Assembly: GCF_000211855.2 (NCBI RefSeq) | Contig: NC_015638.1 | Location: 248,001 to 312,000 of the forward strand | Length of the DNA: 64,000 bases | Reading direction: 5' to 3' | Source of the DNA: Lacinutrix sp. 5H-3-7-4 | GTDB lineage: Bacteria; Bacteroidota; Bacteroidia; Flavobacteriales; Flavobacteriaceae | In this document: positions 1 to 64,000 of the stretch, one piece after another | Layout of the letters: every line of letters starts with the position of its first letter | Position numbering within the stretch: the first letter of the stretch is position 1 | Translations under genes and position numbers: made by a program | Notes under the pieces: generated by a model | What the model was told of the DNA's origin: nothing | Database searches by the model: none | The model's input: only the letters and a program-made list of their open reading frames with translations

Positions 1-1
1 A

Positions 2-742
2 TTACTAGAACAAACGGGATTACTTAAACATATTTTACCAGAATTAACGGCTTTAAAAGGTATTGATGAAGTTGAAGGCCAACGCCATAAAGACAATTTC
101 TACCACACACTTGAAGTTGTAGATAATATAGCAAAACATACAGATGACGTTTGGTTGCGTTGGGCTGCATTATTACACGACATTGGAAAAGCACCAACAA
201 AAAAATTCTCTAAAAAAGTAGGCTGGACATTTCATGCGCACGAATTTGAAGGCTCAAAAATGGTATATCATTTATTTAAGCGTTTAAAAATGCCGCTTAA
301 TGAGAAAATGAAATTTGTTCAAAAATTAGTATTTATGAGCTCGCGACCAATTGTTTTAGCTCAAGATATTGTAACAGATTCTGCCGTAAGACGCTTGGTT
401 TTTGATGCTGGAGATTATGTAGATGATTTAATGACACTTTGTGAAGCAGATATTACAACCAAAAACCCTAAGAAATTTAATAAATACCACAACAACTTTA
501 AAATTGTTAGAGAAAAAATAATTGAAGTTGAAGAGAAAGATAGTATTAGAAATTTTCAACCACCAGTAACTGGTGAAGAGATAATGAAAACCTTTAATTT
601 AAAACCATCTAGAGAAATAGGTATAATTAAAGAAGCCATAAAAGAAGCTATTTTAGAAGGTGAAATACCTAACGAACATGAAGCCGCTTTTAATTTAATG
701 CTAGAAAAAGGAAAAGCTTTAGGTTTAAAAACAAATCTATAA
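2..742 (+). CDS. CCA tRNA nucleotidyltransferase / HD-domain protein, C-terminal part (5' truncated)
   Basis: The reading frame is open from the left edge, so the N-terminal nucleotidyltransferase half lies outside the window. The 246 visible residues start just before an HD phosphohydrolase domain: an RHKDNFYHT motif (His near visible residue 29) and an LLHDIGK motif (His-Asp near residues 59-60) supply metal ligands. The C-terminal helical part matches bacterial CCA-adding enzymes that carry an HD domain. By family the enzyme adds or repairs the 3'-CCA of tRNA in the cytoplasm, and the HD domain has phosphatase/phosphodiesterase activity. The GNAT gene follows after 2 nt, suggesting cotranscription. 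The assignment rests on the HD half only; an HD hydrolase of another kind is the main alternative. Confidence 0.8.
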
Positions 743-744
743 CA

Positions 745-1197
745 ATGCTTAAAATTTCAAGAACAAACTCTAATAATCAAGATTTTATCACTTTGGTAAA
801 AGAATTAGACAATTATCTTAAAATTACAGATGGCGATGAACATGATTTTTACAACCAATTTAATAATATAGATGTTTTAAAACATGTAGTTGTAGCCTAT
901 AAAAACAATCAAGCCATTGCTTGTGGTGCATTTAAACCTTTTAATACTACTTCGGTAGAAATTAAACGCATGTTTACTAAACCAGAATTTAGAGGTTTAA
1001 ATATAGCTAGTACCATTTTAAAGAAATTAGAACTTTGGGCTTTAGAATTAGGATATAATTACTCGGTTTTAGAAACTGGAATTAGGCAAGTAGAAGCTGT
1101 AGGATTTTATAAAAAAAGTAACTATAAAATAATACCTAATTACAGCCAATATAAAAACATGGAAAACAGTTTATGTTTTAAAAAACAATTAAGCTAG
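745..1197 (+). CDS. GNAT family N-acetyltransferase
   Basis: This 150-residue protein has the GNAT fold pattern: a beta strand with VEIKRMFTKPEFRG leading into the acetyl-CoA pyrophosphate loop (FRGLNIAST, residues 82-90), then a helix and a strand YSVLETG, and a terminal segment EAVGFYKKSNYK typical of the family. It transfers an acetyl group from acetyl-CoA to an unknown amine. The start follows the previous stop by 2 nt, so it is probably translated from the same message as the CCA enzyme. The substrate cannot be told from sequence. Confidence 0.85.
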   Translation: MLKISRTNSNNQDFITLVKELDNYLKITDGDEHDFYNQFNNIDVLKHVVVAYKNNQAIACGAFKPFNTTSVEIKRMFTKPEFRGLNIASTILKKLELWALELGYNYSVLETGIRQVEAVGFYKKSNYKIIPNYSQYKNMENSLCFKKQLS

Positions 1198-1222
1198 AAA
1201 TTTAATTTTTAGGAAAAAGAAT

Positions 1223-2257
1223 ATGAAAAAACACTTTAGAACTTTTGCAAAAATAGCCTTAGTTTTAGTTTATCTGGTTATTATTGCTGGCGCAGTAGTT
1301 CGCATGACAGGTTCTGGAATGGGTTGTCCAGATTGGCCAAAATGTTTTGGTTATTACATACCTCCAACTCAAGCTTCAGATTTAGAATTTAAACCAAATC
1401 ACGATTATAAAAAAGGTATTGTAATTATTAAAGATGAAGGTCTTTTAGTTGCACAAACAAATTTTATTTCTTCAGAAAATATAGATTTAAATAATTGGGA
1501 AGCATACACAAAACATGATTACGCAAAGTATAACCCATTACATACTTGGGTAGAATACATTAATAGATTATGTGGTGCCTTATCGGGAATTCCAATATTA
1601 ATATTTACAGTTTTATCCTTTTGGTTTTGGCGAAAAAACAAATGGCTTCCTATAATATCTATACTTACAGTGTTTGGCATGGCATTTCAAGCTTGGCTTG
1701 GTAAAACGGTAGTAGACTCTAACCTTGCGCCTTATAAAATTACCATTCATATGGTAATGGCTTTAGTAATTGTAGGCTTTATTTTATATTTAATTTACGC
1801 CTCTAAAACACGCTTTAAAAAACAAATTCAAAATTCTAAATTTAAAAACATTTTACTATTTGCCATTGTTTTAACTTTAATACAAATTGTTTTAGGTACT
1901 CAAGTTAGACAGCATGTAGATGAGCAAGTAAAAGCTATAGGTTATGTAAAAGAATTATGGCTGCAAAACCCAACACTTCAATTTTATGTGCATCGTACAT
2001 TTTCATTTTTAGTGTTTTTTGTAAACGCATGGTTATATGTTAAAAACAAACGTTTAAACTTAGGTTATAAAAAAGTAAACTTAATAATTATATGTATTGT
2101 TTTCGAGGTTGTTTCGGGCATTGCAATGTATTATTTTGATTTTCCTTTTCTATCGCAACCATTACATTTAGTGATTGCAACTATTTTATTTGGAATTCAA
2201 TTTTATGTATATTTAGAAAACAGCTATAAAAGTATTTTTATTTCGGAAGAAATATAG
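1223..2257 (+). CDS. ctaA: Heme A synthase (COX15/CtaA family)
   Basis: An integral membrane protein of 344 residues with about eight hydrophobic segments. It opens with the family signature VVRMTGSGMGCPDWPKC (residues 25-41), which contains a Cys pair. Four heme-ligand histidines sit in LHTWVEYINR (H107), TIHM (H176), VHRTFS (H257) and PLHLVIA (H315), with the catalytic Glu (E111) next to the first. It oxidises the C8 methyl group of heme O to give heme A for terminal oxidases. The loop between the first two membrane segments (about residues 45-105) is long. No other cytochrome oxidase gene is in the window. Confidence 0.93.
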   Translation: MKKHFRTFAKIALVLVYLVIIAGAVVRMTGSGMGCPDWPKCFGYYIPPTQASDLEFKPNHDYKKGIVIIKDEGLLVAQTNFISSENIDLNNWEAYTKHDYAKYNPLHTWVEYINRLCGALSGIPILIFTVLSFWFWRKNKWLPIISILTVFGMAFQAWLGKTVVDSNLAPYKITIHMVMALVIVGFILYLIYASKTRFKKQIQNSKFKNILLFAIVLTLIQIVLGTQVRQHVDEQVKAIGYVKELWLQNPTLQFYVHRTFSFLVFFVNAWLYVKNKRLNLGYKKVNLIIICIVFEVVSGIAMYYFDFPFLSQPLHLVIATILFGIQFYVYLENSYKSIFISEEI

Positions 2258-2267
2258 AAGACAATCG

Positions 2268-2275
2268 TACCTTTG
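2268..2275 (+). promoter_or_regulatory. Bacteroidota -7 box for the pRiA4b-ORF3-like gene
   Basis: Exact TAnnTTTG match (TACCTTTG) ending 17 nt before the ATG at 2293. No clear -33 TTG was seen at the right distance. Confidence 0.5.
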
Positions 2276-2292
2276 CAAACCAAAATTAAATT

Positions 2293-2808
2293 ATGATTTA
2301 TAGATTTAGAGTCATTCTTGACAATGATACAGAAGAAGATGTGTTTCGCGATTTAGAAATTAGAGAAACAGATACCATGGAAGATTTGCATAATATTATT
2401 ACGCAGTCTTTTGGGTTTGATGGTACAGAAATGGCATCATTTTATTTAAGTGATGATGAGTGGAATCAAGGCGAAGAAATCTCATTGTTTGACATGAGCG
2501 AAGGCGCTAACCAAGTAAAGCTAATGAACGAAACAGCTTTAGATGACACAGTACATGAGGCACAAACAAAACTTATTTATGTTTACGATTTTTTTAATAT
2601 GTGGACATTTTTTGTTGAATTAGCCGAAATCGCTGAAGAAACTGAAGGTGTTGATTACCCTAATTTAATGTTTGTTCAAGGTCAAGTACCAGACTCTGCG
2701 CCAGAAAAAGTTTTTGAAGCTGAAAGTGATGATATTTATGATGAATTTGATGATGATTACAATATTGATGATTACGATAATTTAGATTTTGATGAAAACT
2801 GGAATTAA
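2293..2808 (+). CDS. Plasmid pRiA4b ORF-3 family protein (IS1096 passenger TnpR-like)
   Basis: A 171-residue protein of the PF07929-type family: an N-terminal strand YRFRVILD, a segment LHNIITQSFGFDGTEMASFYLSDDEWNQG (W and acidic residues conserved in the family), and YVYDFFNMWTFFVEL. The family name comes from plasmids and a transposon passenger, but no transposase or terminal repeat is nearby, so this is an ordinary chromosomal copy. The last 35 residues are extremely acidic (Asp/Glu runs). Function is unknown. It has its own promoter box and ends before a strong terminator. Confidence 0.8.
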   Translation: MIYRFRVILDNDTEEDVFRDLEIRETDTMEDLHNIITQSFGFDGTEMASFYLSDDEWNQGEEISLFDMSEGANQVKLMNETALDDTVHEAQTKLIYVYDFFNMWTFFVELAEIAEETEGVDYPNLMFVQGQVPDSAPEKVFEAESDDIYDEFDDDYNIDDYDNLDFDENWN

Positions 2809-2848
2809 AATTCTATTACCGTATTACTTATAAATACACATATAAATT

Positions 2849-2880
2849 AAAACCATTCTTTCCCAGAATGGTTTTTTTTA
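2849..2880 (+). terminator. Rho-independent terminator
   Basis: A perfect 9-10 bp stem (AACCATTCT / AGAATGGTT) with a 5-nt loop is followed by a run of T. It ends the pRiA4b-ORF3 gene and insulates the ABC transporter genes downstream. Confidence 0.9.
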
Positions 2881-2970
2881 TGCCTAATTTGTAACAAAAA
2901 ATAAATAGCATCGTCTTACTTTTAAACCAACCTTTGCCTTTTTTATGGCATCAAAAAATATTAAGAGTTC

Positions 2971-3870
2971 ATGGAAACCATTCTTCAAATAAATAATCTT
3001 ACAAAAAAATATGGCTATTTAACCGCTGTAAAAGATTTATCTTTTACTATAGAAAAAGGTAATGTATATGGCATTTTAGGACCAAACGGTAGTGGGAAAT
3101 CTACAACTTTAGGCATTGTATTAAACGTTGTAAATAAAACCAGTGGTGATTTTAAATGGTTTGATGGTAATGCAACTACACATGAAGCTTTAAAAAAAGT
3201 AGGTGCTATTATTGAGCGTCCTAACTTTTATCCATACATGACTGCTTTTAAAAATTTAAAATTAGTTTGTAAAATTAAAGGTATTGATGATAGTAAAATA
3301 TTAGAAAAACTTGAAGTTGTTGGCTTAACAGATAGAAAAGATAGTAAATTTAAAACCTTTTCTTTAGGAATGAAACAGCGCTTAGCCATAGCTTCTGCCC
3401 TACTTAATGATCCTGAAATTTTAATTCTAGACGAACCTACTAATGGTTTAGACCCACAAGGTATTCACCAAATTAGAGCTATTATTAAACAAATTGCAAG
3501 TCAAGGTACAACTATTTTATTAGCATCGCATTTACTTGACGAGGTAGAAAAAGTATGCTCACACGTTGTAGTTTTAAGAAAAGGCGAAAAATTATATTCT
3601 GGCCGCGTAGATGAGATGATTTCAAGTAATGGCTTTTTCGAATTAAAAAGTGACGACAAATCTAGTTTACTTTCTTTTTTAGAAACACATAAAGATATCG
3701 ATCGTGTTACAGAAAAAGATGGTGTTACAACTGCGTTTTTAAAAGCACCTGTTTCTGCATCAGAGTTTAATAAACAAGCCTTTAATAATGGTGTATCCTT
3801 ATCGCATTTAGTTATGCGTAAAGAAAGTTTAGAAGAGCAATTTCTTCAGCTTACAGATAATAAAAAATAA
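2971..3870 (+). CDS. ABC transporter ATP-binding protein (ABC-2 exporter type)
   Basis: A 299-residue ATPase with Walker A GPNGSGKST (residues 37-45), ABC signature region SLGMKQR (about 131-137), Walker B LILDEP (151-156) and the H-loop SHLLDE. The last 80 residues are the extra C-terminal region seen in NatA/BcrA-type exporters. It drives the permease encoded 74 nt downstream. The substrate is unknown; bacitracin-, lantibiotic- or lipid-type exporters share this architecture. Confidence 0.9.
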   Translation: METILQINNLTKKYGYLTAVKDLSFTIEKGNVYGILGPNGSGKSTTLGIVLNVVNKTSGDFKWFDGNATTHEALKKVGAIIERPNFYPYMTAFKNLKLVCKIKGIDDSKILEKLEVVGLTDRKDSKFKTFSLGMKQRLAIASALLNDPEILILDEPTNGLDPQGIHQIRAIIKQIASQGTTILLASHLLDEVEKVCSHVVVLRKGEKLYSGRVDEMISSNGFFELKSDDKSSLLSFLETHKDIDRVTEKDGVTTAFLKAPVSASEFNKQAFNNGVSLSHLVMRKESLEEQFLQLTDNKK

Positions 3871-3944
3871 AACATCAATCCTGCTAAATTAAAGTTTAGT
3901 ATTTAAATCATTTCTGAATTATTTCAGCTAAAAACCAACCAATC

Positions 3945-4781
3945 ATGTTACGACTTTTAAATATAGAATTTATAAAACTTTGGAATAATCGCGCTAGTAA
4001 AGTGCTTATTCTAGCTTATTTTATTTTATTAACTGCCATTGCTTTAATTGCTGCCATTAAATTTGATATTGGTCCTGTAAAATTTCATCTTGCAGAACAA
4101 GGCATTTTTAATTTTCCATATATATGGCACTTTAACACGTTTATTGCTGCTTCACTAAAATTCTTTTTAGCCATTGTTATTGTTTCTATGATGGCTAATG
4201 AATATAGCAACAAAACCATTAAACAAAATTTAATTGATGGTTTAAGTAAAAAAGAATTTATAGCTTCTAAATTTATAACTGTTTCAGTTTTTGCACTAAT
4301 TTCTACACTTTTTGTATTTGTTGTATCTTTAATTCTTGGTTATTCATTTTCTAGTATTACAGAGTCGTTTCACGTGTTTTCAGACTTAGAATACCTTTTA
4401 GCCTTCTTTGTTAAATTATTAGGTTTCTTTTCGTTTTGCTTGTTCTTAGGTATATTAATTAAACGCTCTGCTTTTGCTTTAGGATTCTTATTTGTTTGGT
4501 ATGTAATCGAAAAAATTGCCTACGCTTTAATAAGGTTTCAGTTTGATGCTACAAAAGATCATTGGGAAGCAATAACACAATGGTTTCCTTTAGAGTCTAT
4601 GTCTAATTTAATAATGGAACCCTTTTCAAGATTAGGTGCTGTTAAAGAAATAGCAAACCAAGTTGGTGAACAATTTAATTTTGACTATAGTTTACATTGG
4701 TACCAAGTCGCTATTGTTTTATTTTGGACCGCTCTATTTATTTTAGGCTCTTACCGTTTGTTATTAAAACGTGATTTGTAG
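3945..4781 (+). CDS. ABC-2 family transporter permease
   Basis: A 278-residue membrane protein with about six hydrophobic segments (the first near residues 18-37) and the soluble loop ANEYSNKTIKQNLIDGLSKKEFIASKF, typical of ABC-2 permeases such as NatB or the BcrB group. It follows its ATPase on the same strand, so the two form one exporter. Nothing in the sequence identifies the cargo. Confidence 0.85.
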   Translation: MLRLLNIEFIKLWNNRASKVLILAYFILLTAIALIAAIKFDIGPVKFHLAEQGIFNFPYIWHFNTFIAASLKFFLAIVIVSMMANEYSNKTIKQNLIDGLSKKEFIASKFITVSVFALISTLFVFVVSLILGYSFSSITESFHVFSDLEYLLAFFVKLLGFFSFCLFLGILIKRSAFALGFLFVWYVIEKIAYALIRFQFDATKDHWEAITQWFPLESMSNLIMEPFSRLGAVKEIANQVGEQFNFDYSLHWYQVAIVLFWTALFILGSYRLLLKRDL

Positions 4782-4836
4782 GTAATTACCTATTTATTTT
4801 AACATACTTAAGTTAGATTAACAATTGTATTTATAA

Positions 4837-4844
4837 TATATTTG
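4837..4844 (+). promoter_or_regulatory. -7 box for the first T9SS type B gene
   Basis: Exact TAnnTTTG match (TATATTTG), 20 nt before the ATG at 4864. Confidence 0.55.
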
Positions 4845-4863
4845 AATACTACGCTAATCTATT

Positions 4864-7800
4864 ATGAAAAAGGTATTTAATTTCCTACTATTATGTTGTT
4901 GTTTTGCTGTTTACTCGCAACAAGAAGCCTCTAACTGGTATTTTGGTGATAATGCCGGAATTAATTTTGATTTAAATGGAAATGTTACAACTTTAGATAA
5001 CGGACAATTAGCTACTGAAGAAGGTTGTACAAGTATTTCAGACAATGCAGGTAATTTATTATTTTATACCAATGGCGAGAATGTTTACGATAGTTCTCAT
5101 AATTTAATGCCTAATGGTTTTGGTTTAACAGGTAACCAGTCTAGCACACAGTCTGCTATAATTATACCTAAACCTGAAGATGCAGACATTTATTATATAA
5201 TTACCCAAGACACAGAGTTTCAAGGTGGTTTAGATTCTGGATTTCGTTACTCTGTTGTAGATATAACTTTAAATGGCGGATTAGGAGATGTAACATTAAA
5301 AAATCAGTTTTTATTACATAAAGCTTCAGAGAAATTAAGTGCTGTTTTAAAAGATTGCCAATCACAAAGTATTTGGGTAGTGACATTTGCAGATAGTGAT
5401 GCGTTAACAAACTCAAATGCAGTTGATAATAATAACAATACATTTTATGCCTTTGAAGTAAATGCTGTTACAGGAATTAATACAACGCCTATAGTATCGT
5501 CTTTTCCTTTTTCAATTTCAGAAAGAAGAGGTTACTTAAAATTCTCTCCAGACGGTACAAAATTAGCTGCGGCAAATATTACCGAAGGCTTATACCTTTA
5601 CGATTTTGATACCGCTACGGGTATAGTTAGTAATCCTACATTTATTAATATAAATTTTATTTCGCAAGCTGGAGCACAAAACCCTTATGGTATTGAGTTT
5701 TCTCCAGATAACACAAAACTTTATGTCTCGACTTTTGTCAATGTAGCTCCAGAAGATTTTAATAATGCTAATGCTCAATATGGCGCTTTATTACAATATA
5801 ATTTACAAGCAACAGATATTAGTGCAAGCGAAGTACTTATTGACGAAAGACAAACTTATCGTGGAGGTTTGCAATTAGGACCTAACGGAAAAATATACCG
5901 TGCCATGAGCAATACTTACGATCAAGGCACACCTTTTTTATCTGTTATAAATAATCCAAATGCACTAGGTTTAGCTTGTAATTATCAACATAATGCAGTG
6001 GCTTTAACTGCTAATTCTAGACAAGGTTTACCTCCATTTATTTCTTCTTTTTTTACTGAAACTATAGATATTATTAAAGATGGAAACAGTACAACATTTT
6101 TAAAACTATGCGATGGTGATTTTTACTCTTTAATGGGAGACGATATACCTGGTGCTACCTATACTTGGACTTTAGATGGCAACCTTTTACCAGAAACAGA
6201 TTTTGATTTAGATATTACAACATCTGGTTTTTATGAAGTATTAATTGAACTTAACGATGGTAATTGTGGCGCTTTAAAAGGTGAAGCCAATGTTACGTAC
6301 TTCTCGTATCCAGTCGCTAATCAACCTTCAAATATTAGAGTTTGTGATAACAATAATGATAATAAATTTCTTTTTGATTTATCGCAACAAACAAGCGATA
6401 TCCTTGATACTCAAGACCCATTAACAACAGATGTTATTTATTTTGAGAGTTTAAGTGATGCTCAAGCTGGGATTAATAGTATTAGTGGTTTGTATGAAAA
6501 TACTTCAAACCCACAAACAATATACGCACGAGTACAACCTACAGGCAATGCAAATTGTTTTGATATTACATCTTTTAATATTCAAGTATTTAATACTCCG
6601 CAAATAAATAATACTAACGACTTTATTGTATGTGATAACGATAATAATCCTATGGATGGATTTTTAACTATAGATTTAACTACTTTTAATGCAGATATTA
6701 TTGGGAATCAAAATCCAGCAATTTATACTATTTCATACTATAACAGTTTTGAAGATGCCGAAAATGAACAAAATCAATTACCTAATAACTATACCAATCA
6801 AACAGCTTTTAATGAGACTATTCATATTAGAATTGAAAACAATAATGAAACATCATGTTATTCTATAGGAAATTTTCAATTAATAATAAACCCTATACCA
6901 GAAGCTAACAATACCACACTATACCAATGTGACGATATTAATGCTGTAGACGGTTTTACAACCTTTAACCTAACTCAAGTTATAGATAATATTACACCTA
7001 CTACAACAAATAGGAGCATTAGGTTTTTTAATTCACAAAACGATGCCGAAAACAATACCAATGAAATAGATGGCAACGCATATAACAATATTACTAATCC
7101 TGAAACCATTTACGTTAGAGTAACTAATACTATTACCGGCTGTATTAATACAAGCGAACTAATAATTGAAACTAGCGATACACAAATTAGTAATTATTAC
7201 GCACCAGAACTTTGTGATGTTTTAAACTCTGAAGATGGTTTAGATACCTTTAATCTAGATGAGTTTTCTGTTCAAATATTAAACGCATTACCAACAGGTT
7301 TAAATATTAATTATTTTGAAACTTATAATGATGCACTTTTAGAACAAAATCCACTAGCATCACCGTACCAAAATACTACGCCATATTCTCAAACTATTTA
7401 TGTTAGAGTTGAAAACAATAATGCCTGTTATGGAATAAATGAAGTATACTTAAAAATTAATCCTCTACCAGAATTAGAGACCGAAAACGAAAGAGTTTTA
7501 TATTGCTTAAATACATTTCCAGAAACACTAACTTTAAATAGTAGTTTAGCTGATGAATTTTCGGGAAACTATAGTTTTAACTGGTCTACAGGTGAAACAA
7601 CCGAATCTATTCAAGTTAATACTGTTGGTACTTTTACTGTAACCGTTACAAATATTGCATCTGGTTGTAGTAAAACAAAAAATATAATTGTAGAACCTTC
7701 TAATACTGCAACAATAGAAGATGTTTTAGTAATTGATGGCAGTTTAAATAATAATCAAATTACAATATTATTTAGTGGTGAAGGCGAATACGAATTTGCA

Positions 7801-8199
7801 TTAACTAATCAAGATGGAGAATCTACACTTTTTCAAGAAAGTAATATATTTAATAATATTTCTCCTGGAATTTATACAGTAACCATTAGAGATACCAAAA
7901 ATAATTGTGGTAGCGTTACAGAGTTGGTATCTGTAATAGGTTTCCCTCTATACTTTACACCTAATAATGATACAATAAATGACACTTGGCAAGTTTACGG
8001 TGTTTCAAGTCAATTTCAACGTAATTCTTTAATTCATATTTTCGATCGCTACGGAAAACTTCTTACTACTTTAGATCCTGCTGGTAAAGGTTGGGATGGT
8101 ACTTACAATGGAAAAATTATGCCCGCAAGTGACTATTGGTTTCATGTTACCTTAGAAGATGGCCGTATTTACAAAAATCACTTTACATTAAAACGCTAA
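4864..8199 (+). CDS. Secreted T9SS type B sorting-domain protein with beta-propeller-like N-terminus and 4 repeat modules
   Basis: A protein of 1111 residues with a signal peptide (about residues 1-18, ending VYSQ). Residues about 20-400 look like a WD40/YncE-like propeller (repeated S-x-D-G-T-K-L and S-P-D-N-T-K-L-Y-V motifs). Four copies of a C-D-x-x-x-D-G-F...F-D-L / P-Q-T-I-Y-V-R-V module follow (about residues 490-860), then an Ig-like stretch. The last 85 residues are a gliding-motility-associated C-terminal domain of the SprB type (YFTPNNDTINDTW ... FDRYGKLL ... GWDGTYNG ... HFTLKR). By family it crosses the outer membrane through the type IX system and stays on the surface or is released. 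First of five such genes in a row; the role is presumably adhesion or gliding. Confidence 0.88.
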   Translation: MKKVFNFLLLCCCFAVYSQQEASNWYFGDNAGINFDLNGNVTTLDNGQLATEEGCTSISDNAGNLLFYTNGENVYDSSHNLMPNGFGLTGNQSSTQSAIIIPKPEDADIYYIITQDTEFQGGLDSGFRYSVVDITLNGGLGDVTLKNQFLLHKASEKLSAVLKDCQSQSIWVVTFADSDALTNSNAVDNNNNTFYAFEVNAVTGINTTPIVSSFPFSISERRGYLKFSPDGTKLAAANITEGLYLYDFDTATGIVSNPTFININFISQAGAQNPYGIEFSPDNTKLYVSTFVNVAPEDFNNANAQYGALLQYNLQATDISASEVLIDERQTYRGGLQLGPNGKIYRAMSNTYDQGTPFLSVINNPNALGLACNYQHNAVALTANSRQGLPPFISSFFTETIDIIKDGNSTTFLKLCDGDFYSLMGDDIPGATYTWTLDGNLLPETDFDLDITTSGFYEVLIELNDGNCGALKGEANVTYFSYPVANQPSNIRVCDNNNDNKFLFDLSQQTSDILDTQDPLTTDVIYFESLSDAQAGINSISGLYENTSNPQTIYARVQPTGNANCFDITSFNIQVFNTPQINNTNDFIVCDNDNNPMDGFLTIDLTTFNADIIGNQNPAIYTISYYNSFEDAENEQNQLPNNYTNQTAFNETIHIRIENNNETSCYSIGNFQLIINPIPEANNTTLYQCDDINAVDGFTTFNLTQVIDNITPTTTNRSIRFFNSQNDAENNTNEIDGNAYNNITNPETIYVRVTNTITGCINTSELIIETSDTQISNYYAPELCDVLNSEDGLDTFNLDEFSVQILNALPTGLNINYFETYNDALLEQNPLASPYQNTTPYSQTIYVRVENNNACYGINEVYLKINPLPELETENERVLYCLNTFPETLTLNSSLADEFSGNYSFNWSTGETTESIQVNTVGTFTVTVTNIASGCSKTKNIIVEPSNTATIEDVLVIDGSLNNNQITILFSGEGEYEFALTNQDGESTLFQESNIFNNISPGIYTVTIRDTKNNCGSVTELVSVIGFPLYFTPNNDTINDTWQVYGVSSQFQRNSLIHIFDRYGKLLTTLDPAGKGWDGTYNGKIMPASDYWFHVTLEDGRIYKNHFTLKR

Positions 8200-8316
8200 T
8201 AGACTTTATCTTTTTTTTAGTAGGTGTTATTTACATAGAGTTGTTTTAAATTTAGTATTCCACTTTTTATAGCTATTCTAATATTTAACAATCTTATGAA
8301 AACTAATTATATAGTT

Positions 8317-8324
8317 TATATTTG
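8317..8324 (+). promoter_or_regulatory. -7 box for the 1972-residue T9SS type B gene
   Basis: Exact TAnnTTTG match (TATATTTG), 26 nt before the ATG at 8350. It is the same octamer as upstream of the preceding paralogue, so the two genes are probably transcribed separately. Confidence 0.55.
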
Positions 8325-8349
8325 CTCAATCAATCGCATTTAACCCATT

Positions 8350-11300
8350 ATGAAAAGGATCCTACTAAGTACATTATTTTTTATTTTCTCGTTTATTTCT
8401 TTCGCTCAACAACCTAATGACTGTGCTAATGCTCTTACGGTTTGTGGAGATTCAGATGTTGTTTTAGATGTTAACGGACCTGGAAACAATAGTAACGAAT
8501 TTCCTAACTCTTGCCAAAGTAATGAAAACAATAGCTTATGGCTAGAAGTAACTGTAACAACAACAGGTACTTTAGCATTTACATTAACTCCTAATAGCAA
8601 TAATATTACTGAGGACTACGATTTCTTTATTTTTGGACCAAACACAACATGTGGTAATTTAGGACCAACGATAAGATGTTCTACAACAAATCCTCAATCA
8701 TCTGGTCAAGCAAATAATTTAACAGGGTTAAGTACTTCTGAAACAGACAACTTTGAAGGTCCTGGTGCTGCTGGAAATAGTTTTGTAAGTGCTATAAATG
8801 CTAATGCAGGAGATACATATTTTATTGTTATAGATAGACCTATTGGTAATAGTCCTTTTAGTTTAACTTGGACTGGTACCGCACAATTTGCCAATGCTCC
8901 AACCAGCGAAACAGATCCTTCTGGAAATGCTTTAGATTTAACTGAATGTGATTCGGTAGCGCCATTTAATGATGGTCAAACACCTTTTAATTTAGAAGAA
9001 AACACGCCTCTAATTATAGGATCGCAACCAGATGTAGCTGTGGCATACTATGAATCTGAAAGTAATGCTAATATCGCTTCAAACCCATTAACAAGCCCAT
9101 ATATTAGTAACAGTAACGGACAAACTATTTATGCTACAATTACTAATACATCTACAGGTTGTTTTACTATTCAAGAATTTCAATTATTAATAAATAACAA
9201 TACTACTGCTGCACAGCCTTCAAACCTAGAACTTTGCGACGATTCTTCAAACGATGGCGTAGAAATATTTGATTTAACAACCGAGGAAGCAGTTATTTTA
9301 AACGGTCAAGATCCAGCCAATTACACGGTAAGTTATTACGAGCAACCAGGTGATGTAGCAACAAGTACCAATGCAATAGCAACACCAGGAGCTTACCCAA
9401 ATATGTCAAGTCCACAAACCATATATGTTCGTGTAGACGATAACTCTAATCCAGCATGTTTTGGCGAAACAAGTTTTACAATAACGGTTAATCCAGAAGA
9501 CGATTCGACCTTTACCATGCAACCAACCTGTGATGGAGCTACTGTAGATACAGTAGCCACACCAGGCGGCACCTATGTATTAAATCCAGATCCTGCAGAT
9601 GGCTCAGTAATAGATGCAACAACAGGAACAATAACCGACGGATTATCAGGCGCGAGTTACACTGTAGATTATACAACAAATGGCACCTGTCCATCAACAA
9701 GTTCATTTACAGTAACAGTAGATATAACCAATGATGCTTCATTTACTATGAATGCTACCTGTGATGGTGGAATAGTAACAAGCGAAGCCACACCAGGCGG
9801 TACCTATGCATTTAATCCAATACCAACAGATGCTGCTAGTATAGACCCAGTAACAGGAACAGTAACAGGAGCCACATCTGCCACTGTTTATATGGTAGAA
9901 TATAGCTTAGGAGGCGCTTGTCCGTCATCAACAATAGAAACGCTAACCGTTTTAACTACCGATGATGCTAGTGTAACCTACACACCAACCTGTGATGGTG
10001 GCGTTGTAGATTCAGAAGCCACACCAGGCGGAAGCTATGCATTTAATACTGTGCCAACAGATGGTGCGATTTTAGATACCACTACAGGCGCTATAACCGG
10101 AGGCACACCAGGAGCAAGTTACACCGTAGATTATACAACAAATGGTAGCTGTCCAGCAACAAGTACAACAACTGTAACAGCCAACCCACTACCAACAGTA
10201 GTAACACCAACACCTTTAGAAGTATGTGATGATGCGACACCAGATGGAATAACAGCAATAGATTTAACATTAAAAAATCAAGAGATATCAGGCGGAAATC
10301 CAGCCTATACAGTAAGCTATTATTTTACACCATTAGACGCAATAAATGCGACCAATCCATTAGCCATACCTTATACCAACCAAACACCAAATATGCAAAC
10401 GGTATATGTTCGAGTAGAAGATGCAAACACGGGATGTTTTGATACAACGAGTTTAGAATTAGTAGTTGAGCAAGCACCAGTAGCCTTTACACCAGCAGCT
10501 TTAGAATACTGTGATCCAGACAGTGATGGGTTTGGAGAGTTTATGCTATCAGATACCGAAGCAGAAATCACAGCAGGCGCACCAGGACTAACAGTCACTT
10601 ACCATGAAACGATGGCCGATGCTATGAATAATGTTAATGCCTTATCAAGTCCTTACAATAACATTGTAGCAAACATGCAAACAATTTATGTACGAGTAGA
10701 AAGCTCTACCATAGCAACAGACTGTGCGAGTTTTGTAGAACTTGTATTAATAGTCAACCCAACACCACAAATAACCGATCCAACAGCGTTAGAAGTTTGT
10801 GATGATAATGCCGATGGTTTTGCTACATTTAATTTACCAAGTAAAGATGCCGAGATTCTAAATTTATTAGATACCGATCCAACAAACGATTTAGATCCAA
10901 CGCAATACACAGTAACATATTATATAACACCAGGCGATGCTATGGCAGGTACAAACCCAATAGCAACACCAAACGCTTATGTTAATACTAGTAACCCGCA
11001 AATAGTACATGTACGAGTAGAAGACACAGCTAATGATTGTTTTACAAACACGACATTAGAGCTTATAGTTAACCCATTACCAGTACTTGTGCAACCAGAT
11101 CCTTTAGCCTTGTGTGATGTTAATAATCCAGGAGATGAAGTAGAAGCCTTCACTTTAGAAGATGCAAATGCACAAATACTAAACGGTCAAACGGGTATAA
11201 CACTAACATACTTTGATACACAAGCAGGAGCCGATACTAATGATGCAGCCGCACAAATATTCAGTCCATATACCAATACTGTAAACCCACAAACAGTATA

Positions 11301-14268
11301 TGTACGAGCAGAAAATGATAACACAGGCTGTGTAAGCACGATCACATTAGACCTTCGTGTCAATCCATTACCATCACCAGTTGCAATGCCAGCAGCTATT
11401 GAAGAATGTGATGATGATAATGATGGTTTTGCAAGTTTCGATTTAGACGCCCAAAGTGCTATAATCACCAATGGAGAGCCAGATATCACTATTAGTTACT
11501 ATGAGACGCAAGATGATGCTATGAATATGGTAAACCCATTAGTGAGTCCATACAATAATATTGTAGCCAATATACAAACCATTTATGTTTTAGCAGAAAA
11601 TGATAACACAGGCTGTTTTACAATAGTCGAAATGCCATTAATTGTACAACCAGCACCAGTAGTACCATTAGATATCGAGGACTATATTATTTGTGATGAC
11701 GATGATGATGGATTCAATCAATTTGATTTTGATGCAGTAATTACACCACAAATCTTTACAGCAGGACAAACAGCGGCAGATTTCACACTAACGTATCACA
11801 CAACACAAGCTAATGCCGATTCAGGAAACAACCCAATTATTAATACCAGTAACTATACAAATAACTCTAACCCACAAACCATTTACATTCGATTAGAGAG
11901 TAATACTAATGGATGTGTTACTACAGGAGAATTTATAATACGTGTAGAGTTTCCACCAGTATTAGATCCAAACTACGATAATGAGTTAGCACAATGTGAT
12001 GATTTAGACGCTAACTATATGGAAGCCAATGACGGTTTCACTTCTTTTGATTTAACAGTAGAAGATTCAGAAATAGTAAATGGCAACAACAGTTGGGTTG
12101 TAACCTATTATGAAACAATGGCAGATGCTCAAGGCGATGTAAATGCAATAGCAGACCCAACCAACTATACCAATACCATGAATGGTCCACAAACACTTTA
12201 TGTACGTGTGACCGATAACGATACAGGGTGTTTTTCATTTACAACAGTGACATTACGAGTACTTCCAAACCCATCACCAACACCAGATCCAGAAGATTTG
12301 ATAGTGTGTGATGATACCAACGCAGGTGATTTAATAGAAGTTTTCGATTTAACACAAAATGAAATAGCAATTATTAATGGAGAATTAAATGTAACGGCAA
12401 GTTACTACACCAGTCAAGACGATGCCATTACAGGAAACAATGCAATAGCAGACCCAACAATGCATACTAATGAAGATCCAAACAATCCAGGAACAGGTAT
12501 AACACCACAAACCATTTATGTACGTCTAACCAATGGCGATGATAACACAGGATTAAACGGTACAGGATGTTACAGTTTAGTAAGTTTTGATGTTATTGTA
12601 AACCCATTACCAACAGTAACACCAGTAGACGATTATATTATTTGTGAGCTGTTTAATGATGGTATGGCCGATTTTGATTTAGACGGCACGATGACAGCAG
12701 CAATATTAAACGGTCAAGACCCGTCAATATTCACTGTAAGTTATCATGAAACACAGGCAGAAGCAGATGCAGCCATCAATGGATTAAACAGTCCGTATAC
12801 CAATATTACCAATCCACAAACCATATATGTAAACATCACCAATACTATTACAGGCTGTGATGTAGCGACACTAAACTTTAATATAGAAGTACAAGAAGCA
12901 GCACAAGCCAATCCAGATGGAGTAGCAATAGTATATGAGCAATGTGATGACAATATGGAGTTTGATGGCGACCCAAGTAACGATACAGTACAGTTTAATT
13001 TAGAAACACAAAACCCATTTGTTTTAGATGGACAAGACGCTAATAACTACACTGTAAGTTACTATGAAAATCAAGCAGATGCAGATGCAGGTACAAACCC
13101 ATTACCATTTTTATACGAAAACACTAGTAATCCACAAGTAATTATTGTTCGTGTAGATAATGATACCATGATAGTAACACCAATAAGTTTAGACCTAAGC
13201 AGTTTAACAACAGGATTAGATGTTGATAGTGATGGAAATATAGATACAATAGATACCAATGGCGATGGCGTGTTCGATATAGTAGATATCAATGGCGATG
13301 GCATAGCAGAAGGATTTGATAGTGATGCCGATGGTATTATAGATTATATAGATTTAGATGGCGATGGCAATGGTGATTTAGTAGACCTAAATAACGATGG
13401 CGTTGTAGATAATGGTCAAGACAGTTCAATATGTTATGAAACCGCTGAAGTTACTCTACAAGTCAACCCGTTACCAGCCTTTGATTTAGACGATAGTTAC
13501 CTACTATGTATCAATACTAATGGTACAGAAGTAGTAAACTCACCACTAGTAGATACAGGTTTAGATGCTTCATTATATAGTTTTGAATGGAGCTATGAAG
13601 GCAATGTTATGGCAGGAGAAACAGGACCATCAATCATGCCAACCGAAGGCGGAAACTATAGTGTAATAGTAACAGATACCTCTACAAGTGCAAATACAAT
13701 GTGTATGAGTAGTGATAGTACTGTGGTAGATGTAAGCGAACCACCAGTAATTAGTTACGAGCTATTAACAGCAGCCTTTGCAGACCAACACGATGTGCAA
13801 GTAACGGCAAGCGGAAGCACAGCAACTTCAATAGCCGTGTATGAATTTAGTTTAAACGGTGGTGCTTGGCAATTAGGAACAGCAAATGCAGATGGAAGTT
13901 ACAGTCACACCTTTACCAACATACCAGCAGGCGGTATAGTTGTAACCGCAAGAGATGTTAATGGTTGTGGAGAAGTAAGTGAAGAAATCATGGTACTAGA
14001 CTACCCAGTTTACTTTACACCAAATGGTGATGGTTATAACGAAACATGGAATATATATAGCATCTCAAATTACCCAGATGCTAAGATTTACATCTTTGAT
14101 CGTTTTGGAAAACTATTAAAACAAATAAGTCCATTAGGCGATGGTTGGAACGGAACTTACAATGGTAACCCAATGCCAACAAGTGACTACTGGTTTACAG
14201 TAGAATATACAGACACAGCAACAAATACTAAAAAGCACTTTAGAGCACACTTTACATTAAAGCGTTAA
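8350..14268 (+). CDS. Giant secreted T9SS type B protein with 12 + 3 repeat modules and a calcium-binding repeat
   Basis: A protein of 1972 residues. A signal peptide (1-19, ending SFAQ) precedes an N-terminal adhesin-like domain beginning QPNDCANALTVCGD (about 20-190). The middle has twelve copies of the CDD...DG...FDL / PQTIYVRV...TGCF module and, after the second copy, three copies of a different module built on T-C-D-G-G/A...A-T-P-G-G-T/S-Y. Six exact 11-residue D-x-D/N-x-D-G repeats (residues 1623-1688), resembling thrombospondin type 3 or dockerin calcium loops, sit inside the last module. An Ig-like segment and the type B sorting domain (YFTPNGDGYNETW ... HFTLKR) end the protein. Base composition is less AT-rich than in its neighbours from about 9500 on. 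Likely surface adhesin or filament; cargo-specific helper genes are absent here. Confidence 0.88.
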   Translation: MKRILLSTLFFIFSFISFAQQPNDCANALTVCGDSDVVLDVNGPGNNSNEFPNSCQSNENNSLWLEVTVTTTGTLAFTLTPNSNNITEDYDFFIFGPNTTCGNLGPTIRCSTTNPQSSGQANNLTGLSTSETDNFEGPGAAGNSFVSAINANAGDTYFIVIDRPIGNSPFSLTWTGTAQFANAPTSETDPSGNALDLTECDSVAPFNDGQTPFNLEENTPLIIGSQPDVAVAYYESESNANIASNPLTSPYISNSNGQTIYATITNTSTGCFTIQEFQLLINNNTTAAQPSNLELCDDSSNDGVEIFDLTTEEAVILNGQDPANYTVSYYEQPGDVATSTNAIATPGAYPNMSSPQTIYVRVDDNSNPACFGETSFTITVNPEDDSTFTMQPTCDGATVDTVATPGGTYVLNPDPADGSVIDATTGTITDGLSGASYTVDYTTNGTCPSTSSFTVTVDITNDASFTMNATCDGGIVTSEATPGGTYAFNPIPTDAASIDPVTGTVTGATSATVYMVEYSLGGACPSSTIETLTVLTTDDASVTYTPTCDGGVVDSEATPGGSYAFNTVPTDGAILDTTTGAITGGTPGASYTVDYTTNGSCPATSTTTVTANPLPTVVTPTPLEVCDDATPDGITAIDLTLKNQEISGGNPAYTVSYYFTPLDAINATNPLAIPYTNQTPNMQTVYVRVEDANTGCFDTTSLELVVEQAPVAFTPAALEYCDPDSDGFGEFMLSDTEAEITAGAPGLTVTYHETMADAMNNVNALSSPYNNIVANMQTIYVRVESSTIATDCASFVELVLIVNPTPQITDPTALEVCDDNADGFATFNLPSKDAEILNLLDTDPTNDLDPTQYTVTYYITPGDAMAGTNPIATPNAYVNTSNPQIVHVRVEDTANDCFTNTTLELIVNPLPVLVQPDPLALCDVNNPGDEVEAFTLEDANAQILNGQTGITLTYFDTQAGADTNDAAAQIFSPYTNTVNPQTVYVRAENDNTGCVSTITLDLRVNPLPSPVAMPAAIEECDDDNDGFASFDLDAQSAIITNGEPDITISYYETQDDAMNMVNPLVSPYNNIVANIQTIYVLAENDNTGCFTIVEMPLIVQPAPVVPLDIEDYIICDDDDDGFNQFDFDAVITPQIFTAGQTAADFTLTYHTTQANADSGNNPIINTSNYTNNSNPQTIYIRLESNTNGCVTTGEFIIRVEFPPVLDPNYDNELAQCDDLDANYMEANDGFTSFDLTVEDSEIVNGNNSWVVTYYETMADAQGDVNAIADPTNYTNTMNGPQTLYVRVTDNDTGCFSFTTVTLRVLPNPSPTPDPEDLIVCDDTNAGDLIEVFDLTQNEIAIINGELNVTASYYTSQDDAITGNNAIADPTMHTNEDPNNPGTGITPQTIYVRLTNGDDNTGLNGTGCYSLVSFDVIVNPLPTVTPVDDYIICELFNDGMADFDLDGTMTAAILNGQDPSIFTVSYHETQAEADAAINGLNSPYTNITNPQTIYVNITNTITGCDVATLNFNIEVQEAAQANPDGVAIVYEQCDDNMEFDGDPSNDTVQFNLETQNPFVLDGQDANNYTVSYYENQADADAGTNPLPFLYENTSNPQVIIVRVDNDTMIVTPISLDLSSLTTGLDVDSDGNIDTIDTNGDGVFDIVDINGDGIAEGFDSDADGIIDYIDLDGDGNGDLVDLNNDGVVDNGQDSSICYETAEVTLQVNPLPAFDLDDSYLLCINTNGTEVVNSPLVDTGLDASLYSFEWSYEGNVMAGETGPSIMPTEGGNYSVIVTDTSTSANTMCMSSDSTVVDVSEPPVISYELLTAAFADQHDVQVTASGSTATSIAVYEFSLNGGAWQLGTANADGSYSHTFTNIPAGGIVVTARDVNGCGEVSEEIMVLDYPVYFTPNGDGYNETWNIYSISNYPDAKIYIFDRFGKLLKQISPLGDGWNGTYNGNPMPTSDYWFTVEYTDTATNTKKHFRAHFTLKR
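13216..13413 (+). repeat. Six tandem 33-bp repeats coding DxDxDG calcium-loop motifs
   Basis: Six consecutive 33-nt units encode 11-residue repeats such as IDTNGDGVFDI and IDLDGDGNGDL. The Asp/Asn spacing matches EF-hand-like loops of thrombospondin type 3 and dockerin repeats, so calcium binding is likely. They interrupt the twelfth CDD module of the 1972-residue protein between its VRVDND strand and the terminal CYETAEVTLQVNPLP strand. Confidence 0.85.
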
Positions 14269-14304
14269 AACTAAAGTAAAACACATAGTAAATAGTAAAC
14301 ACAA

Positions 14305-14337
14305 AAAAATCTGAACGATTCGTTCAGGTTTTTTTAT
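14305..14337 (+). terminator. Rho-independent terminator
   Basis: Stem AATCTGAACG / CGTTCAGGTT (one G-T wobble) with a 3-nt loop, followed by a run of seven T. It ends the 1972-residue gene. Confidence 0.88.
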
Positions 14338-14389
14338 TTAATTCATCCTCACTTATTATTTGTATTTTTAAGTTCCTTAAGCTTAAAAA

Positions 14390-16228
14390 ATGAAAAAAAC
14401 ATGTTCTATTTTATTTATAATATTTATACTTCCAGTAATCGTTTGGTGTCAAGATATTTCAATATTTCAACAATTTAATGGAAGGTATGATTATTTAGCT
14501 ATTGGCAATACATTAAATCCCGCAGAAAATAATTTAGTACAATCTTTTTGCGAGATTCTACCATCATCTCAAGCTACACTTAATATTAACAGTTCTTCTA
14601 CTGTAGTTGCAGCATATTTATATTGGGCCGGCTCTGGCTTAGGAGATACTGAGGTCTCTTTAAATGGAACCGCAATTAATGCTGCAGACACTTATAATAC
14701 AATATACACAGATACTACATTAGGAGATTTAAATTACTTTTCCTGTTATGCAGATGTCACGAATCAAATAATTAACGAAGGCAATACTGTTTACGAATTA
14801 ACAAACCTTGATATTTCTGAAACTTTAGCTAATAATCCTGGGCATTGCGCCAGGCGAACAAATTTTGCAGGTTGGAGTATTTATGTAATATATGAAAACC
14901 CTACACTTCCTCTTAATCAAGTCAATTTATTTCAAGGATTAGAAATTATAAATCGTAATGTAACAGAAAAAACAATTTTTCTTGATAATGTAAATGTACT
15001 CGATAATGATAATGCTAAAATAGGTTTTTTGGCTTGGGAAGGCGACAATGCTTTAAACTATGGAGAAACCTTATCTATAAATGGAAATATAATTTCTAAT
15101 CCACCACTAAATTTAGCAGATAATGCCTTCAACGGGACTAATACTTTCACTAATGACACAGGTTTTTATAATGGAGATTTAGATGTATATAGTATAGAAA
15201 ACAATATAAATATTGGAGACACACAAGTTGAAATAAAACTAACTACAGGAGATTTTAATGAATTTGGAACTTTTCAAGCCGATTTAATTTTAATTAATAA
15301 CATTATAACCGTACTTAATAGCCAATTACCAGATGCGACAATAGACGTTATAGGAAATGTGACTAATTGCGGAGATAGAAATATAACTTTAGATTACATT
15401 GTAAACAATACAAACAGTACAGATCCCTTACCTGCAGGAACACCAATAGCATTTTATGTAAATAACCAACTAATTGAACAAACAATAACAAACAATATTA
15501 TAGGAATAAACGAAAATGAAACAGCCACAATAGAAATAAGTATTCCAAGTAATATTCCAAACGATTTTATATTAGAAGTCTATGTTGATGACGATGGCTT
15601 AGGAAACAGTACAGTAATAGAGATTTTAGAAAACAACAATAGCACAAACTTAGCTGTATCATTAATTCCATTACCTGAAACAATAGAATTACCACCATTA
15701 AACAATTGTAATGAAGGTTATAATACCGCAACTTATGATTTAGAATTAATTTTAATTGAAATAAACTCTAATAACTATTTTAATTTTTTATTTTATGAAA
15801 CTACCGAAGACCTTCAGAATAATACTAACCAAATTATAAACATAAATAATTACCAATCACAACAAACACCACAAACACTATATATTAAAGCAGAAACAAC
15901 AAACTGTTTTGATATTTTCAAATTCAATTTAATAACAGAAAATTGTCCGCCATTTATTCCGCAAGGCTTTTCACCTAATAATGATGGTTATAACGATTAT
16001 TTTAATATTCAAGGACTCTATACTATTTTCCAGGAACATGAGTTATTAATTTATAGCCGTTATGGCAATCTTATATTTATTGGTGACGACTCAAAAAAAT
16101 GGTATGGTTTTTCTAATCACGGTATTAACGACGGAAAACGCGTACCAACAGGTACATATTTTTATGTTTTAAAACTTAATTATAAAAATTCTTCTCCAAA
16201 GGTTGGTTGGGTTTATTTAAATAGATAA
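14390..16228 (+). CDS. Secreted T9SS type B protein with DUF3344-like N-terminus
   Basis: A protein of 612 residues with a signal peptide (about 1-20, ending WCQ). The N-terminal half carries SSSTVVAAYLYWAGSG and YFSCYADVT motifs, which I associate with DUF3344-like surface domains. A CARDB-like segment follows (about residues 320-420), then one degenerate copy of the cluster module (CNEGYNTATYDL ... TPQTLYIKAETTNCF). The C-terminal domain begins FSPNNDGYNDYFNIQG and ends GWVYLNR with VPTGTYFYVLKL. It is a more distant branch of the gliding-motility C-terminal family than the other four, which end HF-x-L-x-R. Expected location: cell surface. Confidence 0.8.
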   Translation: MKKTCSILFIIFILPVIVWCQDISIFQQFNGRYDYLAIGNTLNPAENNLVQSFCEILPSSQATLNINSSSTVVAAYLYWAGSGLGDTEVSLNGTAINAADTYNTIYTDTTLGDLNYFSCYADVTNQIINEGNTVYELTNLDISETLANNPGHCARRTNFAGWSIYVIYENPTLPLNQVNLFQGLEIINRNVTEKTIFLDNVNVLDNDNAKIGFLAWEGDNALNYGETLSINGNIISNPPLNLADNAFNGTNTFTNDTGFYNGDLDVYSIENNINIGDTQVEIKLTTGDFNEFGTFQADLILINNIITVLNSQLPDATIDVIGNVTNCGDRNITLDYIVNNTNSTDPLPAGTPIAFYVNNQLIEQTITNNIIGINENETATIEISIPSNIPNDFILEVYVDDDGLGNSTVIEILENNNSTNLAVSLIPLPETIELPPLNNCNEGYNTATYDLELILIEINSNNYFNFLFYETTEDLQNNTNQIININNYQSQQTPQTLYIKAETTNCFDIFKFNLITENCPPFIPQGFSPNNDGYNDYFNIQGLYTIFQEHELLIYSRYGNLIFIGDDSKKWYGFSNHGINDGKRVPTGTYFYVLKLNYKNSSPKVGWVYLNR

Positions 16229-16250
16229 AAAAATCATGTATTTCATCGAT

Positions 16251-16285
16251 TAATTTTGCGTTTAAACATAAAAACGTTAATTTTG
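16251..16285 (+). promoter_or_regulatory. Two tandem -7 boxes before the 1606-residue gene
   Basis: Exact TAATTTTG boxes lie at 16251-16258 and 16278-16285, 86 and 59 nt before the ATG at 16344. Either or both could serve the gene. Confidence 0.45.
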
Positions 16286-16343
16286 AGCACTTTAACGAAC
16301 AGATTGAAGTTTAAAAAACTCTGTTTTCATAATTCATTACTAG

Positions 16344-19300
16344 ATGGAAAAGTCCTCAAAAAAAACAGTAAATCATGTTACATTAGTAATGTTATTTATA
16401 AATTTACTTACCCTAAATGCGCAACAAATTACTGTAGACAGTAATCAATCTGCACAAGAATTAATTGAAAATAATTTGGTGCAAGGTTGTGTACAAGTTT
16501 CAAATATATCTTCCCCAATTAATGGAAGTATAAACGGCTTCTCTAGTTTTGGTTATTTTGAAAGAGCTAATTCTAATTTTCCTTTTGAAAATGGTATTGT
16601 ACTATCTTCAGGTAATGTTAACTCTGCAGGAAACATGCAAAATACAAGTGCATTAAATGAAGGTAATGATAACTGGCAATCTGATCCTGATCTAGAAACT
16701 GCTTTAGGTATTAATAATACTTTAAATGCTACAAGTATTCAGTTTAGTTTTACCTCATCATCAAGTACTATACAATTTAATTATATTTTAGCTTCCGAAG
16801 AGTATTTTGCAGATTACCCATGTAATTATTCAGATGGTTTTGCATTTTTAATTAGAGAAACAGGAAGTGGAAACCCATACCAAAATATAGCTATTGTACC
16901 AGGAACTTCGATACCAGTAAATACTAGTACCATACACGATGAAATTGTAGGTTTTTGTCCTGCCGAAAACGAAAGTTATTTTGAAGGCTATAATATTGGA
17001 GACACCAATTTTAACGGAAGAACAACCGTTATGTCTGCATCTGCTAATATTACACCTAATACGCAATACGATATAAAATTAATAATAGCCGATCAAACCG
17101 ATAGAAATTTTGACTCTGCTGTATTTATAGAAGGTAATAGTTTTACAGATAGTGTAGATTTAGGTCCTGATTTTTCTACATGTGATGCTTCTGCAATATT
17201 AAATGCTAATACTAATAATCCTCAAGCAGTTTATAATTGGTATCAAGACAATGTATTAATTAGCGGTGAAAACTCAAGTAGTATAAATGTAAACACATCG
17301 GCTACTTATACTGTAGAAATAACTGTACCTTTAAATAATACTACATGTACTTTTGATGATACTATAAGTGTTACTTTAAACTCTATACAAACCATAGAGT
17401 CGCTTAGTGATTTTGAATTATGCGATGATATAAGTGGCGATGGGACAGAAAATTTTGATTTAACCCAAAAAAACCCAGAATTACTGGCATTATTACCAAA
17501 CTCTAATTACAATATAAGTTATCATGACTCGCAACAAAATGCTATTGATAATACTAATGCCTTTACAAATATTAACAACACTGCAAATCCTCAAACAATT
17601 TATATAAGAGCCGAAGACACCTCTAGTGGTTGTGTATATATGTCGCAAGTAACTTTAGTAGTAAATACAATACCACAAATTACAGATCCTCAAGATGCCG
17701 AAATTTGCAGTAATAGCGATGGTAGTATTGCTCTAACTAGTTTTAATAATGAAATTACAAACGGCGATACTAACTATAGTGTCACTTACCATTATTCTCA
17801 AACAGATGCAGACTCTGGCTCTAACCCAATAGACTCTCCTTATACACCAACAAATACTACAGAGCAACTATTTATTAGAGTAGTAAACGTAAATACAGGA
17901 TGTCTTGCTTTTACAGATATTATTATAAATACTTATAATGCTCCAAACATAAACAATTCTACACAGCAAATTAACGCTTGTGAACAAGACGATGATGGTT
18001 TTGAAACTTTTGATTTAGAAAGTGTTTTATCAGATGTATTACAAGGCGAAACAGGTGTAACAACAACTTTTCACACCTCTATAGAAGATGCACAAAGCGG
18101 TGATAACCCTATAAATAATCCAACAGATTATCAAAATACCATACCAGAGTTTCAAGTTGTTTATATAAGAATTACTAATAACAATAATTCATGTTTTGAA
18201 ATTGTACCTATAGAATTACATACAAACATTCTAGAAACAGGAACAAATATTCGTGATTTTGCTTCGTGTGATGTCGCTCCAGATGATAACATTGGAGAAT
18301 TTGATTTAGCAAATATAACTGTGGTTATAGCAAATGGACTTCCAGATATAACTATAACTTATTATGAAACAGAAGACGATTTAACAAATAATACTAATGC
18401 TATAGATACTTCAAACTTATACAGTGTAGAAAATGAGCAAACACTTTATATTTTAATTGAAGATGCAGACTGTTCAAATACATCAGAGATTTTATTATAC
18501 ATTTTACCATCGGTTACTATTTTAAACGATGCTCCTGTAACCTATTGTGATACAGATCCAGATGGCTTCACCTCTATTCAATTGTCTTCATTTAACGAAT
18601 TAATGGGTCAAGGTATTCCAAATGCGGCCGTTACTTATTATGAAACTCAAACCGATGCTGAAAATTACCAAAATCAACTTCCAGAATTTTATAATAATAC
18701 AACTAACCCAATTACAGTTTTTGTTAGAGTAATTGGTGAAGGTGGTTGTCACGACATAAAACCTCTCGAGATTCAAGTACTACCAGCACCTAATACTAAC
18801 TTACCTACAGATTTTTTAATTTGTGATGATGACCAAGATGGAGCTTCTGTTATAGATTTAACATCAAAAAATAATGAGATTACAAACGATTCTAACGTTA
18901 CTATAACTTATTATGAATCTGAAAATGATGCTAATTCATCTTCAAACGAAATTTTAAATACTACAAATTACAGTACCCAAACTACAACTGTATTTGCTAA
19001 AGTAGAAAACAATACATCTGGATGTTATGCTATTGTTCCTGTTTCAGTTATTATAAATACATTACCTGTATTTACATCTATACCAGACTTTATTATTTGT
19101 GAAACAGACGGTAATCAAACTGCAGATTTTATTTTCTCTAATCATGATGCTGCTGTTTTAAATGGACAAACAGGAAAACAAGTATTGTATTTTGAAACGC
19201 AAAATGATGCTGCAAATAGAACAAATGTTATAGATAAAAATGCAGTTTACAACAATACCTCACAAACACAAGTAATGCATGTTAGAGTAGAAAATGTAAC

Positions 19301-21164
19301 AGATGCGTCATGCTTTGGCATTTCTACTTTCAATATTGAAGTTGGATCAGAACCAATATATACTGCGCCTCAAGATGTTTTTGTTTGTGATGACATTTCA
19401 AATGATGGTTTTGAAACTTTCGATTTAAACGAAATTACAAACACCATAACTCAAGACAGTCCAGAAACGCTAAGCGTATCATATTACTTATCTCAAAATG
19501 ATGCCAATAACGAAGTAAATGCAATACCACAAAACTTTACTACAACCGAAAATCCTCAAGCCATATTTATAGTTGTAGATAATGGTACTTATTGTAAAGG
19601 GTTAAACAGTTTTGAGTTTAATGTTATACAAGTTCCACAAGTAAATTTAGCATCAGATTTAGTTATCTGTGACTCTAATACAGATGGCTTTGCTACTTTC
19701 GATTTAACAGTTGCAGAAATTGAAGTTTTAGCAGTAAGACAAGACAATATTTCTATTGCTTACTACGAAAACGAAACAGATTTAGAGAACAATACCAACC
19801 CAATTTCAACGCCAGAAAATTATACAAACACAGCTAATCCACAAACTGTATATATAGAAATTACTAATACTGTTTCAAATTGTGAAGTTTCGGTTCCTAT
19901 AGAGTTAATAGTTAATCTACCACCAGAAATAAACAATATTGGTACTTTTAATATCTGCGAAACGACTAATAATAGTTTTAATTTAACCCAAACCATAGAA
20001 CCGTTAATAGGCAATCAAGATGCCTTAATTAATTTTTATATATCTCAAAATGAGGCAGAACAAAACCAAAACCCATTAAATACAGATTATACGTATTCAA
20101 CAAATAGCGATATTATATACGCCAGAGCAGAATTTGCTAATAATGGTTGTTATAATATTATGCCTTTTACATTAAATGTTTATACTAATCCAGTTGCTAA
20201 TACCTTAAGTGATTTAGAAGCTTGTGATGATGATTTTGACAGTTTTCTATTTTTTGATATCTCACAACAAACACCAATTGTACTTGGCTCTCAAAATCCA
20301 AATGATTTTTCAGTAACTTATTTTACTACAGAAAATGATGCTATTAACAATACTAATACAATACAAGATTTAAATTATGAAGCTGAAGATGGAGAAGAAA
20401 TTTTTGTAAAAGTTGAAAACAATACAACCAGTTGCTATGATATAACTAGTTTTTCAATTTATGTAAAACGCAAACCTATAGTAGAAATAACAGATCAGGT
20501 ATTATGTTTAGATAATTTACCGCTTACTGTAACTGCAGAAACATTTGTTGATACAGACACTTACCTTTGGTCTACGGGAGAAACAGATGCTACTATAGAT
20601 ATAAGTACAATAGGAGACTATAGCGTTACTGTAACATCACAATACGGTTGCAGCACGACCTCAAATTTTTCTGTAATAGAATCTGAAGCTGCAGTAATAG
20701 AATTTACAGAAAGTATAGACTTTGGTAACCCAAATAATTTAACAGTAACTGTTTCTGGAATTGGTGAATATCTATACCAATTTGACGATGAACAACCTCA
20801 AGAATCTAACTTTTTTAGTAATGTGCCTATTGGGCCGCATACCATTACAGTTATAGATTTAAATGGCTGTAATAGCACCACCAAAGAAATTGTAATTATA
20901 GATGCACCTCAATATTTCACACCAAATGGAGATAACATTAACGAAGAGTGGCATATTACCGGTGTAGAATTACTTGAAGGTACAGTAGTTAATATTTACA
21001 GTAGATACGGTAAAATTTTAAGCACATTAAACCACAATTCTAGAGGATGGAATGGTAATTATAATGGTAACCCAATGCCTGCTACAGATTATTGGTTTGT
21101 TGCAGATGTTAAAAAAGGAGCAATAGCTTTTCAAGTTAAAGGTCATTTTGCCTTAAAGCGTTAA
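16344..21164 (+). CDS. Giant secreted T9SS type B protein with choice-of-anchor L domain and 11 repeat modules
   Basis: A protein of 1606 residues. The N-terminus (about 1-27) is a signal peptide with a charged start and hydrophobic core ending LNAQQ. Residues about 30-275 form a choice-of-anchor L domain (ENGIVLSSGNVNSAG, NWQSDPDLE, FNYILASEEY, ADQTDRNFDSAVFIE). After an Ig-like segment come eleven copies of the C-D/E...D-G-F...F-D-L / NPQTIYVRV...GC module, then CLDNLPLTVTAE Ig-like sequence and the SprB-type sorting domain (YFTPNGDNINEEW ... HFALKR). It is a tandem paralogue of the next gene, which has the same ends but only two modules. Probably a surface adhesin. Confidence 0.88.
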   Translation: MEKSSKKTVNHVTLVMLFINLLTLNAQQITVDSNQSAQELIENNLVQGCVQVSNISSPINGSINGFSSFGYFERANSNFPFENGIVLSSGNVNSAGNMQNTSALNEGNDNWQSDPDLETALGINNTLNATSIQFSFTSSSSTIQFNYILASEEYFADYPCNYSDGFAFLIRETGSGNPYQNIAIVPGTSIPVNTSTIHDEIVGFCPAENESYFEGYNIGDTNFNGRTTVMSASANITPNTQYDIKLIIADQTDRNFDSAVFIEGNSFTDSVDLGPDFSTCDASAILNANTNNPQAVYNWYQDNVLISGENSSSINVNTSATYTVEITVPLNNTTCTFDDTISVTLNSIQTIESLSDFELCDDISGDGTENFDLTQKNPELLALLPNSNYNISYHDSQQNAIDNTNAFTNINNTANPQTIYIRAEDTSSGCVYMSQVTLVVNTIPQITDPQDAEICSNSDGSIALTSFNNEITNGDTNYSVTYHYSQTDADSGSNPIDSPYTPTNTTEQLFIRVVNVNTGCLAFTDIIINTYNAPNINNSTQQINACEQDDDGFETFDLESVLSDVLQGETGVTTTFHTSIEDAQSGDNPINNPTDYQNTIPEFQVVYIRITNNNNSCFEIVPIELHTNILETGTNIRDFASCDVAPDDNIGEFDLANITVVIANGLPDITITYYETEDDLTNNTNAIDTSNLYSVENEQTLYILIEDADCSNTSEILLYILPSVTILNDAPVTYCDTDPDGFTSIQLSSFNELMGQGIPNAAVTYYETQTDAENYQNQLPEFYNNTTNPITVFVRVIGEGGCHDIKPLEIQVLPAPNTNLPTDFLICDDDQDGASVIDLTSKNNEITNDSNVTITYYESENDANSSSNEILNTTNYSTQTTTVFAKVENNTSGCYAIVPVSVIINTLPVFTSIPDFIICETDGNQTADFIFSNHDAAVLNGQTGKQVLYFETQNDAANRTNVIDKNAVYNNTSQTQVMHVRVENVTDASCFGISTFNIEVGSEPIYTAPQDVFVCDDISNDGFETFDLNEITNTITQDSPETLSVSYYLSQNDANNEVNAIPQNFTTTENPQAIFIVVDNGTYCKGLNSFEFNVIQVPQVNLASDLVICDSNTDGFATFDLTVAEIEVLAVRQDNISIAYYENETDLENNTNPISTPENYTNTANPQTVYIEITNTVSNCEVSVPIELIVNLPPEINNIGTFNICETTNNSFNLTQTIEPLIGNQDALINFYISQNEAEQNQNPLNTDYTYSTNSDIIYARAEFANNGCYNIMPFTLNVYTNPVANTLSDLEACDDDFDSFLFFDISQQTPIVLGSQNPNDFSVTYFTTENDAINNTNTIQDLNYEAEDGEEIFVKVENNTTSCYDITSFSIYVKRKPIVEITDQVLCLDNLPLTVTAETFVDTDTYLWSTGETDATIDISTIGDYSVTVTSQYGCSTTSNFSVIESEAAVIEFTESIDFGNPNNLTVTVSGIGEYLYQFDDEQPQESNFFSNVPIGPHTITVIDLNGCNSTTKEIVIIDAPQYFTPNGDNINEEWHITGVELLEGTVVNIYSRYGKILSTLNHNSRGWNGNYNGNPMPATDYWFVADVKKGAIAFQVKGHFALKR

Positions 21165-21212
21165 GCATAGCACTTTAGCATAACTTTTAGATAATTTTTT
21201 TTTAGAGTTACT

Positions 21213-21220
21213 TATCTTTG
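21213..21220 (+). promoter_or_regulatory. -7 box for the 779-residue T9SS gene
   Basis: Exact TAnnTTTG match (TATCTTTG) 18 nt before the ATG at 21238. It supports that ATG rather than the in-frame TTG at 21229, which would lie at or just after the expected transcription start. Confidence 0.55.
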
Positions 21221-21237
21221 CAAAATAATTGCGATTG

Positions 21238-23577
21238 ATGAAAAATTCCCTTTTTATAATTCTATTTTTTTATGTCTTGTTTGCAAGTTCACAAAACATA
21301 ACTGTAGATAGCCAAACCTATACACCTCAACAACTTGTAGAGGATATTTTAATAGATAGTGATTGTATTTCTAACGTACAAGTTACAAATACAGTTGGTG
21401 GCGATTTTAATAATACAGACCAAAGTTATGGCTATTTTGATGCTACAGGCACAACATTTCCTTTTCAATCTGGAATTGTATTAAGCACAGGTAGATTAAA
21501 TAACGTACCTGGACCTAATAATTCTTTAAGTGATGACGATGCTCCAAACTGGCAAGGCGATCAAGATTTAGAAATAGCTTTACAAGAATCTAATACATTA
21601 AATGCTACTATAATAGAATTTGATTTCACATCTGTAGCAAACCAAATTAGTTTCCGTTATATTTTTGCTTCAGAAGAATACCAAGAAGGAAATTCTAGTA
21701 CTTGCCAATATTCAGATTTATTTGGTTTTTTAATTAAACCTGCTAGTGCTCCTACTTCAGATTATGAAAACATTGCCTTAGTTCCTAATACACAAACTCC
21801 TGTTAAAGTAACTACTGTACATCCAGAAATTCCAGGAAGTTGTGATGCTATTAACGAAATATATTTCGATACATTTAATGATAATGTCTCTCCTATAAAT
21901 TTTAATGGTCAAACAGCTGTACTTACTGCAACCGCACAAACAGTTCCTAACCAAAGTTACCATGTAAAGCTAGTAATTGCAGATGAGCAAAATTACCGTT
22001 ATGATTCTGCTGTATTTTTAGAAGCAGGAAGTTTTGAACTAAGTACAAATTTAGGTACAGACAGACTTTTAGCAACAAATAATCCGCTTTGTGGTAACGA
22101 AACATTAGAATTAAACGCAACTCAAGTAAATGCAACCAGTTACCAATGGTTTCAAGATGGCAATATATTATTAACAGAAACAAACCCTACTTATACAATA
22201 ACAGAATCTGGAACGTATAGTGTAGAAGTTAGCGTAAATAATACTTGCGTGTCTTTTGGTGAAATTGTTGCAGAATATGCTACGCCACCAAATGTAGCAA
22301 ACACTACTTTATTTGAGTGTGACTTTAATCAAGATGGCTTTACAACATATAATTTATATAATGCTGCAGATACAGTAACTATGAATGATCCAAATATTGG
22401 AATCACCGATTTTTATCTAAGTATTACCGATGCCGAAATGCAAACTAATGCTATTACAAATGCTACAAGTTTTAATAATACTAGTATAATGCAAACCGTT
22501 TATGCTTCTGTAATAAACCAAAATACAAATTGTACAGCTATAGCTGAAGTTATTTTAGATATTTCAACCAACACAATAACTTTAGAACCTTTTGATACTT
22601 GTGACGATGGAATTGTTGATGGTTTTACCAGTTTCGATTTAGATGAATTAAGGTTACAAATTCAACCTAATGTTCCTGCAAATGCTACCATAACATTTTA
22701 TACAACTATTGAAGATGCTTTTGCTGAAACAAATAGCATTAATGGAAACTTTGAAAACACAATACAAGATACTCAAGATATATTTGTAAAAGTTATTACA
22801 GATACTAACCAGTGTTATGCGGTTTCTAATATTACATTAAATGTACTTTTTACTCCACAGTTACTGCCAGACGAATCGGTTTTATACTGTTTAAACAGCT
22901 TTCCTGAAACCATTACTTTAAATGGAGGTATTACTAACGATTTACCTAACAATCACTATTACCAATGGTTGCTAAATGGTGTAGACACTGTTGTTAACAC
23001 TAGCTTTATAGAAGTTAATGAACTAGGTGTTTATACTGTAATTGTTACAGACCCAAACGGCTGCTCTAACTCAAGAGAAATTACTGTTGTTCCTTCTAGC
23101 GAACCTATTATTGAAGATGTTGTTTTTACAGAATTAACATCAAACAATACAGCAACTGTAATAGTTTCTGGAGATGCTACATATGAATATGCTATAGATG
23201 ATGAATTTGGTTTTTATCAAAACAGTAATACGTTTTCAAATTTAGAACCTGGCTTGCATACTATTTATGTTCGTGATGTAACTAATTGTGGTGAAGCTTC
23301 TATTAGTTTTTCAATTTTAGGCTTCCCTCAATATTTTACACCAAATGGAGATACAGTAAACGAAACCTGGAAACCTATTGGTGTAAACAACGACTTTAAT
23401 ACCAATTTAAATATTTTAATCTTTAATCGTTATGGTAAATTACTAGCTAACGTAAACCCTATTATTGGCTGGAATGGAACTTTTAATGGTTTAAATCTAC
23501 CTAGTGATGACTATTGGTATGTAATAAATCACCCTAATGGTAATCAATACAAAGGCCATTTTGCGCTAGTTCGTTAA
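21238..23577 (+). CDS. Secreted T9SS type B protein with choice-of-anchor L domain and 2 repeat modules
   Basis: A protein of about 779 residues from the ATG; an in-frame TTG lies three codons upstream. The signal peptide (MKNSLFIILFFYVLFASSQ) is followed by a choice-of-anchor L domain (QSGIVLSTGRLNNVPG, NWQGDQDLE, FRYIFASEEYQ, DEQNYRYDSAVFLE). Then come an Ig-like part, two CD...DGF modules, a second Ig-like stretch starting YCLNSFPETITL and a type B sorting domain (YFTPNGDTVNETW ... HFALVR). It is closest to the 1606-residue neighbour in domain order, suggesting tandem duplication followed by module gain or loss. Expected on the cell surface via T9SS. Confidence 0.87.
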   Translation: MKNSLFIILFFYVLFASSQNITVDSQTYTPQQLVEDILIDSDCISNVQVTNTVGGDFNNTDQSYGYFDATGTTFPFQSGIVLSTGRLNNVPGPNNSLSDDDAPNWQGDQDLEIALQESNTLNATIIEFDFTSVANQISFRYIFASEEYQEGNSSTCQYSDLFGFLIKPASAPTSDYENIALVPNTQTPVKVTTVHPEIPGSCDAINEIYFDTFNDNVSPINFNGQTAVLTATAQTVPNQSYHVKLVIADEQNYRYDSAVFLEAGSFELSTNLGTDRLLATNNPLCGNETLELNATQVNATSYQWFQDGNILLTETNPTYTITESGTYSVEVSVNNTCVSFGEIVAEYATPPNVANTTLFECDFNQDGFTTYNLYNAADTVTMNDPNIGITDFYLSITDAEMQTNAITNATSFNNTSIMQTVYASVINQNTNCTAIAEVILDISTNTITLEPFDTCDDGIVDGFTSFDLDELRLQIQPNVPANATITFYTTIEDAFAETNSINGNFENTIQDTQDIFVKVITDTNQCYAVSNITLNVLFTPQLLPDESVLYCLNSFPETITLNGGITNDLPNNHYYQWLLNGVDTVVNTSFIEVNELGVYTVIVTDPNGCSNSREITVVPSSEPIIEDVVFTELTSNNTATVIVSGDATYEYAIDDEFGFYQNSNTFSNLEPGLHTIYVRDVTNCGEASISFSILGFPQYFTPNGDTVNETWKPIGVNNDFNTNLNILIFNRYGKLLANVNPIIGWNGTFNGLNLPSDDYWYVINHPNGNQYKGHFALVR

Positions 23578-23664
23578 ATACTAACTAACTTTATAATAAA
23601 AATTAAACTAAAAGAGGCAAAATGCTTTAACCTTCCTTTAAATAAATAACTGCTTAATATTCTG

Positions 23665-23672
23665 TAATTTTG
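23665..23672 (+). promoter_or_regulatory. -7 box for uvrB
   Basis: TAATTTTG directly before the uvrB start, implying a very short leader of a few nucleotides. Confidence 0.45.
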
Positions 23673-23676
23673 CAGT

Positions 23677-25680
23677 ATGAAATTCAAAATACAATCAGAG
23701 TTTAGTCCAACTGGTGATCAGCCAGCTGCAATAAAGCAATTGGTAGACGGTATAAATGCCAACGAGAAATACCAAACTTTGCTTGGTGTTACAGGTTCTG
23801 GAAAAACATTTACTGTTGCTAAGTTTGTAGAAAGTGTAAAAAAACCAACCTTAGTCTTGGCCCATAACAAAACGCTTGCAGCTCAATTATATAGTGAGTT
23901 TAAACAATTTTTTCCAGAAAATGCTGTTGAGTATTTTGTATCTTATTATGATTATTATCAACCTGAAGCTTACATACCAACATCTGGTGTTTATATAGAA
24001 AAAGATTTATCTATTAACGAAGAGATTGAGAAAATGCGTTTAAGTACAACGTCTTCCCTGCTTTCTGGTAGGCGTGATGTTTTAGTTGTTGCTTCAGTCT
24101 CATGCTTATATGGTATTGGTAATCCTATAGAATTTCAAAAAAATGTAATTACTATAAAACGTGATCAGGAAATTTCACGTACAAAGCTTTTACATCAATT
24201 AGTACAAAGTTTATATTCTCGTACCGAAGCTGATTTTAAACATGGTAATTTTAGAATAAAAGGTGATACTGTAGATATCTTTCCTAGTTATGCAGACGAT
24301 GCTTTTAGAGTACATTTTTTTGGAGATGAAATTGAAATGATTGAGCAATTTAATATTCAAACCAATGAAGTTATTGATGAGTATGACCGCTTAAACATAT
24401 ATCCTGCAAACATGTTTGTAACATCACCAGATGTTTTGCAAGGCGCTATTAAAGAAATTCAAGATGATTTAGTTAAGCAACACGATTATTTTAAAGACAT
24501 AGGCAAACACCTTGAGGCCAAACGTTTAAAGGAACGCACAGAGTTTGATTTAGAAATGATTAGAGAACTTGGCTATTGCTCTGGTATCGAAAATTATTCA
24601 AGATATTTAGATGGTAGATTACCCGGTACAAGACCCTTTTGTTTATTAGATTATTTTCCGGACGATTATTTAATGGTTGTAGACGAAAGTCACGTAACAG
24701 TGTCTCAAGTACACGCCATGTACGGTGGTGATAGAAGCAGAAAAGAAAATTTAGTAGAATATGGCTTTAGATTACCTGCTGCAATGGACAACAGGCCATT
24801 AAAGTTTGAGGAATTTGAAGCTTTACAAAATCAAGTCCTTTATGTTAGTGCTACGCCAGCAGATTATGAGCTTCAAAAAACAGATGGTGTTTATGTTGAA
24901 CAGGTTATTAGGCCAACAGGATTATTAGATCCTATTATTGAAGTAAGACCTAGTTTAAACCAAATTGATGATTTAATTGAAGAAATACAGGTACGTGTAG
25001 AAAAAGATGAACGTACTTTAGTTACTACTTTAACCAAAAGAATGGCTGAAGAATTAACCAAATATTTAAGCCGTATAGATATTCGTGTACGCTATATACA
25101 TAGTGATGTAGACACTTTAGAGCGTGTTGAAATTATGCAAGATTTACGTAAAGGTATTTTTGATGTATTAGTTGGTGTTAACCTTTTACGTGAAGGTTTA
25201 GATTTACCAGAAGTTTCTTTAGTTGCAATTCTAGATGCAGATAAAGAAGGTTTTTTACGCTCTAATCGTTCGTTAACACAAACTGTTGGTCGTGCAGCCA
25301 GACACTTAAATGGTAAAGCTATTATGTATGCAGATAAAATTACTAAAAGCATGCAATCAACCATTGATGAAACCGAATATAGGCGTGCTAAACAAATAAA
25401 GTACAATACAGATAATAACCTTACTCCTAAAGCGCTTAATAAAAGTTTAGACAATGTTTTATCTAAAAACTCTGTAAGTACTTATAGTTACGAATTAGAA
25501 GCTGCACGAGCTGCAGAACCTGAAAGCGAATACTTAACTAAAGCAGAATTAGAAAAGAAAATTAGAGAAAAAAGAAAACTAATGGAAAAAGCTGCAAAAG
25601 CTTTAGACTTTATTATCGCAGCTCAATTACGTGACGAAATAAAAGTATACCAAGGAAAATTAGAAGAATTAAAAGCTTAA
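23677..25680 (+). CDS. uvrB: Excinuclease ABC subunit UvrB
   Basis: A protein of 667 residues, the usual UvrB length. Walker A is GVTGSGKT (37-44), the beta-hairpin damage-wedge region contains VSYYDYYQPEAYIP, the helicase DExx box is VVDESH, and motif VI is QTVGRAARHLNG. The UVR domain at the C-terminus (LEKKIREKRKLMEKAAKALDFIIAAQLRDEI) contacts UvrA and UvrC. It is the damage-verifying helicase-like subunit of nucleotide excision repair. A SRPBCC gene follows after 2 nt. uvrA and uvrC are not in the window. Confidence 0.98.
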   Translation: MKFKIQSEFSPTGDQPAAIKQLVDGINANEKYQTLLGVTGSGKTFTVAKFVESVKKPTLVLAHNKTLAAQLYSEFKQFFPENAVEYFVSYYDYYQPEAYIPTSGVYIEKDLSINEEIEKMRLSTTSSLLSGRRDVLVVASVSCLYGIGNPIEFQKNVITIKRDQEISRTKLLHQLVQSLYSRTEADFKHGNFRIKGDTVDIFPSYADDAFRVHFFGDEIEMIEQFNIQTNEVIDEYDRLNIYPANMFVTSPDVLQGAIKEIQDDLVKQHDYFKDIGKHLEAKRLKERTEFDLEMIRELGYCSGIENYSRYLDGRLPGTRPFCLLDYFPDDYLMVVDESHVTVSQVHAMYGGDRSRKENLVEYGFRLPAAMDNRPLKFEEFEALQNQVLYVSATPADYELQKTDGVYVEQVIRPTGLLDPIIEVRPSLNQIDDLIEEIQVRVEKDERTLVTTLTKRMAEELTKYLSRIDIRVRYIHSDVDTLERVEIMQDLRKGIFDVLVGVNLLREGLDLPEVSLVAILDADKEGFLRSNRSLTQTVGRAARHLNGKAIMYADKITKSMQSTIDETEYRRAKQIKYNTDNNLTPKALNKSLDNVLSKNSVSTYSYELEAARAAEPESEYLTKAELEKKIREKRKLMEKAAKALDFIIAAQLRDEIKVYQGKLEELKA

Positions 25681-25682
25681 AT

Positions 25683-26117
25683 ATGGCGTTAAAAAATGTA
25701 CCAATTGTAGTTAAACAAGAATGTAATACTACAGTAGAAAAACTATGGGAGGCAATTACAAATCCAGAGTTAATGCGCCAGTGGTATTTTAATAACATTC
25801 CAGATTTTAAAGCCAAGGTTGGATTTTCAACAAAATTTATAGTAAAAACCAATACTCGAGTTTTTCCGCATATATGGAAAGTAACAGAAGTTGTACCTTT
25901 AAAAAAGTTAAGTTATAACTGGAACTTTGAAGGCTATAAAGGCAGCTCTATTTCTACTTTTGAAATACATAGTATCAATAACAAACCAGTTTTAACACTT
26001 ACCGCTATAGTTCTTGATAAGTTTCCAGAAGATATTCCAGAATTTAAAAGAGAAAGTGGATTATCGGGATGGAATTATTTAATAAAAGAAAGCCTAGTTG
26101 CGTTTTTAAAAAAGTAA
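25683..26117 (+). CDS. SRPBCC (AHSA1/START-like) domain protein
   Basis: A 144-residue protein with the SRPBCC start VKQECNTTVEKLWEAITNPELMRQWYF, the strand FPHIWKVTEVVPLKKLSYNWNFEGY, and the closing helix LSGWNYLIKESLVAFLKK. Such proteins hold a hydrophobic ligand pocket; ligand and role are unknown. It begins 2 nt after the uvrB stop, so it is surely cotranscribed with uvrB, but I know no functional link to DNA repair. Confidence 0.85.
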   Translation: MALKNVPIVVKQECNTTVEKLWEAITNPELMRQWYFNNIPDFKAKVGFSTKFIVKTNTRVFPHIWKVTEVVPLKKLSYNWNFEGYKGSSISTFEIHSINNKPVLTLTAIVLDKFPEDIPEFKRESGLSGWNYLIKESLVAFLKK

Positions 26118-26124
26118 ATATTAC

Positions 26125-26538
26125 TTAATTATATTGTACTTTAAATATATCAATAAGTACTTCTGCTGGAACCATCATATCTGGAAAACCTTCCATTAAA
26201 TACAGTACGCGTGTTATAGACTCATGGTTTAAGCCCATTCTAAGGCCATAATTATAAAGTTTAGCAACTTCTTCTTGAGTGCGTTCTTGGTCTATATGCA
26301 TTAATAAAACCAAACGGTGAAATTGCACAATACGCTCACTGTGAGATTTTAAATGTATAGAATTTATAGGATGTTCTATTAAATAATCAAAATCCTCTCT
26401 TGAAATTTCGAGTTGTTTTGCGACACCTAATAGAAAATTGTATTCTATTGTCTTTAATTCGGTATCCGATTTAGCAAAAGCAATCATTTCTGATAACAAG
26501 CTTAATTTTTCGACTCTATTAGGCATTACATGTAGCAT
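26125..26538 (-). CDS. TerB-like (tellurite resistance B domain) protein
   Basis: Mostly helical protein with an acidic TerB-type pattern (VEKLSLLSEMIAFAKSDTELKTIEYNFLLGVAKQLEIS, then LLMHIDQERTQEE). I take ATG 26538 (about 137 residues) because the domain begins right after it. The frame stays open to an ATG at 26613, whose extra N-terminal residues look unlike the family. TerB-like domains bind divalent metal in known cases; a role here is unknown. It converges on the uvrB-SRPBCC unit with only 7 nt between the stops and no visible terminator hairpin. Confidence 0.65.
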   Translation of the reverse strand: MLHVMPNRVEKLSLLSEMIAFAKSDTELKTIEYNFLLGVAKQLEISREDFDYLIEHPINSIHLKSHSERIVQFHRLVLLMHIDQERTQEEVAKLYNYGLRMGLNHESITRVLYLMEGFPDMMVPAEVLIDIFKVQYN

Positions 26539-26613
26539 TAAATTATACTTTATAAAGTTATGAATAATTAGTAATTTATAATCGTTGAAAGTGCGTAGCT
26601 TATCGAAAAACAA

Positions 26614-27017
26614 GTCGTTTTACATCGGTTTTTGTATTAATTTAGTCCGATTTTTAAAAAGTTAAACTTTTAATAATCAATTTATTTGTTGATTTTCAAT
26701 AGAATTTAAACCAACAAAAAACAAAACACAAAATACTGATAAACAATAAGTTGAAACAAGTGCCGTTCATTTTTATATAAGTGTTTATATTATGGCAGTA
26801 GTTAATTTTTTATTATTTAATTATTAAATATTACAAAACGCAGATTTTAAAAATAAACAGAGAAAAGTTACTCAATTTTACATTTAAATTCTATAAAAAG
26901 ATTATAACTAAGAAAATGAATAATATTTGAGATAATTAATTTATTTTTGATGCTTATTAGAGAATTTTCTTTTTTATTGACAAAGCGTAATTTTTACGAG
27001 TTGTTAAATTTCAAATT
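26614..27017. other. AT-rich intergenic stretch, little visible
   Basis: About 400 nt without a convincing gene. The only thing I can support is a -7 box before the DUF1456 gene (TATTTTTG, 26942-26949, 69 nt upstream of the ATG). A weak AATCAA/TTGATT hairpin near 26680-26700 is not distinctive. No tRNA, repeat or short ORF with a plausible product was found. Confidence 0.5.
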
Positions 27018-27341
27018 ATGACAAACAACGATATATTTAAAAAACTAAGAGTCGCTCACAAACTTCGTGATGATGATATTATTAAAATTTTAATGTTAGT
27101 AGATTTTAGGGTTACTAAAAGTGAGCTTAGTGCTTTTTTTAGACGAGAAGATCACCCTAATTATGTAGAATGTGGCGATCAAATATTAAGAAACTTTTTA
27201 AATGGTTTAATTATTCATCTTCGCGGTCCAATGCCAAAAAAGGAAGATAAGCCAAAAGCAGTAAAAACTGACAATAAGAAAAGGTTTGATAATAAAAAGA
27301 ATTTTAATAAACCTAGAGATAAAAAAAAGAGCAACGATTAA
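27018..27341 (+). CDS. DUF1456 family protein (YehS-like)
   Basis: A 107-residue protein with one DUF1456 unit (NNDIFKKLRVAHKLRDDDIIKILMLVDFRVTKSELSAFFRREDHPNY). Enterobacterial YehS has two such units, so this is the shorter single-unit form. The unit ends near residue 75 and is followed by a Lys/Asn-rich basic tail of about 30 residues that may bind nucleic acid. Function unknown. The stop codon is inside the terminator hairpin. Confidence 0.8.
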   Translation: MTNNDIFKKLRVAHKLRDDDIIKILMLVDFRVTKSELSAFFRREDHPNYVECGDQILRNFLNGLIIHLRGPMPKKEDKPKAVKTDNKKRFDNKKNFNKPRDKKKSND

Positions 27342-27358
27342 GTTGCTCTTTTTTTTAT
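27325..27358. terminator. Bidirectional terminator between DUF1456 gene and sucC
   Basis: Stem GAGCAAC / GTTGCTC extended by A-T pairs, flanked by an A run on the left and a T run on the right, so it can act on both strands. It overlaps the DUF1456 stop codon and lies 15 nt past the sucC stop. Confidence 0.88.
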
Positions 27359-27372
27359 ATAAATATTTTAGC

Positions 27373-28566
27373 TTATGCTAAAACAGTTTGTACTTTATCT
27401 GCTGCTTCTTGAAATTCTGTAGCACTCATTACATCTAATCCAGAACTATCAATTAGTTCTTTTGCGATATCTGCATTAGTACCTTGTAAACGTACAATAA
27501 TTGGAACGTTTATAGCGTCACCCATATTCTTGTATGCATCTACAACTCCTTGTGCTACACGATCACAACGTACAATACCACCAAAAATGTTTATTAAAAT
27601 TGCTTTTACAGCTGGATCTTTTAATATAATTCTAAAAGCTGCTTCAACACGTTTAGCATCTGCAGTACCACCAACGTCTAAAAAGTTTGCAGGTTCTCCA
27701 CCAGCTTGTTTAATTAAATCCATTGTTGCCATTGCTAAACCAGCACCATTTACCATACACCCAACGTTACCGTCAAGATCTACATAGTTAAGTCCTAATT
27801 CACCAGCTTCAACTTCAATTGGGCTTTCTTCACGTATGTCACGTAACTCGGCTAAATCTTTATGTCTGTATAATGCATTAGCGTCTAAAGTTACTTTAGC
27901 ATCTACTGCCATTATTTTATCGTCACTTGTTTTTAAAACAGGATTGATTTCAAATAAAGAAGAATCAGATTTTACGTAAGCTGTATATAAAGACGTTACA
28001 AATTTTGTCATGTCTTTAAATGCTGCTCCAGATAAACCTAAGTTAAAAGCAACTTTACGTGCTTGAAATGGTAAAATTCCAGTTGCAGGATCTATTTCTT
28101 CAGTAAAAATTAAATGTGGCGTTTCTTCTGCTACAGTTTCAATATCCATTCCACCTTCTGTAGAATACATAATCATATTACGTCCAGTTCCTCTATTTAA
28201 AAGTACAGACATGTAATATTCTTCTGGCTCAGAATCTCCTGGATAGTAAACATCTTCTGCTACTAAAACTTGGTGTACACGCTTACCTTCTGCAGAAGTT
28301 TGAGGTGTCACTAAATCCATACCAATAATATCATTAGCGATAGATTTTACTTCGTCTAAGTTTTTAGCAAGCTTTACGCCACCACCTTTTCCACGACCAC
28401 CGGCGTGAACTTGAGCTTTAATTACGTGCCATCCTGTTCCGGTATCTTCTGTTAGCTTTTTAGCTGCAGTTACAGCTTCATCAGCGTTTTGTGCAACTAT
28501 ACCGCGTTGGATACGTACGCCAAAGCTGCTTAATAATTCTTTTCCTTGATATTCGTGTAAATTCAT
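27373..28566 (-). CDS. sucC: Succinate-CoA ligase [ADP/GDP-forming] beta subunit
   Basis: A 397-residue protein starting MNLHEYQGKELLSSFGV, the classic SucC N-terminus. The ATP-grasp domain contains KAQVHAGGRGKGGGVKLAK, the metal-binding part has FEINPVL and VDAKVTLDANA, and the C-terminal CoA-ligase domain has FGGIVRCDRVA. In the TCA cycle it forms succinate and ATP or GTP from succinyl-CoA with the alpha subunit SucD, which is not adjacent. It is transcribed alone from a well-formed promoter (TTG, 20 nt, TACTTTTG). Confidence 0.97.
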   Translation of the reverse strand: MNLHEYQGKELLSSFGVRIQRGIVAQNADEAVTAAKKLTEDTGTGWHVIKAQVHAGGRGKGGGVKLAKNLDEVKSIANDIIGMDLVTPQTSAEGKRVHQVLVAEDVYYPGDSEPEEYYMSVLLNRGTGRNMIMYSTEGGMDIETVAEETPHLIFTEEIDPATGILPFQARKVAFNLGLSGAAFKDMTKFVTSLYTAYVKSDSSLFEINPVLKTSDDKIMAVDAKVTLDANALYRHKDLAELRDIREESPIEVEAGELGLNYVDLDGNVGCMVNGAGLAMATMDLIKQAGGEPANFLDVGGTADAKRVEAAFRIILKDPAVKAILINIFGGIVRCDRVAQGVVDAYKNMGDAINVPIIVRLQGTNADIAKELIDSSGLDVMSATEFQEAADKVQTVLA

Positions 28567-28586
28567 CTTTAAATAGATTATTTGTT

Positions 28587-28606
28587 ATTTCCGCGAAGAC
28601 GGAAAT
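28587..28606 (-). promoter_or_regulatory. Stem-loop in the sucC leader
   Basis: On the coding strand ATTTCCG and CGGAAAT (7 bp) enclose a TCTTCG loop, about 20 nt upstream of the sucC ATG and downstream of the promoter. There is no T run behind it, so it is not a terminator. It may stabilise the message or affect initiation. Confidence 0.4.
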
Positions 28607-28657
28607 CTATAAAATTAAATTTTTGATTGTAATAAATTCCGAAGAACTATTATGCAA

Positions 28658-28688
28658 CAAAAGTAAATAACCTTAGGCGTTTTACCAA
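28658..28688 (-). promoter_or_regulatory. sucC promoter
   Basis: On the minus strand a -33 TTG (28688-28686) is separated by 20 nt from an exact -7 box TACTTTTG (28665-28658). This is one of the few fully formed Bacteroidota promoters in the window and gives a leader of about 85 nt. Confidence 0.7.
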
Positions 28689-28758
28689 TATTTTTTATTA
28701 ATGATTTTAATTGATTTAATTTTATAATTATGTTGCTATTACAATTATGTAGTTTTAT

Positions 28759-29415
28759 TTAATTTTTTAAGCTTTTTATTACAGAAAAGGCTTTATCTAC
28801 TAAATGGTCTTCTACTAATATTGTAAACTCGTTTGTTGTAGAAATCACTTCGTATAATGTTACATTTTCCCAAGCTAAACGTTTAAACATTTGGTAGTAC
28901 AAACCAGCTATTTTAGAGTTTCCTCTTGGTAAATTTATACTTATGGCAGATAGTTTATCTTGTAACCCAATTAGTGTTTCGTTATTAAAAATTTTTAATA
29001 TAGCATCTTTCTCTACACTAGAAATAATGATATTGCTTTCTAAAATACCACGAGTAAAACCATAAAATATATGGTGATTTGTATTTATTTTTTCTAATAT
29101 TTTTGAGTGACTATTTATTAATGTTTTTGAGTTTTGAAATGTAAAATCACTAAGGTTTGAACGTACGGTTATATCTCCTAAATTTTTAAATACCTTTTTT
29201 AACTGTATAGAGTTATCTACATTAATTGGTTGATTGTAACGTCTTAACGCCATCATTATCGCTCCATTTTTTATAGGTTTACGTAGCATTTTTGAGATGG
29301 TATCGTTTAAGTCTTCTGCTAAAGCAGAATAATTAATAATATTACGAGAAAGTGCTTCTTCTAAAAAAGGACTAGAAATTATAATATCTTCTACACAAGA
29401 GGCGATAGTTTTCAT
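28759..29415 (-). CDS. Stand-alone ACT-like / aspartate kinase-like protein
   Basis: A 218-residue protein without a catalytic kinase domain. The C-terminal half (about residues 115-218) looks like two ACT units: ISSVEKDAILKIFNNETLIGLQDKLSAISINLP, and ENVTLYEVISTTNEFTILVEDHLVDKAFSVIKSL, the second close to the end of monofunctional aspartokinases. The N-terminal half is helical (VEDIIISSPFLEEALSRNIINYSALAEDL). ACT units usually bind amino acids. It is divergent from lysA with adjoining promoters, so a link to lysine/diaminopimelate control is plausible but inferred. Confidence 0.6.
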   Translation of the reverse strand: MKTIASCVEDIIISSPFLEEALSRNIINYSALAEDLNDTISKMLRKPIKNGAIMMALRRYNQPINVDNSIQLKKVFKNLGDITVRSNLSDFTFQNSKTLINSHSKILEKINTNHHIFYGFTRGILESNIIISSVEKDAILKIFNNETLIGLQDKLSAISINLPRGNSKIAGLYYQMFKRLAWENVTLYEVISTTNEFTILVEDHLVDKAFSVIKSLKN

Positions 29416-29440
29416 TTTGTTAAATATTTAACATTATGTG

Positions 29441-29498
29441 CAAAAATAGATAAAATTTTCCATTTTTAAGTTTTAGAAGGTTTTTCCTTTTAGTTTTG
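29441..29498. promoter_or_regulatory. Divergent -7 boxes between the ACT-like gene and lysA
   Basis: Minus-strand TATTTTTG (29448-29441) serves the ACT-like gene and plus-strand TAGTTTTG (29491-29498) serves lysA. The two boxes are 42 nt apart, so regulators binding between them could affect both genes. Confidence 0.55.
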
Positions 29499-29527
29499 CT
29501 TTATTATTAGACTTATAATTAAAGAAA

Positions 29528-30754
29528 ATGAAACAAAACACCTTATTACAAATTGCTAAAGATTTTGAAAGTCCAGTATATGTTTACGACTCTCAAACTA
29601 TAACAAACCAGTACAAACGTTTAACTTCTGCTTTTAATAAGGTTAAAAATGTTAAAATAAACTATGCTGTAAAAGCATTGTCTAATATTTCTATTTTAAA
29701 ATTAATGCGATCGCTTGGAGCTGGTTTAGATACTGTATCTATTCAAGAAGTACAATTAGGCTTAGCTGCTGGTTTTAAAGCAGAAGATATAATTTTTACT
29801 CCTAACGGTGTCTCACTTTTAGAAATTGAAACAGTGGCTAAACTTGGGTGCCAAATTAATATAGATAACTTATCTATACTTGAGCAATTTGGTACTAAAC
29901 ATCCAAAAATTCCTGTTTGTATTCGTATTAATCCTCATGTTATGGCTGGCGGAAATACTAATATTTCTGTAGGACATATTGATAGTAAATTTGGTATTTC
30001 TATTCACCAAATACCACATATACTACGTATTGTAGAAAATACAAACATGACTATTAATGGTATTCACATGCATACAGGAAGTGATATTTTAGATATAGAT
30101 GTATTTTTATATGCTAGTGAAATACTTTTTGAAACGGCTAAGAATTTTAAAAACTTAGAGTTTATAGATTTTGGTTCTGGCTTTAAAGTACCTTATAAAA
30201 CAGGAGATATTGAAACTAATATTGAAGAGTTTGGAGACAAACTTTCGGCAAGATTTAATACCTTTTGTAAAAACTATGGTAAAGCACTAACACTTGCCTT
30301 TGAACCTGGTAAATTTTTAGTTAGTGAAGCTGGACAATTTTTAGCTAAAGTAAATGTAGTAAAACAAACTACCTCAACAGTTTTTGCTCAAGTAGATTCT
30401 GGTTTTAATCATTTAATTAGACCTATGCTTTATGGCTCTCAACATGAAATAGAAAATATTTCTAACCCTAATGGTAGAGAACGTTTTTACAGTGTTGTTG
30501 GTTATATATGCGAGACAGATACTTTTGCTAACAATAGGCGTATTGCCGAAATAAGAGAAAACGACATTTTAGCTTTTAAAAATGCTGGAGCTTATTGCTA
30601 CTCTATGGCAAGTAATTATAATTCACGTTATCGTCCCGCTGAAGTTTTATGGCACAATGGTGAAGCACACTTAATTAGAAAACGTGAAACCTTTGATGAT
30701 ATTTTACGTAACCAAATAGAGATTGATTTAAAACCTAAAAAGGTTAAAGTTTAG
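29528..30754 (+). CDS. lysA: Diaminopimelate decarboxylase
   Basis: A 408-residue fold-III PLP enzyme. The PLP lysine is in INYAVKALSN (K49); glycine-rich phosphate binding is FIDFGSGFKVPY; the EPGKFLV and GYICETDTFA motifs carry active-site Arg/Glu and Cys neighbours; AGAYCYSMASNYNSRYRPAEVL is the C-terminal signature. It decarboxylates meso-diaminopimelate to lysine, the last step of the pathway. A strong terminator follows. Confidence 0.95.
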   Translation: MKQNTLLQIAKDFESPVYVYDSQTITNQYKRLTSAFNKVKNVKINYAVKALSNISILKLMRSLGAGLDTVSIQEVQLGLAAGFKAEDIIFTPNGVSLLEIETVAKLGCQINIDNLSILEQFGTKHPKIPVCIRINPHVMAGGNTNISVGHIDSKFGISIHQIPHILRIVENTNMTINGIHMHTGSDILDIDVFLYASEILFETAKNFKNLEFIDFGSGFKVPYKTGDIETNIEEFGDKLSARFNTFCKNYGKALTLAFEPGKFLVSEAGQFLAKVNVVKQTTSTVFAQVDSGFNHLIRPMLYGSQHEIENISNPNGRERFYSVVGYICETDTFANNRRIAEIRENDILAFKNAGAYCYSMASNYNSRYRPAEVLWHNGEAHLIRKRETFDDILRNQIEIDLKPKKVKV

Positions 30755-30774
30755 AAAGAAACACTTATAACAAC

Positions 30775-30808
30775 AAAAACGCTTCTAGAAATTAGAAGCG
30801 TTTTTTTA
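30775..30808 (+). terminator. Rho-independent terminator after lysA
   Basis: Eight-bp stem CGCTTCTA / TAGAAGCG with a 5-nt loop, extended by A-T pairs, then T run. Confidence 0.92.
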
Positions 30809-30920
30809 TTAAGCTAAAAAATAATGCCCTTGTTTTTATTAAAAAAAAGTTTTTTTTGCGATTTTTTACATAAATTGTACAAGCATCTTTAAATTATGCA
30901 CTTATATCCTATTTTTTAAT

Positions 30921-32420
30921 ATGCCCAAAAACGCACAAAAAAATATAATTTCTAATGAATTTCAAGACGAACAATTCATAGATAAAATACAACATTCACT
31001 TGCAGTTGGTTCTTGGGAAGTTAACCTAAAAACTAATACTTTAAAATGGAGTGAGGTAACCAAAAAAATTCATGAAGTTGATAGCGATTATATACCTACT
31101 CTAGATACCGGAATCAATTTTTATAAAGAAGGTAAACATAGAGAACATATTACTACACTTTTTAACAACGCTGTTGAAAATTGTGAAGGATTTGATGATG
31201 AATTTATAATTATAACTGTAAATGGAAATGAAAAATGGGTAAGATCTATTGGTTACCCTATATTAGAAGATAACAAATGCGTGTTGGTTAGAGGCGTTTT
31301 TCAAGATATAACCGAAAAAACCCAGAAAAATATAGAGATTACGTATAAAGAGAATTTATTTAGATCCTTCTTTGAATATTCTCTTACTGGATTAGCCATT
31401 GTAGGTTTAAAAGGCCAATGGCTAAAAGTAAATAAAAGCACATCTAATATATTAGGTTATACAGAAGCTGAATTTTTAGAAACTAATTTTATGTCTATAA
31501 CTCATGAAGAGGATAAACATATTGGTTTTAAAGAGGTAAAACTTATGGTAAATAATGAGCTTGACAATTTTCAAGCAGATAAAAGATATATCCATAAAGA
31601 CGGTAGCACAGTACATTGCCAAATTTCGGTATCTATCGTAAGGGACGACAATAATAAACCTTTACATTTTATTACCAACATCAACAATATATCTAAATCT
31701 AAAAAAGCTAAAGCAGAAATAAAAAACTTACTAGCAATCTCTTCAAAACAAAATGAGCGCTTATTAAATTTTGCACATATCGTGTCGCATAATTTAAGAT
31801 CTCATGCTGGTAATTTAGATATGCTTATAGGTTTAAAAAAAGAAGATTATCCAGAAAGCACTAATAATGAATACTTTCCTCATATAGAAAAAGCTGTAAA
31901 AAATTTAAATGAAACGATATCAAACTTGAATGAGGTTGCAATTCAAAATATAATTGAAATAGAGAATTTAAAGTCTATAAATTTATTGCAGTTTACTACA
32001 AACGCAATTAGTAATATAAAAGCATTACGTATCGCCAATAATGCTAACATTGAAGTTTTTATTGACGAAAAAACATCTGTAAAAGCTATACCTGCTTATT
32101 TAGATAGTATTTTAATTAACTTACTAACTAATGCCATTAAGTACAAAAGCCCAGATAGAGATCCAGAGATAGAATTAACTGTAAAACAAATTGACACCTA
32201 TATGGTTTTAGAAATTGCAGATAATGGTATGGGAATAGATTTAGATAGACATGGTAAAAAACTATTTGGCATGTATAACGTTTTTCATAAAAACAAAGAT
32301 GCAAAAGGCATAGGATTATTTATCTCAAAAAATCAAATTGAATCTATTGGCGGTAAAATTGAAGTAGAAAGTACAGTTGGACAAGGCACAAAATTTAAAC
32401 TCTTTTTTAAATATGAATAG
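30921..32420 (+). CDS. Cytoplasmic PAS-domain sensor histidine kinase
   Basis: A 499-residue kinase without signal peptide or membrane segments. Two PAS domains (about residues 20-135 and 145-260; the first ends in the PAC-like VRGVFQDITEKT) precede the dimerisation helix with the phospho-acceptor H290 in FAHIVSHNLRSH. The HATPase domain has the N box LINLLTNAIKY (about 399-409), G1 DNGMGI (434-439) and G2 GIGLF (463-467). It senses an unknown cytosolic signal. The receiver gene overlaps its end by 8 nt, making a translationally coupled pair. Confidence 0.92.
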   Translation: MPKNAQKNIISNEFQDEQFIDKIQHSLAVGSWEVNLKTNTLKWSEVTKKIHEVDSDYIPTLDTGINFYKEGKHREHITTLFNNAVENCEGFDDEFIIITVNGNEKWVRSIGYPILEDNKCVLVRGVFQDITEKTQKNIEITYKENLFRSFFEYSLTGLAIVGLKGQWLKVNKSTSNILGYTEAEFLETNFMSITHEEDKHIGFKEVKLMVNNELDNFQADKRYIHKDGSTVHCQISVSIVRDDNNKPLHFITNINNISKSKKAKAEIKNLLAISSKQNERLLNFAHIVSHNLRSHAGNLDMLIGLKKEDYPESTNNEYFPHIEKAVKNLNETISNLNEVAIQNIIEIENLKSINLLQFTTNAISNIKALRIANNANIEVFIDEKTSVKAIPAYLDSILINLLTNAIKYKSPDRDPEIELTVKQIDTYMVLEIADNGMGIDLDRHGKKLFGMYNVFHKNKDAKGIGLFISKNQIESIGGKIEVESTVGQGTKFKLFFKYE

Positions 32421-32814
32421 TGTTCAATTAACTTGTTTAATAGATGATGATCCAATCTATATTTTTGCTCTAAAAAAGTTGTTTAAAAATCTTAATTTTA
32501 GTGAAGGCTTTATTGTTTACAATAATGGTGAGGATGCTATTAACGGTTTAATTGAAATTACTAACAACGGCAAACCTTTTCCAAATCTTATTTTACTAGA
32601 TATTAATATGCCTATTATGGATGGGTGGCAATTTCTTGATGATTATATAAATACAAGTTTAAATAAAAATACACCTATTTACATTACTAGTTCTTCAATT
32701 AAAGAAAGTGACTTGAAAAAAGCTAAAAAAAACACATTAGTAAGACATTATATAAATAAACCTTTAACTAAAGAAACTGTTTCTTTTATAAAAAAAGATT
32801 TAGAACAAGTTTAG
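32413..32814 (+). CDS. Single-domain response regulator (CheY-like)
   Basis: A 133-residue receiver. Acidic pocket DDD at residues 11-13, phospho-acceptor D63 in LILLDINMP, a Ser/Thr cluster TSSS near 93 and K116 in INKPL. There is no output domain, so it signals by protein contact or acts in a phosphorelay. I chose ATG 32413 inside the kinase stop region; an ATG at 32377 would add 12 residues unlike any receiver. It is coupled to the kinase upstream and overlaps the opposing VOC gene by 4 nt. Confidence 0.88.
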   Translation: MNSVQLTCLIDDDPIYIFALKKLFKNLNFSEGFIVYNNGEDAINGLIEITNNGKPFPNLILLDINMPIMDGWQFLDDYINTSLNKNTPIYITSSSIKESDLKKAKKNTLVRHYINKPLTKETVSFIKKDLEQV

Positions 32815-33191
32815 TTATGCGTACTGTAGAACGTAAGTCCGTTATTATCTAAATCATAAAATGCAAATTCTACAGTTTCCCAATTTGTTTTTCTTAAAGT
32901 TGTTTTATCACTTATAATACCACGAAACTTATATTCTTCGTAAAGGTTTTCTATATGTTCTGTAACTATACGTAACATTGGTGTATTGAAACCTATCTCC
33001 CATTCTTTTTCATCATGCCATTGTAAATGTATTTCTACACCATCACGAGTTATACCTGCATACTTTGGGTTTTTAGAATCATCTGCAAATGCTATTTTAA
33101 AACCTAATTTTTTTACATAAAATGTTAATGCTTCTACTACATTTTTAACTGGTAAAATGGGATGTATTTGATGCAATATTGGTTTTGGCAT
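32811..33191 (-). CDS. VOC (glyoxalase/bleomycin-resistance-like) family protein
   Basis: A 126-residue single VOC domain: ILPVKNVVEALTFYVKKLGFKIAF at the start, GVEIHLQWHDEKEW in the middle and EFAFYDLDNNGLTFY at the end. The family includes glyoxalase I and antibiotic-binding proteins, but no specific function can be assigned. Its stop codon overlaps that of the response regulator (TTAG), and it follows the M28 peptidase gene by 3 nt, so it is probably cotranscribed with it. Confidence 0.82.
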   Translation of the reverse strand: MPKPILHQIHPILPVKNVVEALTFYVKKLGFKIAFADDSKNPKYAGITRDGVEIHLQWHDEKEWEIGFNTPMLRIVTEHIENLYEEYKFRGIISDKTTLRKTNWETVEFAFYDLDNNGLTFYSTHN

Positions 33192-33194
33192 TAT

Positions 33195-34592
33195 TTAATC
33201 TTTTATTTCGTTTATATTATTAATTGTTGAAGTTCCATATTTATCGAAAAGATAAATTAAGCTTGTCATGGTTGCTGCTCCTAATTCTAACTCCCTTTTA
33301 TTAACAGCATCAAAAGTATCGTTTGCAGCATGGTGATGATCAAAATAACGTTGTGAATCTGGACGTAATCCTGCTAAAACTATATTATCATTTTTTAATG
33401 GGCCAATATCTGCGCCACTATATCCTTTTTCAAAATAATGAATTAAATAAGGTTTAAATAATGGCTCCCAACTTAATACTTTATTTAAGTTAGCTTCACT
33501 ACAATCAAAACTAAAACCTCTTGGTGTAAAACCACCAGAGTCGCTCTCTAAAGCAAACACATGATTTTCGTTTTTACGTTTTGCTTCTTCAGCATATTTT
33601 TTACCACCGCGTAATCCATTTTCTTCATTCATAAACAAAACAACTCTAATAGTTCGTTTTGGTTTTACACCACTTTCTTTTAACAAACGTAATACATCCA
33701 TAGATTGTACAACTCCTGCGCCATCATCATGAGAACCGTCGCCCAAATCCCAAGAATCTAAGTGACCACCAACTACCATATACTCGTTTGGAAATTCGCT
33801 TCCTGTAATTTCTCCTATTACGTTATAGGACAAAACATCTTCAAACTGTTTACAATTTTGTTTAAAATAAAATTCTAGATTTTTATCATTTTTTAAAGCT
33901 TTAGATAAAATATTTGCATCGTTTGTACTTATTGCTGCACTTGGTATGCGTTGGTTATTTGGTAAGTCTAGATAACCCATACTACCTGTGTGCGGAAAAT
34001 TATCTTCTCGTAAATTTAAAGATCTTACAATTACACCAAGCGCTCCTAATTTACCTGCTTCGTATGCTCCTGCATAGCGTTGTTTTGAACAACCTCCATA
34101 GGCTTCGAATGTATTTATTAACTCTGGATTCATTGCGCCATTAAAAAATACAATTTTACCTTTTACACTTGTTCCTAATTTAGCTAATTCTTCAAAGCTT
34201 TTTACTTCTACGACTTTAGCTTTTAATCCTGTTTTGGGAGTTGCAACAGATCCTCCTAAAGCACAAATATTTACATTTATTTGTTTTCCTAAAGTTGTAA
34301 AATAACCAACTTCTTTTTCTCCACGTTCCCATTTTGGTACCATAACTTCTTGAAGCCATACTTTATCTAAACCTAATTTTTCTAATTCGGCTTTTGTGTA
34401 TTGCACGGCTTTTTCTGCATTTACAGAACCAGATAGCCTACCGCCTATTTGGTTTGATAAATGGTCTAACCAGTGGTAAGATTTACCGTTTGTTAGTGAT
34501 TGACTGTAAATAGTTTTTAGGGTTTCTTTATCGTTTTGTGAGAACACGTTAACTGATAAAAATAGTGCTGCGAAAATAAGTTTTAGTTTCAT
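33195..34592 (-). CDS. Secreted M28 family metallopeptidase
   Basis: A 465-residue protein with a signal peptide (about 1-18, ending NVFSQ). The peptidase domain has the zinc-ligand motifs GGHLDSWDLGDGSHDDGAG (His, Asp), MNEENGLRGG (catalytic and metal Glu), ESDSGG (Asp) and HHHAANDTFD (His). A protease-associated-like insert precedes it (about residues 120-240). It should act outside the cytoplasm as an aminopeptidase or carboxypeptidase on oligopeptides. No T9SS sorting domain is present at its C-terminus, so periplasmic location is likely. Confidence 0.9.
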   Translation of the reverse strand: MKLKLIFAALFLSVNVFSQNDKETLKTIYSQSLTNGKSYHWLDHLSNQIGGRLSGSVNAEKAVQYTKAELEKLGLDKVWLQEVMVPKWERGEKEVGYFTTLGKQINVNICALGGSVATPKTGLKAKVVEVKSFEELAKLGTSVKGKIVFFNGAMNPELINTFEAYGGCSKQRYAGAYEAGKLGALGVIVRSLNLREDNFPHTGSMGYLDLPNNQRIPSAAISTNDANILSKALKNDKNLEFYFKQNCKQFEDVLSYNVIGEITGSEFPNEYMVVGGHLDSWDLGDGSHDDGAGVVQSMDVLRLLKESGVKPKRTIRVVLFMNEENGLRGGKKYAEEAKRKNENHVFALESDSGGFTPRGFSFDCSEANLNKVLSWEPLFKPYLIHYFEKGYSGADIGPLKNDNIVLAGLRPDSQRYFDHHHAANDTFDAVNKRELELGAATMTSLIYLFDKYGTSTINNINEIKD

Positions 34593-34600
34593 ATTGTGTG

Positions 34601-34690
34601 CGTTAGCGATTGTAATGGCATCCTTTTTTTTGCTGCCGTATATGGCAAAAAAAAGATATAATGAAAAGCGCGACCTTTTGGTAACGCCCT
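34601..34690. repeat. Putative dispersed palindromic intergenic element
   Basis: A 90-bp segment, richer in GC than its surroundings, is bounded by short inverted ends (GCGTTA / TAACGC) and folds centrally on TTTTTTTTGC...GCAAAAAAAA with an inner GCC / GGC pair. I remember elements of similar design (GGGCGTTA ... TTTTTTGCC ... AACGC) between genes in many flavobacterial genomes. It is the only copy I found in this window. It may also terminate PPK2 transcription. Confidence 0.45.
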
Positions 34691-34694
34691 AATG

Positions 34695-35573
34695 TTATTC
34701 GTTATTTAATTGTTGGCGGTATAAATCTATATTTGCTTTAGTTTTAGCATCTAATTCTGGCTCTTTAATATTGTTATACTTATTTAGTGTTTCGTACAAA
34801 ATTGTAGCTACTGCTAATCGTGCTGAGGGTTTATTATCTGCTGGAATATTAAACCAAGGTGCATGTGCTTTAGAGGTTCTATTTATAGCGTCCTGGTAAC
34901 AAAACATATAATCATCCCATAGTTTACGTTCTTTTAAATCACCTGCTGAAAATTTCCAGTTTTTTTCTTTTAAATCTAAACGACGTAATAATCTATTTTT
35001 TTGTTCTTTTTTAGATAAGTTCATAAAAAACTTAAATATTATGGTGCCATTTTCTACTAAATGCTTTTCGAAGTTGTTTATCTGCTCAAAACGTTTATCC
35101 CAAAATGCTTCATTTACATCTTCTACAGTATTAATATCTGGTAAATTTTCTCCTAATATATAATTTGGATGAACACGTGTTACTAATACATTTTCATAGT
35201 GCGTGCGATTGTGAACTCCAAATTTTCCGCGAGCAGGTAATGCTATGTAATGCCTCCATAAATAATCGTGCTTTAATTCTAAACTGGTTGGTACTTTAAA
35301 GCTCATTACTTCAACTCCACGTGCATTAAAATCTTTAAAAACCTCACGTATTAAACTGTCTTTACCAGAGGTGTCCATACCTTGTAAACATACCAAAACG
35401 GAATATTTACCATGCGCATATAGCGTATCCTGAAGTTTCCCTAATTTTTTACGTACTTTTTTTAATTTATCTTTTACCTCATCATCACTTTCTTCTAAAT
35501 CTAAAATTGTAGGTAGATTAGATAGTTTTATTTTTGATGTGATTATATGGTCTTTTATGTTAATGTCTTTCAT
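34695..35573 (-). CDS. PPK2 family polyphosphate kinase
   Basis: A 292-residue kinase with Walker A-like LQGMDTSGKDSLIREVF (residues 63-79; GMDTSGK at 65-71), the lid/Walker B segment VHNRTHYENVLVTRVHP (120-136) and downstream FFMNLSKKEQKNRLLRRLD. PPK2 enzymes phosphorylate nucleotides from inorganic polyphosphate or the reverse; the exact class (AMP or ADP acceptor) cannot be settled by eye. It is separated from the peptidase gene by the palindromic element. Confidence 0.9.
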   Translation of the reverse strand: MKDINIKDHIITSKIKLSNLPTILDLEESDDEVKDKLKKVRKKLGKLQDTLYAHGKYSVLVCLQGMDTSGKDSLIREVFKDFNARGVEVMSFKVPTSLELKHDYLWRHYIALPARGKFGVHNRTHYENVLVTRVHPNYILGENLPDINTVEDVNEAFWDKRFEQINNFEKHLVENGTIIFKFFMNLSKKEQKNRLLRRLDLKEKNWKFSAGDLKERKLWDDYMFCYQDAINRTSKAHAPWFNIPADNKPSARLAVATILYETLNKYNNIKEPELDAKTKANIDLYRQQLNNE

Positions 35574-35675
35574 AAATTATTTATTAAGTTTAAATATACG
35601 CAATGCGTTTTGTTAATAAAAGTAATAATAATTTTAAGCTTTATTAATTGCTTTGCTTTTACAAGATTTTTAAGT

Positions 35676-35712
35676 ATAAAAAAACCAATCTATTTTTATG
35701 AGATTGGTTTTT
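35676..35712 (-). terminator. Terminator of the ABC-MscS-sigma54 operon
   Basis: An 11-bp stem (AAAACCAATCT / AGATTGGTTTT on the plus strand) with a 9-nt loop; on the minus strand it is followed by a T run. It lies 21 nt past the stop of the sigma-54 regulator gene. Confidence 0.85.
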
Positions 35713-35732
35713 ATAATAAATTTTATATGTTA

Positions 35733-36896
35733 TTACTTGCTTGCAAATAACTTTACATCTTGCTCGCTAACTTCTACTCCACCCAAAATTATTAAACGTT
35801 CTACCACGTTACGTAGCTCACGTATGTTTCCTGTCCAGTCGTATTCTTGCAATAATTTTATAGCTTTTTCTGAAAAACTTTTTTGAGCTGTACCTTGCTC
35901 TGCAGAAATCTTTTTTGCAAAATGATTGATTAGTAATGGTATATCTCCTCGCCTGTCGTTTAATGCTGGAACTTTTACTAAAATAACGGCTAGTCTATGA
36001 TATAAGTCTTCTCTAAACTTACCGTCTTCAATTTCTTTTTTAAGGTTTTTATTTGTTGCTGCAACTACACGAACATCTACTTTAATATCTTTGTCACTAC
36101 CAACACGTTGTATACGGCTTTCTTGTAATGCTCGTAATACTTTTGCTTGAGCAGATAGACTCATGTCTCCTATTTCATCTAAAAAAATGGTACCTCCGTT
36201 TGCGGCTTCAAATTTTCCTGCTCTATCTTTTGCTGCACTAGTAAACGCACCTTTTACATGGCCAAATAACTCACTCTCTATAAGCTCACTAGGTATTGCT
36301 GCGCAGTTTACTTCTATCATTGGGCCTTTTGCTCGCTCACTTTTTTGGTGTAACCAGTGTGCGACTAATTCTTTTCCTGTTCCATTGGGTCCTGTAATTA
36401 ATACACGTGCATCTGTTGGAGCTACTTTATCTATAATACTTTTAATTTGAGATATGGCTTCGCTTTCTCCTACCATTTCATACTTTTTGCTAACTTTCTT
36501 TTTTAAGATTTTGTTTTCTACAAAAAGCTCTTTTCTATCTAAAGCATTACGTACTGTATTTAGCAATCTGTTTAAATCTGGTGGTTTTGATATATAATCA
36601 AAAGCACCTAACCTCATAGTATTAACTGCTGTATCTAAATCGCCGTGTCCAGATATCATTACCATTGGGATTTCTGGTTTAATTTTTCTAACTGCTTCAA
36701 GCACTTCAACACCATCCATTTTTGGCATTTTAATGTCGCACAATACTAAATCGTAATCGTCCTTTTTTATCTTTTCTATACCAACTAAACCGTCTTCGGC
36801 TTCTTCGACTGCATATTTATCGTTTTCTTCGGTTAAAATTTTAACTAAAACCCTTCTTATTGCAGCTTCGTCTTCTATTACTAATATTTTTGGCAT
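35733..36896 (-). CDS. Sigma-54-dependent response regulator lacking a Fis-type HTH
   Basis: A 387-residue NtrC-like protein. The receiver (1-120) has phospho-acceptor D54 in VLCDIKMP. The AAA+ domain (about 140-370) has Walker A GPNGTGKE (169-176), the sigma-54-contacting GAFTSA loop (216-221), Walker B GTIFLDEIGD and the sensor region WTGNIRELRN. The protein stops about 20 residues after the AAA+ lid, so the Fis-like DNA-binding helix-turn-helix of typical NtrC proteins is missing. The start shares one base with the previous stop. It is the last gene of a tight five-gene operon. Confidence 0.92.
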   Translation of the reverse strand: MPKILVIEDEAAIRRVLVKILTEENDKYAVEEAEDGLVGIEKIKKDDYDLVLCDIKMPKMDGVEVLEAVRKIKPEIPMVMISGHGDLDTAVNTMRLGAFDYISKPPDLNRLLNTVRNALDRKELFVENKILKKKVSKKYEMVGESEAISQIKSIIDKVAPTDARVLITGPNGTGKELVAHWLHQKSERAKGPMIEVNCAAIPSELIESELFGHVKGAFTSAAKDRAGKFEAANGGTIFLDEIGDMSLSAQAKVLRALQESRIQRVGSDKDIKVDVRVVAATNKNLKKEIEDGKFREDLYHRLAVILVKVPALNDRRGDIPLLINHFAKKISAEQGTAQKSFSEKAIKLLQEYDWTGNIRELRNVVERLIILGGVEVSEQDVKLFASK

Positions 36897-37783
36897 TATA
36901 TCTTGAATTTTATTCCACTTCTAAAATATAGAGTGTTTACGTTATCTAATTTAAATACTTCTTCTCTGTCACTATCTCTTAATCTATTGTTCATGCTTAA
37001 AGTATAGCCTGTATAAGCATACCACAAAAGGTTTTTAGTAAAACAGTACTCGTAACCCAAACCTGTAACAATAACAGATAATGAAATATTATCTGCTTGT
37101 TGATCATTTACCAATAATGGACCTTGAATATTAGCAAAATAGCCATCTATACTTGTGTAAAGTTGCACGATATTTTTTTCGTTAAAAAAGTATTTAACGT
37201 TTGTTTTTGGTATACCTAGGTTAAAAGACCAATGTTTATTTACACGTCTGTAATAACTTACAAATGGTAATGGTAATGGTATTCCTGCTGTACTATTATA
37301 TGTTAAACCTACTATTAATCTATAAGGTTTTTTAGCAGATTCGTCTTTTGTACGATCGTTTACAGCATATACACCACCATTTAAAAAAATATCATCTCCA
37401 CCTATTTTCTCTCTTAAAGTAGAAGCTATTCTTGGTGCTATTTTAGCTCCTAACCTCCATTTTTCACTTACTTTAAATGTGTATGCTAAATTAAAATCTA
37501 TTATATGTAATTGACTTAAATTATTAGTTTCAAATGGATAATGATCTTCTATATCAAAATCTATATTACTATATTCTCCACCTATAATTAAATAACTATC
37601 ATTTTTTAACTCTATTGGATAATTTAAAAGCGTTCTAAACCTTTTAAAACTATCTTCAGAATTTCCTTTTGGAATATAGGAATATTCAATTCTAGCTAGG
37701 TCTGTGAGCTGAGCAGAAACGGGTTGAAAAGAAATAATAATTAATATAGTTAATAATAGTTTTAGACAATTTTCTTTTAGCAT
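36896..37783 (-). CDS. DUF6268 family outer-membrane beta-barrel protein
   Basis: A 295-residue protein with a signal peptide (about 1-24, ending PVSAQ) and alternating amphipathic strands (YLIIGGEYSNIDF, LHIIDFNLAYTF, WRLGAKIAPRIAS, YRLIVGLTYNSTAG), ending in the strand TLYFRSGIKFKI typical of barrel proteins inserted by BamA. I recognise it as DUF6268-like. Function is unknown. It lies between mscS and the sigma-54 regulator with 3-nt and -1-nt spacing, so an envelope-stress role is a reasonable inference. Confidence 0.75.
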   Translation of the reverse strand: MLKENCLKLLLTILIIISFQPVSAQLTDLARIEYSYIPKGNSEDSFKRFRTLLNYPIELKNDSYLIIGGEYSNIDFDIEDHYPFETNNLSQLHIIDFNLAYTFKVSEKWRLGAKIAPRIASTLREKIGGDDIFLNGGVYAVNDRTKDESAKKPYRLIVGLTYNSTAGIPLPLPFVSYYRRVNKHWSFNLGIPKTNVKYFFNEKNIVQLYTSIDGYFANIQGPLLVNDQQADNISLSVIVTGLGYEYCFTKNLLWYAYTGYTLSMNNRLRDSDREEVFKLDNVNTLYFRSGIKFKI

Positions 37784-37786
37784 AAA

Positions 37787-38746
37787 TTATTTTTTTGTGT
37801 TAAAATGTTTTAAATTAATTTTTTGGTTTTCGTTTTGAATAATATGTATATCCCGTTGCGGAAATGGTATACTTATATTGTTTTCTCTAAAAAGTTTATC
37901 TATAGCAAAACGCACTTCGCTTTTTGGTATTCTTGAATTAAAACTATCTTCTATAGTAAATGCTACTCTAAAATCTAATGAGCTTTCTCCAAAATTCATA
38001 AACACAACACTTGGTGGTGGATTTTTAAATATTAATTCTGAAGATTTTGCGGCATCTAAAAGTAGTTTTTTTACTAATTCTACATCACTTCCATACGCTA
38101 CGCCAACATCTACACTTTCTCGTGTAGAAGAACCATTTTGTGTCCAATTATACAAACTATTTGTGAGGTACAGGTGATTTGGAATGATTAAGACCTTATT
38201 ATCTATCGTTACAGCTCTTGTGGTTCTTAATTTAATTTCTTCAACACGACCAACTTTACCTTCAATCTCAATTATATCTCCAACATGAACCGATTGATCT
38301 ACTAAAATAAACACACCTGAAATAATATCTTGAAATAATGTTTGAAGTGCTAAACCAATACCTATTAAAAGTGCTGCCGAAGCTGCAAAAACTGCTGTAA
38401 CATCTATACCAATTGAGTCTATGGCTATTAAAAAAACAATTGCATATACGAGCCATCTTGCAAAAGAAAACACTGTATTAAATTTAGACTTATCATCGTC
38501 TGGCATTTTACGTGTTAAAAGCGACCTTACCCAACGTAACAAATAGGTAGTCACCATTAAAATTAATATAACTAATAGAATATATTTTACTTTTAAAAAG
38601 CCTGTTTCTGCTCCATCTTCACCAGTAAAAGTGTATATTTTATAGTTTAAAAACTCAACAAATTTTTCCCATAGAGAACTTTCAACAATAACGTCTCCAA
38701 CTTTCTCTACTTCTTTTTCTATTTTATCTGTTACTTTTTCCTGCAT
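37787..38746 (-). CDS. MscS family mechanosensitive channel
   Basis: A 319-residue membrane protein: an N-terminal helical part, membrane segments at about residues 50-70, 90-110 and 115-150, the pore-lining and beta region AAALLIGIGLALQTLFQDIISGVFILVDQSVHVGDIIEI, and the soluble MscS alpha/beta domain (VGVAYGSDVELVKKLLLDAA, DFRVAFTIED, IPFPQRDIHI). It opens on membrane tension to release solutes during hypo-osmotic shock. It is placed in the operon 1 nt after the ABC permease. Confidence 0.93.
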   Translation of the reverse strand: MQEKVTDKIEKEVEKVGDVIVESSLWEKFVEFLNYKIYTFTGEDGAETGFLKVKYILLVILILMVTTYLLRWVRSLLTRKMPDDDKSKFNTVFSFARWLVYAIVFLIAIDSIGIDVTAVFAASAALLIGIGLALQTLFQDIISGVFILVDQSVHVGDIIEIEGKVGRVEEIKLRTTRAVTIDNKVLIIPNHLYLTNSLYNWTQNGSSTRESVDVGVAYGSDVELVKKLLLDAAKSSELIFKNPPPSVVFMNFGESSLDFRVAFTIEDSFNSRIPKSEVRFAIDKLFRENNISIPFPQRDIHIIQNENQKINLKHFNTKK

Positions 38747-38747
38747 T

Positions 38748-40061
38748 TTAATACTTAATCCATTTTAAAAGTTCTTTATAACTTGGCTTTTTACCATACA
38801 TTAAAATACCTACACGATAAATTTTAGCTGCAAACCATACGGTAAACATAAATGTACCAATTAATAATGCTAACGATAATATTTGTTGCCATATTGGAAC
38901 ACCAAACGGTATACGCATAAGCATAACTACTGGTGATGTAAAAGGTATAAACGAAAAAACGGTAGATACGGTTCCATGAGGATCTTCAATTACTGTAAAC
39001 ATACCAACATATACCGCTAAAATTAATGGCATTAATATTGGCAACATAAACTGTTGTGTATCTGTCTCATTATCTACTGCTGCTCCAATTGCTGCATAAA
39101 GTGAACTGTATAATAAATAACCACATATAAAAAATAGTATAAAGGCTATAATAAGGTTTGTTATTGGTAAGTTGTAAAACGATTGCATAACACTTTGAAC
39201 CTTCATATTAATATCTGGGTTCTCTATAGCTTGTTGTAAAATTTCTTGTTGCGGTGTTTGTACTGCGGCTACATCTATACCAAATATTGCAGATACAGCA
39301 GTAAGCATAACACCTCCAAGAATAATCCAGATCACAAACTGAGTGATACCTGCAAGCGAAGTTCCTATAATTTTACCAAGCATAAGTTGTATAGGTTTTA
39401 CTGAAGATATTATAACTTCTATTATTCTACTTGTTTTTTCTTCTATTACAGAGCGCATAATCATATTACCATAAATAATTATAAACATGAATAGTAAGTA
39501 ACCTGCAACGCCACCAAAACCAAGTTTCATAAAACTATCTATTTTAGAGGTTTTCTCACCTGTATAATTTTCTTGATTAATATCTATGCGTATTCTTGAA
39601 GCTTCAATTAAAGCAACATTTGCTCCTTTTTGCTCTAAATTTAAATCGGTTAAGCGTTTTTCTATTTTATTCTCAATCTCTGAAATCACAGACAGAGATG
39701 GTGAATCGTCTGAGTAAAACTCTATCCCATTTTCTGCACTTTCTATATTTTCAAATTTTGCAATGTGTAGTAAACCATAATAATCTTGTTCTGCTGCAAT
39801 TGTTTTAGCATTGTCTAACGATAAATGCTCTAGTTTAGTATATTTTGTATTGTTTGTATTTTCAAAAATTTGCTGTACTTTTCCAGAGTCATCTAAAATA
39901 GCTATAGTTCTTTCTTTACTATTATTTAATTGTGATAAATAGGCTACAACGGTTATTAATACAATCATAATTAGCGGACTTAAAATAGTCATTACTAAAA
40001 ATGATTTATTTCTAACTTTAGTTAAATACTCGCGTTTTATTATTAATGATAAATGATTCAT
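38748..40061 (-). CDS. ABC transporter permease (NatB-like)
   Basis: A 437-residue permease: one membrane segment near residues 20-42, a large extracytoplasmic domain of about 140 residues (KERTIAILDDSGKVQQIFEN...), then five to six membrane segments with YGNMIMRSVIEEKTSRIIEVIISSVKPIQLMLGKIIG, the motif of ABC-2/NatB permeases. It pairs with the ATPase encoded 5 nt upstream; together they resemble sodium or drug exporters of the NatAB type. Substrate unknown. Confidence 0.88.
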   Translation of the reverse strand: MNHLSLIIKREYLTKVRNKSFLVMTILSPLIMIVLITVVAYLSQLNNSKERTIAILDDSGKVQQIFENTNNTKYTKLEHLSLDNAKTIAAEQDYYGLLHIAKFENIESAENGIEFYSDDSPSLSVISEIENKIEKRLTDLNLEQKGANVALIEASRIRIDINQENYTGEKTSKIDSFMKLGFGGVAGYLLFMFIIIYGNMIMRSVIEEKTSRIIEVIISSVKPIQLMLGKIIGTSLAGITQFVIWIILGGVMLTAVSAIFGIDVAAVQTPQQEILQQAIENPDINMKVQSVMQSFYNLPITNLIIAFILFFICGYLLYSSLYAAIGAAVDNETDTQQFMLPILMPLILAVYVGMFTVIEDPHGTVSTVFSFIPFTSPVVMLMRIPFGVPIWQQILSLALLIGTFMFTVWFAAKIYRVGILMYGKKPSYKELLKWIKY

Positions 40062-40066
40062 AGCTA

Positions 40067-40993
40067 CTAATTATTCTTTACTGTTTGAATAAATATGTCG
40101 TTTGCACTTGGTATTACTTCTACAAAATGAGACAACTCACCTTTTGTAGTTAAATAACTTAATAGTTGATTTGCCGTTTCTTTTTCTGAAAGTTTAATGT
40201 TAAGTTTCAATTCATTATTTAACGATTTAAATTCTGCTGGAGAAACAATAAATTTTTCAGAAAGTGTTTGTTGTAATTCTAAAGGATTTTCTGCATTTAT
40301 ACCAATTTCAAATGTATTGGTTTTATACTCGCGTTTTATGGCATTTAAATTACCATCTAAAACCTTATTAGATTTATGAATTAAAGCAATATGATCACAT
40401 AACTCTTCTACAGATTCCATACGGTGTGTAGAAAAAATCACTGTAGCTCCTTCATCACGTAATCTTAAAATTTGATCTTTTATAATATTGGCATTAATTG
40501 GGTCAAAGCCCGAAAAAGGCTCATCAAAAATCAATAATTTAGGTTCATGTAATACAGTAACAACAAACTGTATTTTTTGAGCCATACCTTTAGATAGTTC
40601 TTGAATTTTTTTATTCCACCAATCTCCTATTTCTAATCTCTCAAACCAATCTAACAATCTTTTTTTAGCTACTGCTTTGTCCATACCTTTTAGCTGCGCT
40701 AGGTATAAGGCTTGTTCTCCTACCTTCATAGACTTATATAAACCGCGCTCTTCTGGTAAATAACCAATGTTTTGTATATGATGCCTTTTTAAAGGCTCGC
40801 CATCTAACAAAACATGTCCTGTATCTGGTATAGTTATTTGATTTATAATTCTAATTAATGTGGTTTTTCCAGCACCATTTGGTCCTAGTAATCCAAATAT
40901 GCTACCTTTTGGTACTGCAATAGAAACATTATTTAATGCTTTAAAATTTCCGAAACTTTTAGAAACCGAGTGTGCTTCTAATAAATTGTTCAT
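40067..40993 (-). CDS. ABC transporter ATP-binding protein (NatA-like)
   Basis: A 308-residue ATPase with Walker A GPNGAGKT (about 36-43), signature ELSKGMAQKIQF, Walker B LLIFDEPFSGFDP and H-loop STHRMES. A C-terminal region of about 80 residues follows, as in the DUF4162 group. First gene of the operon ABC ATPase, permease, mscS, DUF6268, sigma-54 regulator. The operon ends at the 35.7 kb terminator. Confidence 0.92.
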   Translation of the reverse strand: MNNLLEAHSVSKSFGNFKALNNVSIAVPKGSIFGLLGPNGAGKTTLIRIINQITIPDTGHVLLDGEPLKRHHIQNIGYLPEERGLYKSMKVGEQALYLAQLKGMDKAVAKKRLLDWFERLEIGDWWNKKIQELSKGMAQKIQFVVTVLHEPKLLIFDEPFSGFDPINANIIKDQILRLRDEGATVIFSTHRMESVEELCDHIALIHKSNKVLDGNLNAIKREYKTNTFEIGINAENPLELQQTLSEKFIVSPAEFKSLNNELKLNIKLSEKETANQLLSYLTTKGELSHFVEVIPSANDIFIQTVKNN

Positions 40994-41115
40994 AAGTATG
41001 TTTTGGCTGTTAGTAGCGTAAATATAGAAAATGTAACACGAGAAGCTTTACTGTTTAGAAATAATTTAACGCTGTATATAATAATTATTTAACACTTTAA
41101 TAAAAACAAAAGCTT

Positions 41116-41204
41116 CTAAAAAAAACAAAACCCACCCTTAGTAAACTAAGGATGGGAAAAAATTGCTATGAAAAAGAAAAATTACCACTAGCTTTAACTA
41201 GTGA
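41116..41204 (-). ncRNA. Candidate small RNA between dnaJ and the ABC operon
   Basis: On the minus strand an exact -7 box TATATTTG (41217-41210) is followed by a hairpin (CACTAG / CTAGTG, 41203-41186), an A/T-rich linker and a strong terminator hairpin (11 bp with one G-U pair, 41156-41131, loop TTTA) with a long U tract. It would give an RNA of about 85-90 nt. No ORF longer than a few codons lies in it. It sits between the separate dnaJ terminator and the ABC operon start. No homologous family was recognised. Confidence 0.5.
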
Positions 41205-41209
41205 TAAAC

Positions 41210-41217
41210 CAAATATA
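41210..41217 (-). promoter_or_regulatory. -7 box for the candidate small RNA
   Basis: Exact TATATTTG on the minus strand; a -33 TTG was not clear (AGTTAAA at the expected distance). Confidence 0.4.
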
Positions 41218-41266
41218 ACATTTTTTAACTAACTTTAACTTAAAAGCATTAATAAGTTAGTTTTTT

Positions 41267-41302
41267 AACAAAAAAAATCCGCGAATTGTTCGCGGATTTT
41301 AT
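41267..41302 (-). terminator. dnaJ terminator
   Basis: A 12-bp perfect stem AAAATCCGCGAA / TTCGCGGATTTT with a 3-nt loop, followed by T on the minus strand, 22 nt past the dnaJ stop. Confidence 0.92.
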
Positions 41303-41323
41303 TATAGTAATCTTTTATAAAGC

Positions 41324-42442
41324 TTAAGAGAACATGTCTTTTACTTTTTCAAAAAATGATTTATCAGATTTTTCTGGTTTTGGTGAAAAATGATCATCAT
41401 CTTTCATGTTTTCAAAAAATTCTTTTTGTTGTTTACTTAATGTTTTAGGTGTCCAAACATTTACGTGTACTAGTAAATCTCCTTTACCGTAACCGTTTAT
41501 ACTTGGAATTCCTTTTCCGCGTAAGCGTAAAATTTTACCAGATTGTAAACCTGCTTCAATTTTTATTCTCACTTTTCCAGAAACAGTATCTATTTCTTTA
41601 GATGTTCCTAAAACAGCATCACTAATGCTTACATATAAATCATAGTGTAAATTATCTCCTTCACGCTGTAATGTTTCGTGATCTAGTTCTTCAATCGCTA
41701 CTAAAAGGTCTCCTGCTATACCATTTCCTGGAGCATCATTACCTTTACCAGACACCTTTAGTTGCATACCATCTACAACGCCTGCAGGAATTTTTACTGC
41801 AATTGTTTCTTCTTTAGTAACTAAACCTTGCGCATCTGCTTCGGCTGGTTTTTTATCTATAATTTGACCAGAACCACCACATGTTGTACATGGTGATGCT
41901 GTTTGCATACGGCCTAAAATTGTATTAGTAACACGTGTAACTTGACCAGAGCCATTACAGGTTGTACAGGTTTTATAAGTAGTACCTTTTGCTTGTATTT
42001 TACGTTTTACTTTTATTTTTTTCTCTACACCATTAGCAATTTCTTCAAGTGTAAGCTTAACACGAATACGTAGATTACTTCCTTTTACTCGACGTTGTTG
42101 TTGGCCTCCACCAAAACCGCCGCCAAAGCCAGAAAAACCGCCACCTCCAAAAATGTCACCAAATTGGCTAAATATATCGTCCATATTCATGCCGCCGCCG
42201 CCAAAACCGCCGCCACCTTCAAAGGCTTGATGACCAAATTGGTCATAACGTGCTTTTTTGTTTTCGTCACTTAAAACCTCATATGCTTCGGCTGCTTCTT
42301 TAAATTTAGCCTCGGCTGTAGAGTCGTCTGGATTTTTATCTGGGTGAAACTCAATAGCTTTTTTACGGTAAGCTTTTTTTATCTCACTTGCTGTTGCGTT
42401 TTTACTTAATCCTAATATTTCGTAATAATCTTTTTTTGCCAT
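41324..42442 (-). CDS. dnaJ: Chaperone DnaJ (Hsp40) with reduced zinc domain
   Basis: A 372-residue co-chaperone that stimulates DnaK ATPase activity. The J domain has the HPD motif at residues 33-35, a Gly/Phe-rich linker spans about 75-115, and C-terminal client-binding domains follow. The zinc region contains only two CxxCxGxG motifs (CTTCNGSG at 159 and CTTCGGSG at 185), enough for one zinc site, whereas classical DnaJ has four motifs and two sites. I believe this short form is usual for the group. It follows grpE on the same strand with a 51-nt gap. Confidence 0.96.
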   Translation of the reverse strand: MAKKDYYEILGLSKNATASEIKKAYRKKAIEFHPDKNPDDSTAEAKFKEAAEAYEVLSDENKKARYDQFGHQAFEGGGGFGGGGMNMDDIFSQFGDIFGGGGFSGFGGGFGGGQQQRRVKGSNLRIRVKLTLEEIANGVEKKIKVKRKIQAKGTTYKTCTTCNGSGQVTRVTNTILGRMQTASPCTTCGGSGQIIDKKPAEADAQGLVTKEETIAVKIPAGVVDGMQLKVSGKGNDAPGNGIAGDLLVAIEELDHETLQREGDNLHYDLYVSISDAVLGTSKEIDTVSGKVRIKIEAGLQSGKILRLRGKGIPSINGYGKGDLLVHVNVWTPKTLSKQQKEFFENMKDDDHFSPKPEKSDKSFFEKVKDMFS

Positions 42443-42493
42443 CTTGTTTTACTATTAGCGCACGGTTTTCACCGCTGGCTATAAATATTTAAA

Positions 42494-43033
42494 TTATTGT
42501 CCGATAACTACTTTTGGGAAACGTATAACTGTTTCTCCTAAAATGTAGCCTTTTTCAACTACGTCTATAATTTTTCCTTTTAAATCTTCACTAGGTGCTG
42601 GTACCTGAGTGATTGCTTGGTGAACTTCAGAATCGAAAGTATCTCCTTGCTTAACTTCCATTGCTGCTAAACCTTTTTGACCTAACGTATTTAAAAGTTT
42701 TTGGTAGATTAAAACAACTCCTTTTCTTAATTCTTCGGCCTCTTTATCTTCTTCAATATGCATTAAAGCTCGCTCAAAATCATCAAGAACAGGTAGCATA
42801 GACACCATGACATCTTTACTTGCTGTTTTAAATAATTCTATACGCTCTTTAGATGTTCTTTTTTTATAATTTTCAAATTCTGCAAATAAGCGCAGAAATT
42901 TATCTTTTTCTTGACCTAACTCTTCTTGTAATTTCTCTTCTACTGTTAACTCTGGAGTTTCTACAGTTTCTGTTTGAGTTTCGCTATTTTGTTGGTCTTC
43001 TATCTCTTCTTGTTTTTCTTTCTTTTTGCTCAT
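42494..43033 (-). CDS. grpE: Nucleotide exchange factor GrpE
   Basis: A 179-residue protein: an acidic N-terminal tail rich in Glu/Gln, a long coiled coil (EELGQEKDKFLRLFAEFENYKKRTSKERIELFKTA), and the C-terminal beta domain with DTFDSEVHQAITQVPAPSEDLKGKIIDVVEKGYILGETVIRFPKVVIG. It releases ADP from DnaK. It forms an operon with dnaJ. The promoter is TACTTTTG at 43078-43071 on the minus strand; no CIRCE element was seen. Confidence 0.96.
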   Translation of the reverse strand: MSKKKEKQEEIEDQQNSETQTETVETPELTVEEKLQEELGQEKDKFLRLFAEFENYKKRTSKERIELFKTASKDVMVSMLPVLDDFERALMHIEEDKEAEELRKGVVLIYQKLLNTLGQKGLAAMEVKQGDTFDSEVHQAITQVPAPSEDLKGKIIDVVEKGYILGETVIRFPKVVIGQ

Positions 43034-43070
43034 TTTGTATTTCTTATTTTAAACACAGTTAAAAGGTTGG

Positions 43071-43164
43071 CAAAAGTACTGCCAATATTATAAAAATGCC
43101 ATAATGTCACTACTTTTTTTTAAGAAAAATTTAAGTATATACCATGGAATCTTTTTTATATTTG
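43071..43164. promoter_or_regulatory. Divergent -7 boxes for grpE-dnaJ and the YceI gene
   Basis: Minus-strand TACTTTTG (43078-43071) precedes grpE by 37 nt; plus-strand TATATTTG (43157-43164) precedes the YceI ATG by 25 nt. Confidence 0.55.
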
Positions 43165-43189
43165 TGGCTAACCATTAATTAAAATAAAG

Positions 43190-43825
43190 ATGAAAAAACA
43201 AGTATTAAATATTTTTGCAATTATTGCTTTAGGAGCGGCTGTTGTAGGATGTAAAAATGATAAAAAAACAGAAACAACTGAAGCTAAAGAGGTAGAAACT
43301 GTAATGGCCGAGGAAACTTTTAAAGCTATACCAGCAGAATCTATGGTTTCTTGGGAAGCAAACAAAATTGTTGGCGGACATACAGGAACTATACATTTAA
43401 GTAATGGCGTGGCTAAAGTAAAAGGAGACCAATTAGTTGGTGGTAATTTTATTTTTGATATTTCTACTTTAAAAAATACAGATATTGAAAAGGAAGAAGG
43501 GAGAACAAGTCTTGAAGGTCACTTAAAAAGTGCTGACTTTTTTGATGCTGAAAAATTCCCCAATGCTGCTTTTGAAATTACTAGCGTTGATGGTAATAAT
43601 GTAAGTGGTAACTTAATGATGAAAGGTATTAAAAAGAATGTTACTGTACCTGTAAATGTTGATATTAACGGAGATTCAATGACTATTACTAGTGATGAGT
43701 TTACTATTGATAGAACAGAATGGGACATTAAATACAACTCTGGTAAGTTTGCAGAGAACTTAGGAGATAAAATGATTAAAGATAATGTAAGATTAAAAAT
43801 ATCTGTTAAAGCTAACAAAGCTTAA
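43190..43825 (+). CDS. YceI-like lipoprotein
   Basis: A 211-residue protein with a lipoprotein signal (lipobox ending VVGC, C21), then a YceI lipocalin-like domain: VSWEANKIVGGHTGTIHLSNG, LEGHLKSADFFDAEKFPNAAFEITSV and TIDRTEWDIKYNSGKF. YceI proteins bind isoprenoid-like lipids in a barrel in the periplasm; the natural ligand in this group is unknown. It has its own promoter and terminator, so it is monocistronic. Confidence 0.92.
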   Translation: MKKQVLNIFAIIALGAAVVGCKNDKKTETTEAKEVETVMAEETFKAIPAESMVSWEANKIVGGHTGTIHLSNGVAKVKGDQLVGGNFIFDISTLKNTDIEKEEGRTSLEGHLKSADFFDAEKFPNAAFEITSVDGNNVSGNLMMKGIKKNVTVPVNVDINGDSMTITSDEFTIDRTEWDIKYNSGKFAENLGDKMIKDNVRLKISVKANKA

Positions 43826-43848
43826 TTAGATTTATATCATATTATTTA

Positions 43849-43880
43849 AAAGGTCACATTTAATAATGTGGCCTTTTTTT
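43849..43880 (+). terminator. Terminator after the YceI gene
   Basis: Stem AAAGGTCACATT / AATGTGGCCTTT with a TAAT loop (one G-T pair), then a T run. Confidence 0.9.
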
Positions 43881-43888
43881 ATATACAT

Positions 43889-44791
43889 TTATAATAAGTC
43901 TTTTAATGCAGCATTTAAATTAGAATATTTAAAATCAAAACCACTAGTTTCTATTTTTTTAGAACTTACTCGCTGACTTTCAAAAAGTATTATGTGCATT
44001 TCTCCTAATGCTAATTTCATTGCAAATTTTGGAATACTAGGCAATATTAAAGGCTTGCTTACTTGTTTAGCAATAGCCTTTGTAATTGCTTTATTTGTTT
44101 CGGCATTTGGAGCGACACCATTATAAACACCTTCGAGATTATGCTCTATAATATGTAAAAAAATGGCAGCAAGATCATTTAAATGAATCCAAGACATCCA
44201 TTGTTTTCCACTTCCCATAACTGCTCCTGCTCCATATTTAATTGGTTTTGCTATTTGCGGAAATGCACCACCTTTACTTGAAAAAACAACGCCTATTCTT
44301 ACTTTTGAAACAATAATATTTAAAGTTTTAAAAGTATCTACAGCTTGCTCCCAAACTTCAACTACTTGACCCAAAAAAGAGGTGTTTACTTTTTTGGCGT
44401 CTTCTGTATAATAGTTAGTTAAAGAATCTGGATAATAACCAATTGCACTTGCAGATACAATTTGCTTTATTTTATTAGGATAGTTTTTTACCGTTTCGTG
44501 TAATAATGCTGTGGTTTCTAAACGACTATCTAATATTGCTTGTTTGTGAGTCTTTGTCCAACGTTTAGAAATACTTGCTCCAACTAAATGAATTATAACA
44601 TCTACATTTTCTAAACATTTAGAATCTATAATTGCTTCCTTTGGGTTCCAATAAAACCCTTTATAATTATCGCTGTTCTCTATTTTAGACTTACTTGTTG
44701 TTAAATAACTTACTCCAATCCCGGCATTAAGACATTGTTTTACAATTTCATGACCAACCAAACCTGTAGCTCCAGTAATAAGTACTCGCAT
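43889..44791 (-). CDS. TIGR01777 family oxidoreductase (SDR-type epimerase-like)
   Basis: A 300-residue protein starting MRVLITGATGLVGHEIVKQ, an NAD(P)-binding GxxGxxG. Further family marks are VIHLVGASISKRWT, SASAIGYYPDS and KPIKYGAGAVMGSGKQWMSWIHLNDLAAIF. Members resemble the cell-division-linked YfcH/SulA-homologue group of enterobacteria and plants. The substrate is unknown. It follows the mnmD gene after 78 nt on the same strand. Confidence 0.9.
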   Translation of the reverse strand: MRVLITGATGLVGHEIVKQCLNAGIGVSYLTTSKSKIENSDNYKGFYWNPKEAIIDSKCLENVDVIIHLVGASISKRWTKTHKQAILDSRLETTALLHETVKNYPNKIKQIVSASAIGYYPDSLTNYYTEDAKKVNTSFLGQVVEVWEQAVDTFKTLNIIVSKVRIGVVFSSKGGAFPQIAKPIKYGAGAVMGSGKQWMSWIHLNDLAAIFLHIIEHNLEGVYNGVAPNAETNKAITKAIAKQVSKPLILPSIPKFAMKLALGEMHIILFESQRVSSKKIETSGFDFKYSNLNAALKDLL

Positions 44792-44869
44792 AGTTTTTTT
44801 TATTTTTAAAGTACAAATTATACTTTAACTTTATAGTACGTTTAAGTTCGATTTAACACAAAAAAATTA

Positions 44870-45538
44870 TTATTTAATAGCGCGTAACATATGGCGTTTT
44901 CCTGGTGGCCCTTCTACTTTTGCTACCTTAAATCCGGCTGTTATCATTGCTCGTCTTGCATGTCCTTGTGCACAATAGGTTACTAAAACTCCTGTTTTAC
45001 TTACTGCGTTATACATTGCATTAAAAATGGGCTGTGTCCATAATTCTGGTTGTACTCGTGGTCCAAAAGCATCAAAATAAATTACATCGTAAAGTGCTAC
45101 ATCGTCTATTACATTAAAGTTTTTATTTTGCTTTTTTATTATAAAATTTTTAGACACCTCATAATAACTTTCCCACTTAGCGTCATGTATCGCATTAAAT
45201 AACAATTGCTCTTCTGTATTATTTGCGTAATTTAATTGCTTTAATTCTTTTTTTAATACAGGAAATCCCTCAACACCTGTGTAGTTTATTTTTAGATTAG
45301 ATTTTTGAGCTTCGATTGCTGTTAAAAAGGCATTTAATCCTGTACCAAAACCAATTTCTAAAATAGATACTTCTTTTTTATTTATGGATTTTAATTCCAT
45401 AAAAAAAGCTAAACCGTGTTTTATATACACGTGTTTAGCTTCTTGTATTGCACCATGAGTAGAATGGTATTGTTCATTCCATTCTGGTATATGAATGGTT
45501 TTAGAACCATCTTTCGTGGTGATAATTTCGCGTTTCAA
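44870..45538 (-). CDS. mnmD: tRNA 5-methylaminomethyl-2-thiouridine methyltransferase (MnmD type)
   Basis: A 222-residue stand-alone form of the methyltransferase half of MnmC: SAM-binding EIGFGTGLNAFLTAIE, then GVEGFPVLKKELKQLNY, DVIYFDAFGPRVQPELWTQPIF and the C-terminal VTYCAQGHARRAMITAGFKVAKVEGPPGKRHML. It converts nm5s2U34 to mnm5s2U34 in tRNA wobble positions. The oxidoreductase half (MnmC1) is missing, as in other lineages with MnmD. It starts 1 nt after the DUF4920 gene. Confidence 0.88.
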   Translation of the reverse strand: MKREIITTKDGSKTIHIPEWNEQYHSTHGAIQEAKHVYIKHGLAFFMELKSINKKEVSILEIGFGTGLNAFLTAIEAQKSNLKINYTGVEGFPVLKKELKQLNYANNTEEQLLFNAIHDAKWESYYEVSKNFIIKKQNKNFNVIDDVALYDVIYFDAFGPRVQPELWTQPIFNAMYNAVSKTGVLVTYCAQGHARRAMITAGFKVAKVEGPPGKRHMLRAIK

Positions 45539-45539
45539 A

Positions 45540-46046
45540 TTACTCTTTTAAAAGTACACCATCAGCTTCAAAAGAATAGGTACGTTTAGGTTCTGTTATT
45601 GCAGCAATTGCTTCTGCACTTTCTCCTCCATCTTCTGCATAATGTCTCTGTTCATCGACAGATACTTCTTTTACATAAGCTTTTCCATTAATAACAACTT
45701 CTTTTCCTTCTATATCTTTTGGCATGAAAAAACCGTAATCTTTAAATTTAACCATTACTTCTTCTCCATCAGCAAGATCTAATTTCATCCAGCATCCTTT
45801 TGCTTTACAAACTTCATTTACTGTTGCGGTAACTTTTGCATCAATACTATCTCCTACTTTCATGTTTTTATAATGCTCTTCCATAGATTTAGTATTAAGG
45901 GCATCATCTGCTATAATTTCTTTTCCAAAAGATTTGTATGAAACTGCTGCAATCTCTTCTTTAACTTCTTCTTTAGTTGCTTTCTCTTCGTTTTTACAAG
46001 CCGAAATCATTATTAATAGTGAGAAAATAATGGCGATTTTTTTCAT
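45540..46046 (-). CDS. DUF4920 family lipoprotein
   Basis: A 168-residue protein with a lipoprotein signal (lipobox ending ISAC, C17), a Lys/Glu-rich linker and a compact domain: SFGKEIIADDALNTKSMEEHYKNMKVGDSIDAKVTATVNEVCKAKGCWMKLDLADGEEVMVKFKDYGFFMPKDIEGKEVVINGKAYVKEVSV. The CKAKGCW Cys pair might bind metal, but function is unknown. Promoter box TATATTTG at 46080-46073 on the minus strand, divergent from ilvE. Confidence 0.85.
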   Translation of the reverse strand: MKKIAIIFSLLIMISACKNEEKATKEEVKEEIAAVSYKSFGKEIIADDALNTKSMEEHYKNMKVGDSIDAKVTATVNEVCKAKGCWMKLDLADGEEVMVKFKDYGFFMPKDIEGKEVVINGKAYVKEVSVDEQRHYAEDGGESAEAIAAITEPKRTYSFEADGVLLKE

Positions 46047-46072
46047 GTTTTATAGTTTTATTAATTATCTAA

Positions 46073-46130
46073 CAAATATAGTATTTTAAGCTATATTTCA
46101 CATTTTTTTACTCTTATTTCTGTATTTTTG
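46073..46130. promoter_or_regulatory. Divergent -7 boxes for the DUF4920-mnmD genes and ilvE
   Basis: Minus-strand TATATTTG (46080-46073) and plus-strand TATTTTTG (46123-46130), each 22-27 nt before its start codon. Confidence 0.55.
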
Positions 46131-46152
46131 CAAAAAAGCTAAATATCTAAAA

Positions 46153-47217
46153 ATGACTAAAACCAAACATACGTTAACCGTTAAAAAAGTTGAAAATTCT
46201 AAAATTAATTCTGTTGATTTTAATAATTTAACTTTTGGAAAAACCTTTACAGATTACATGTATTCTTGCGATTTTGTAGATGGTGAATGGACTAACCCAA
46301 CTATTGAGCCTTATGGACCATTACAAATAGATCCTAGTGCAAGAGTGTTTCATTATGGTCAAGCTGTTTTTGAAGGTATGAAAGCTTTTAAAGACGCAAG
46401 TAACGACGTTTGGCTTTTTAGACCTTTAGATAATTTAGAAAGAATAAATAAATCTTCGGCCAGGTTAGCAATGCCAAAATTTCCTAAAGATTTGTTTTTG
46501 GAAGGTTTAACCACTTTATTAAACTTAGATAAAGATTGGATTAAAAATACTCCTGGAAGTTCTATGTATATTAGACCATTTGTTATTGCTACCGAGCCTG
46601 CTATTTCAGCATCACCTGCAAGTGAATATAAATTTATGATTATTTTGTCTCCTGCACAATCTTATTATGCTGGAGAAGTTAGAGTACTTTTTGCTGAAGA
46701 ATATAGCCGTGCTGCTAATGGTGGCGTTGGTTTTGCTAAAGCTGCTGGTAATTATGCTGCACAATTTTACCCAACTAGCTTAGCACACAAAGAAGGTTAC
46801 CAACAAATAATCTGGACAGATGCTAATTCTCATGAATATTTAGAAGAAGCTGGAACTATGAATATTTTCTTTAGAGTTAATGACAGCTTATTAACTGCAC
46901 CTATTAGTGATAGAATTTTAGATGGTATTACCAGAAAAAGTATAATACAGCTTGCTAAAGACAATAATATTAATGTTGAAGAACGCCCAATAACAGTTAA
47001 AGAAATTAAAGAAGCTGCAACAAATGGAACTTTAAAAGAAATTTTTGGAGCAGGTACAGCTGCTGTAATTACTCCTATTTTAGGATTTAAACATCGTGAC
47101 ATGAAACACGAAATCATTCCTGCTAGTGAATCTTATGCTTCGCTTTTTAAAGAAAAACTCACGGCTATACAGTATAATGTTGCTGAAGATACTCATGGAT
47201 GGCGTTATAAAATATAA
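46153..47217 (+). CDS. ilvE: Branched-chain amino acid aminotransferase
   Basis: A 354-residue class IV (fold IV) PLP enzyme of the eukaryote-like BCAT II group. Family marks are FHYGQAVFEGMKAFK, MYIRPFVIATEPA, the PLP lysine in GFAKAAGNYAAQF (K196), EEAGTMNIFF and EIFGAGTAAVITPI. It interconverts leucine, isoleucine and valine with their keto acids. Monocistronic between its own promoter and terminator. Confidence 0.96.
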   Translation: MTKTKHTLTVKKVENSKINSVDFNNLTFGKTFTDYMYSCDFVDGEWTNPTIEPYGPLQIDPSARVFHYGQAVFEGMKAFKDASNDVWLFRPLDNLERINKSSARLAMPKFPKDLFLEGLTTLLNLDKDWIKNTPGSSMYIRPFVIATEPAISASPASEYKFMIILSPAQSYYAGEVRVLFAEEYSRAANGGVGFAKAAGNYAAQFYPTSLAHKEGYQQIIWTDANSHEYLEEAGTMNIFFRVNDSLLTAPISDRILDGITRKSIIQLAKDNNINVEERPITVKEIKEAATNGTLKEIFGAGTAAVITPILGFKHRDMKHEIIPASESYASLFKEKLTAIQYNVAEDTHGWRYKI

Positions 47218-47222
47218 CAAAT

Positions 47223-47260
47223 AAAAAAAGCCTTTTACTAAATTGTAAAGGGCTTTTTTG
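47223..47260. terminator. Terminator between ilvE and the convergent pyrophosphohydrolase gene
   Basis: Stem AAAAAGCCTTTTAC / GTAAAGGGCTTTTT (one G-T pair) with A and T runs on both sides; suits both convergent genes. Confidence 0.88.
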
Positions 47261-47265
47261 TTTAT

Positions 47266-47652
47266 TTATTTTTCTAAAATCGCCTTAATATTGGGTTTAA
47301 AATAATTTGGCCCTTTTAAAACTTTACCATCTTCTCGGTATATTGGTTCTCCATTAGCATCAAGTTTACTCATATTACTTCGCTGTATTTCATTAAAAAC
47401 CTCTTCAATTTTATGCTGCATACCATGCTCTATAATTGTACCACATAAAATATAAAGCATATCTCCTAAAGCATCTGCTACTTCTACTAAATCATCATTA
47501 TTTGCTGCTTCTAAATATTCTTCATTCTCCTCTTTCATTAAATTAAATCGCAAAGTATTTTTAGAGCTTCCTAAATTAGCTTTTGGAGACTCTAAATGTC
47601 CAATTTTAAAAGCAGTGTGAAACGCTTTAACAGCTTCTATTTTATTTTTCAT
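47266..47652 (-). CDS. MazG-like / all-alpha NTP pyrophosphohydrolase
   Basis: A 128-residue all-alpha protein with the metal-binding motifs EENEEYLEA (EExxE) and EVADALGDMLYILCGTI (ExxD). It belongs to the HisE/MazG/dUTPase superfamily of short NTP-PPases that hydrolyse noncanonical nucleoside triphosphates to monophosphate and pyrophosphate. The exact substrate is not clear; it should not be called HisE on this evidence. Confidence 0.85.
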   Translation of the reverse strand: MKNKIEAVKAFHTAFKIGHLESPKANLGSSKNTLRFNLMKEENEEYLEAANNDDLVEVADALGDMLYILCGTIIEHGMQHKIEEVFNEIQRSNMSKLDANGEPIYREDGKVLKGPNYFKPNIKAILEK

Positions 47653-47680
47653 GTAATTCGGTTTTACTAGTAGTATTAGT

Positions 47681-47688
47681 TATTTTTG
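47681..47688 (+). promoter_or_regulatory. -7 box deciding the start of the small membrane protein
   Basis: Exact TATTTTTG. Transcription would begin near 47695, downstream of an in-frame ATG at 47686, so the usable start is the ATG at 47704. Confidence 0.5.
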
Positions 47689-47703
47689 TATAAAAATAAT
47701 AAT

Positions 47704-47886
47704 ATGTTTAGTACAGGACAATTAATCTTTGCCATTTGTTTTGCTATGGTTTTTATCTCTTTTATAATTTATACTTATAGAAAGGATATAAATATACATA
47801 GACAGCATTACAGAGGCGTTTTTTGGGTGCTTTTAGCCTTTGTAGGATTTATTGGATTAATAGCTGCTATAAAATTTCTATTATAA
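47704..47886 (+). CDS. Small two-helix membrane protein
   Basis: A 60-residue protein from the ATG that the promoter supports. Two hydrophobic helices (about 4-20 and 38-58) are joined by a basic loop YRKDINIHRQHYRGVFW. No family was recognised. It could be a small inner-membrane accessory protein; no neighbour suggests a partner. Confidence 0.65.
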   Translation: MFSTGQLIFAICFAMVFISFIIYTYRKDINIHRQHYRGVFWVLLAFVGFIGLIAAIKFLL

Positions 47887-47963
47887 AATTATTTAAGCCA
47901 AACTTCTATTTTAAACACTTTGTAGTTATTTTTTTTGCATTCCTTAAATGCACAAAAATTTAC

Positions 47964-47971
47964 TAACTTTG
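47964..47971 (+). promoter_or_regulatory. -7 box for the SRPBCC-crcB genes
   Basis: Exact TAACTTTG, 24 nt before ATG 47996. It lies downstream of an alternative ATG at 47948, which therefore cannot be used from this promoter. Confidence 0.55.
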
Positions 47972-47995
47972 GCTAACCAACTAACTAATAGATTT

Positions 47996-49018
47996 ATGAA
48001 AGCACTAAAATACATTTTCTTTTTACTACTTATTTTAATTATTGGCTTCGCCATATATATTGCAGTACAGCCTAACGAATTTTCTGTATCTAGAACAAGA
48101 ACTATAAAGGCTCCTGCTAAAGTTCTTTTTGAAAAAGTAAATGATTTTAAAACTTGGAAATCTTGGTCTTCATGGGTTGAAAAAAATCCAGAAATAAAAA
48201 TCACCCTATCAAACAAAACATCTGGTGTTGGTGCTAAATACACTTGGGAAGATAGTGATGGAATTGGCACAATGAAAACTATAGAAACAAACCTAAATAA
48301 ATCTATAGATCAAGTTATGCAATTTGAAGATTTCCCTCCATCTCAAGTAGATTGGGAGTTTAAACCTAATAACGATGGCTCAACTAACGTAACTTGGAAT
48401 ATTGCCGGAAAAGACTTACCATTTAGTTTTAAAGCTTTTGCAGCAATTATGGGCGGTATGGAAAAGCAAATTGGTCCAAAATACGAGAGAAGTCTTGAAA
48501 AACTAGACAGCCTTGTTTTATTAGATATGAAAAAATATAGTATTGTAGTAGATAAGCAAACTACACAACACAGTGGTGGTTTTTATATTTACAATACTAC
48601 AGCAACAACATTTGAAGATTTCCAGTCTAAAATGGCGACAATGTTTCCTCAAGTAATAGAATATGCTAATAAAAACAATATAACTATGGCTGGTGCGCCA
48701 TATGTTTTATATCACAAATGGGATAAAGAGAATAATGCGGTAATATTTTCTTGTTGCGTACCAACAACCTCAAGAGTAATTACTACCAGTGACACTATTT
48801 TAACAGGGCAATTAGAGCCATTTAAAGCTGTAAAAACCACATTGAATGGTAGTTACGACAATTTGGAGCAAGCTTGGCTAAAGGCAAATCAAGCTATAAC
48901 TAATAGTGGCTTAGAAAAGGATGAAAATGGTCCTGCTGTAGAAGCCTATTTAAACTCACCAATAAATACACCAAATCCAGCAAATTTAAAAACGGAAATA
49001 TATATTGCTGTAAAATAA
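47996..49018 (+). CDS. Membrane-anchored SRPBCC protein with GyrI-like C-terminal half
   Basis: About 340 residues. An N-terminal membrane helix (KYIFFLLLILIIGFAIYIAV) is followed by a SRPBCC domain (IKAPAKVLFEKVNDFKTWKSWSSWVEKNPEIKITLS, about 30-165) and a GyrI/AraC-effector-like domain (about 175-340; FYIYNTTATTFEDF, GAPYVLYHKWD, AVIFSCCVPTTS). Both halves are ligand-binding folds, so this is a membrane-attached sensor or binding protein of unknown ligand. crcB starts 23 nt downstream, likely in the same operon. Confidence 0.82.
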   Translation: MKALKYIFFLLLILIIGFAIYIAVQPNEFSVSRTRTIKAPAKVLFEKVNDFKTWKSWSSWVEKNPEIKITLSNKTSGVGAKYTWEDSDGIGTMKTIETNLNKSIDQVMQFEDFPPSQVDWEFKPNNDGSTNVTWNIAGKDLPFSFKAFAAIMGGMEKQIGPKYERSLEKLDSLVLLDMKKYSIVVDKQTTQHSGGFYIYNTTATTFEDFQSKMATMFPQVIEYANKNNITMAGAPYVLYHKWDKENNAVIFSCCVPTTSRVITTSDTILTGQLEPFKAVKTTLNGSYDNLEQAWLKANQAITNSGLEKDENGPAVEAYLNSPINTPNPANLKTEIYIAVK

Positions 49019-49041
49019 TAGTCCACTACATTCTATTTAAA

Positions 49042-49413
49042 ATGAAAAACTTAGTTTTAGTATTTATTGGTGGCGGTTTTGGAAGTGTATTAAGATACAT
49101 TATTGGTAAGTACCTTAATAGTACAGAAAATGGTATCCCTTATGGTACTTTTACAGCTAATATATTAGGCAGTTTATTAATAGGTATTATTTTAGGTTTA
49201 GCACTTAAAAACAATTCCTTAACACAAAACCATACGTTATTATTAGCAACAGGATTTTGCGGTGGTTTTACAACTTTCTCTACTTTTGCTTACGAAAACC
49301 ACATGTTTTTAAAATCTGGTGATTTTGTAAGTTTTGCTATTTATACTATTGCAAGTTTTGTTTTAGGATTTTTAGCTGTTTTTGGAGGTATGTTTTTAGC
49401 TAAAAGCTTTTAG
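49042..49413 (+). CDS. crcB: Fluoride efflux channel CrcB/Fluc
   Basis: A 123-residue four-helix membrane protein with GGGFGSVLRYIIGKY, PYGTFTANILGSLLIGIILG (the conserved Asn in TAN) and LATGFCGGFTTFSTFAYE, the Phe/Thr-rich pore motif. It forms dual-topology dimers exporting fluoride. No fluoride riboswitch fits in the 23-nt gap before it. Its stop overlaps the convergent DUF1684 gene by 4 nt (TTAG). Confidence 0.93.
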   Translation: MKNLVLVFIGGGFGSVLRYIIGKYLNSTENGIPYGTFTANILGSLLIGIILGLALKNNSLTQNHTLLLATGFCGGFTTFSTFAYENHMFLKSGDFVSFAIYTIASFVLGFLAVFGGMFLAKSF

Positions 49414-50018
49414 TGTTTATTATAATCTTTAACACCTGCTTCTACTCTAACATTTATATAATTTTCTCTTGGTACAACCGGACATGAAAATTTTTCATTA
49501 TAAGCACAATATGGATTATAAGCTTTATTAAAATCTATAATCACAGTGTTACCTGTTGGTGTTTTTAAATTAATATAACGACCACCACCATAACTTCCAT
49601 CTCCATTTGTATCGTCTAGAAAGGATAAAAACATACTTTCATCTTTCTCTGTATCTTCTTTTAATTCTATATTTTGATATAAATTCAATTTATGATCTAA
49701 ACCTTTTAAAGAAAAGGTTAATTCGCCATATTTGACATATAGCGGCGCTCTATTAGTTGTTGTTTTCATTTTAAAAGTTTTCTCATTTGGAGTACGTTTA
49801 AAATTTGCAGTAACAATATAAGTTGAATCAAATTTAAAAAATTCAAGACCTTCAAAAGTTTTTCTGTCTTTTTGCGATAGTGGAGATTTAGTAGCGTCTT
49901 TAAAATCTGCATTTAACTTACGCTGGTATGCTGTTTCACCTTTTAACGGTGTTTTTTGAGCACAACTTACTGTTGAAATAACACATAATAGTAACCAGAA
50001 AAACTTCTTCATTTTCAT
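49410..50018 (-). CDS. DUF1684 family lipoprotein
   Basis: A 202-residue protein with a lipoprotein signal (lipobox ending TVSC). The DUF1684 domain is visible in KDRKTFEGLEFFKFDSTYIVTANFKRTP, TNRAPLYVKYGELTFSLKG, FLDDTNGDGSYGGGRYINLKTP and DFNKAYNPYCAYNEKFSCPVVPRENYINVRVEAG, the highly conserved Asn-Pro-Tyr-Cys-Ala-Tyr region. Function is unknown. The promoter box TATTTTTG (50039-50032, minus) lies 14 nt before the start. Confidence 0.88.
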   Translation of the reverse strand: MKMKKFFWLLLCVISTVSCAQKTPLKGETAYQRKLNADFKDATKSPLSQKDRKTFEGLEFFKFDSTYIVTANFKRTPNEKTFKMKTTTNRAPLYVKYGELTFSLKGLDHKLNLYQNIELKEDTEKDESMFLSFLDDTNGDGSYGGGRYINLKTPTGNTVIIDFNKAYNPYCAYNEKFSCPVVPRENYINVRVEAGVKDYNKH

Positions 50019-50031
50019 TTTTTATTTAATT

Positions 50032-50067
50032 CAAAAATACAACTTTAAAATATTTTGTTTAGCTTTG
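50032..50067. promoter_or_regulatory. Divergent -7 boxes for the DUF1684 gene and the MFS leader
   Basis: Minus-strand TATTTTTG (50039-50032) and plus-strand TAGCTTTG (50060-50067). The plus-strand box is the only candidate promoter I see for the MFS gene, since none lies between the terminator hairpin and the ATG at 50284. Confidence 0.45.
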
Positions 50068-50192
50068 GATAATTAAAACATAGAAATACATGCGTTGCGT
50101 CATTAAAAATTATAAACAAATCACCACTTATAGACCTATAAGGAGGACTTGTTATATTATATAATGATGTAAATATCAAATAATACAATATT

Positions 50193-50222
50193 AAAAGTCC
50201 AACTCTATAGTTGGACTTTTTT
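50193..50222 (+). terminator. Terminator hairpin in the leader of the MFS gene (possible attenuator)
   Basis: A perfect 12-bp stem AAAAGTCCAACT / AGTTGGACTTTT with a CTAT loop and a following T run, oriented on the plus strand. No plus-strand coding gene lies between it and the upstream promoter box at 50060. A GGACTT segment at 50145-50150 could pair with AAGTCC of the stem's left arm and disrupt it, as an antiterminator would. It may instead end a short noncoding RNA. Confidence 0.75.
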
Positions 50223-50283
50223 ATTTTACATATAAAACATCCAATAAATGACTTAAAAACAACATCTAAAACCAACCAAACCA

Positions 50284-51522
50284 ATGAAAACGCTATTCAA
50301 TAATTACTTAAACACTTTTAAAGGCCTCTCCAAAGAAGTATGGTGGCTTGCACTAATTACATTAATTAATCGTGCCGGTACAATGGTTATTCCTTTTCTT
50401 TCTATTTACTTAACCGAAGATCTAAATCTCTCGTTAGAAAAGGTTGCTTGGGTAATGACCTGTTTTGGCTTAGGCTCTGTAATTGGTACTTGGTTAGGAG
50501 GCAAATTAACAGATACTATTGGCTTTTACAAAGTTATGGTTGTAAGCCTTTTTTTTACTGGGATTTTATTTATTGCCGTACAATTTTTAAAAACGTTTGA
50601 GTCTTTTTGTTTGGGTATATTTCTACTAATGGTTGTTGCAGATACTTTTAGACCTGCCATGTTTGTTGCTATGAGTACTTATAGTAAGCCAAAAAATAAA
50701 ACTAGAAGTGTAACCTTAATTAGACTTGCTATAAATTTAGGCTTCTCTGCCGGACCTGCAGTTGGTGGCTTAATAATTTCGGGTATAGGCTATTCGGGAC
50801 TTTTTTGGGTAGATGGCTTAACTTGCATAGCAGCTACACTACTGCTAATTAAAGTATTAAACCCGAAAAAGGCAATTGTACAAGATGAAATAAAAATAGA
50901 GAATCCAGAATCTGCCTATAAGAACAAAAGCTTTATTATATTCTTTTTTGCAATGCTTGTTTTTGCTGTTATATTCTTTCAATATTTTTCGGCAATGCCT
51001 TTATATTACAAAGATGTACATTTATTAAATACTGTAGAAATAGGCTTACTTTTAGGCGCTAATGGCTTTTTTATATTTTTATTTGAAATGCCTTTAATTA
51101 GCTGGCTAGAAAAAACGAAATACAACAAAGTAAGTCTAGTATTATTTGGAGCCTTTTTAACAGGCTTAAGCTTTATTGTTTTAAATATTACAGCATGGTC
51201 TGGAATATTAATAATTGGTATGTTTTTAATGACCGTTGGTGAAATGATTGCTTTTCCTTTTTCAAACTCTTATGTTATGGATCTTGCAAAAAAAGGAAAC
51301 CAAGGTGAGTATATGGCTATGTATATTATGTCTTTCTCTATTGCAAGTGTATTTGGTTTTAATGCAGGATTGCAAATAGTATCTGGTATTGGTTTTAATA
51401 GCACGTGGTTAGTAATGACAGCGCTTGCAGGAATTTGCATTTTACTTTTATTTGTTTTAAAATTATATATGAAGAAAAAAATTAATAGTAATGAACTTAA
51501 ACCAAGTTACAATAGCCACTGA
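50284..51522 (+). CDS. MFS transporter
   Basis: A 412-residue permease with about 12 membrane helices. The first loop has GLGSVIGTWLGGKLTDTIGFYKVMV, the conserved MFS motif A (GxxxDxxG form), and the fifth helix has RLAINLGFSAGPAVGG, as in drug/proton antiporters of the 12-helix group. The substrate is unknown. The C-terminus overlaps the next gene by 32 nt, so the VOC protein is probably translated from the same message. Confidence 0.9.
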   Translation: MKTLFNNYLNTFKGLSKEVWWLALITLINRAGTMVIPFLSIYLTEDLNLSLEKVAWVMTCFGLGSVIGTWLGGKLTDTIGFYKVMVVSLFFTGILFIAVQFLKTFESFCLGIFLLMVVADTFRPAMFVAMSTYSKPKNKTRSVTLIRLAINLGFSAGPAVGGLIISGIGYSGLFWVDGLTCIAATLLLIKVLNPKKAIVQDEIKIENPESAYKNKSFIIFFFAMLVFAVIFFQYFSAMPLYYKDVHLLNTVEIGLLLGANGFFIFLFEMPLISWLEKTKYNKVSLVLFGAFLTGLSFIVLNITAWSGILIIGMFLMTVGEMIAFPFSNSYVMDLAKKGNQGEYMAMYIMSFSIASVFGFNAGLQIVSGIGFNSTWLVMTALAGICILLLFVLKLYMKKKINSNELKPSYNSH

Positions 51523-51865
51523 AAACACAAGACAACTAGTATCTTTTTATAAAAAATTAGGTTTAAAATTAATTGTAGATGCTTTGCCTCGTTATGCTAG
51601 GCTGGAATGTCCAGATGGTGAGGCTACTTTATCTATAAGCTTTACAGATGATATTTTATTAAGGAACAACACCACGCTTTATTTTGAAAATCAAGAGCTT
51701 GATGCTGTCGTTAAAACGCTTCAAAATAAAGGCATTACATTTAACCAATTACCAAAAAATGAGTCTTGGTTATGGCGCGAAGCCAAACTCCAAGACCCAG
51801 ATGGTAATAATATTATTCTTTTTAAAGCTGGTGAAAATCGTAAAAATCCACCATGGCGTATTTAA
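51491..51865 (+). CDS. VOC family protein
   Basis: A 124-residue VOC domain: TIATENTRQLVSFYKKLGLKLIVD, RYARLECPDGEATLSISF and REAKLQDPDGNNIILFKAGENRKNPPWRI. Metal-ligand Glu near the end is retained, so glyoxalase- or dioxygenase-like or drug-binding activity is possible. It starts inside the end of the MFS gene, hence the two likely work together, for example in export or neutralising of one compound. Its TAA stop shares TTAA with the convergent hydrolase gene. Confidence 0.83.
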   Translation: MNLNQVTIATENTRQLVSFYKKLGLKLIVDALPRYARLECPDGEATLSISFTDDILLRNNTTLYFENQELDAVVKTLQNKGITFNQLPKNESWLWREAKLQDPDGNNIILFKAGENRKNPPWRI

Positions 51866-53799
51866 TTAGCTAAAATTGAAAATTCAATATTAGAAGCATT
51901 TAATACTGTATGCGTTTGGTTTTTAAAATCGCTTTCTTTGGCTTTATAAATATTTGGTACAAATGTTTGCGGATTTAAATCAATAAGTGGGAACCAAGTA
52001 CTTTGAACTTGTATTTGCAATTTATGTCCTGCTTTTATTGTATGAAAAACATCTTGTAATTTAATAGTTACATCTGTAGTTTTATTAGGCACAAAAGGTT
52101 CTGGTTTTTCAAAGCTATTTCTAAAACGACCACGCATAACTTCACTTCTAACCATCATATGGTAATTACTAAGTTTTAAGTGATCTTGCATACCTTCTTC
52201 TTGCTCTTCAATGTCTCCAGGATGTACATCTATAACTTTAACAATCCAATCTGCATCTGTTCCTGTTGTTGCTACTTTTAAATTTGCTAAAATATCTCCT
52301 GCTAAAGTTAAATCTTTCTCTAATGCTTCAGTTTCAAAAACTAATACATCTGGTCGTCTAGCAGCAAAACGTTGATCGTCTGTCATATACTTTCTTGGTG
52401 TAAACACCGTTTTTATATCTTCAGAATATGGTACAGGACGTTTTAAATCACTAATAAAAACCTCTTTAGTATTTCCCTTTTTTGTTGTTGCTAATTCCTG
52501 GTTAGCATTTAAATACATTTTCTGTTTAGTAACGTTTTCTGGTGGCCAAGCGTTAAAACTACTCCAATCTTTTTTTCCAGAATCAAAAACATAAGCTTCT
52601 GGTAACCCTGTATTTTTATCGCCACTTCCTTTTAAAAAGTGATTAAAAAACTTTGTTTCTACTTGTTTTTGGTAGTTTAGAGATATTGAATCGCCAAAGA
52701 AATAATTACCTACATAATTTTTTTCGGCACTACTTGCCCAACGTCCGTGGTCCCAAGGTCCAAACACAATAGTATTGTAAGCTTCAGGATTATTTTTTTC
52801 AATAGCTTTATAGGTTTCTAATGGTCCATACAAATCTTCTGCATCAAAAAAACCACCAACTATCATAGTCGCTACAGTAGGTTTAGAATGTTTTAAATTT
52901 TGAATAAGTCCTTTTGGTTTCCAAATACTATCGTAATTTGGATGCTCTATAATTTCTTTCCAAAACACATCATCAATTCTATCTGTTTTAGAAACAGATT
53001 TATCATCGGGAGTTTCATATTGAAAATAGCTATTTAAATTGCTAAGTGGTCCAGCATCTAAGAAAAACTGATACTGATCTTGTGTTGGTAAATTTGGTAA
53101 TTTATACCATGCAGAATCTGTAGGTTTATTTTTTGTAGTTCCGAAGAGAGAAACGGCTCTAAAATAGCTTAATAAAAATGCACCATTATGATGAAAATCG
53201 TCGAAAAAGAAATCACCAATACACGCTTGTGGCGATGCTGCTTTCAATGCTGGATGCGCATCTATAGTTGAATATGTTGCATAAAAACCTGGATAGCTAA
53301 TTCCCCAAGTTCCAACGCGGCCATTATTATTTTCTACATTGTTTACAAGCCAATCTATAGTATCGTAAGTATCAGATGATTCGTCAATATCGTTATTATC
53401 TTTTTTATTAGGAATGTAAGCTCGCATATTATCGTAAACACCTTCACTCATCCAACGGCCACGAACATCTTGATATACAATAATATTACCTTCTTTCATT
53501 AAATGGACATTAGGACCTATTTTTTTCTTAAAATTATTCTCTCCATAAGGTTGACTACTATATGGCGTACGCATCATTATTATAGGGTATTCCTTACTTG
53601 TGTCTTTTGGAGAATAAATGGTTGTGTGCAACTTTATACCATCTCGCATGGCGATATCCACTTCTTTTTTGGTATAATTATCTTGTACATACGTATCTGT
53701 TTCTTGAGTAACAGTTGTTGTTGTTGTTGTTTTTAAATCTTTTTTACAGGACGTAAAAAGAATTAAAAGCGCAAAAGTGATTTTAAAAATGTGTTTCAT
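51862..53799 (-). CDS. CocE/NonD family hydrolase (X-Pro dipeptidyl-peptidase / amino-acid ester hydrolase type)
   Basis: About 645 residues from ATG 53799, which opens a lipoprotein signal (LILFTSC). The frame extends upstream to 53928 but that part lacks signal-like features. The alpha/beta-hydrolase core has MRDGIKLHTTIYSP, the nucleophile elbow GTWGISYPGFYA, and a later GPWDHGRW carrying the catalytic His. A C-terminal jelly-roll domain (GDILANLKVATTGTDADWIVKVIDVHP) is typical of PepX/CocE. It probably hydrolyses peptides or beta-lactam-like amides in the periplasm or at the surface. Confidence 0.9.
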   Translation of the reverse strand: MKHIFKITFALLILFTSCKKDLKTTTTTTVTQETDTYVQDNYTKKEVDIAMRDGIKLHTTIYSPKDTSKEYPIIMMRTPYSSQPYGENNFKKKIGPNVHLMKEGNIIVYQDVRGRWMSEGVYDNMRAYIPNKKDNNDIDESSDTYDTIDWLVNNVENNNGRVGTWGISYPGFYATYSTIDAHPALKAASPQACIGDFFFDDFHHNGAFLLSYFRAVSLFGTTKNKPTDSAWYKLPNLPTQDQYQFFLDAGPLSNLNSYFQYETPDDKSVSKTDRIDDVFWKEIIEHPNYDSIWKPKGLIQNLKHSKPTVATMIVGGFFDAEDLYGPLETYKAIEKNNPEAYNTIVFGPWDHGRWASSAEKNYVGNYFFGDSISLNYQKQVETKFFNHFLKGSGDKNTGLPEAYVFDSGKKDWSSFNAWPPENVTKQKMYLNANQELATTKKGNTKEVFISDLKRPVPYSEDIKTVFTPRKYMTDDQRFAARRPDVLVFETEALEKDLTLAGDILANLKVATTGTDADWIVKVIDVHPGDIEEQEEGMQDHLKLSNYHMMVRSEVMRGRFRNSFEKPEPFVPNKTTDVTIKLQDVFHTIKAGHKLQIQVQSTWFPLIDLNPQTFVPNIYKAKESDFKNQTHTVLNASNIEFSILAN

Positions 53800-53851
53800 T
53801 AAAGTAATTGATTGTTTAGATTGACTAAATTTACAAAAACAATTTCTCTCT

Positions 53852-54625
53852 ATGATTAATATAAAAAATATAGGCTTCCTTTTTTTAATTTTAACACTAT
53901 TTGGATGTAATTCTAATAAGAAAAACACTGTCTCACCTCCTAATATTACCAGTGAAAAACAAATTGAAGAAAAACAATTCCCTAAATTAGAGCCTAACCG
54001 TTATAATGTTGCGTTTTTAATAATGGATGGTACTTTTAATACAGAACTAACTGCGCCTTTCGATATTTTTCAACATACCATATTTAGAGAAAATATTAAG
54101 GCTATGAATGTTTTTACTGTTGCAAATACAGATAAACCTATTACTACATTTGAAGGCATGCGTATTACTCCAGATTATAACTATGTAAAAAATAAACTAC
54201 CTAAAATAGATATTTTAGTAGTACCAAGTGCAGAACATCATTTAGATACAGACCTAGAAGATAAAGTAATGATTGATTTTGTTAAAAAAATTGATAAAGA
54301 AGCTACTTTTATAACATCGCATTGTGATGGAGCTTTTGTATTGGCAAAAGCGGGACTATTAAATAATGTTACTTCAACAACTTTCCCTAGTGATATTGAT
54401 AAAATGCGAGAAATGTTTCCTAAACTAGATATTAAAAAAGAGGTGTTATTTGTTCATGATGGTAAATACATTACCTCTGCTGGTGGTGCAAAAAGTTTTG
54501 AAGCTGCACTATATTTATGCGAATATCTTTACGGAAAAGAAATTGCACAATCCCTCGCTGGTGGTTTAGTAATAGACTGGAATCTTAATAATGTACCACA
54601 TTTAATTATTGAAAAGAATCTTTAA
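53852..54625 (+). CDS. DJ-1/PfpI family lipoprotein
   Basis: A 257-residue protein with a lipoprotein signal (lipobox ending LFGC), then a DJ-1/PfpI domain: YNVAFLIMDGTFNTELTAPFDIFQHT, MRITPDYN, ILVVPSAEHH and the nucleophile-elbow Cys in ITSHCDGAFVLAKAGLLNN. The form is the ThiJ/AraC-effector type rather than a bona fide protease. Enzyme activity is unknown and the envelope location is unusual for the family. Its TAA stop overlaps the RES toxin stop on the other strand. Confidence 0.87.
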   Translation: MINIKNIGFLFLILTLFGCNSNKKNTVSPPNITSEKQIEEKQFPKLEPNRYNVAFLIMDGTFNTELTAPFDIFQHTIFRENIKAMNVFTVANTDKPITTFEGMRITPDYNYVKNKLPKIDILVVPSAEHHLDTDLEDKVMIDFVKKIDKEATFITSHCDGAFVLAKAGLLNNVTSTTFPSDIDKMREMFPKLDIKKEVLFVHDGKYITSAGGAKSFEAALYLCEYLYGKEIAQSLAGGLVIDWNLNNVPHLIIEKNL

Positions 54626-55092
54626 AGTTTTGTAGAATCCAACAAACGACTATCGATATCTAAATCTGAAATTTTAATAATCTTTAATTTACCTATGTCT
54701 TTATGCTTTGGGTTTACTAAAATATTATTTGCTATTGGCAGTATAGCACAAGGTACTTTTAATGCTAATTTTTTATTTTCTTTTAAAAAGTTATTTCCAA
54801 GATTTATAGTACTGCTTTTTGGTGGGTTATCTCTCCAATCGCTATTTAAATCTTTTATTTTTAGACTTTTATTAACCAAGGTATCTGGAATTTCCACTTC
54901 CATATAACCAAAATCGTTAGATAAATATTTAAAATCAAGGTGCACTAAAACCTCTAAAAGACTTGTAGATAAACTGTCTGAGAAATATAACATAGCCATA
55001 CCTTTTTTATTCCAACGGCCACCATATAACCTAGAACCTTCACCAGATAAATCTTCTAAATATTGCTTTTTAGCTATTCTAAAACCTCGCAT
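54622..55092 (-). CDS. RES-domain toxin (NAD+ phosphorylase type)
   Basis: A 156-residue RES domain: FRIAKKQYLEDLSGEGSRLYGGRWNKKGMAMLYFSD, the helix STSLLEVLVHLD and NNILVNPKH. Family members such as MbcT and ParT degrade or modify NAD+ or ADP-ribosylate, using conserved Arg, Glu and Ser. I see R5 in FRI and E47 in LLEV, but the usual Ser in the V-P-S segment reads Cys here (C115 in KVPCAILP, codon TGT). The gene begins 2 nt after its antitoxin gene, the normal order. Confidence 0.9.
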   Translation of the reverse strand: MRGFRIAKKQYLEDLSGEGSRLYGGRWNKKGMAMLYFSDSLSTSLLEVLVHLDFKYLSNDFGYMEVEIPDTLVNKSLKIKDLNSDWRDNPPKSSTINLGNNFLKENKKLALKVPCAILPIANNILVNPKHKDIGKLKIIKISDLDIDSRLLDSTKL

Positions 55093-55094
55093 AA

Positions 55095-55598
55095 TTAAGA
55101 GTAAACACCAAATTCTATACGGCCTAAAACATCTAAAATTAATGCAGTACCAAAACTGGTATCTAGCAAACTAATAGGTTTATTATAGTTTAAAACACGA
55201 ATATCACTGTGCAACCAAGATGTGAAGTTATCTAGTGTTCCTAAAACTTCTATACCGCGTGAAACAACTTGAGCAATTTCTAGTATTTGCTCTGTACTGT
55301 AAACATTTAATAAATCACTATCACTTTTACGTTGAATTGTACGGTGCGAAACATGTATTAAATCACTCATGTGCTCCATAGAAATACCTAATAATTTACT
55401 AAGCGTTAAAACCGCAGATTTTGGCAATCCTTTTCTAGTAATTTGAATAAGATCAAAATCGCTGTTTATATCTTGAGAGATATTTGCACTACCTCCCAAA
55501 ACACTTATAATTCTATCGTATTTGTTATCTAAGCCATAAAAAGTTTCTGGCTCATTTGCTAAGTTTTGAATACTAGATTCTTGTTTGTAAGGTTTCAT
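55095..55598 (-). CDS. Xre/MbcA/ParS-type antitoxin
   Basis: About 167 residues from ATG 55598; a GTG at 55616 in frame is upstream of the expected transcription start and is not preferred. The N-terminal helix-turn-helix part contains ITRKGLPKSAVLTLSKLLGISMEHMSDLIHVSHRTIQRKS. The C-terminal DUF2384/ParS domain has WLHSDIRVLNYNKPISLLDTSFGTALILDVLGRIEFGVYS, which blocks the RES toxin. It binds the promoter in related systems. It forms a toxin-antitoxin operon with the RES gene. Confidence 0.9.
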   Translation of the reverse strand: MKPYKQESSIQNLANEPETFYGLDNKYDRIISVLGGSANISQDINSDFDLIQITRKGLPKSAVLTLSKLLGISMEHMSDLIHVSHRTIQRKSDSDLLNVYSTEQILEIAQVVSRGIEVLGTLDNFTSWLHSDIRVLNYNKPISLLDTSFGTALILDVLGRIEFGVYS

Positions 55599-55602
55599 GA
55601 TT

Positions 55603-55637
55603 ACGACATTTGACACAAATATAATTAATTTTGTCGT
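55603..55637 (-). promoter_or_regulatory. Promoter and inverted-repeat operator candidate of the RES/Xre operon
   Basis: Exact -7 box TATATTTG at 55623-55616 is flanked by an inverted repeat ACGACA (55603-55608) / TGTCGT (55632-55637), centre-to-centre 29 bp, nearly three helix turns. This geometry suits an autoregulating HTH dimer pair. Confidence 0.45.
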
Positions 55638-55663
55638 GATTTTAAAGTTTTAAACTAAGTTTT

Positions 55664-56209
55664 TTAATTACAAATTTTACAATCTTCTTTTTCTTGTATT
55701 TCTCCAACCAATACACCATTATCATTCTCAACAAAACCACAACAATCCATAAAACCTTGTGCAACCATTTTTCGGGCGCGTTGTATTTGAGATTTTACGG
55801 TTGGCAGAGTAAGTTGTAATTGTTTCGCAATATCTGCTTGCTTTAATCCTTTAATATCTGAAAGAAACAATGGTTCTCTATACTTTTTAGGTAAGCTTTT
55901 TAAAATGCCATGTAAGCATTCTTTTTCTGTGTGAGTAGATTGTTTTATTTGCGTTTGAGTTTCAAAATTTGCAATCTCAAACGTTTTATTATTTGTTTTA
56001 AAATAATCTAGTACTGAATATCTTGCAATAGAAAATAACCAAGATTTTAGTTTAGAAACGTCTTGCAGAGTATTTAACTTAGTATGAATTTTTACAAACA
56101 CATCCTGCAATATATCATCTGCTACCGCATCATTTTTTACTTTACTAAAAATAAAACGTTTTAAATCATCAGAATATGTTTTCCAAATTTGTTTTGTTGT
56201 CATAATCAT
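55664..56209 (-). CDS. sigZ: ECF-type sigma factor SigZ
   Basis: A 181-residue sigma-70-family factor. Region 2 (about residues 8-75) has DDILQDVFVKIHTKLNTL and LKSWLFSIARYSVLDYF; region 4 (about 100-150) has LPKKYREPLFLSDIKGLKQADIAKQLQLTLPTVKSQIQRARKM. The tail after residue 150 has C156-C157 and C177-x-x-C180, so it might bind metal or sense redox state. I recognise the SigZ-like group. A 33-residue metallothionein-like gene lies 50 nt upstream on the same strand. No anti-sigma gene is adjacent. Confidence 0.88.
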   Translation of the reverse strand: MIMTTKQIWKTYSDDLKRFIFSKVKNDAVADDILQDVFVKIHTKLNTLQDVSKLKSWLFSIARYSVLDYFKTNNKTFEIANFETQTQIKQSTHTEKECLHGILKSLPKKYREPLFLSDIKGLKQADIAKQLQLTLPTVKSQIQRARKMVAQGFMDCCGFVENDNGVLVGEIQEKEDCKICN

Positions 56210-56259
56210 AATATTAAGTCGGTTTTACATAGAGTAAATTACATAAAACCAACTTTTAA

Positions 56260-56361
56260 TTAACAATTACAATTTGTACAAGTACAACTCTCGCATGTAC
56301 AAGATTTACAATTGCCTTTTTTACAACCTTCACAGTTACAGTTACATTCTATATTTTTCAT
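56260..56361 (-). CDS. Metallothionein-like 33-residue peptide
   Basis: A short ORF (ATG 56361 to TAA 56260) encodes 33 residues, 11 of them Cys, with no Cys-free gap longer than four residues after C6. The spacing is mostly C-x-C and C-x-x-C (CNCNCEGC, CKSCTCESC, CTCTNCNC), which is the metallothionein arrangement. It has no signal peptide, so it is cytosolic. It is on the same strand as sigZ, 50 nt upstream of it, with no terminator between, so probably cotranscribed. Binding of zinc, copper or cadmium is inferred from composition. No family was recognised. Confidence 0.7.
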   Translation of the reverse strand: MKNIECNCNCEGCKKGNCKSCTCESCTCTNCNC

Positions 56362-56437
56362 GATTATTATTATTTAGTGTTTATATAATAGACTAAAAAT
56401 TATGTAAAAAGATGCAAAAAAACTTTACAAATTTTAG

Positions 56438-56878
56438 TTAAACTCTTTTAACAGGATTATTTTTTACTACATGAGATAAAACAATTTGAGTTTTAACCTC
56501 TCCATAAACAATTAATTGATCTATAAATGATTCTAAATGTTTTTGATGTTTTAATACAACTTCCATTACAATATTTTCGTTACCAGTAATTCTATAACAA
56601 TTTGTAACCTCATCATAAGTTTTTACTTTTTCTAAAAAGGGCTTTAACATGCCCATAAATGCTCTTAAGTTAATAATAGCTTTAAATTGATAACCAACAG
56701 CTATAGAAGAAACCATTGTATTATAGCTTTGTATAACTCCGGCATCTTCCATTTTTTTTATACGCTCTGAAACTGCTGGAGAGGATATGCCTACTTGTCT
56801 ACCAATTTCGGCATTAGATTGTCTCGCTTGCTTTTGCAAACAATTTAAAATTTTCCAATTTAAATTATCAATAGTCAT
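56438..56878 (-). CDS. Lrp/AsnC family transcriptional regulator
   Basis: A 146-residue regulator: the HTH NWKILNCLQKQARQSNAEIGRQVGISSPAVSERIKKMEDAGVIQSY (about 5-50) and the effector-binding RAM/ACT-like domain (YQFKAIINLRAFMG, CYRITGNENIVMEVVLKHQKHLESFIDQLIVYGEVKTQIVLSHVV). It binds DNA as octamer-like assemblies responding to amino acids in relatives. The regulon cannot be read here. The promoter TATATTTG (56902-56895, minus) is divergent from the next gene. Confidence 0.93.
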   Translation of the reverse strand: MTIDNLNWKILNCLQKQARQSNAEIGRQVGISSPAVSERIKKMEDAGVIQSYNTMVSSIAVGYQFKAIINLRAFMGMLKPFLEKVKTYDEVTNCYRITGNENIVMEVVLKHQKHLESFIDQLIVYGEVKTQIVLSHVVKNNPVKRV

Positions 56879-56894
56879 GTTTAAACTTTTTAAG

Positions 56895-56976
56895 CAAATA
56901 TATTTAAAAATTAAAGCAAATAGTTGTTTTTACATTAATATCTAAATCCAACTTTTTAAACTTGTTATTAAATTTG
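56895..56976. promoter_or_regulatory. Divergent -7 boxes of the Lrp gene and the 131-residue gene
   Basis: Minus-strand TATATTTG (56902-56895) and plus-strand TAAATTTG (56969-56976). The 67-nt gap might also hold Lrp operator sites. Confidence 0.5.
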
Positions 56977-56996
56977 ATAAAAATTGAAAAAGAAAA

Positions 56997-57392
56997 ATGT
57001 ATTACAATCTTCCACCACATGTACCTAAATCGCCTATATATCAAAAGGCTCTGGATATATTTGCCTTATCGCAAAATATTTCTATTTATTTAAGAGACGA
57101 TTTATCTTACTTAAAAAATAATGGAGAAGAAGACGAAAACATTTATGTTTCTGGTGACATTGTACAGCAATCTGTTTCTTTAGGTTCTGAAATTATAAAA
57201 GTGGAGTTAGAACATTGTAAAGAAAAAAAACACAAACAACTTTATAGTTTAAGAAGATTAACAAACAGGTTGTACCGAAATTGTATTAAACTAGAAAAAT
57301 GCAATAGTAACGGAAAAGACTATCTTCCCATATTAAGAAAAGAATTAAAAATTTTTAAAAAGCTTCAAAACCATTGGGCTTTAACATTGTAA
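56997..57392 (+). CDS. Hypothetical helical protein (four-helix-bundle-like)
   Basis: A 131-residue protein predicted almost all alpha: KALDIFALSQNISIYLRDDLSYLKNNG, SGDIVQQSVSLGSEIIKVELEHCKEKKHKQLYSLRRLTNRLYRNCIKLEKC and a final basic helix. The spacing of hydrophobic residues resembles 23S-rRNA-intervening-sequence/Avd-like four-helix proteins, but key motifs were not convincing. No function assigned. Its promoter faces the Lrp gene, so Lrp control is possible. Confidence 0.6.
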   Translation: MYYNLPPHVPKSPIYQKALDIFALSQNISIYLRDDLSYLKNNGEEDENIYVSGDIVQQSVSLGSEIIKVELEHCKEKKHKQLYSLRRLTNRLYRNCIKLEKCNSNGKDYLPILRKELKIFKKLQNHWALTL

Positions 57393-57415
57393 CTATTTAA
57401 CCAACCACCATTATT

Positions 57416-57455
57416 AAAAAAGCACTTAATTTAAATAAATTAAGTGCTTTTTATT
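57416..57455. terminator. Terminator between the 131-residue gene and icmF
   Basis: Long stem AAAAGCACTTAATTTA / TAAATTAAGTGCTTTT with A and T runs on both sides; ends the plus-strand gene and possibly icmF from the other side. Confidence 0.85.
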
Positions 57456-57549
57456 TTTATAATAACTAATCGTTTTCTAAAGTCCCAAATAAATATAGTA
57501 TAAGCAATTCATGTACTTTTTTGGAAAAAGCAAAAAAGTGTTTCTCTAC

Positions 57550-60500
57550 TTACATATTTCGGCGATACTGACCACCAACTTCAAATAACGCTGAAGTTAT
57601 TTCACCTAAACTACATACTTTACAAACATCCATTAAGGCTTCAAAAATATTTTCGTTATTAATGGCTTTGTGCTGTAAGTCTTTAAGCATCGCTTTAGTA
57701 TCATTTGCTTTATGTAAATTCTCTAAAGTTTTTATCTGGAATTGCTTCTCTTCTTCTGTTGCTCTAATGACTTCCGCAGGAATTACCGTTGGCGAACCTT
57801 TAGAACTTAAAAATGTATTTACACCTACAATTGGGAACTTTCCGTTGTGTTTTAATGTTTCGTAGTATAAACTCTCTTCTTGTATTTTACTGCGTTGGTA
57901 CATGGTTTCCATTGCACCTAAAACGCCACCACGTTCTGTAATTCTATCAAATTCTTGTAAAACTGCTTCTTCAACTAAATCGGTTAATTCTTCAATAATA
58001 AAAGAGCCTTGTATTGGATTTTCATTTTTATTTAATCCTAACTCTTTATTTATAATTAGCTGAATAGCCATTGCACGTCTAACCGATTCTTCAGTTGGTG
58101 TGGTAATGGCTTCGTCATACGCGTTAGTGTGTAATGAGTTACAATTATCGTAAATAGCATATAAGGCTTGAAGCGTTGTACGAATGTCGTTAAAATCTAT
58201 TTCTTGAGCATGTAAGCTTCGTCCAGACGTTTGAATATGGTATTTAAGCATTTGTGCTCTTGCATTAGCTCCATATTTATGTTTCATGGCTTTTGCCCAA
58301 ATTTTTCTGGCAACACGACCAATTACTGCGTATTCTGGATCAATTCCGTTAGAGAAAAAGAACGATAAGTTTGGTCCAAATTTATTAATGTCCATACCAC
58401 GACTTAAATAATATTCCACATATGTGAAACCGTTAGATAAGGTCAATGCTAATTGTGTAATTGGGTTGGCTCCAGCTTCTGCAATATGATATCCAGAAAT
58501 AGAAACCGAATAGAAATTACGCACATTATTCTCTATAAAATACTCTTGTACATCTCCCATTAATCGCAATGCGAATTCGGTAGAAAAAATACAAGTGTTT
58601 TGAGCTTGATCTTCTTTTAAAATATCTGCCTGAACTGTTCCTCTTACTTGTGCAATGGTATTCTTTTTAATTTCTGCATACACATCTGCTGGCAAGACTT
58701 GGTCTCCAGTAACACCTAAAAGCATTAATCCTAAACCGTTATTTCCTTCTGGTAAATCGCCGTTATAAGTAGGACGCTCTTTGCCTTTATAAAGTTTTGC
58801 GATTTTTGCTTCAACTTCTTTTTCTAGACCATTTTCTTTAATGTAAATCTCACATTGTTGGTCTATGGCAGCATTCATAAAGAAACCTAATAGCATAGGC
58901 GCAGGACCATTAATAGTCATACTTACCGATGTCATGACGTTTGCTAAATCGAAACCAGAATATAATTTTTTAGCATCGTCTAAACAGCAAATAGAAACAC
59001 CAGCATTACCAATTTTACCGTAAATATCTGGACGTAAATCTGGGTCGTTACCATAAAGTGTCACACTATCAAAAGCGGTAGATAAACGTTTTGCTGGTAA
59101 ACCTGCACTTACGTAATGAAAACGTCTGTTTGTACGCTCTGGTCCACCTTCACCAGCAAACATACGTGCTGGATCTTCACCTGTACGTTTAAACGGATAT
59201 AATCCCGAAGTATATGGAAATTCTCCTGGCACATTTTCTTGTAAGGTCCAACGTAATAAATCTCCCCAAGCTTGGTACTTTGGTAAAGCTACACGAGGAA
59301 TTTGTAAGTGAGATAATGACTCAGAGTGTGTTTCAATTTTAATCTCTTTATCTCTTACTTTAAAGCTATATATTGGATTTTTATATTTATTTACCTTTTC
59401 ATCCCAACCAGTAATGACTTCCCAATTGTATGGGTCTAAGTTTAATTTAACACGATCGAATTCGGCAATAAGCAATTTTACAAAATCTTTATTGTCTTCT
59501 TTTATTTCAAAAGAATTTGAAGCAATTCCAGCTTTATCTAATTCTGGAGTTACTTCTAATACAGATTCTATAGTTTTATAAATTCCGTATAATTTTTGAG
59601 CAACTTCAACTTGAGTGTTTGTTGTTTTATCGTAAGCACGATTATTTTCAGCTATTTCAGATAAATAACGTGTTCTACTTGGCGGAATTACAAAAATCTT
59701 CTCACTCATTTCATCAGAAATATGGAACGTAGATTTTAAGTCTGAATCTGCCTTTTCAACCAACTTATCCATAATCGCTTTGTACAGCGTATTCATTCCT
59801 GGATCGTTAAATTGCGAAGCTATTGTACCATAAACAGGTAATTCTTCTTGTGGTGTATCCCAAAGGTTATTGTTACGCATGTATTGTTTTTTTACATCAC
59901 GTAAAGCATCTAAAGATCCACGTTTATCAAATTTATTAATGGCTACTAGATCTGCAAAATCTAGCATGTCAATTTTTTCTAATTGTGTTGCTGCACCAAA
60001 TTCTGGCGTCATTACATAAAGAGAAACATCAGAATGTTCTATAATTTCAGTATCCGATTGTCCGATTCCAGACGTTTCTAAAATAATTAAATCATATTCG
60101 GCAGCTTTTAAAACCTCAACCGCTTCATTAACATATTTAGATAATGCTAAGTTAGATTGACGCGTTGCCAAACTACGCATATATACTCTTGGAGAATTGA
60201 TAGCATTCATACGAATACGATCTCCTAAAAGTGCGCCACCTGTTTTACGTTTAGAAGGATCTACAGATACTAAACCAATTGTTTTTTCTGGAAAATCTAT
60301 TAAAAAACGACGAACCAACTCGTCAACCAAACTAGATTTACCAGCACCACCAGTTCCTGTAATTCCTAAAACTGGTGTTCTAGAATTTTTATTTTTAATA
60401 TGAATTTTATCTAAAGTGTCTTTTGCAACTTCTGGAAAGTTCTCGGCAGAAGAAATCACTCTAGCAATGGCTTTTGGATTTTTAGTTGCAAGTACATCAA

Positions 60501-60963
60501 CTTCACCATTTAAGGTATCACCAATGGCAAAATCTGATTGTTCAACCAAATCGTTAATCATACCTTGTAATCCCATGGCGCGACCATCATCTGGAGAATA
60601 AATTCGTGCAATACCATAATCCATTAACTCCTCAATTTCTGAAGGCAAAATTACGCCGCCGCCGCCGCCAAATATTTTAATATGTTCTGCTCCTCTTTCT
60701 TTTAAAAGGTCGTACATATATTTAAAATACTCATTATGCCCACCTTGATAAGAGGTTAAGCAAATTGCATTAGCATCTTCTTGAATAGCTGTATTTACAA
60801 CCTCGTCCACGCTTCTATCATGGCCTAAATGTATAACTTCTACACCTGTAGATTGGATAATACGACGCATTATATTTATTGATGCATCATGGCCATCAAA
60901 TAATGCTGCAGCTGTTACTATTCTAACTTTATATTTTGGATTGTAAGGTGCTTTTTGTTCCAT
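57550..60963 (-). CDS. icmF: Fused isobutyryl-CoA mutase / G-protein chaperone (IcmF)
   Basis: A 1137-residue fusion. The N-terminal B12-binding domain has [27 protein letters not shown] (axial His H25) and [14 protein letters not shown] MeaB-like GTPase follows with [17 protein letters not shown] (P-loop about 203-210), [21 protein letters not shown] and NKFDKRG. The C-terminal half is the TIM-barrel mutase ([58 protein letters not shown]). It rearranges isobutyryl-CoA and butyryl-CoA (and isovaleryl- and pivalyl-CoA in known cases) using adenosylcobalamin, with a built-in chaperone. The Bacteroidota form is often annotated as methylmalonyl-CoA mutase. Confidence 0.93.
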
Positions 60964-61061
60964 TACTAATTTTAAGTGTGATTAAGGCTTGCAATTTACG
61001 GAATATTCAAAAAAATAGTTGCTAAAATCATAATTATCTAATACTACTATGCTATATAATA

Positions 61062-61075
61062 TTTTTTTTTTTTTT
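61062..61075. repeat. T14 homopolymer upstream of purU
   Basis: Fourteen T in a row end in TTTG at 61073-61076, exactly where a -7 box would be expected for a start at 61111. Such tracts can slip in replication. Confidence 0.8.
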
Positions 61076-61110
61076 GCACTACCTTAGTTACACTATTAAT
61101 AATCAACACA

Positions 61111-61959
61111 ATGAATAAAATTACACTACAAATACATTGCAAAGACCAAACTGGCATAATAGCCTCTGTTACTAATTTTATTGCCAATAATAATGGAAAT
61201 ATAGTATACATAGACCAACATGTTGATAGAGAACAAGATATTTTCTGTATGCGATTAGAAAGTGAGTTTAAAGCTTTTTCAATGGAAAGTTTTAAATCAA
61301 ATTTCACCAATGTATTAGCTGAAAGGTTTAACATGAAATGGCGAATTTATGATGTTGAAGACAAACCAAAAATGGCACTATTTGTTTCTAAATACGACCA
61401 TTGCTTGTATGATTTATTAGGAAGATATAATTCTGGAGAATTGTTTGTTGATATTCCTTTTATAATTAGTAATCATAACAATTTAAAACCTATTGCTGAA
61501 AGCTTTAATATTCCTTTTTATTATATTCCTGTAACAAAAGACACTAAAGCTGAAGCTGAAGCACAACAACTTAAACTTTGTAAAGAACATGGCATTAATT
61601 TTATTGTTTTAGCGCGTTACATGCAAATTGTAACAAACACATTAATTAATGAATACCCAAATAAAATTATTAATATTCATCATTCTTTTTTACCTGCATT
61701 TGTAGGAGCAAAACCTTATCACTCTGCCTATAAACGCGGTGTTAAAATTATTGGAGCAACAAGCCATTATGTAACTACAGACTTGGATGCTGGACCAATT
61801 ATAGCACAAGATGTAGCGAGCGTTTCGCACACACACTCAATAGAAGATTTAATTACCAAAGGTCGTGATCTTGAAAAAATAGTTTTAGCCACCGCTATAA
61901 AATATCACATAAACCGAAAAGTTATGGTGTTTAATAATAAGACCATTATTTTTTCATAG
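61111..61959 (+). CDS. purU: Formyltetrahydrofolate deformylase
   Basis: A 282-residue protein: an N-terminal ACT domain (LQIHCKDQTGIIASVTNFIANNNGNIVYIDQHVDREQDIFCMRLE, about 1-85) and a formyl-transferase-like domain with ALFVSKYDHCLYDLLGRY, INIHHSFLPAF (catalytic Asn/His) and TSHYVTTDLDAGPII (catalytic Asp). It releases formate from 10-formyl-THF to balance one-carbon pools. The ACT part senses glycine or methionine in E. coli PurU. Confidence 0.95.
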   Translation: MNKITLQIHCKDQTGIIASVTNFIANNNGNIVYIDQHVDREQDIFCMRLESEFKAFSMESFKSNFTNVLAERFNMKWRIYDVEDKPKMALFVSKYDHCLYDLLGRYNSGELFVDIPFIISNHNNLKPIAESFNIPFYYIPVTKDTKAEAEAQQLKLCKEHGINFIVLARYMQIVTNTLINEYPNKIINIHHSFLPAFVGAKPYHSAYKRGVKIIGATSHYVTTDLDAGPIIAQDVASVSHTHSIEDLITKGRDLEKIVLATAIKYHINRKVMVFNNKTIIFS

Positions 61960-62076
61960 CCAACATTAAACATAAAACGGATTTTTTTTATTTAAAGAAT
62001 AGTTAACATTATCCGCAAGTTTTGAGCTTAAAGCGCATCTTAATATTGAGTATATTTACACCATAAATTATAGAAC

Positions 62077-62781
62077 ATGAAAAAATTATTGACTTTTATT
62101 ATTATTTTAAATTTTACAGCTTGTGCAGAACTACAAGACGTTGTTAACCAATTACCTCAAGGAAATGGTAGTCTTTCTCAAGTAGATATAGGTAACGGTT
62201 TACGCCAGGCTTTAGACTTAGGGATTGACAAACAAGTAACTAAACTAACACAACAAGATGGTTTTTTTAAAAATGAATTAGTAAAAATTTTATTACCAGA
62301 AGAGTTACAAAAAGTAGATAAAGCTTTACGTGATATAGGTTTAAGTAATTTGGCAGATGAAGGATTAAAAGTTTTAAATCGTGCAGCAGAAGATGCTGTT
62401 GGTGAAGCTACACCTATTTTTATTGATGCGGTAAAAGGCATCACTTTTAACGATGCTAAAAACATTTTACTTGGTGATAACGATGCCGCAACACAGTATT
62501 TAAGTAATAGAACAGAAAGTGCTTTATACGCTAAATTTAATCCGGTTATTAAAAACAGTTTTGCAAAAGTTGGTGCAGACCAAATTTGGGCTAATTTAAT
62601 AAACAAATATAACGCGATACCGTTTACAAATAATGTAAACCCAGATTTAACAGACTATGTTACAGGAGAAGCTTTAAAAGGTGTTTACAAAATGATTGCT
62701 GTTGAAGAACTTGAAATTAGAGAAAAAGCATCATCAAGAACTACAGATTTGTTACGTAAAGTTTTTGCTTTACAAGATTAA
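62077..62781 (+). CDS. DUF4197 family lipoprotein
   Basis: A 234-residue protein with a lipoprotein signal (LNFTAC; the Cys near residue 15). The rest is largely helical (GNGLRQALDLGIDKQVTKLTQQDGFFKNELVKILLPEELQKVDKALRDIGLS ... AAEDAVGEATPIFIDAVKGITFNDAKNILLGDNDAATQYLSNRT), the DUF4197 pattern. Such proteins are common in Bacteroidota and proteobacterial envelopes; function is unknown. Confidence 0.9.
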   Translation: MKKLLTFIIILNFTACAELQDVVNQLPQGNGSLSQVDIGNGLRQALDLGIDKQVTKLTQQDGFFKNELVKILLPEELQKVDKALRDIGLSNLADEGLKVLNRAAEDAVGEATPIFIDAVKGITFNDAKNILLGDNDAATQYLSNRTESALYAKFNPVIKNSFAKVGADQIWANLINKYNAIPFTNNVNPDLTDYVTGEALKGVYKMIAVEELEIREKASSRTTDLLRKVFALQD

Positions 62782-62907
62782 TATAAGTAACACATTTAGT
62801 AATAGTTAGATAATATTAATGTAACATTAAAGCTGAAGCTTTTATATACATTTGTATCTCAAGTTATTCATCTCATATTACTTGAGTTAGTTAGTTTATT
62901 ATAGTAT

Positions 62908-62949
62908 AAAAAACCAACCTTAGCATCATCACTAGGTTGGTTTTTTTTA
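62908..62949 (+). terminator. Terminator after the DUF4197 gene
   Basis: Stem AAAACCAACC / GGTTGGTTTT, extended by imperfect TAG / CTA pairing around a CATCATCA loop, then T run. It lies about 125 nt past the stop codon. Confidence 0.85.
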
Positions 62950-63033
62950 TATCTGTTTTTTAAATTAACCGTTTCGCAACTTGCTTATTATCAATATTTA
63001 ATGTATTTTTAATAACGTAATCTCCCAGGAACT

Positions 63034-63231
63034 ATGTCAAGAAAAAATATTTTAAAAGCGCACCAAAGTAAGCTCAACAAGCGCTACAAACAATTAGTAG
63101 AGCAAGCCTATAATTTGAGAGAAACAGATCATGCACTTAGTGATGACTCTGAGTTTAAAGCTATGAAATTATTAAATAAGTTAAACCAGATTAAGTTTTT
63201 AGCTCGCGACAACTCACAGCCTATTTCTTAA
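63034..63231 (+). CDS. Small charged helical protein (Lacal_2735/DUF6435-like?)
   Basis: A 65-residue protein, strongly basic in the first half, with the pattern KLNKRYKQLVEQAYNLRETDHALSDDSEFKAMKLLNKL. This resembles small flavobacterial helical proteins of the Lacal_2735 type, but I am not sure. Function unknown. Its end overlaps the convergent metal-binding-protein gene by 18 nt. Confidence 0.55.
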   Translation: MSRKNILKAHQSKLNKRYKQLVEQAYNLRETDHALSDDSEFKAMKLLNKLNQIKFLARDNSQPIS

Positions 63232-64000
63232 AGCTTTAAAATAATCAAAGGCTTTAATTAATCTTGAGCCGTACCAAGAAAAATATTCGCCATCAACAAA
63301 AATTGTTTTTGCATGGTGAGACACACGGCCAACCTCAAAGGCATGTTCGTCTTTAAATGGATAAGGTTCACTAGATAACATTACAATTTCAGGATCTCCT
63401 TCTAATCTTATCTTTTTTAATTCTATTTCGGGATAACGTTCACGGTTTTTATAGATGTTTTCAAAATTATTTAATTCTAATAAATAATCTATAAAAGTGT
63501 TATTAGCTGCAACCATCCATGGTTTTCTCCAGATAAAATAAGCAACCTTAAGTGTTGGTTTATTTTTTATAAAAGCTTTAAAATCGTTTAAATTAAAATT
63601 TATTTTATCTATTATTTTAGAGGCGTTTGTTCGCTTATTAAATAATTCTCCATATTGAGTTATTAACTCTAAACAATCTGATATATTAAAAATATCAGAT
63701 ACATGTGTTGCACAAATTGTTTTACATGCATCTACTATTTCTTTTGTGTTTTCTTCTTTATTACAAAGTATAATATCTGGATTCAAAGCTTTTATAACTT
63801 CAATTTTAATATTTTTTGTTCCGCCTACTTTATGCTTTGTACTTTTTGCATGAAATGGATGTACACAAAATTTAGTGATACCAACAATAGAGTCTTCTAA
63901 ACCTAAATCATAAAGTAATTCTGTTTGAGATGGCACTAAAGAAATTATACGTTTAGGTGTTGTTTTTAAAGTTACAGTATTTCCTATTTGATCTCTAATT
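63214..64000 (-). CDS. Periplasmic metal/cobalamin-binding ABC transporter protein (BtuF/helical-backbone type), 5' truncated at the window edge
   Basis: The frame is open to the right edge: IRDQIGNTVTLKTTPKRIISLVPSQTELLYDLGL is a typical mature N-terminal segment, so a GTG within it at 63936 is not the start. The helical-backbone metal-receptor fold shows in GITKFCVHPF, VGGTKNIKIEVIKALNPDIILCNKEENTKEIV, YFIWRKPWMVAANNTFIDYLLE and ELKKIRLEGDPEIVMLSSEPYPFKDEHA. BtuF-like members bind vitamin B12 or siderophores. The nearby B12-dependent IcmF makes cobalamin attractive, but this is inference. At least 262 residues are visible. Confidence 0.85.
   Translation of the reverse strand, partial: IRDQIGNTVTLKTTPKRIISLVPSQTELLYDLGLEDSIVGITKFCVHPFHAKSTKHKVGGTKNIKIEVIKALNPDIILCNKEENTKEIVDACKTICATHVSDIFNISDCLELITQYGELFNKRTNASKIIDKINFNLNDFKAFIKNKPTLKVAYFIWRKPWMVAANNTFIDYLLELNNFENIYKNRERYPEIELKKIRLEGDPEIVMLSSEPYPFKDEHAFEVGRVSHHAKTIFVDGEYFSWYGSRLIKAFDYFKALRNRL

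Follow-up and report, generated by a model that had tools for sequence, protein, structure and literature searches.

The P. gingivalis genes hagA, rgpA and kgp have identical adhesin repeats in common (PMC5266723), and in F. psychrophilum a 1.9-Mb inversion is bounded by 10-kb inverted repeats, each comprising an adhesin, a PorP/SprF protein and an outer membrane protein (PMC5808330). In F. johnsoniae, one shuttle is common to three orphan type B proteins whose CTDs are only >44% identical, and the type B CTDs determine where the protein ends up, as part of the gliding machinery or fixed (PMC12618676). SprB is bound by SprF (PMC9143113).

We analyzed a window of 64,000 nucleotides from Lacinutrix sp. 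5H-3-7-4 (GCF_000211855.2 NC_015638.1:248001-312000), in which five adjacent genes encode T9SS type B proteins built with one repeat module. The stalk and C-terminal tail of one of these proteins recur, nearly identical, under different heads at two distant loci of the genome. This stalk-tail case is set apart from the known ones by its several heads, its one separate shuttle and loci that are conserved across genera. Like hagA, rgpA and kgp, the Lacinutrix genes encode T9SS-secreted proteins, occupy separate loci and join different N-terminal parts to identical repeats that break assemblies (PMC5266723). However, the P. gingivalis proteins carry Cleaved-adhesin and DUF2436 domains, and no Pfam match links these to the Lacinutrix module; moreover, that study reports strain-to-strain rearrangement of domains rather than tails that group by genome across genera (PMC5266723). 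The F. psychrophilum repeats are also dispersed, near-identical adhesin segments, in a member of the same family as Lacinutrix (PMC5808330), but they include the shuttle, which the stalk-tail at the three Lacinutrix loci (A, B and C below) excludes, and the Lacinutrix heads differ. F. johnsoniae likewise has several type B adhesins that lack an adjoining shuttle and use one PorP/SprF protein (PMC12618676); their CTDs, however, are not homogenized. In the open-licence PMC papers, we found no description of the module, nor any report of type B T9SS adhesins evolving in concert.

Five type B proteins and their repeat module

A sequence-only reading of the window had proposed five adjacent T9SS type B proteins, and all five ORFs are present, all on the + strand. 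Protein 1 (4864..8199, 1111 aa) has four modules (residues 494-872) and an orphan-class type B CTD. Protein 2 (8350..14268, 1972 aa) has 12 modules and represents the locus A copy of the homogenized stalk-tail, while protein 3 (14390..16228, 612 aa) has a single degenerate module (residues 445-523) and a CTD of the other type B class. Proteins 4 (16344..21164, 1606 aa) and 5 (21229..23577, 782 aa) both combine a choice-of-anchor L head with an orphan-class CTD, the former with 11 modules and the latter with two. The type B signal TIGR04131 was found at the C terminus of all five proteins, each time with more than 35 bits, the weakest score being that of protein 3 (47 bits). Among the heads named in the reading, choice-of-anchor L was recovered in proteins 4 and 5 (NF038133), but the propeller, PPC and DUF3344 heads had no Pfam match at E<=1. 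As for the SprB repeat, no SprB family was among the Pfam matches of the five proteins, the A1 members or the proteins of loci B and C. Hydrophobic N-termini, which may be Sec signal peptides, are apparent from the sequence.

The module was searched for with a profile seeded with ten modules and then iterated. Copy numbers had been put at about 4, 12, 1, 11 and 2, and the iterated profile returned exactly these (30 modules; E 1e-17 to 1e-33 each), with no match in 1000 shuffled proteins. The profile consensus, CDDDNDGFETFDL...TVTYYETQEDAENNTNAI...YTNTSNPQTIYVRVENTNTGCFAITELELEVNPAPQV, agrees with the motif originally noticed. Modules are 85-90 residues long, and identity among the 30 of the window has a median of 33% and a maximum of 56%. 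An additional fragment match comes from the 12th module of protein 2, the end of which is severed by an insert of about 70 residues (13216..13425, + strand) that is rich in DxDxDG and thrombospondin type 3-like by eye; both the sequence and the split profile match place it there.

That the module has no named domain also proved right: no Pfam or NCBIfam model scored above its curated cut-off, either with whole proteins or module by module. On single modules, Ig_7 reached no better than E 0.013, and sequence searches of the PDB with the module gave no match. Yet the module is present in 113 of 150 Flavobacteriaceae genomes, that is, in 112 of the 149 genera sampled (about three quarters), often in dozens of copies per genome. 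Across the phylum, it was found in 41 of 296 genomes, mostly of the same family, with a few from other families of the class. Two cysteines had been thought able to pair; both are near-invariant, as 797 of the 836 modules collected across many genomes have the two, and we infer that they form a disulfide. Calcium binding by the Asp-rich loops had been suggested more broadly than the motif allows, as the strict DxDxDG occurs in just 9 of the 30 window modules and in 274 of the 836 overall; by sequence, about one third of the modules might possibly bind calcium.

AlphaFold2 predicted a compact single-module fold for the 30 window modules (pLDDT 96.1), with strands at residues 2-5, 30-35, 59-68 and 74-85, helices at 16-24 and 38-42, and a predicted order of beta-alpha-beta-alpha-beta-beta. 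The expected coherent fold was therefore predicted, but it is not the plain beta-sandwich that had been anticipated, as the model has four main strands and two short helices. Three consecutive modules, modeled with 97 related triples, gave a rod (pLDDT 96.8, pTM 0.83), values that lend some confidence to the predicted placement of adjacent modules. In tandem, the model is similar to Ig/cadherin-like rods and to the stalk of GhpA. A single module had no confident structural match in Foldseek. For the three-module rod, the best match was the Aureispira grappling hook protein GhpA (PDB 9fly and 9flu; E 5e-9 and 9e-8), a giant tandem-domain surface protein from the same phylum as Lacinutrix, followed by cadherin and Ig rods, all with low TM-scores. 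At a TM-score of just 0.33-0.45 and an identity of 13-18%, GhpA and the rod are alike in kind rather than demonstrably homologous, and GhpA gave no sequence-profile match to the module at E<=10. In our view, type B T9SS adhesins of the Flavobacteriaceae probably use the module as a small stalk domain of the disulfide type, tandem copies of which would make a stiff rod linking a variable N-terminal head to the outer-membrane anchor.

Near-identical tails at three distant loci

A search of the Lacinutrix genome (G000; one contig of 3,296,168 bases) with one module returned copies that were 100% and 99% identical at two distant sites. Positions 10182-14335 of the window share 99.6-99.8% identical DNA with locus B (G000:C1:385604-389760, - strand) and locus C (G000:C1:1598115-1602271, + strand). 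This homogenized tract of about 4.15 kb (10182..14335, + strand) is the last part of the protein 2 gene, at locus A, and comprises ten modules (3-12), an Ig-like part, the type B CTD, the stop codon and the terminator. Upstream, identity is limited by a module boundary; downstream, it stops inside or just past an intrinsic terminator, CTGAACGATTCGTTCAGG followed by a T run (14304..14335, + strand). The segment before the tract (9208..10181, + strand), which holds module 2 and three CDGG-type repeats, is common to locus C only, at 99.5%, and the whole stretch shared by loci A and C measures 5131 bp, starting at 9208. The heads differ among the three loci. Protein 2 has its own locus-specific head (8350..9190, + strand), PPC-like by eye, which is conserved at locus A in relatives; the head at locus B consists of CUB, PKD and a different repeat, and that at locus C of CUB and PKD plus, by eye, a choice-of-anchor L part. 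It should be noted that copying of the C-terminal array between distant loci is not visible from the 64-kb window.

Short-read assemblers could have collapsed similar copies to one consensus, and many draft contigs do end within the tract. Such an artefact is nonetheless exceedingly improbable as the source of the identity, since the copies in complete genomes carry private differences. In G000, 13 of 4087 sites vary among the three copies, 10 of the 13 being synonymous, with no difference at all within 11775-13721; in G002, there are 77-132 mismatches, and nine complete genomes span 91-99.65%. Draft genomes break inside the arrays; complete genomes carry our argument, and G001, which has five tract copies, was given no weight alone, being 5% contaminated and containing the proS region twice. 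Homogenized tails explain why draft genomes of this family break within these genes, and tails of this kind are unsuited to orthology assignment or strain typing.

Age of the loci and copying between them

The same three loci were recognized in other Lacinutrix genomes from their flanking genes and heads. Locus A neighbors in relatives are the genes of proteins 1, 3 and 4 and uvrB; locus B lies by folE and cysS, and locus C is recognizable by its choice-of-anchor L head and the adjacent mscS. Across several genera, complete genomes keep an adhesin gene at locus B (proS/folE/cysS) and at locus C (nifU/mscS/SprF). The flank below locus B differs in G002; a crossover origin was tested for it and found no support, as the distance to proS and to the outer membrane gene is about 35 kb and neither adjoins another tract copy.

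When 23 loci from 11 genomes are placed in a tree built on the first 624 bp of the tract, they group strictly by genome, with 10 label changes, which is the minimum (0/200 shuffles). In the comparison with other genera, a tree built on the last 1150 residues of the proteins is likewise strictly grouped by genome (0/200 shuffles). The heads behave differently. Seven locus C heads from seven genomes form one clade in the CUB head tree (100/99 support), and in the comparison with other genera CUB heads overall are not grouped by genome (8 changes; 38/200 shuffles as low). Tract dS between loci is 0.004-0.011 in G000 and 0.05-0.10 in G002; at the same loci between the two genomes, it is 1.09-1.19, with 1.15 for folE and 0.9 for the C head. 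Paralogs are thus more alike within genomes than between them, at loci that are older than the species, which is the pattern of concerted evolution.

Independent recent duplications in each lineage, by birth and death rather than by copying between old loci, would also make the tails cluster by genome. This is very unlikely, because in several genera the complete genomes have loci B and C occupied at corresponding positions and because the locus C heads are orthologous across Lacinutrix, so that the loci predate the species; moreover, heads and flanks were checked for the clustering by genome seen in the tails and do not have it. The tract dN/dS of 0.06-0.17 indicates purifying selection, and the tails are therefore maintained proteins. 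Homogenization at the DNA level, however, also covers synonymous and untranslated sites (dS 0.004-0.10, identity through the terminator), an extent of identity that goes beyond protein-level selection and requires DNA copying.

One transfer can be followed at locus A. In G001, G002, G005 and G006, a 1.76-kb array of further modules lies between the head and the tract, and in G000 it is replaced by the locus C version, the replaced segment being 99.5% identical to its own locus C and 71-73% to other C copies. As far as the comparison of these sequences goes, the replacement is a direct trace of transfer, not of mechanism. Taking these observations together, we consider that the common stalk and tail have probably undergone concerted evolution by gene conversion under several heads, although double crossover or repeated replacement could leave the same identity. 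The array, the type B signal and the terminator would have been copied repeatedly among conserved, distant adhesin loci with different heads, presumably by RecA-type gene conversion (homologous recombination), and each genome would in this way hold one current stalk-tail version under several heads. The tandem duplication put forward in the sequence-only reading can be retained as an old event (median module identity 33%, register kept between species), but the recent process is the copying of the whole C-terminal array between loci.

The takeover of the locus C segment by locus A would also fit a head-swapping scheme, in which the shared stalk serves as a recombination platform that moves heads between expression sites or varies the displayed head, as in antigenic variation. 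The draft genome sequence G005_L054 joins a locus C head to the genes downstream of locus A, as a tract crossover would, but that assembly is a draft, and its contigs break within these repeats. Head-swapping appears unlikely, since locus C has kept its heads, and loci B and C their adhesin genes, in place, and every copy is a complete gene that has its own start, rather than a silent cassette. In addition, the tract reaches the terminator, so a crossover inside it leaves the proteins unchanged.

The pattern expected of concerted evolution extends to other genera. Homogenized dispersed tails were found in complete genomes of at least eight genera of the family, with identities of 91-99.65% over 3.4-5.4 kb. 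Identity is 99.65% over 5410 bp in G374, 99.0% over 4084 bp in G447 and 95.5% in G389; three copies each are present in G355 (95.8-99.6%), G384 (97.5-99.6%) and G415 (91-95%). G263 has two copy pairs (97.2% and 98.1%), that is, two stalk-tail versions, each in two loci. Score lists, as distinct from DNA comparison, gave no equal-scoring dispersed long arrays for the complete genomes G419, G445, G450, G369, G377, G440, G141 and G410, and the pattern is absent from the Flavobacterium genome G095, whose two arrays are merely 73.6% alike. Homogenized stalk-tails are common, not universal.

The PorP/SprF shuttle and the upkeep of identical tails

Type B CTDs number 16 in the Lacinutrix genome, and PorP/SprF genes 8. 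Of the latter, seven directly follow their own adhesin, and the eighth adjoins locus C; no PorP/SprF gene adjoins locus A or locus B. The seven orphan type B CTDs are those of loci A, B and C, of proteins 1, 4 and 5, and of a gene at 1.81 Mb. They are 45-54% alike (100% among A, B and C), compared with 18-43% to the remaining type B CTDs. One ortholog of the locus C SprF (56-83%) is present in each of eight complete genomes, the next best match reaching at most 35%; it adjoins the locus C adhesin, and locus B (proS, folE, cysS) is without one in the complete genomes. We infer that the adhesins described here share the locus C shuttle, in which case homogenization would keep all heads matched to one shuttle.

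The benefit, if any, might lie in carrying several heads on one stalk and tail that fit a single PorP/SprF shuttle and possibly also the gliding track. Selection may, tentatively, keep one stalk-plus-secretion-tail per genome, copied among the dispersed adhesin loci, with heads that are interchangeable on one co-evolving PorP/SprF shuttle and gliding track, and with a stalk-tail that changes as a unit along the lineage; we regard this as possible, but doubtful. With identical tails, different heads, one shuttle and conserved loci, how a single T9SS shuttle can serve several adhesins becomes a testable question. As a counterpoint to a shuttle-related benefit, proteins 1, 4 and 5 have an orphan-class CTD, yet they are not homogenized. 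Furthermore, tail identity would not be needed for sharing a shuttle, judging from the F. johnsoniae orphans (>44%; PMC12618676), and this, together with the arrays of G095, suggests that homogenization may be a by-product of long repeats.

A neutral origin of this kind, in which long near-identical repeats recombine without benefit to the cell and heads are spared for want of shared homology, is quite plausible, if somewhat short of probable. Chance upkeep would not strongly predict the pattern in at least eight genera, at the same loci and with one shuttle, and it leaves unexplained why the shared part always spans the stalk and the secretion signal. The tract edges, on the other hand, coincide with the ends of homology, at a module boundary upstream and at the terminator downstream, as neutral recombination would have it. 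A second, unrelated pair also behaves alike: the Lacinutrix segments L014 and L015 are 98.96% identical over 3571 bp and comprise an adhesin tail, SprF and an OmpA-like (PorE-like) protein, a gene content that resembles the F. psychrophilum repeats. Segments of this type are also present in two copies in G002, G374 and G447.

Irregular copies of the stalk-tail tract

In the related Lacinutrix genome G002, the locus C adhesin gene (L050) is split into two frames (ORFs of 1116 and 1296 aa), and the break falls right at the 5' edge of the homogenised stalk-tail tract. This split reflects either a frameshift or a sequencing error. In the draft Lacinutrix genome G005, one contig (L054, G005:C31) runs from the flank and head of locus C through the tract into the downstream genes of locus A, a join that reflects either genuine crossing-over or chimeric assembly. 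A further tract copy (95.5% over 4.1 kb), in G389, a complete genome from another genus, follows a head ORF with a premature stop (1059 aa; L169, G389:C1:257001-273000). This copy is possibly decaying, yet still homogenised.

Other adhesin pairs

A second homogenised pair was found in Lacinutrix sp. 5H-3-7-4, at G000:C1 1067583-1071146 (L014:7583-11146) and 1409053-1412622 (L015:7053-10622). Both copies, 98.96% identical with unlike middle parts, encode the C-terminal end of an adhesin, PorP/SprF and a 670-aa OmpA/PorE-like protein. This pair is likewise present, in two copies each, in G002, G374 and G447. In G415, two adjacent long-stalk adhesins with unlike heads (L161, G415:C1:800001-819000) have a 3.5-kb tail in common (93%), and a similar neighbouring pair was found in G384 (L171; 99.6%).

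Non-module sequences in protein 2

In protein 2 (locus A), modules 2 and 3 are separated by three tandem copies of a ~75-residue repeat unlike the module (window about 9535-10180). This repeat follows the pattern CDGG...TPGGTYAFN...YTV-Y--GG-CP, and no Pfam match was found for it. The corresponding place at locus B holds yet another repeat type, DDAIFTITGT...VDYNINGG. The 12th module is interrupted by a DxDxDG-rich, thrombospondin type 3-like insert of ~70 residues (window 13216-13425); a similar insert start is present in related modules of other genomes.

Follow-up and report, generated by a model that had tools for sequence, protein, structure and literature searches.

A candidate trans-acting, base-pairing small RNA of the Flavobacteriaceae, encoded mostly behind dnaJ, and its putative recA-linked partner RNA

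A short element on the minus strand between dnaJ and an ABC transporter gene of Lacinutrix sp. 5H-3-7-4 is probably the gene of a trans-acting, base-pairing small RNA (sRNA) of the Flavobacteriaceae, with an RNA read divergently from recA as its partner. Comparison of its copies shows that four parts are conserved together, mostly behind dnaJ: a box resembling a promoter, a hairpin at the 5′ end, a core that is nearly invariant and a predicted intrinsic terminator. Base pairing is the likely mode of action of the putative sRNA, and the comparative evidence supports the recA-divergent RNA as one old partner.

The stretch analysed, hereafter the window, comprises 64,000 nt of contig NC_015638.1. 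In window coordinates, the features of the locus are as follows:

41324..42442, minus strand: dnaJ, the upstream neighbour (same-strand dnaJ upstream in 158 of 190 copies)
41274..41300, minus strand: separate terminator behind dnaJ (terminator scan)
41210..41217, minus strand: −7 promoter box TATATTTG, of the Bacteroidetes sigma-A type consensus TAnnTTTG (PMC9723704)
41118..41205, minus strand: predicted small RNA of about 85-89 nt, without ATG (fold and covariance model; ends inferred)
41182..41207, minus strand: hairpin 1, 11 bp with a loop of 4 (fold and terminator scan; sequence variable, pairing kept family-wide)
41157..41181, minus strand: linker of 25 nt between hairpin 1 and the terminator hairpin
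41159..41177, minus strand: near-invariant core UCUUUUUCAUAGCAAUUUU, the proposed pairing region (comparison of copies)
41131..41156, minus strand: hairpin 2, the intrinsic terminator stem, 11 bp with a loop of 4 (fold and terminator scan)
41118..41130, minus strand: U tract UUUUGUUUUUUUU, directly 3′ of hairpin 2 (sequence and terminator scan)
40067..40993, minus strand: ABC transporter ATPase, the downstream neighbour (within 1.5 kb in 115 of 190 copies)

The initial annotation of the window had described a minus-strand box, hairpin, linker and 11-bp terminator with a U tract as a unit separate from the dnaJ terminator. Sequence, fold and terminator scan confirm this arrangement at 41217-41118, and the scan places the dnaJ terminator at 41300-41274. 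Over 500 bases, the scan found three sites, all on the minus strand, against 0.1 expected; they include the separate dnaJ terminator and hairpin 1, which the annotation had not called terminator-like. The predicted folding energy of the minus strand is -31.0 kcal/mol (z -7.45), a value equalled by none of 200 shuffles, and the plus strand folds more weakly, at -20.8 kcal/mol (z -6.02). The single G-U pair of each hairpin is A-C on the plus strand, and the earlier argument for the minus orientation therefore holds. A plus-strand gene was rejected on account of its weaker fold and of its short frame, MKKKNYH, which is the complement of the core.

The RNA expected from about 41205 to 41118 has no ATG, and its sole closed GTG/TTG frame is 16 codons long, in agreement with the expectation of an RNA without an ORF. 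We placed its start point from the TAnnTTTG element, which sits at -12 to -5 (PMC9723704). The minimum-energy fold consists of two hairpins and weak outer pairing, and the AGCAA end of the linker pairs with the U tract; the linker is therefore not wholly free. At gathering score, a scan of the window with Rfam 15 returned only Flavo-1, elsewhere in the window, and nothing at the sRNA, where all hits of a permissive scan fell below gathering score. A known RNA family was rejected as the identity of the element, since no Rfam 15 family fits it. The Flavo-1 RNA (RF01705), a flavobacterial motif of no known function, lies at 34581-34679 on the plus strand (63.3 bits).

The annotation had proposed a covariance search as a check on its reading of the element as a stand-alone small RNA. 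A covariance model built from 60 copies matches the window's genome (G000:C1:289122-289210, minus strand) and, in all, 174 of 199 sampled Flavobacteriaceae genomes (173 of 198 sampled genera), with rough E-values and with some of the matched sequences having helped to build the model. The 60 copies of this model (R1) were picked from 119 non-redundant rows by the exact 14-base core, which is thus invariant there by construction. In a sample of 198 genomes of the class, the model matches four, namely the window's genome, two other family members and G268; three family genomes of one genus are without a match. G268 (E 4e-4) was rejected as a homolog outside the family, since it lacks the core and has just an A-rich stretch plus a terminator. 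A DNA search with the 330-nt intergenic region matched 60 of 99 relatives; 54 of these have the sRNA itself, all among the 60 same-family genomes, the rest being weak matches elsewhere, and one of the six family relatives missed by this search, G014, holds diverged sRNA copies. The exact core pattern occurs in at least 118 stretches of GTDB genomes, and among the matches listed (80 titles) these are Flavobacteriaceae genera or flavobacterial/Bacteroidota metagenome-assembled genomes.

Most genomes hold one covariance-model match. The 190 copies with analysed neighbours include 5 duplicates (185 distinct): the 158 noted above lie directly behind dnaJ, 114 have dnaJ upstream as well as the ABC gene downstream, and 31 adjoin neither. 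In dnaJ-linked copies, the median distance from the end of the dnaJ match to the core is 73 nt. Tandem arrays were seen at two loci, with four copies in L089 (G045) and three in L256 (G014), spaced by about 250-490 nt. At another locus, L175, core and terminator follow almost immediately on the stop codon of dnaJ, with neither box nor hairpin 1, as a 3′-UTR version of the sRNA.

Copies also occur in phages. The exact 18-base core is present in 23 IMG/VR contigs (L440-L462) and is followed by a stable hairpin (≤ -10 kcal/mol) in 17 of them; L459, a core contig without the hairpin, is probably a chance match, and Acinetobacter phage 133 was also a BLAST hit. Among isolated phages, the element lies between annotated genes in Polaribacter phage Leef_1 (Helgolandviridae), in Tenacibaculum phage Gundel_1 (Pachyviridae) and in Polaribacter phages Freya_1 and Danklef_1 (Forsetiviridae), the core of the latter two being one U longer. 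These four copies (L463-L466) keep the hairpin-core-terminator anatomy, and 17 records, counting duplicates in RefSeq, hold the Freya/Danklef element. A query with the window RNA gave no match in phages; phage copies were found via the exact core and via phage elements as queries. The terms small RNA, sRNA, ncRNA and noncoding are absent from the accessible text of the paper describing the phages (PMC8776804).

We compared the constancy of the individual parts across copies. In 163 of 181 copies, TAnnTTTG is found 22-43 nt ahead of the core (shuffled mean 4.1), and 130 of the 181 carry the exact TATATTTG there (shuffled mean 0.6). In 62 copies found by BLAST, whose seeds also favour the core, the positions of UCUUUUUCAUAGCAAUUUU are 97-100% identical and most positions of hairpin 1 only 34-64%; UCUUUUUCAUAGCAAUUUU is exact in 60 of the 62, and the copy of G032, which is among them, has a diverged core. 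Mean unpaired probability over the 181 copies is predicted to be 0.66-0.80 in the U-rich part of the core and 0.25-0.40 at its AGCAA end.

Both hairpins are predicted to be stable in the 175 copies that remain of the 181 rows after leaving out L104, which matches the partner strand, and rows that are short or contain N, with a mean z of -4.20 for hairpin 1 (94% below -2) and of -4.27 for hairpin 2. Because hairpin 1 varies in length, the comparison of its pairs was confined to four geometries, each with 4-8 distinct stems; within these fixed geometries paired positions change together, for example as TA, AT and GC at one position. In hairpin 2, counted on alignment A1, the consensus of which itself gave the structure, two-sided changes occur in 7 of 9 pairs, 97.9% of cells are paired and the covariation score was reached by 0 of 500 shuffles. 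The annotation had named as a test whether relatives sharing the gene order conserve the hairpins, and both stems indeed stay paired via two-sided changes. With box, hairpins and core conserved together and the covariance model matching across the family, these comparisons support the stand-alone small RNA.

The sRNA core is antisense to GGGAAA-N-UUGCUAUGAAAAA near the 5′ end of an RNA read divergently from recA. Searched with the sRNA region, the window's genome gave one non-self match (G000:C1:1257417-1257462), the other strand of which complements the core; 20 contiguous bases match between the core and the recA-divergent leader, and the site is flanked by recA and by a small ORF oriented away from that gene. 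The leader is present in 13 of 13 same-genus genomes (the window's genome, 10 more, G009 and G010), with recA adjacency checked in G000, G001, G004, G010 and G011 and the other flanks looking alike; the leader of G009 has a partial recA match at a distance of about 0.5 kb. Pairing is kept through G-U in the leaders of G004 (GCUGUG) and G009 (GUUGUG). In G050, of another genus, sRNA and leader share a matching change beside the core, and the leader loses one pair (ACUAUG).

In many genera, the partner encodes a 30-residue peptide. Most leaders of peptide-carrying genomes read GGGAAA-N-UUGCUAUGAA just behind the promoter-like CGCAACCTTT-N-CATCTA; L302, L308 and L315 are among the few unlike this pattern. 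The promoter was recognised in 26 sRNA-bearing genomes, 19 of which have GCTRTGAA exactly and 24 when close variants are included; G019 and G026 have the sRNA and the recA-divergent promoter and no clear site. Twenty-four leaders were aligned on the positions of GCUAUGAA, which as the anchor are conserved partly by construction; outside the anchor, conservation of the GGGAAA and UU positions before the site reaches at best 92% for a G, 92-96% for AA and 88-92% for UU, and beginning some nine bases past the start of the site it drops to 33-62%. The RNA looks short and terminator-ended, and its predicted promoter class differs from that of the sRNA. The same promoter-like CGCAACCTTT-N-CATCTA stands on both sides of recA in the window's genome (G000:C1:1256178-1256266 and 1257392-1257480). 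The gene on the far side of recA looks like a lipoprotein gene, and its start region in G112, G100 and G137 also carries GCTATGAAAA.

We paired the core in silico with 500 nt of recA-divergent sequence from 57 of the 174 sRNA-positive genomes (60 selected; no recA match in G028 and G109, a partial one in G009). Energies of -18 kcal/mol or lower were reached in 27 of the 57, compared with 2 on the opposite strand and 8 for the mean of three cores with permuted centres. Eighteen of the 25 sRNA-negative genomes were treated likewise (20 selected, 18 with a recA match); five reached -18 (G133, G016, G116, G103 and G106), with none on the opposite strand and two for the mean of the permuted cores. 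Permuted cores come close in G016, G116 and G106, not in G103, and of the five only G133, a genome 89% complete in which the model finds no sRNA, has the GCTATGAA site behind the promoter.

A further control used leaders behind the same promoter, at 30 loci out of 53 genomes with a promoter match. Here -18 was reached by 13 of 17 recA-divergent leaders versus a single one of the 24 others, which comprise 15 on the far side of recA (one reaching it) and 9 elsewhere (none). The motif itself occurs in 11 of 17 recA-divergent leaders, 2 of 15 on the far side and 0 of 9 elsewhere, and is therefore not confined to the recA-divergent side. Across 60 genomes, the core complement at ≤1 mismatch finds mainly sRNA loci, and a universal perfect target was rejected on this ground. 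About 14 one-mismatch complements outside sRNA loci, as read from the list, compare with 5 for the reversed pattern in these genomes, and ATGAAAAA within the motif by itself favours gene starts. Twenty candidate stretches were gene interiors, gene starts and repeats, except the recA leader of G009, and the others were discarded as evidence. Lipoprotein leaders in G010 and G036 resemble the partner site as single cases.

A search for the conserved end of the peptide matched 29 of 199 family genomes. The ORF is exactly 30 codons long in 23 of 25 entries (24 genomes) and has D or E before GG in 25 of 25; since the ORF search demanded 26-36 codons, an M[KR] start and a GG end, what this tells is the length within that range and the D/E only. 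The peptide has basic residues at its start, a short, weakly hydrophobic middle and a polar end. No NCBIfam match was found for two members of this family, which lies beside recA (L002 1592-1684 and orthologs). The AUG of the site is the start of the peptide in G017, G041, G052 and G133; in the window's genome, 65 nt separate the site from the peptide start downstream, and the site covers no more than a five-codon frame.

Site and peptide do not always occur together. Nine genera keep the site or a variant, yet no 26-36-codon M[KR]...GG ORF was found there, and complementarity is therefore retained where the peptide is not. In G018, G020 and G112, the AUG of the site opens 4, 5 and 11 codons, and the peptide is absent; G029 keeps a variant of the site without an AUG, and likewise without the peptide. 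In G013, G023, G030, G044 and G049, the site lies inside a predicted hairpin structure followed by a terminator, and its AUG opens 29, 24, 5, 26 and 37 codons, respectively. Because four of these frames, those of G013, G023, G044 and G049, span 24-37 codons, the transcripts may be coding, and other peptides are possible. Upstream of recA in G049 and G044 (L282 and L283), the frames opened by the core complement resemble each other (MKKKKW.GQLRVL...) and may encode another small peptide. In G111, the peptide is kept behind a leader without the site, and there is no sRNA match.

We propose that the sRNA would pair with the recA-divergent leader without Hfq, and that this pairing would block translation of the recA-divergent RNA or trigger its decay. 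The Hfq profile PF17209 was found in 0 of 60 relatives and was positive in 5 of 14 control genomes, including E. coli and B. subtilis. Further mRNAs with UUGCUAUGAAAAA at their start would be targets as well, and the position behind dnaJ may couple the level of the sRNA to chaperone transcription where no other terminator intervenes. A more far-reaching version, which we put forward tentatively, is a two-RNA switch in which the dnaJ-linked sRNA and its recA-linked antisense partner stand under different promoter classes, the partner alternates in evolution between an mRNA for a 30-residue peptide ending in [DE]GG and a decoy RNA with the site kept, and phages carry sRNA copies to take over or disturb the switch.

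Where the partner is without the peptide, the recA-divergent RNA may titrate the sRNA instead. It is conceivable, if rather unlikely, that this is its primary role throughout, as a sponge that inactivates an sRNA with main targets elsewhere, the peptide being secondary or lost. The nine genera with the site and without the 30-residue peptide fit such a role, as do the frames of only 4-11 codons opened by the site in G018, G020 and G112 and the short, terminator-ended appearance of a transcript whose promoter class is unlike that of the sRNA. However, the constant length of 30 codons in nearly all entries points to selection on the peptide as well, in four genomes the ORF starts at the site itself, and the longer frames of G013, G023, G044 and G049 may mean that even peptide-less transcripts are coding.

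Strong recA-linked pairing is lacking in 30 of the 57 sRNA-bearing genomes, so the partner cannot explain the constancy of the core everywhere; it covers roughly half of this sample, so that elsewhere the core would be held constant by further targets or by contact with a protein. An alternative reading is a real RNA with an invariant core that binds a protein, such as an RRM protein, and is not an antisense region. Such a site would account for a core more constant than the known partner requires, and part of the core is predicted to be paired; RbpB of Bacteroides prefers single-stranded, AU-rich RNA (PMC11697453). It does not, however, predict a complementary match at one other place in the genome or the strand bias of that match, nor does it predict the concentration of the match in recA-divergent leaders among same-promoter leaders and its retention without the peptide. 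We consider this reading unlikely, and base pairing with the recA-divergent RNA remains the account that we prefer.

In IstR-1/tisB and other trans-encoded type I systems, a small RNA from a separate locus is complementary to the leader of a very short ORF. The dnaJ-linked sRNA resembles these in being encoded away from, and antisense to, a small-ORF leader, and a type I pair with the sRNA as antitoxin and the 30-residue peptide as toxin would explain why the sRNA is antisense to the start region of so short an ORF, the first residues of which are basic. The predicted pairing covers the translation start in G017, G041, G052 and G133, but not in the window's genome, where the site lies further upstream. 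The middle of the peptide is, however, short and weakly hydrophobic and its end polar, the site without the peptide and the peptide without the site both occur, and many genomes have the sRNA without a detected partner. Unlike in IstR-1/tisB, the site is kept without the peptide in nine genera, and a role of the peptide as a toxin is purely hypothetical. We regard a toxin-antitoxin pair as improbable.

Least probable is a double terminator of dnaJ, in which hairpins 1 and 2 with their U-rich tails enclose an A-T-rich spacer and no RNA gene exists: hairpin 1 does score as a terminator, the core starts ≤60 nt from the end of the dnaJ match in 16 copies and it directly follows dnaJ without hairpin 1 or box in L175, but a spacer should drift, yet the core is the most conserved part, the window already has a separate terminator behind dnaJ, TAnnTTTG keeps a narrow range of distances in nearly all copies, and copies without a dnaJ or ABC neighbour exist, with the phage copies keeping the anatomy.

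The predicted base-pairing sRNA can be set beside known sRNAs of the phylum. FopS/GibS of Bacteroides thetaiotaomicron have a conserved seed, an intrinsic terminator and pairing near start codons, occur in several copies per genome with a phage copy reported, and belong to a family, FopS, that is in Rfam (PMC11697453). Like them, the dnaJ-linked RNA is a putative Bacteroidota sRNA with a conserved seed-like core, an intrinsic terminator, predicted pairing near start codons and phage copies. It differs in its 5′ hairpin, its place behind dnaJ, its single copy in most genomes and its bacterial family, and its best partner is a recA-linked small transcript as opposed to susC for FopS/GibS (PMC11697453). 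The FopS Rfam model gave no match to the dnaJ-linked RNA at gathering score.

In Flavobacterium psychrophilum, the sRNA Rfp18 is required for normal expression of proteases; it is conserved beyond its species, strongly structured and predicted to pair with mRNA through its third stem-loop (PMC9723704). The dnaJ-linked RNA is likewise a predicted flavobacterial sRNA, conserved beyond one species, strongly structured and predicted to pair with RNA. Rfp18, compared by description, has a third stem-loop, and the window RNA, with its ends inferred, has two hairpins. Rfp11 lies at 182 kb, Rfp36 at 840 kb and the grpE-dnaJ promoter at 1,798 kb, and the Rfp numbers look positional (PMC9723704). Because of the pairing through a third stem-loop and a position that would fall between 182 and 840 kb, we think that Rfp18 is a different RNA from the dnaJ-linked sRNA, set apart by description, not by sequence. 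The same study may have recorded the dnaJ-linked RNA under another Rfp number. Among the open-access papers listed, and as far as their accessible text goes, we found one study of Flavobacteriaceae sRNAs (PMC9723704) and no description of a dnaJ-linked sRNA with a recA-linked partner. Flavo-1 is likewise a flavobacterial RNA of unknown function, and its model does not match the dnaJ-linked RNA.

The Flavobacteriaceae live in marine and fresh waters and include agents of fish disease. The conserved core and its candidate partner suggest that an RNA switch may be widespread among them. The sRNA has a core that hardly changes, a candidate partner within its own genome and copies in phage isolates, so that its function is directly testable, in bacteria without detected Hfq. 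If confirmed, the shift of the partner from a peptide mRNA to a peptide-less transcript would show how a target can turn into a sponge.
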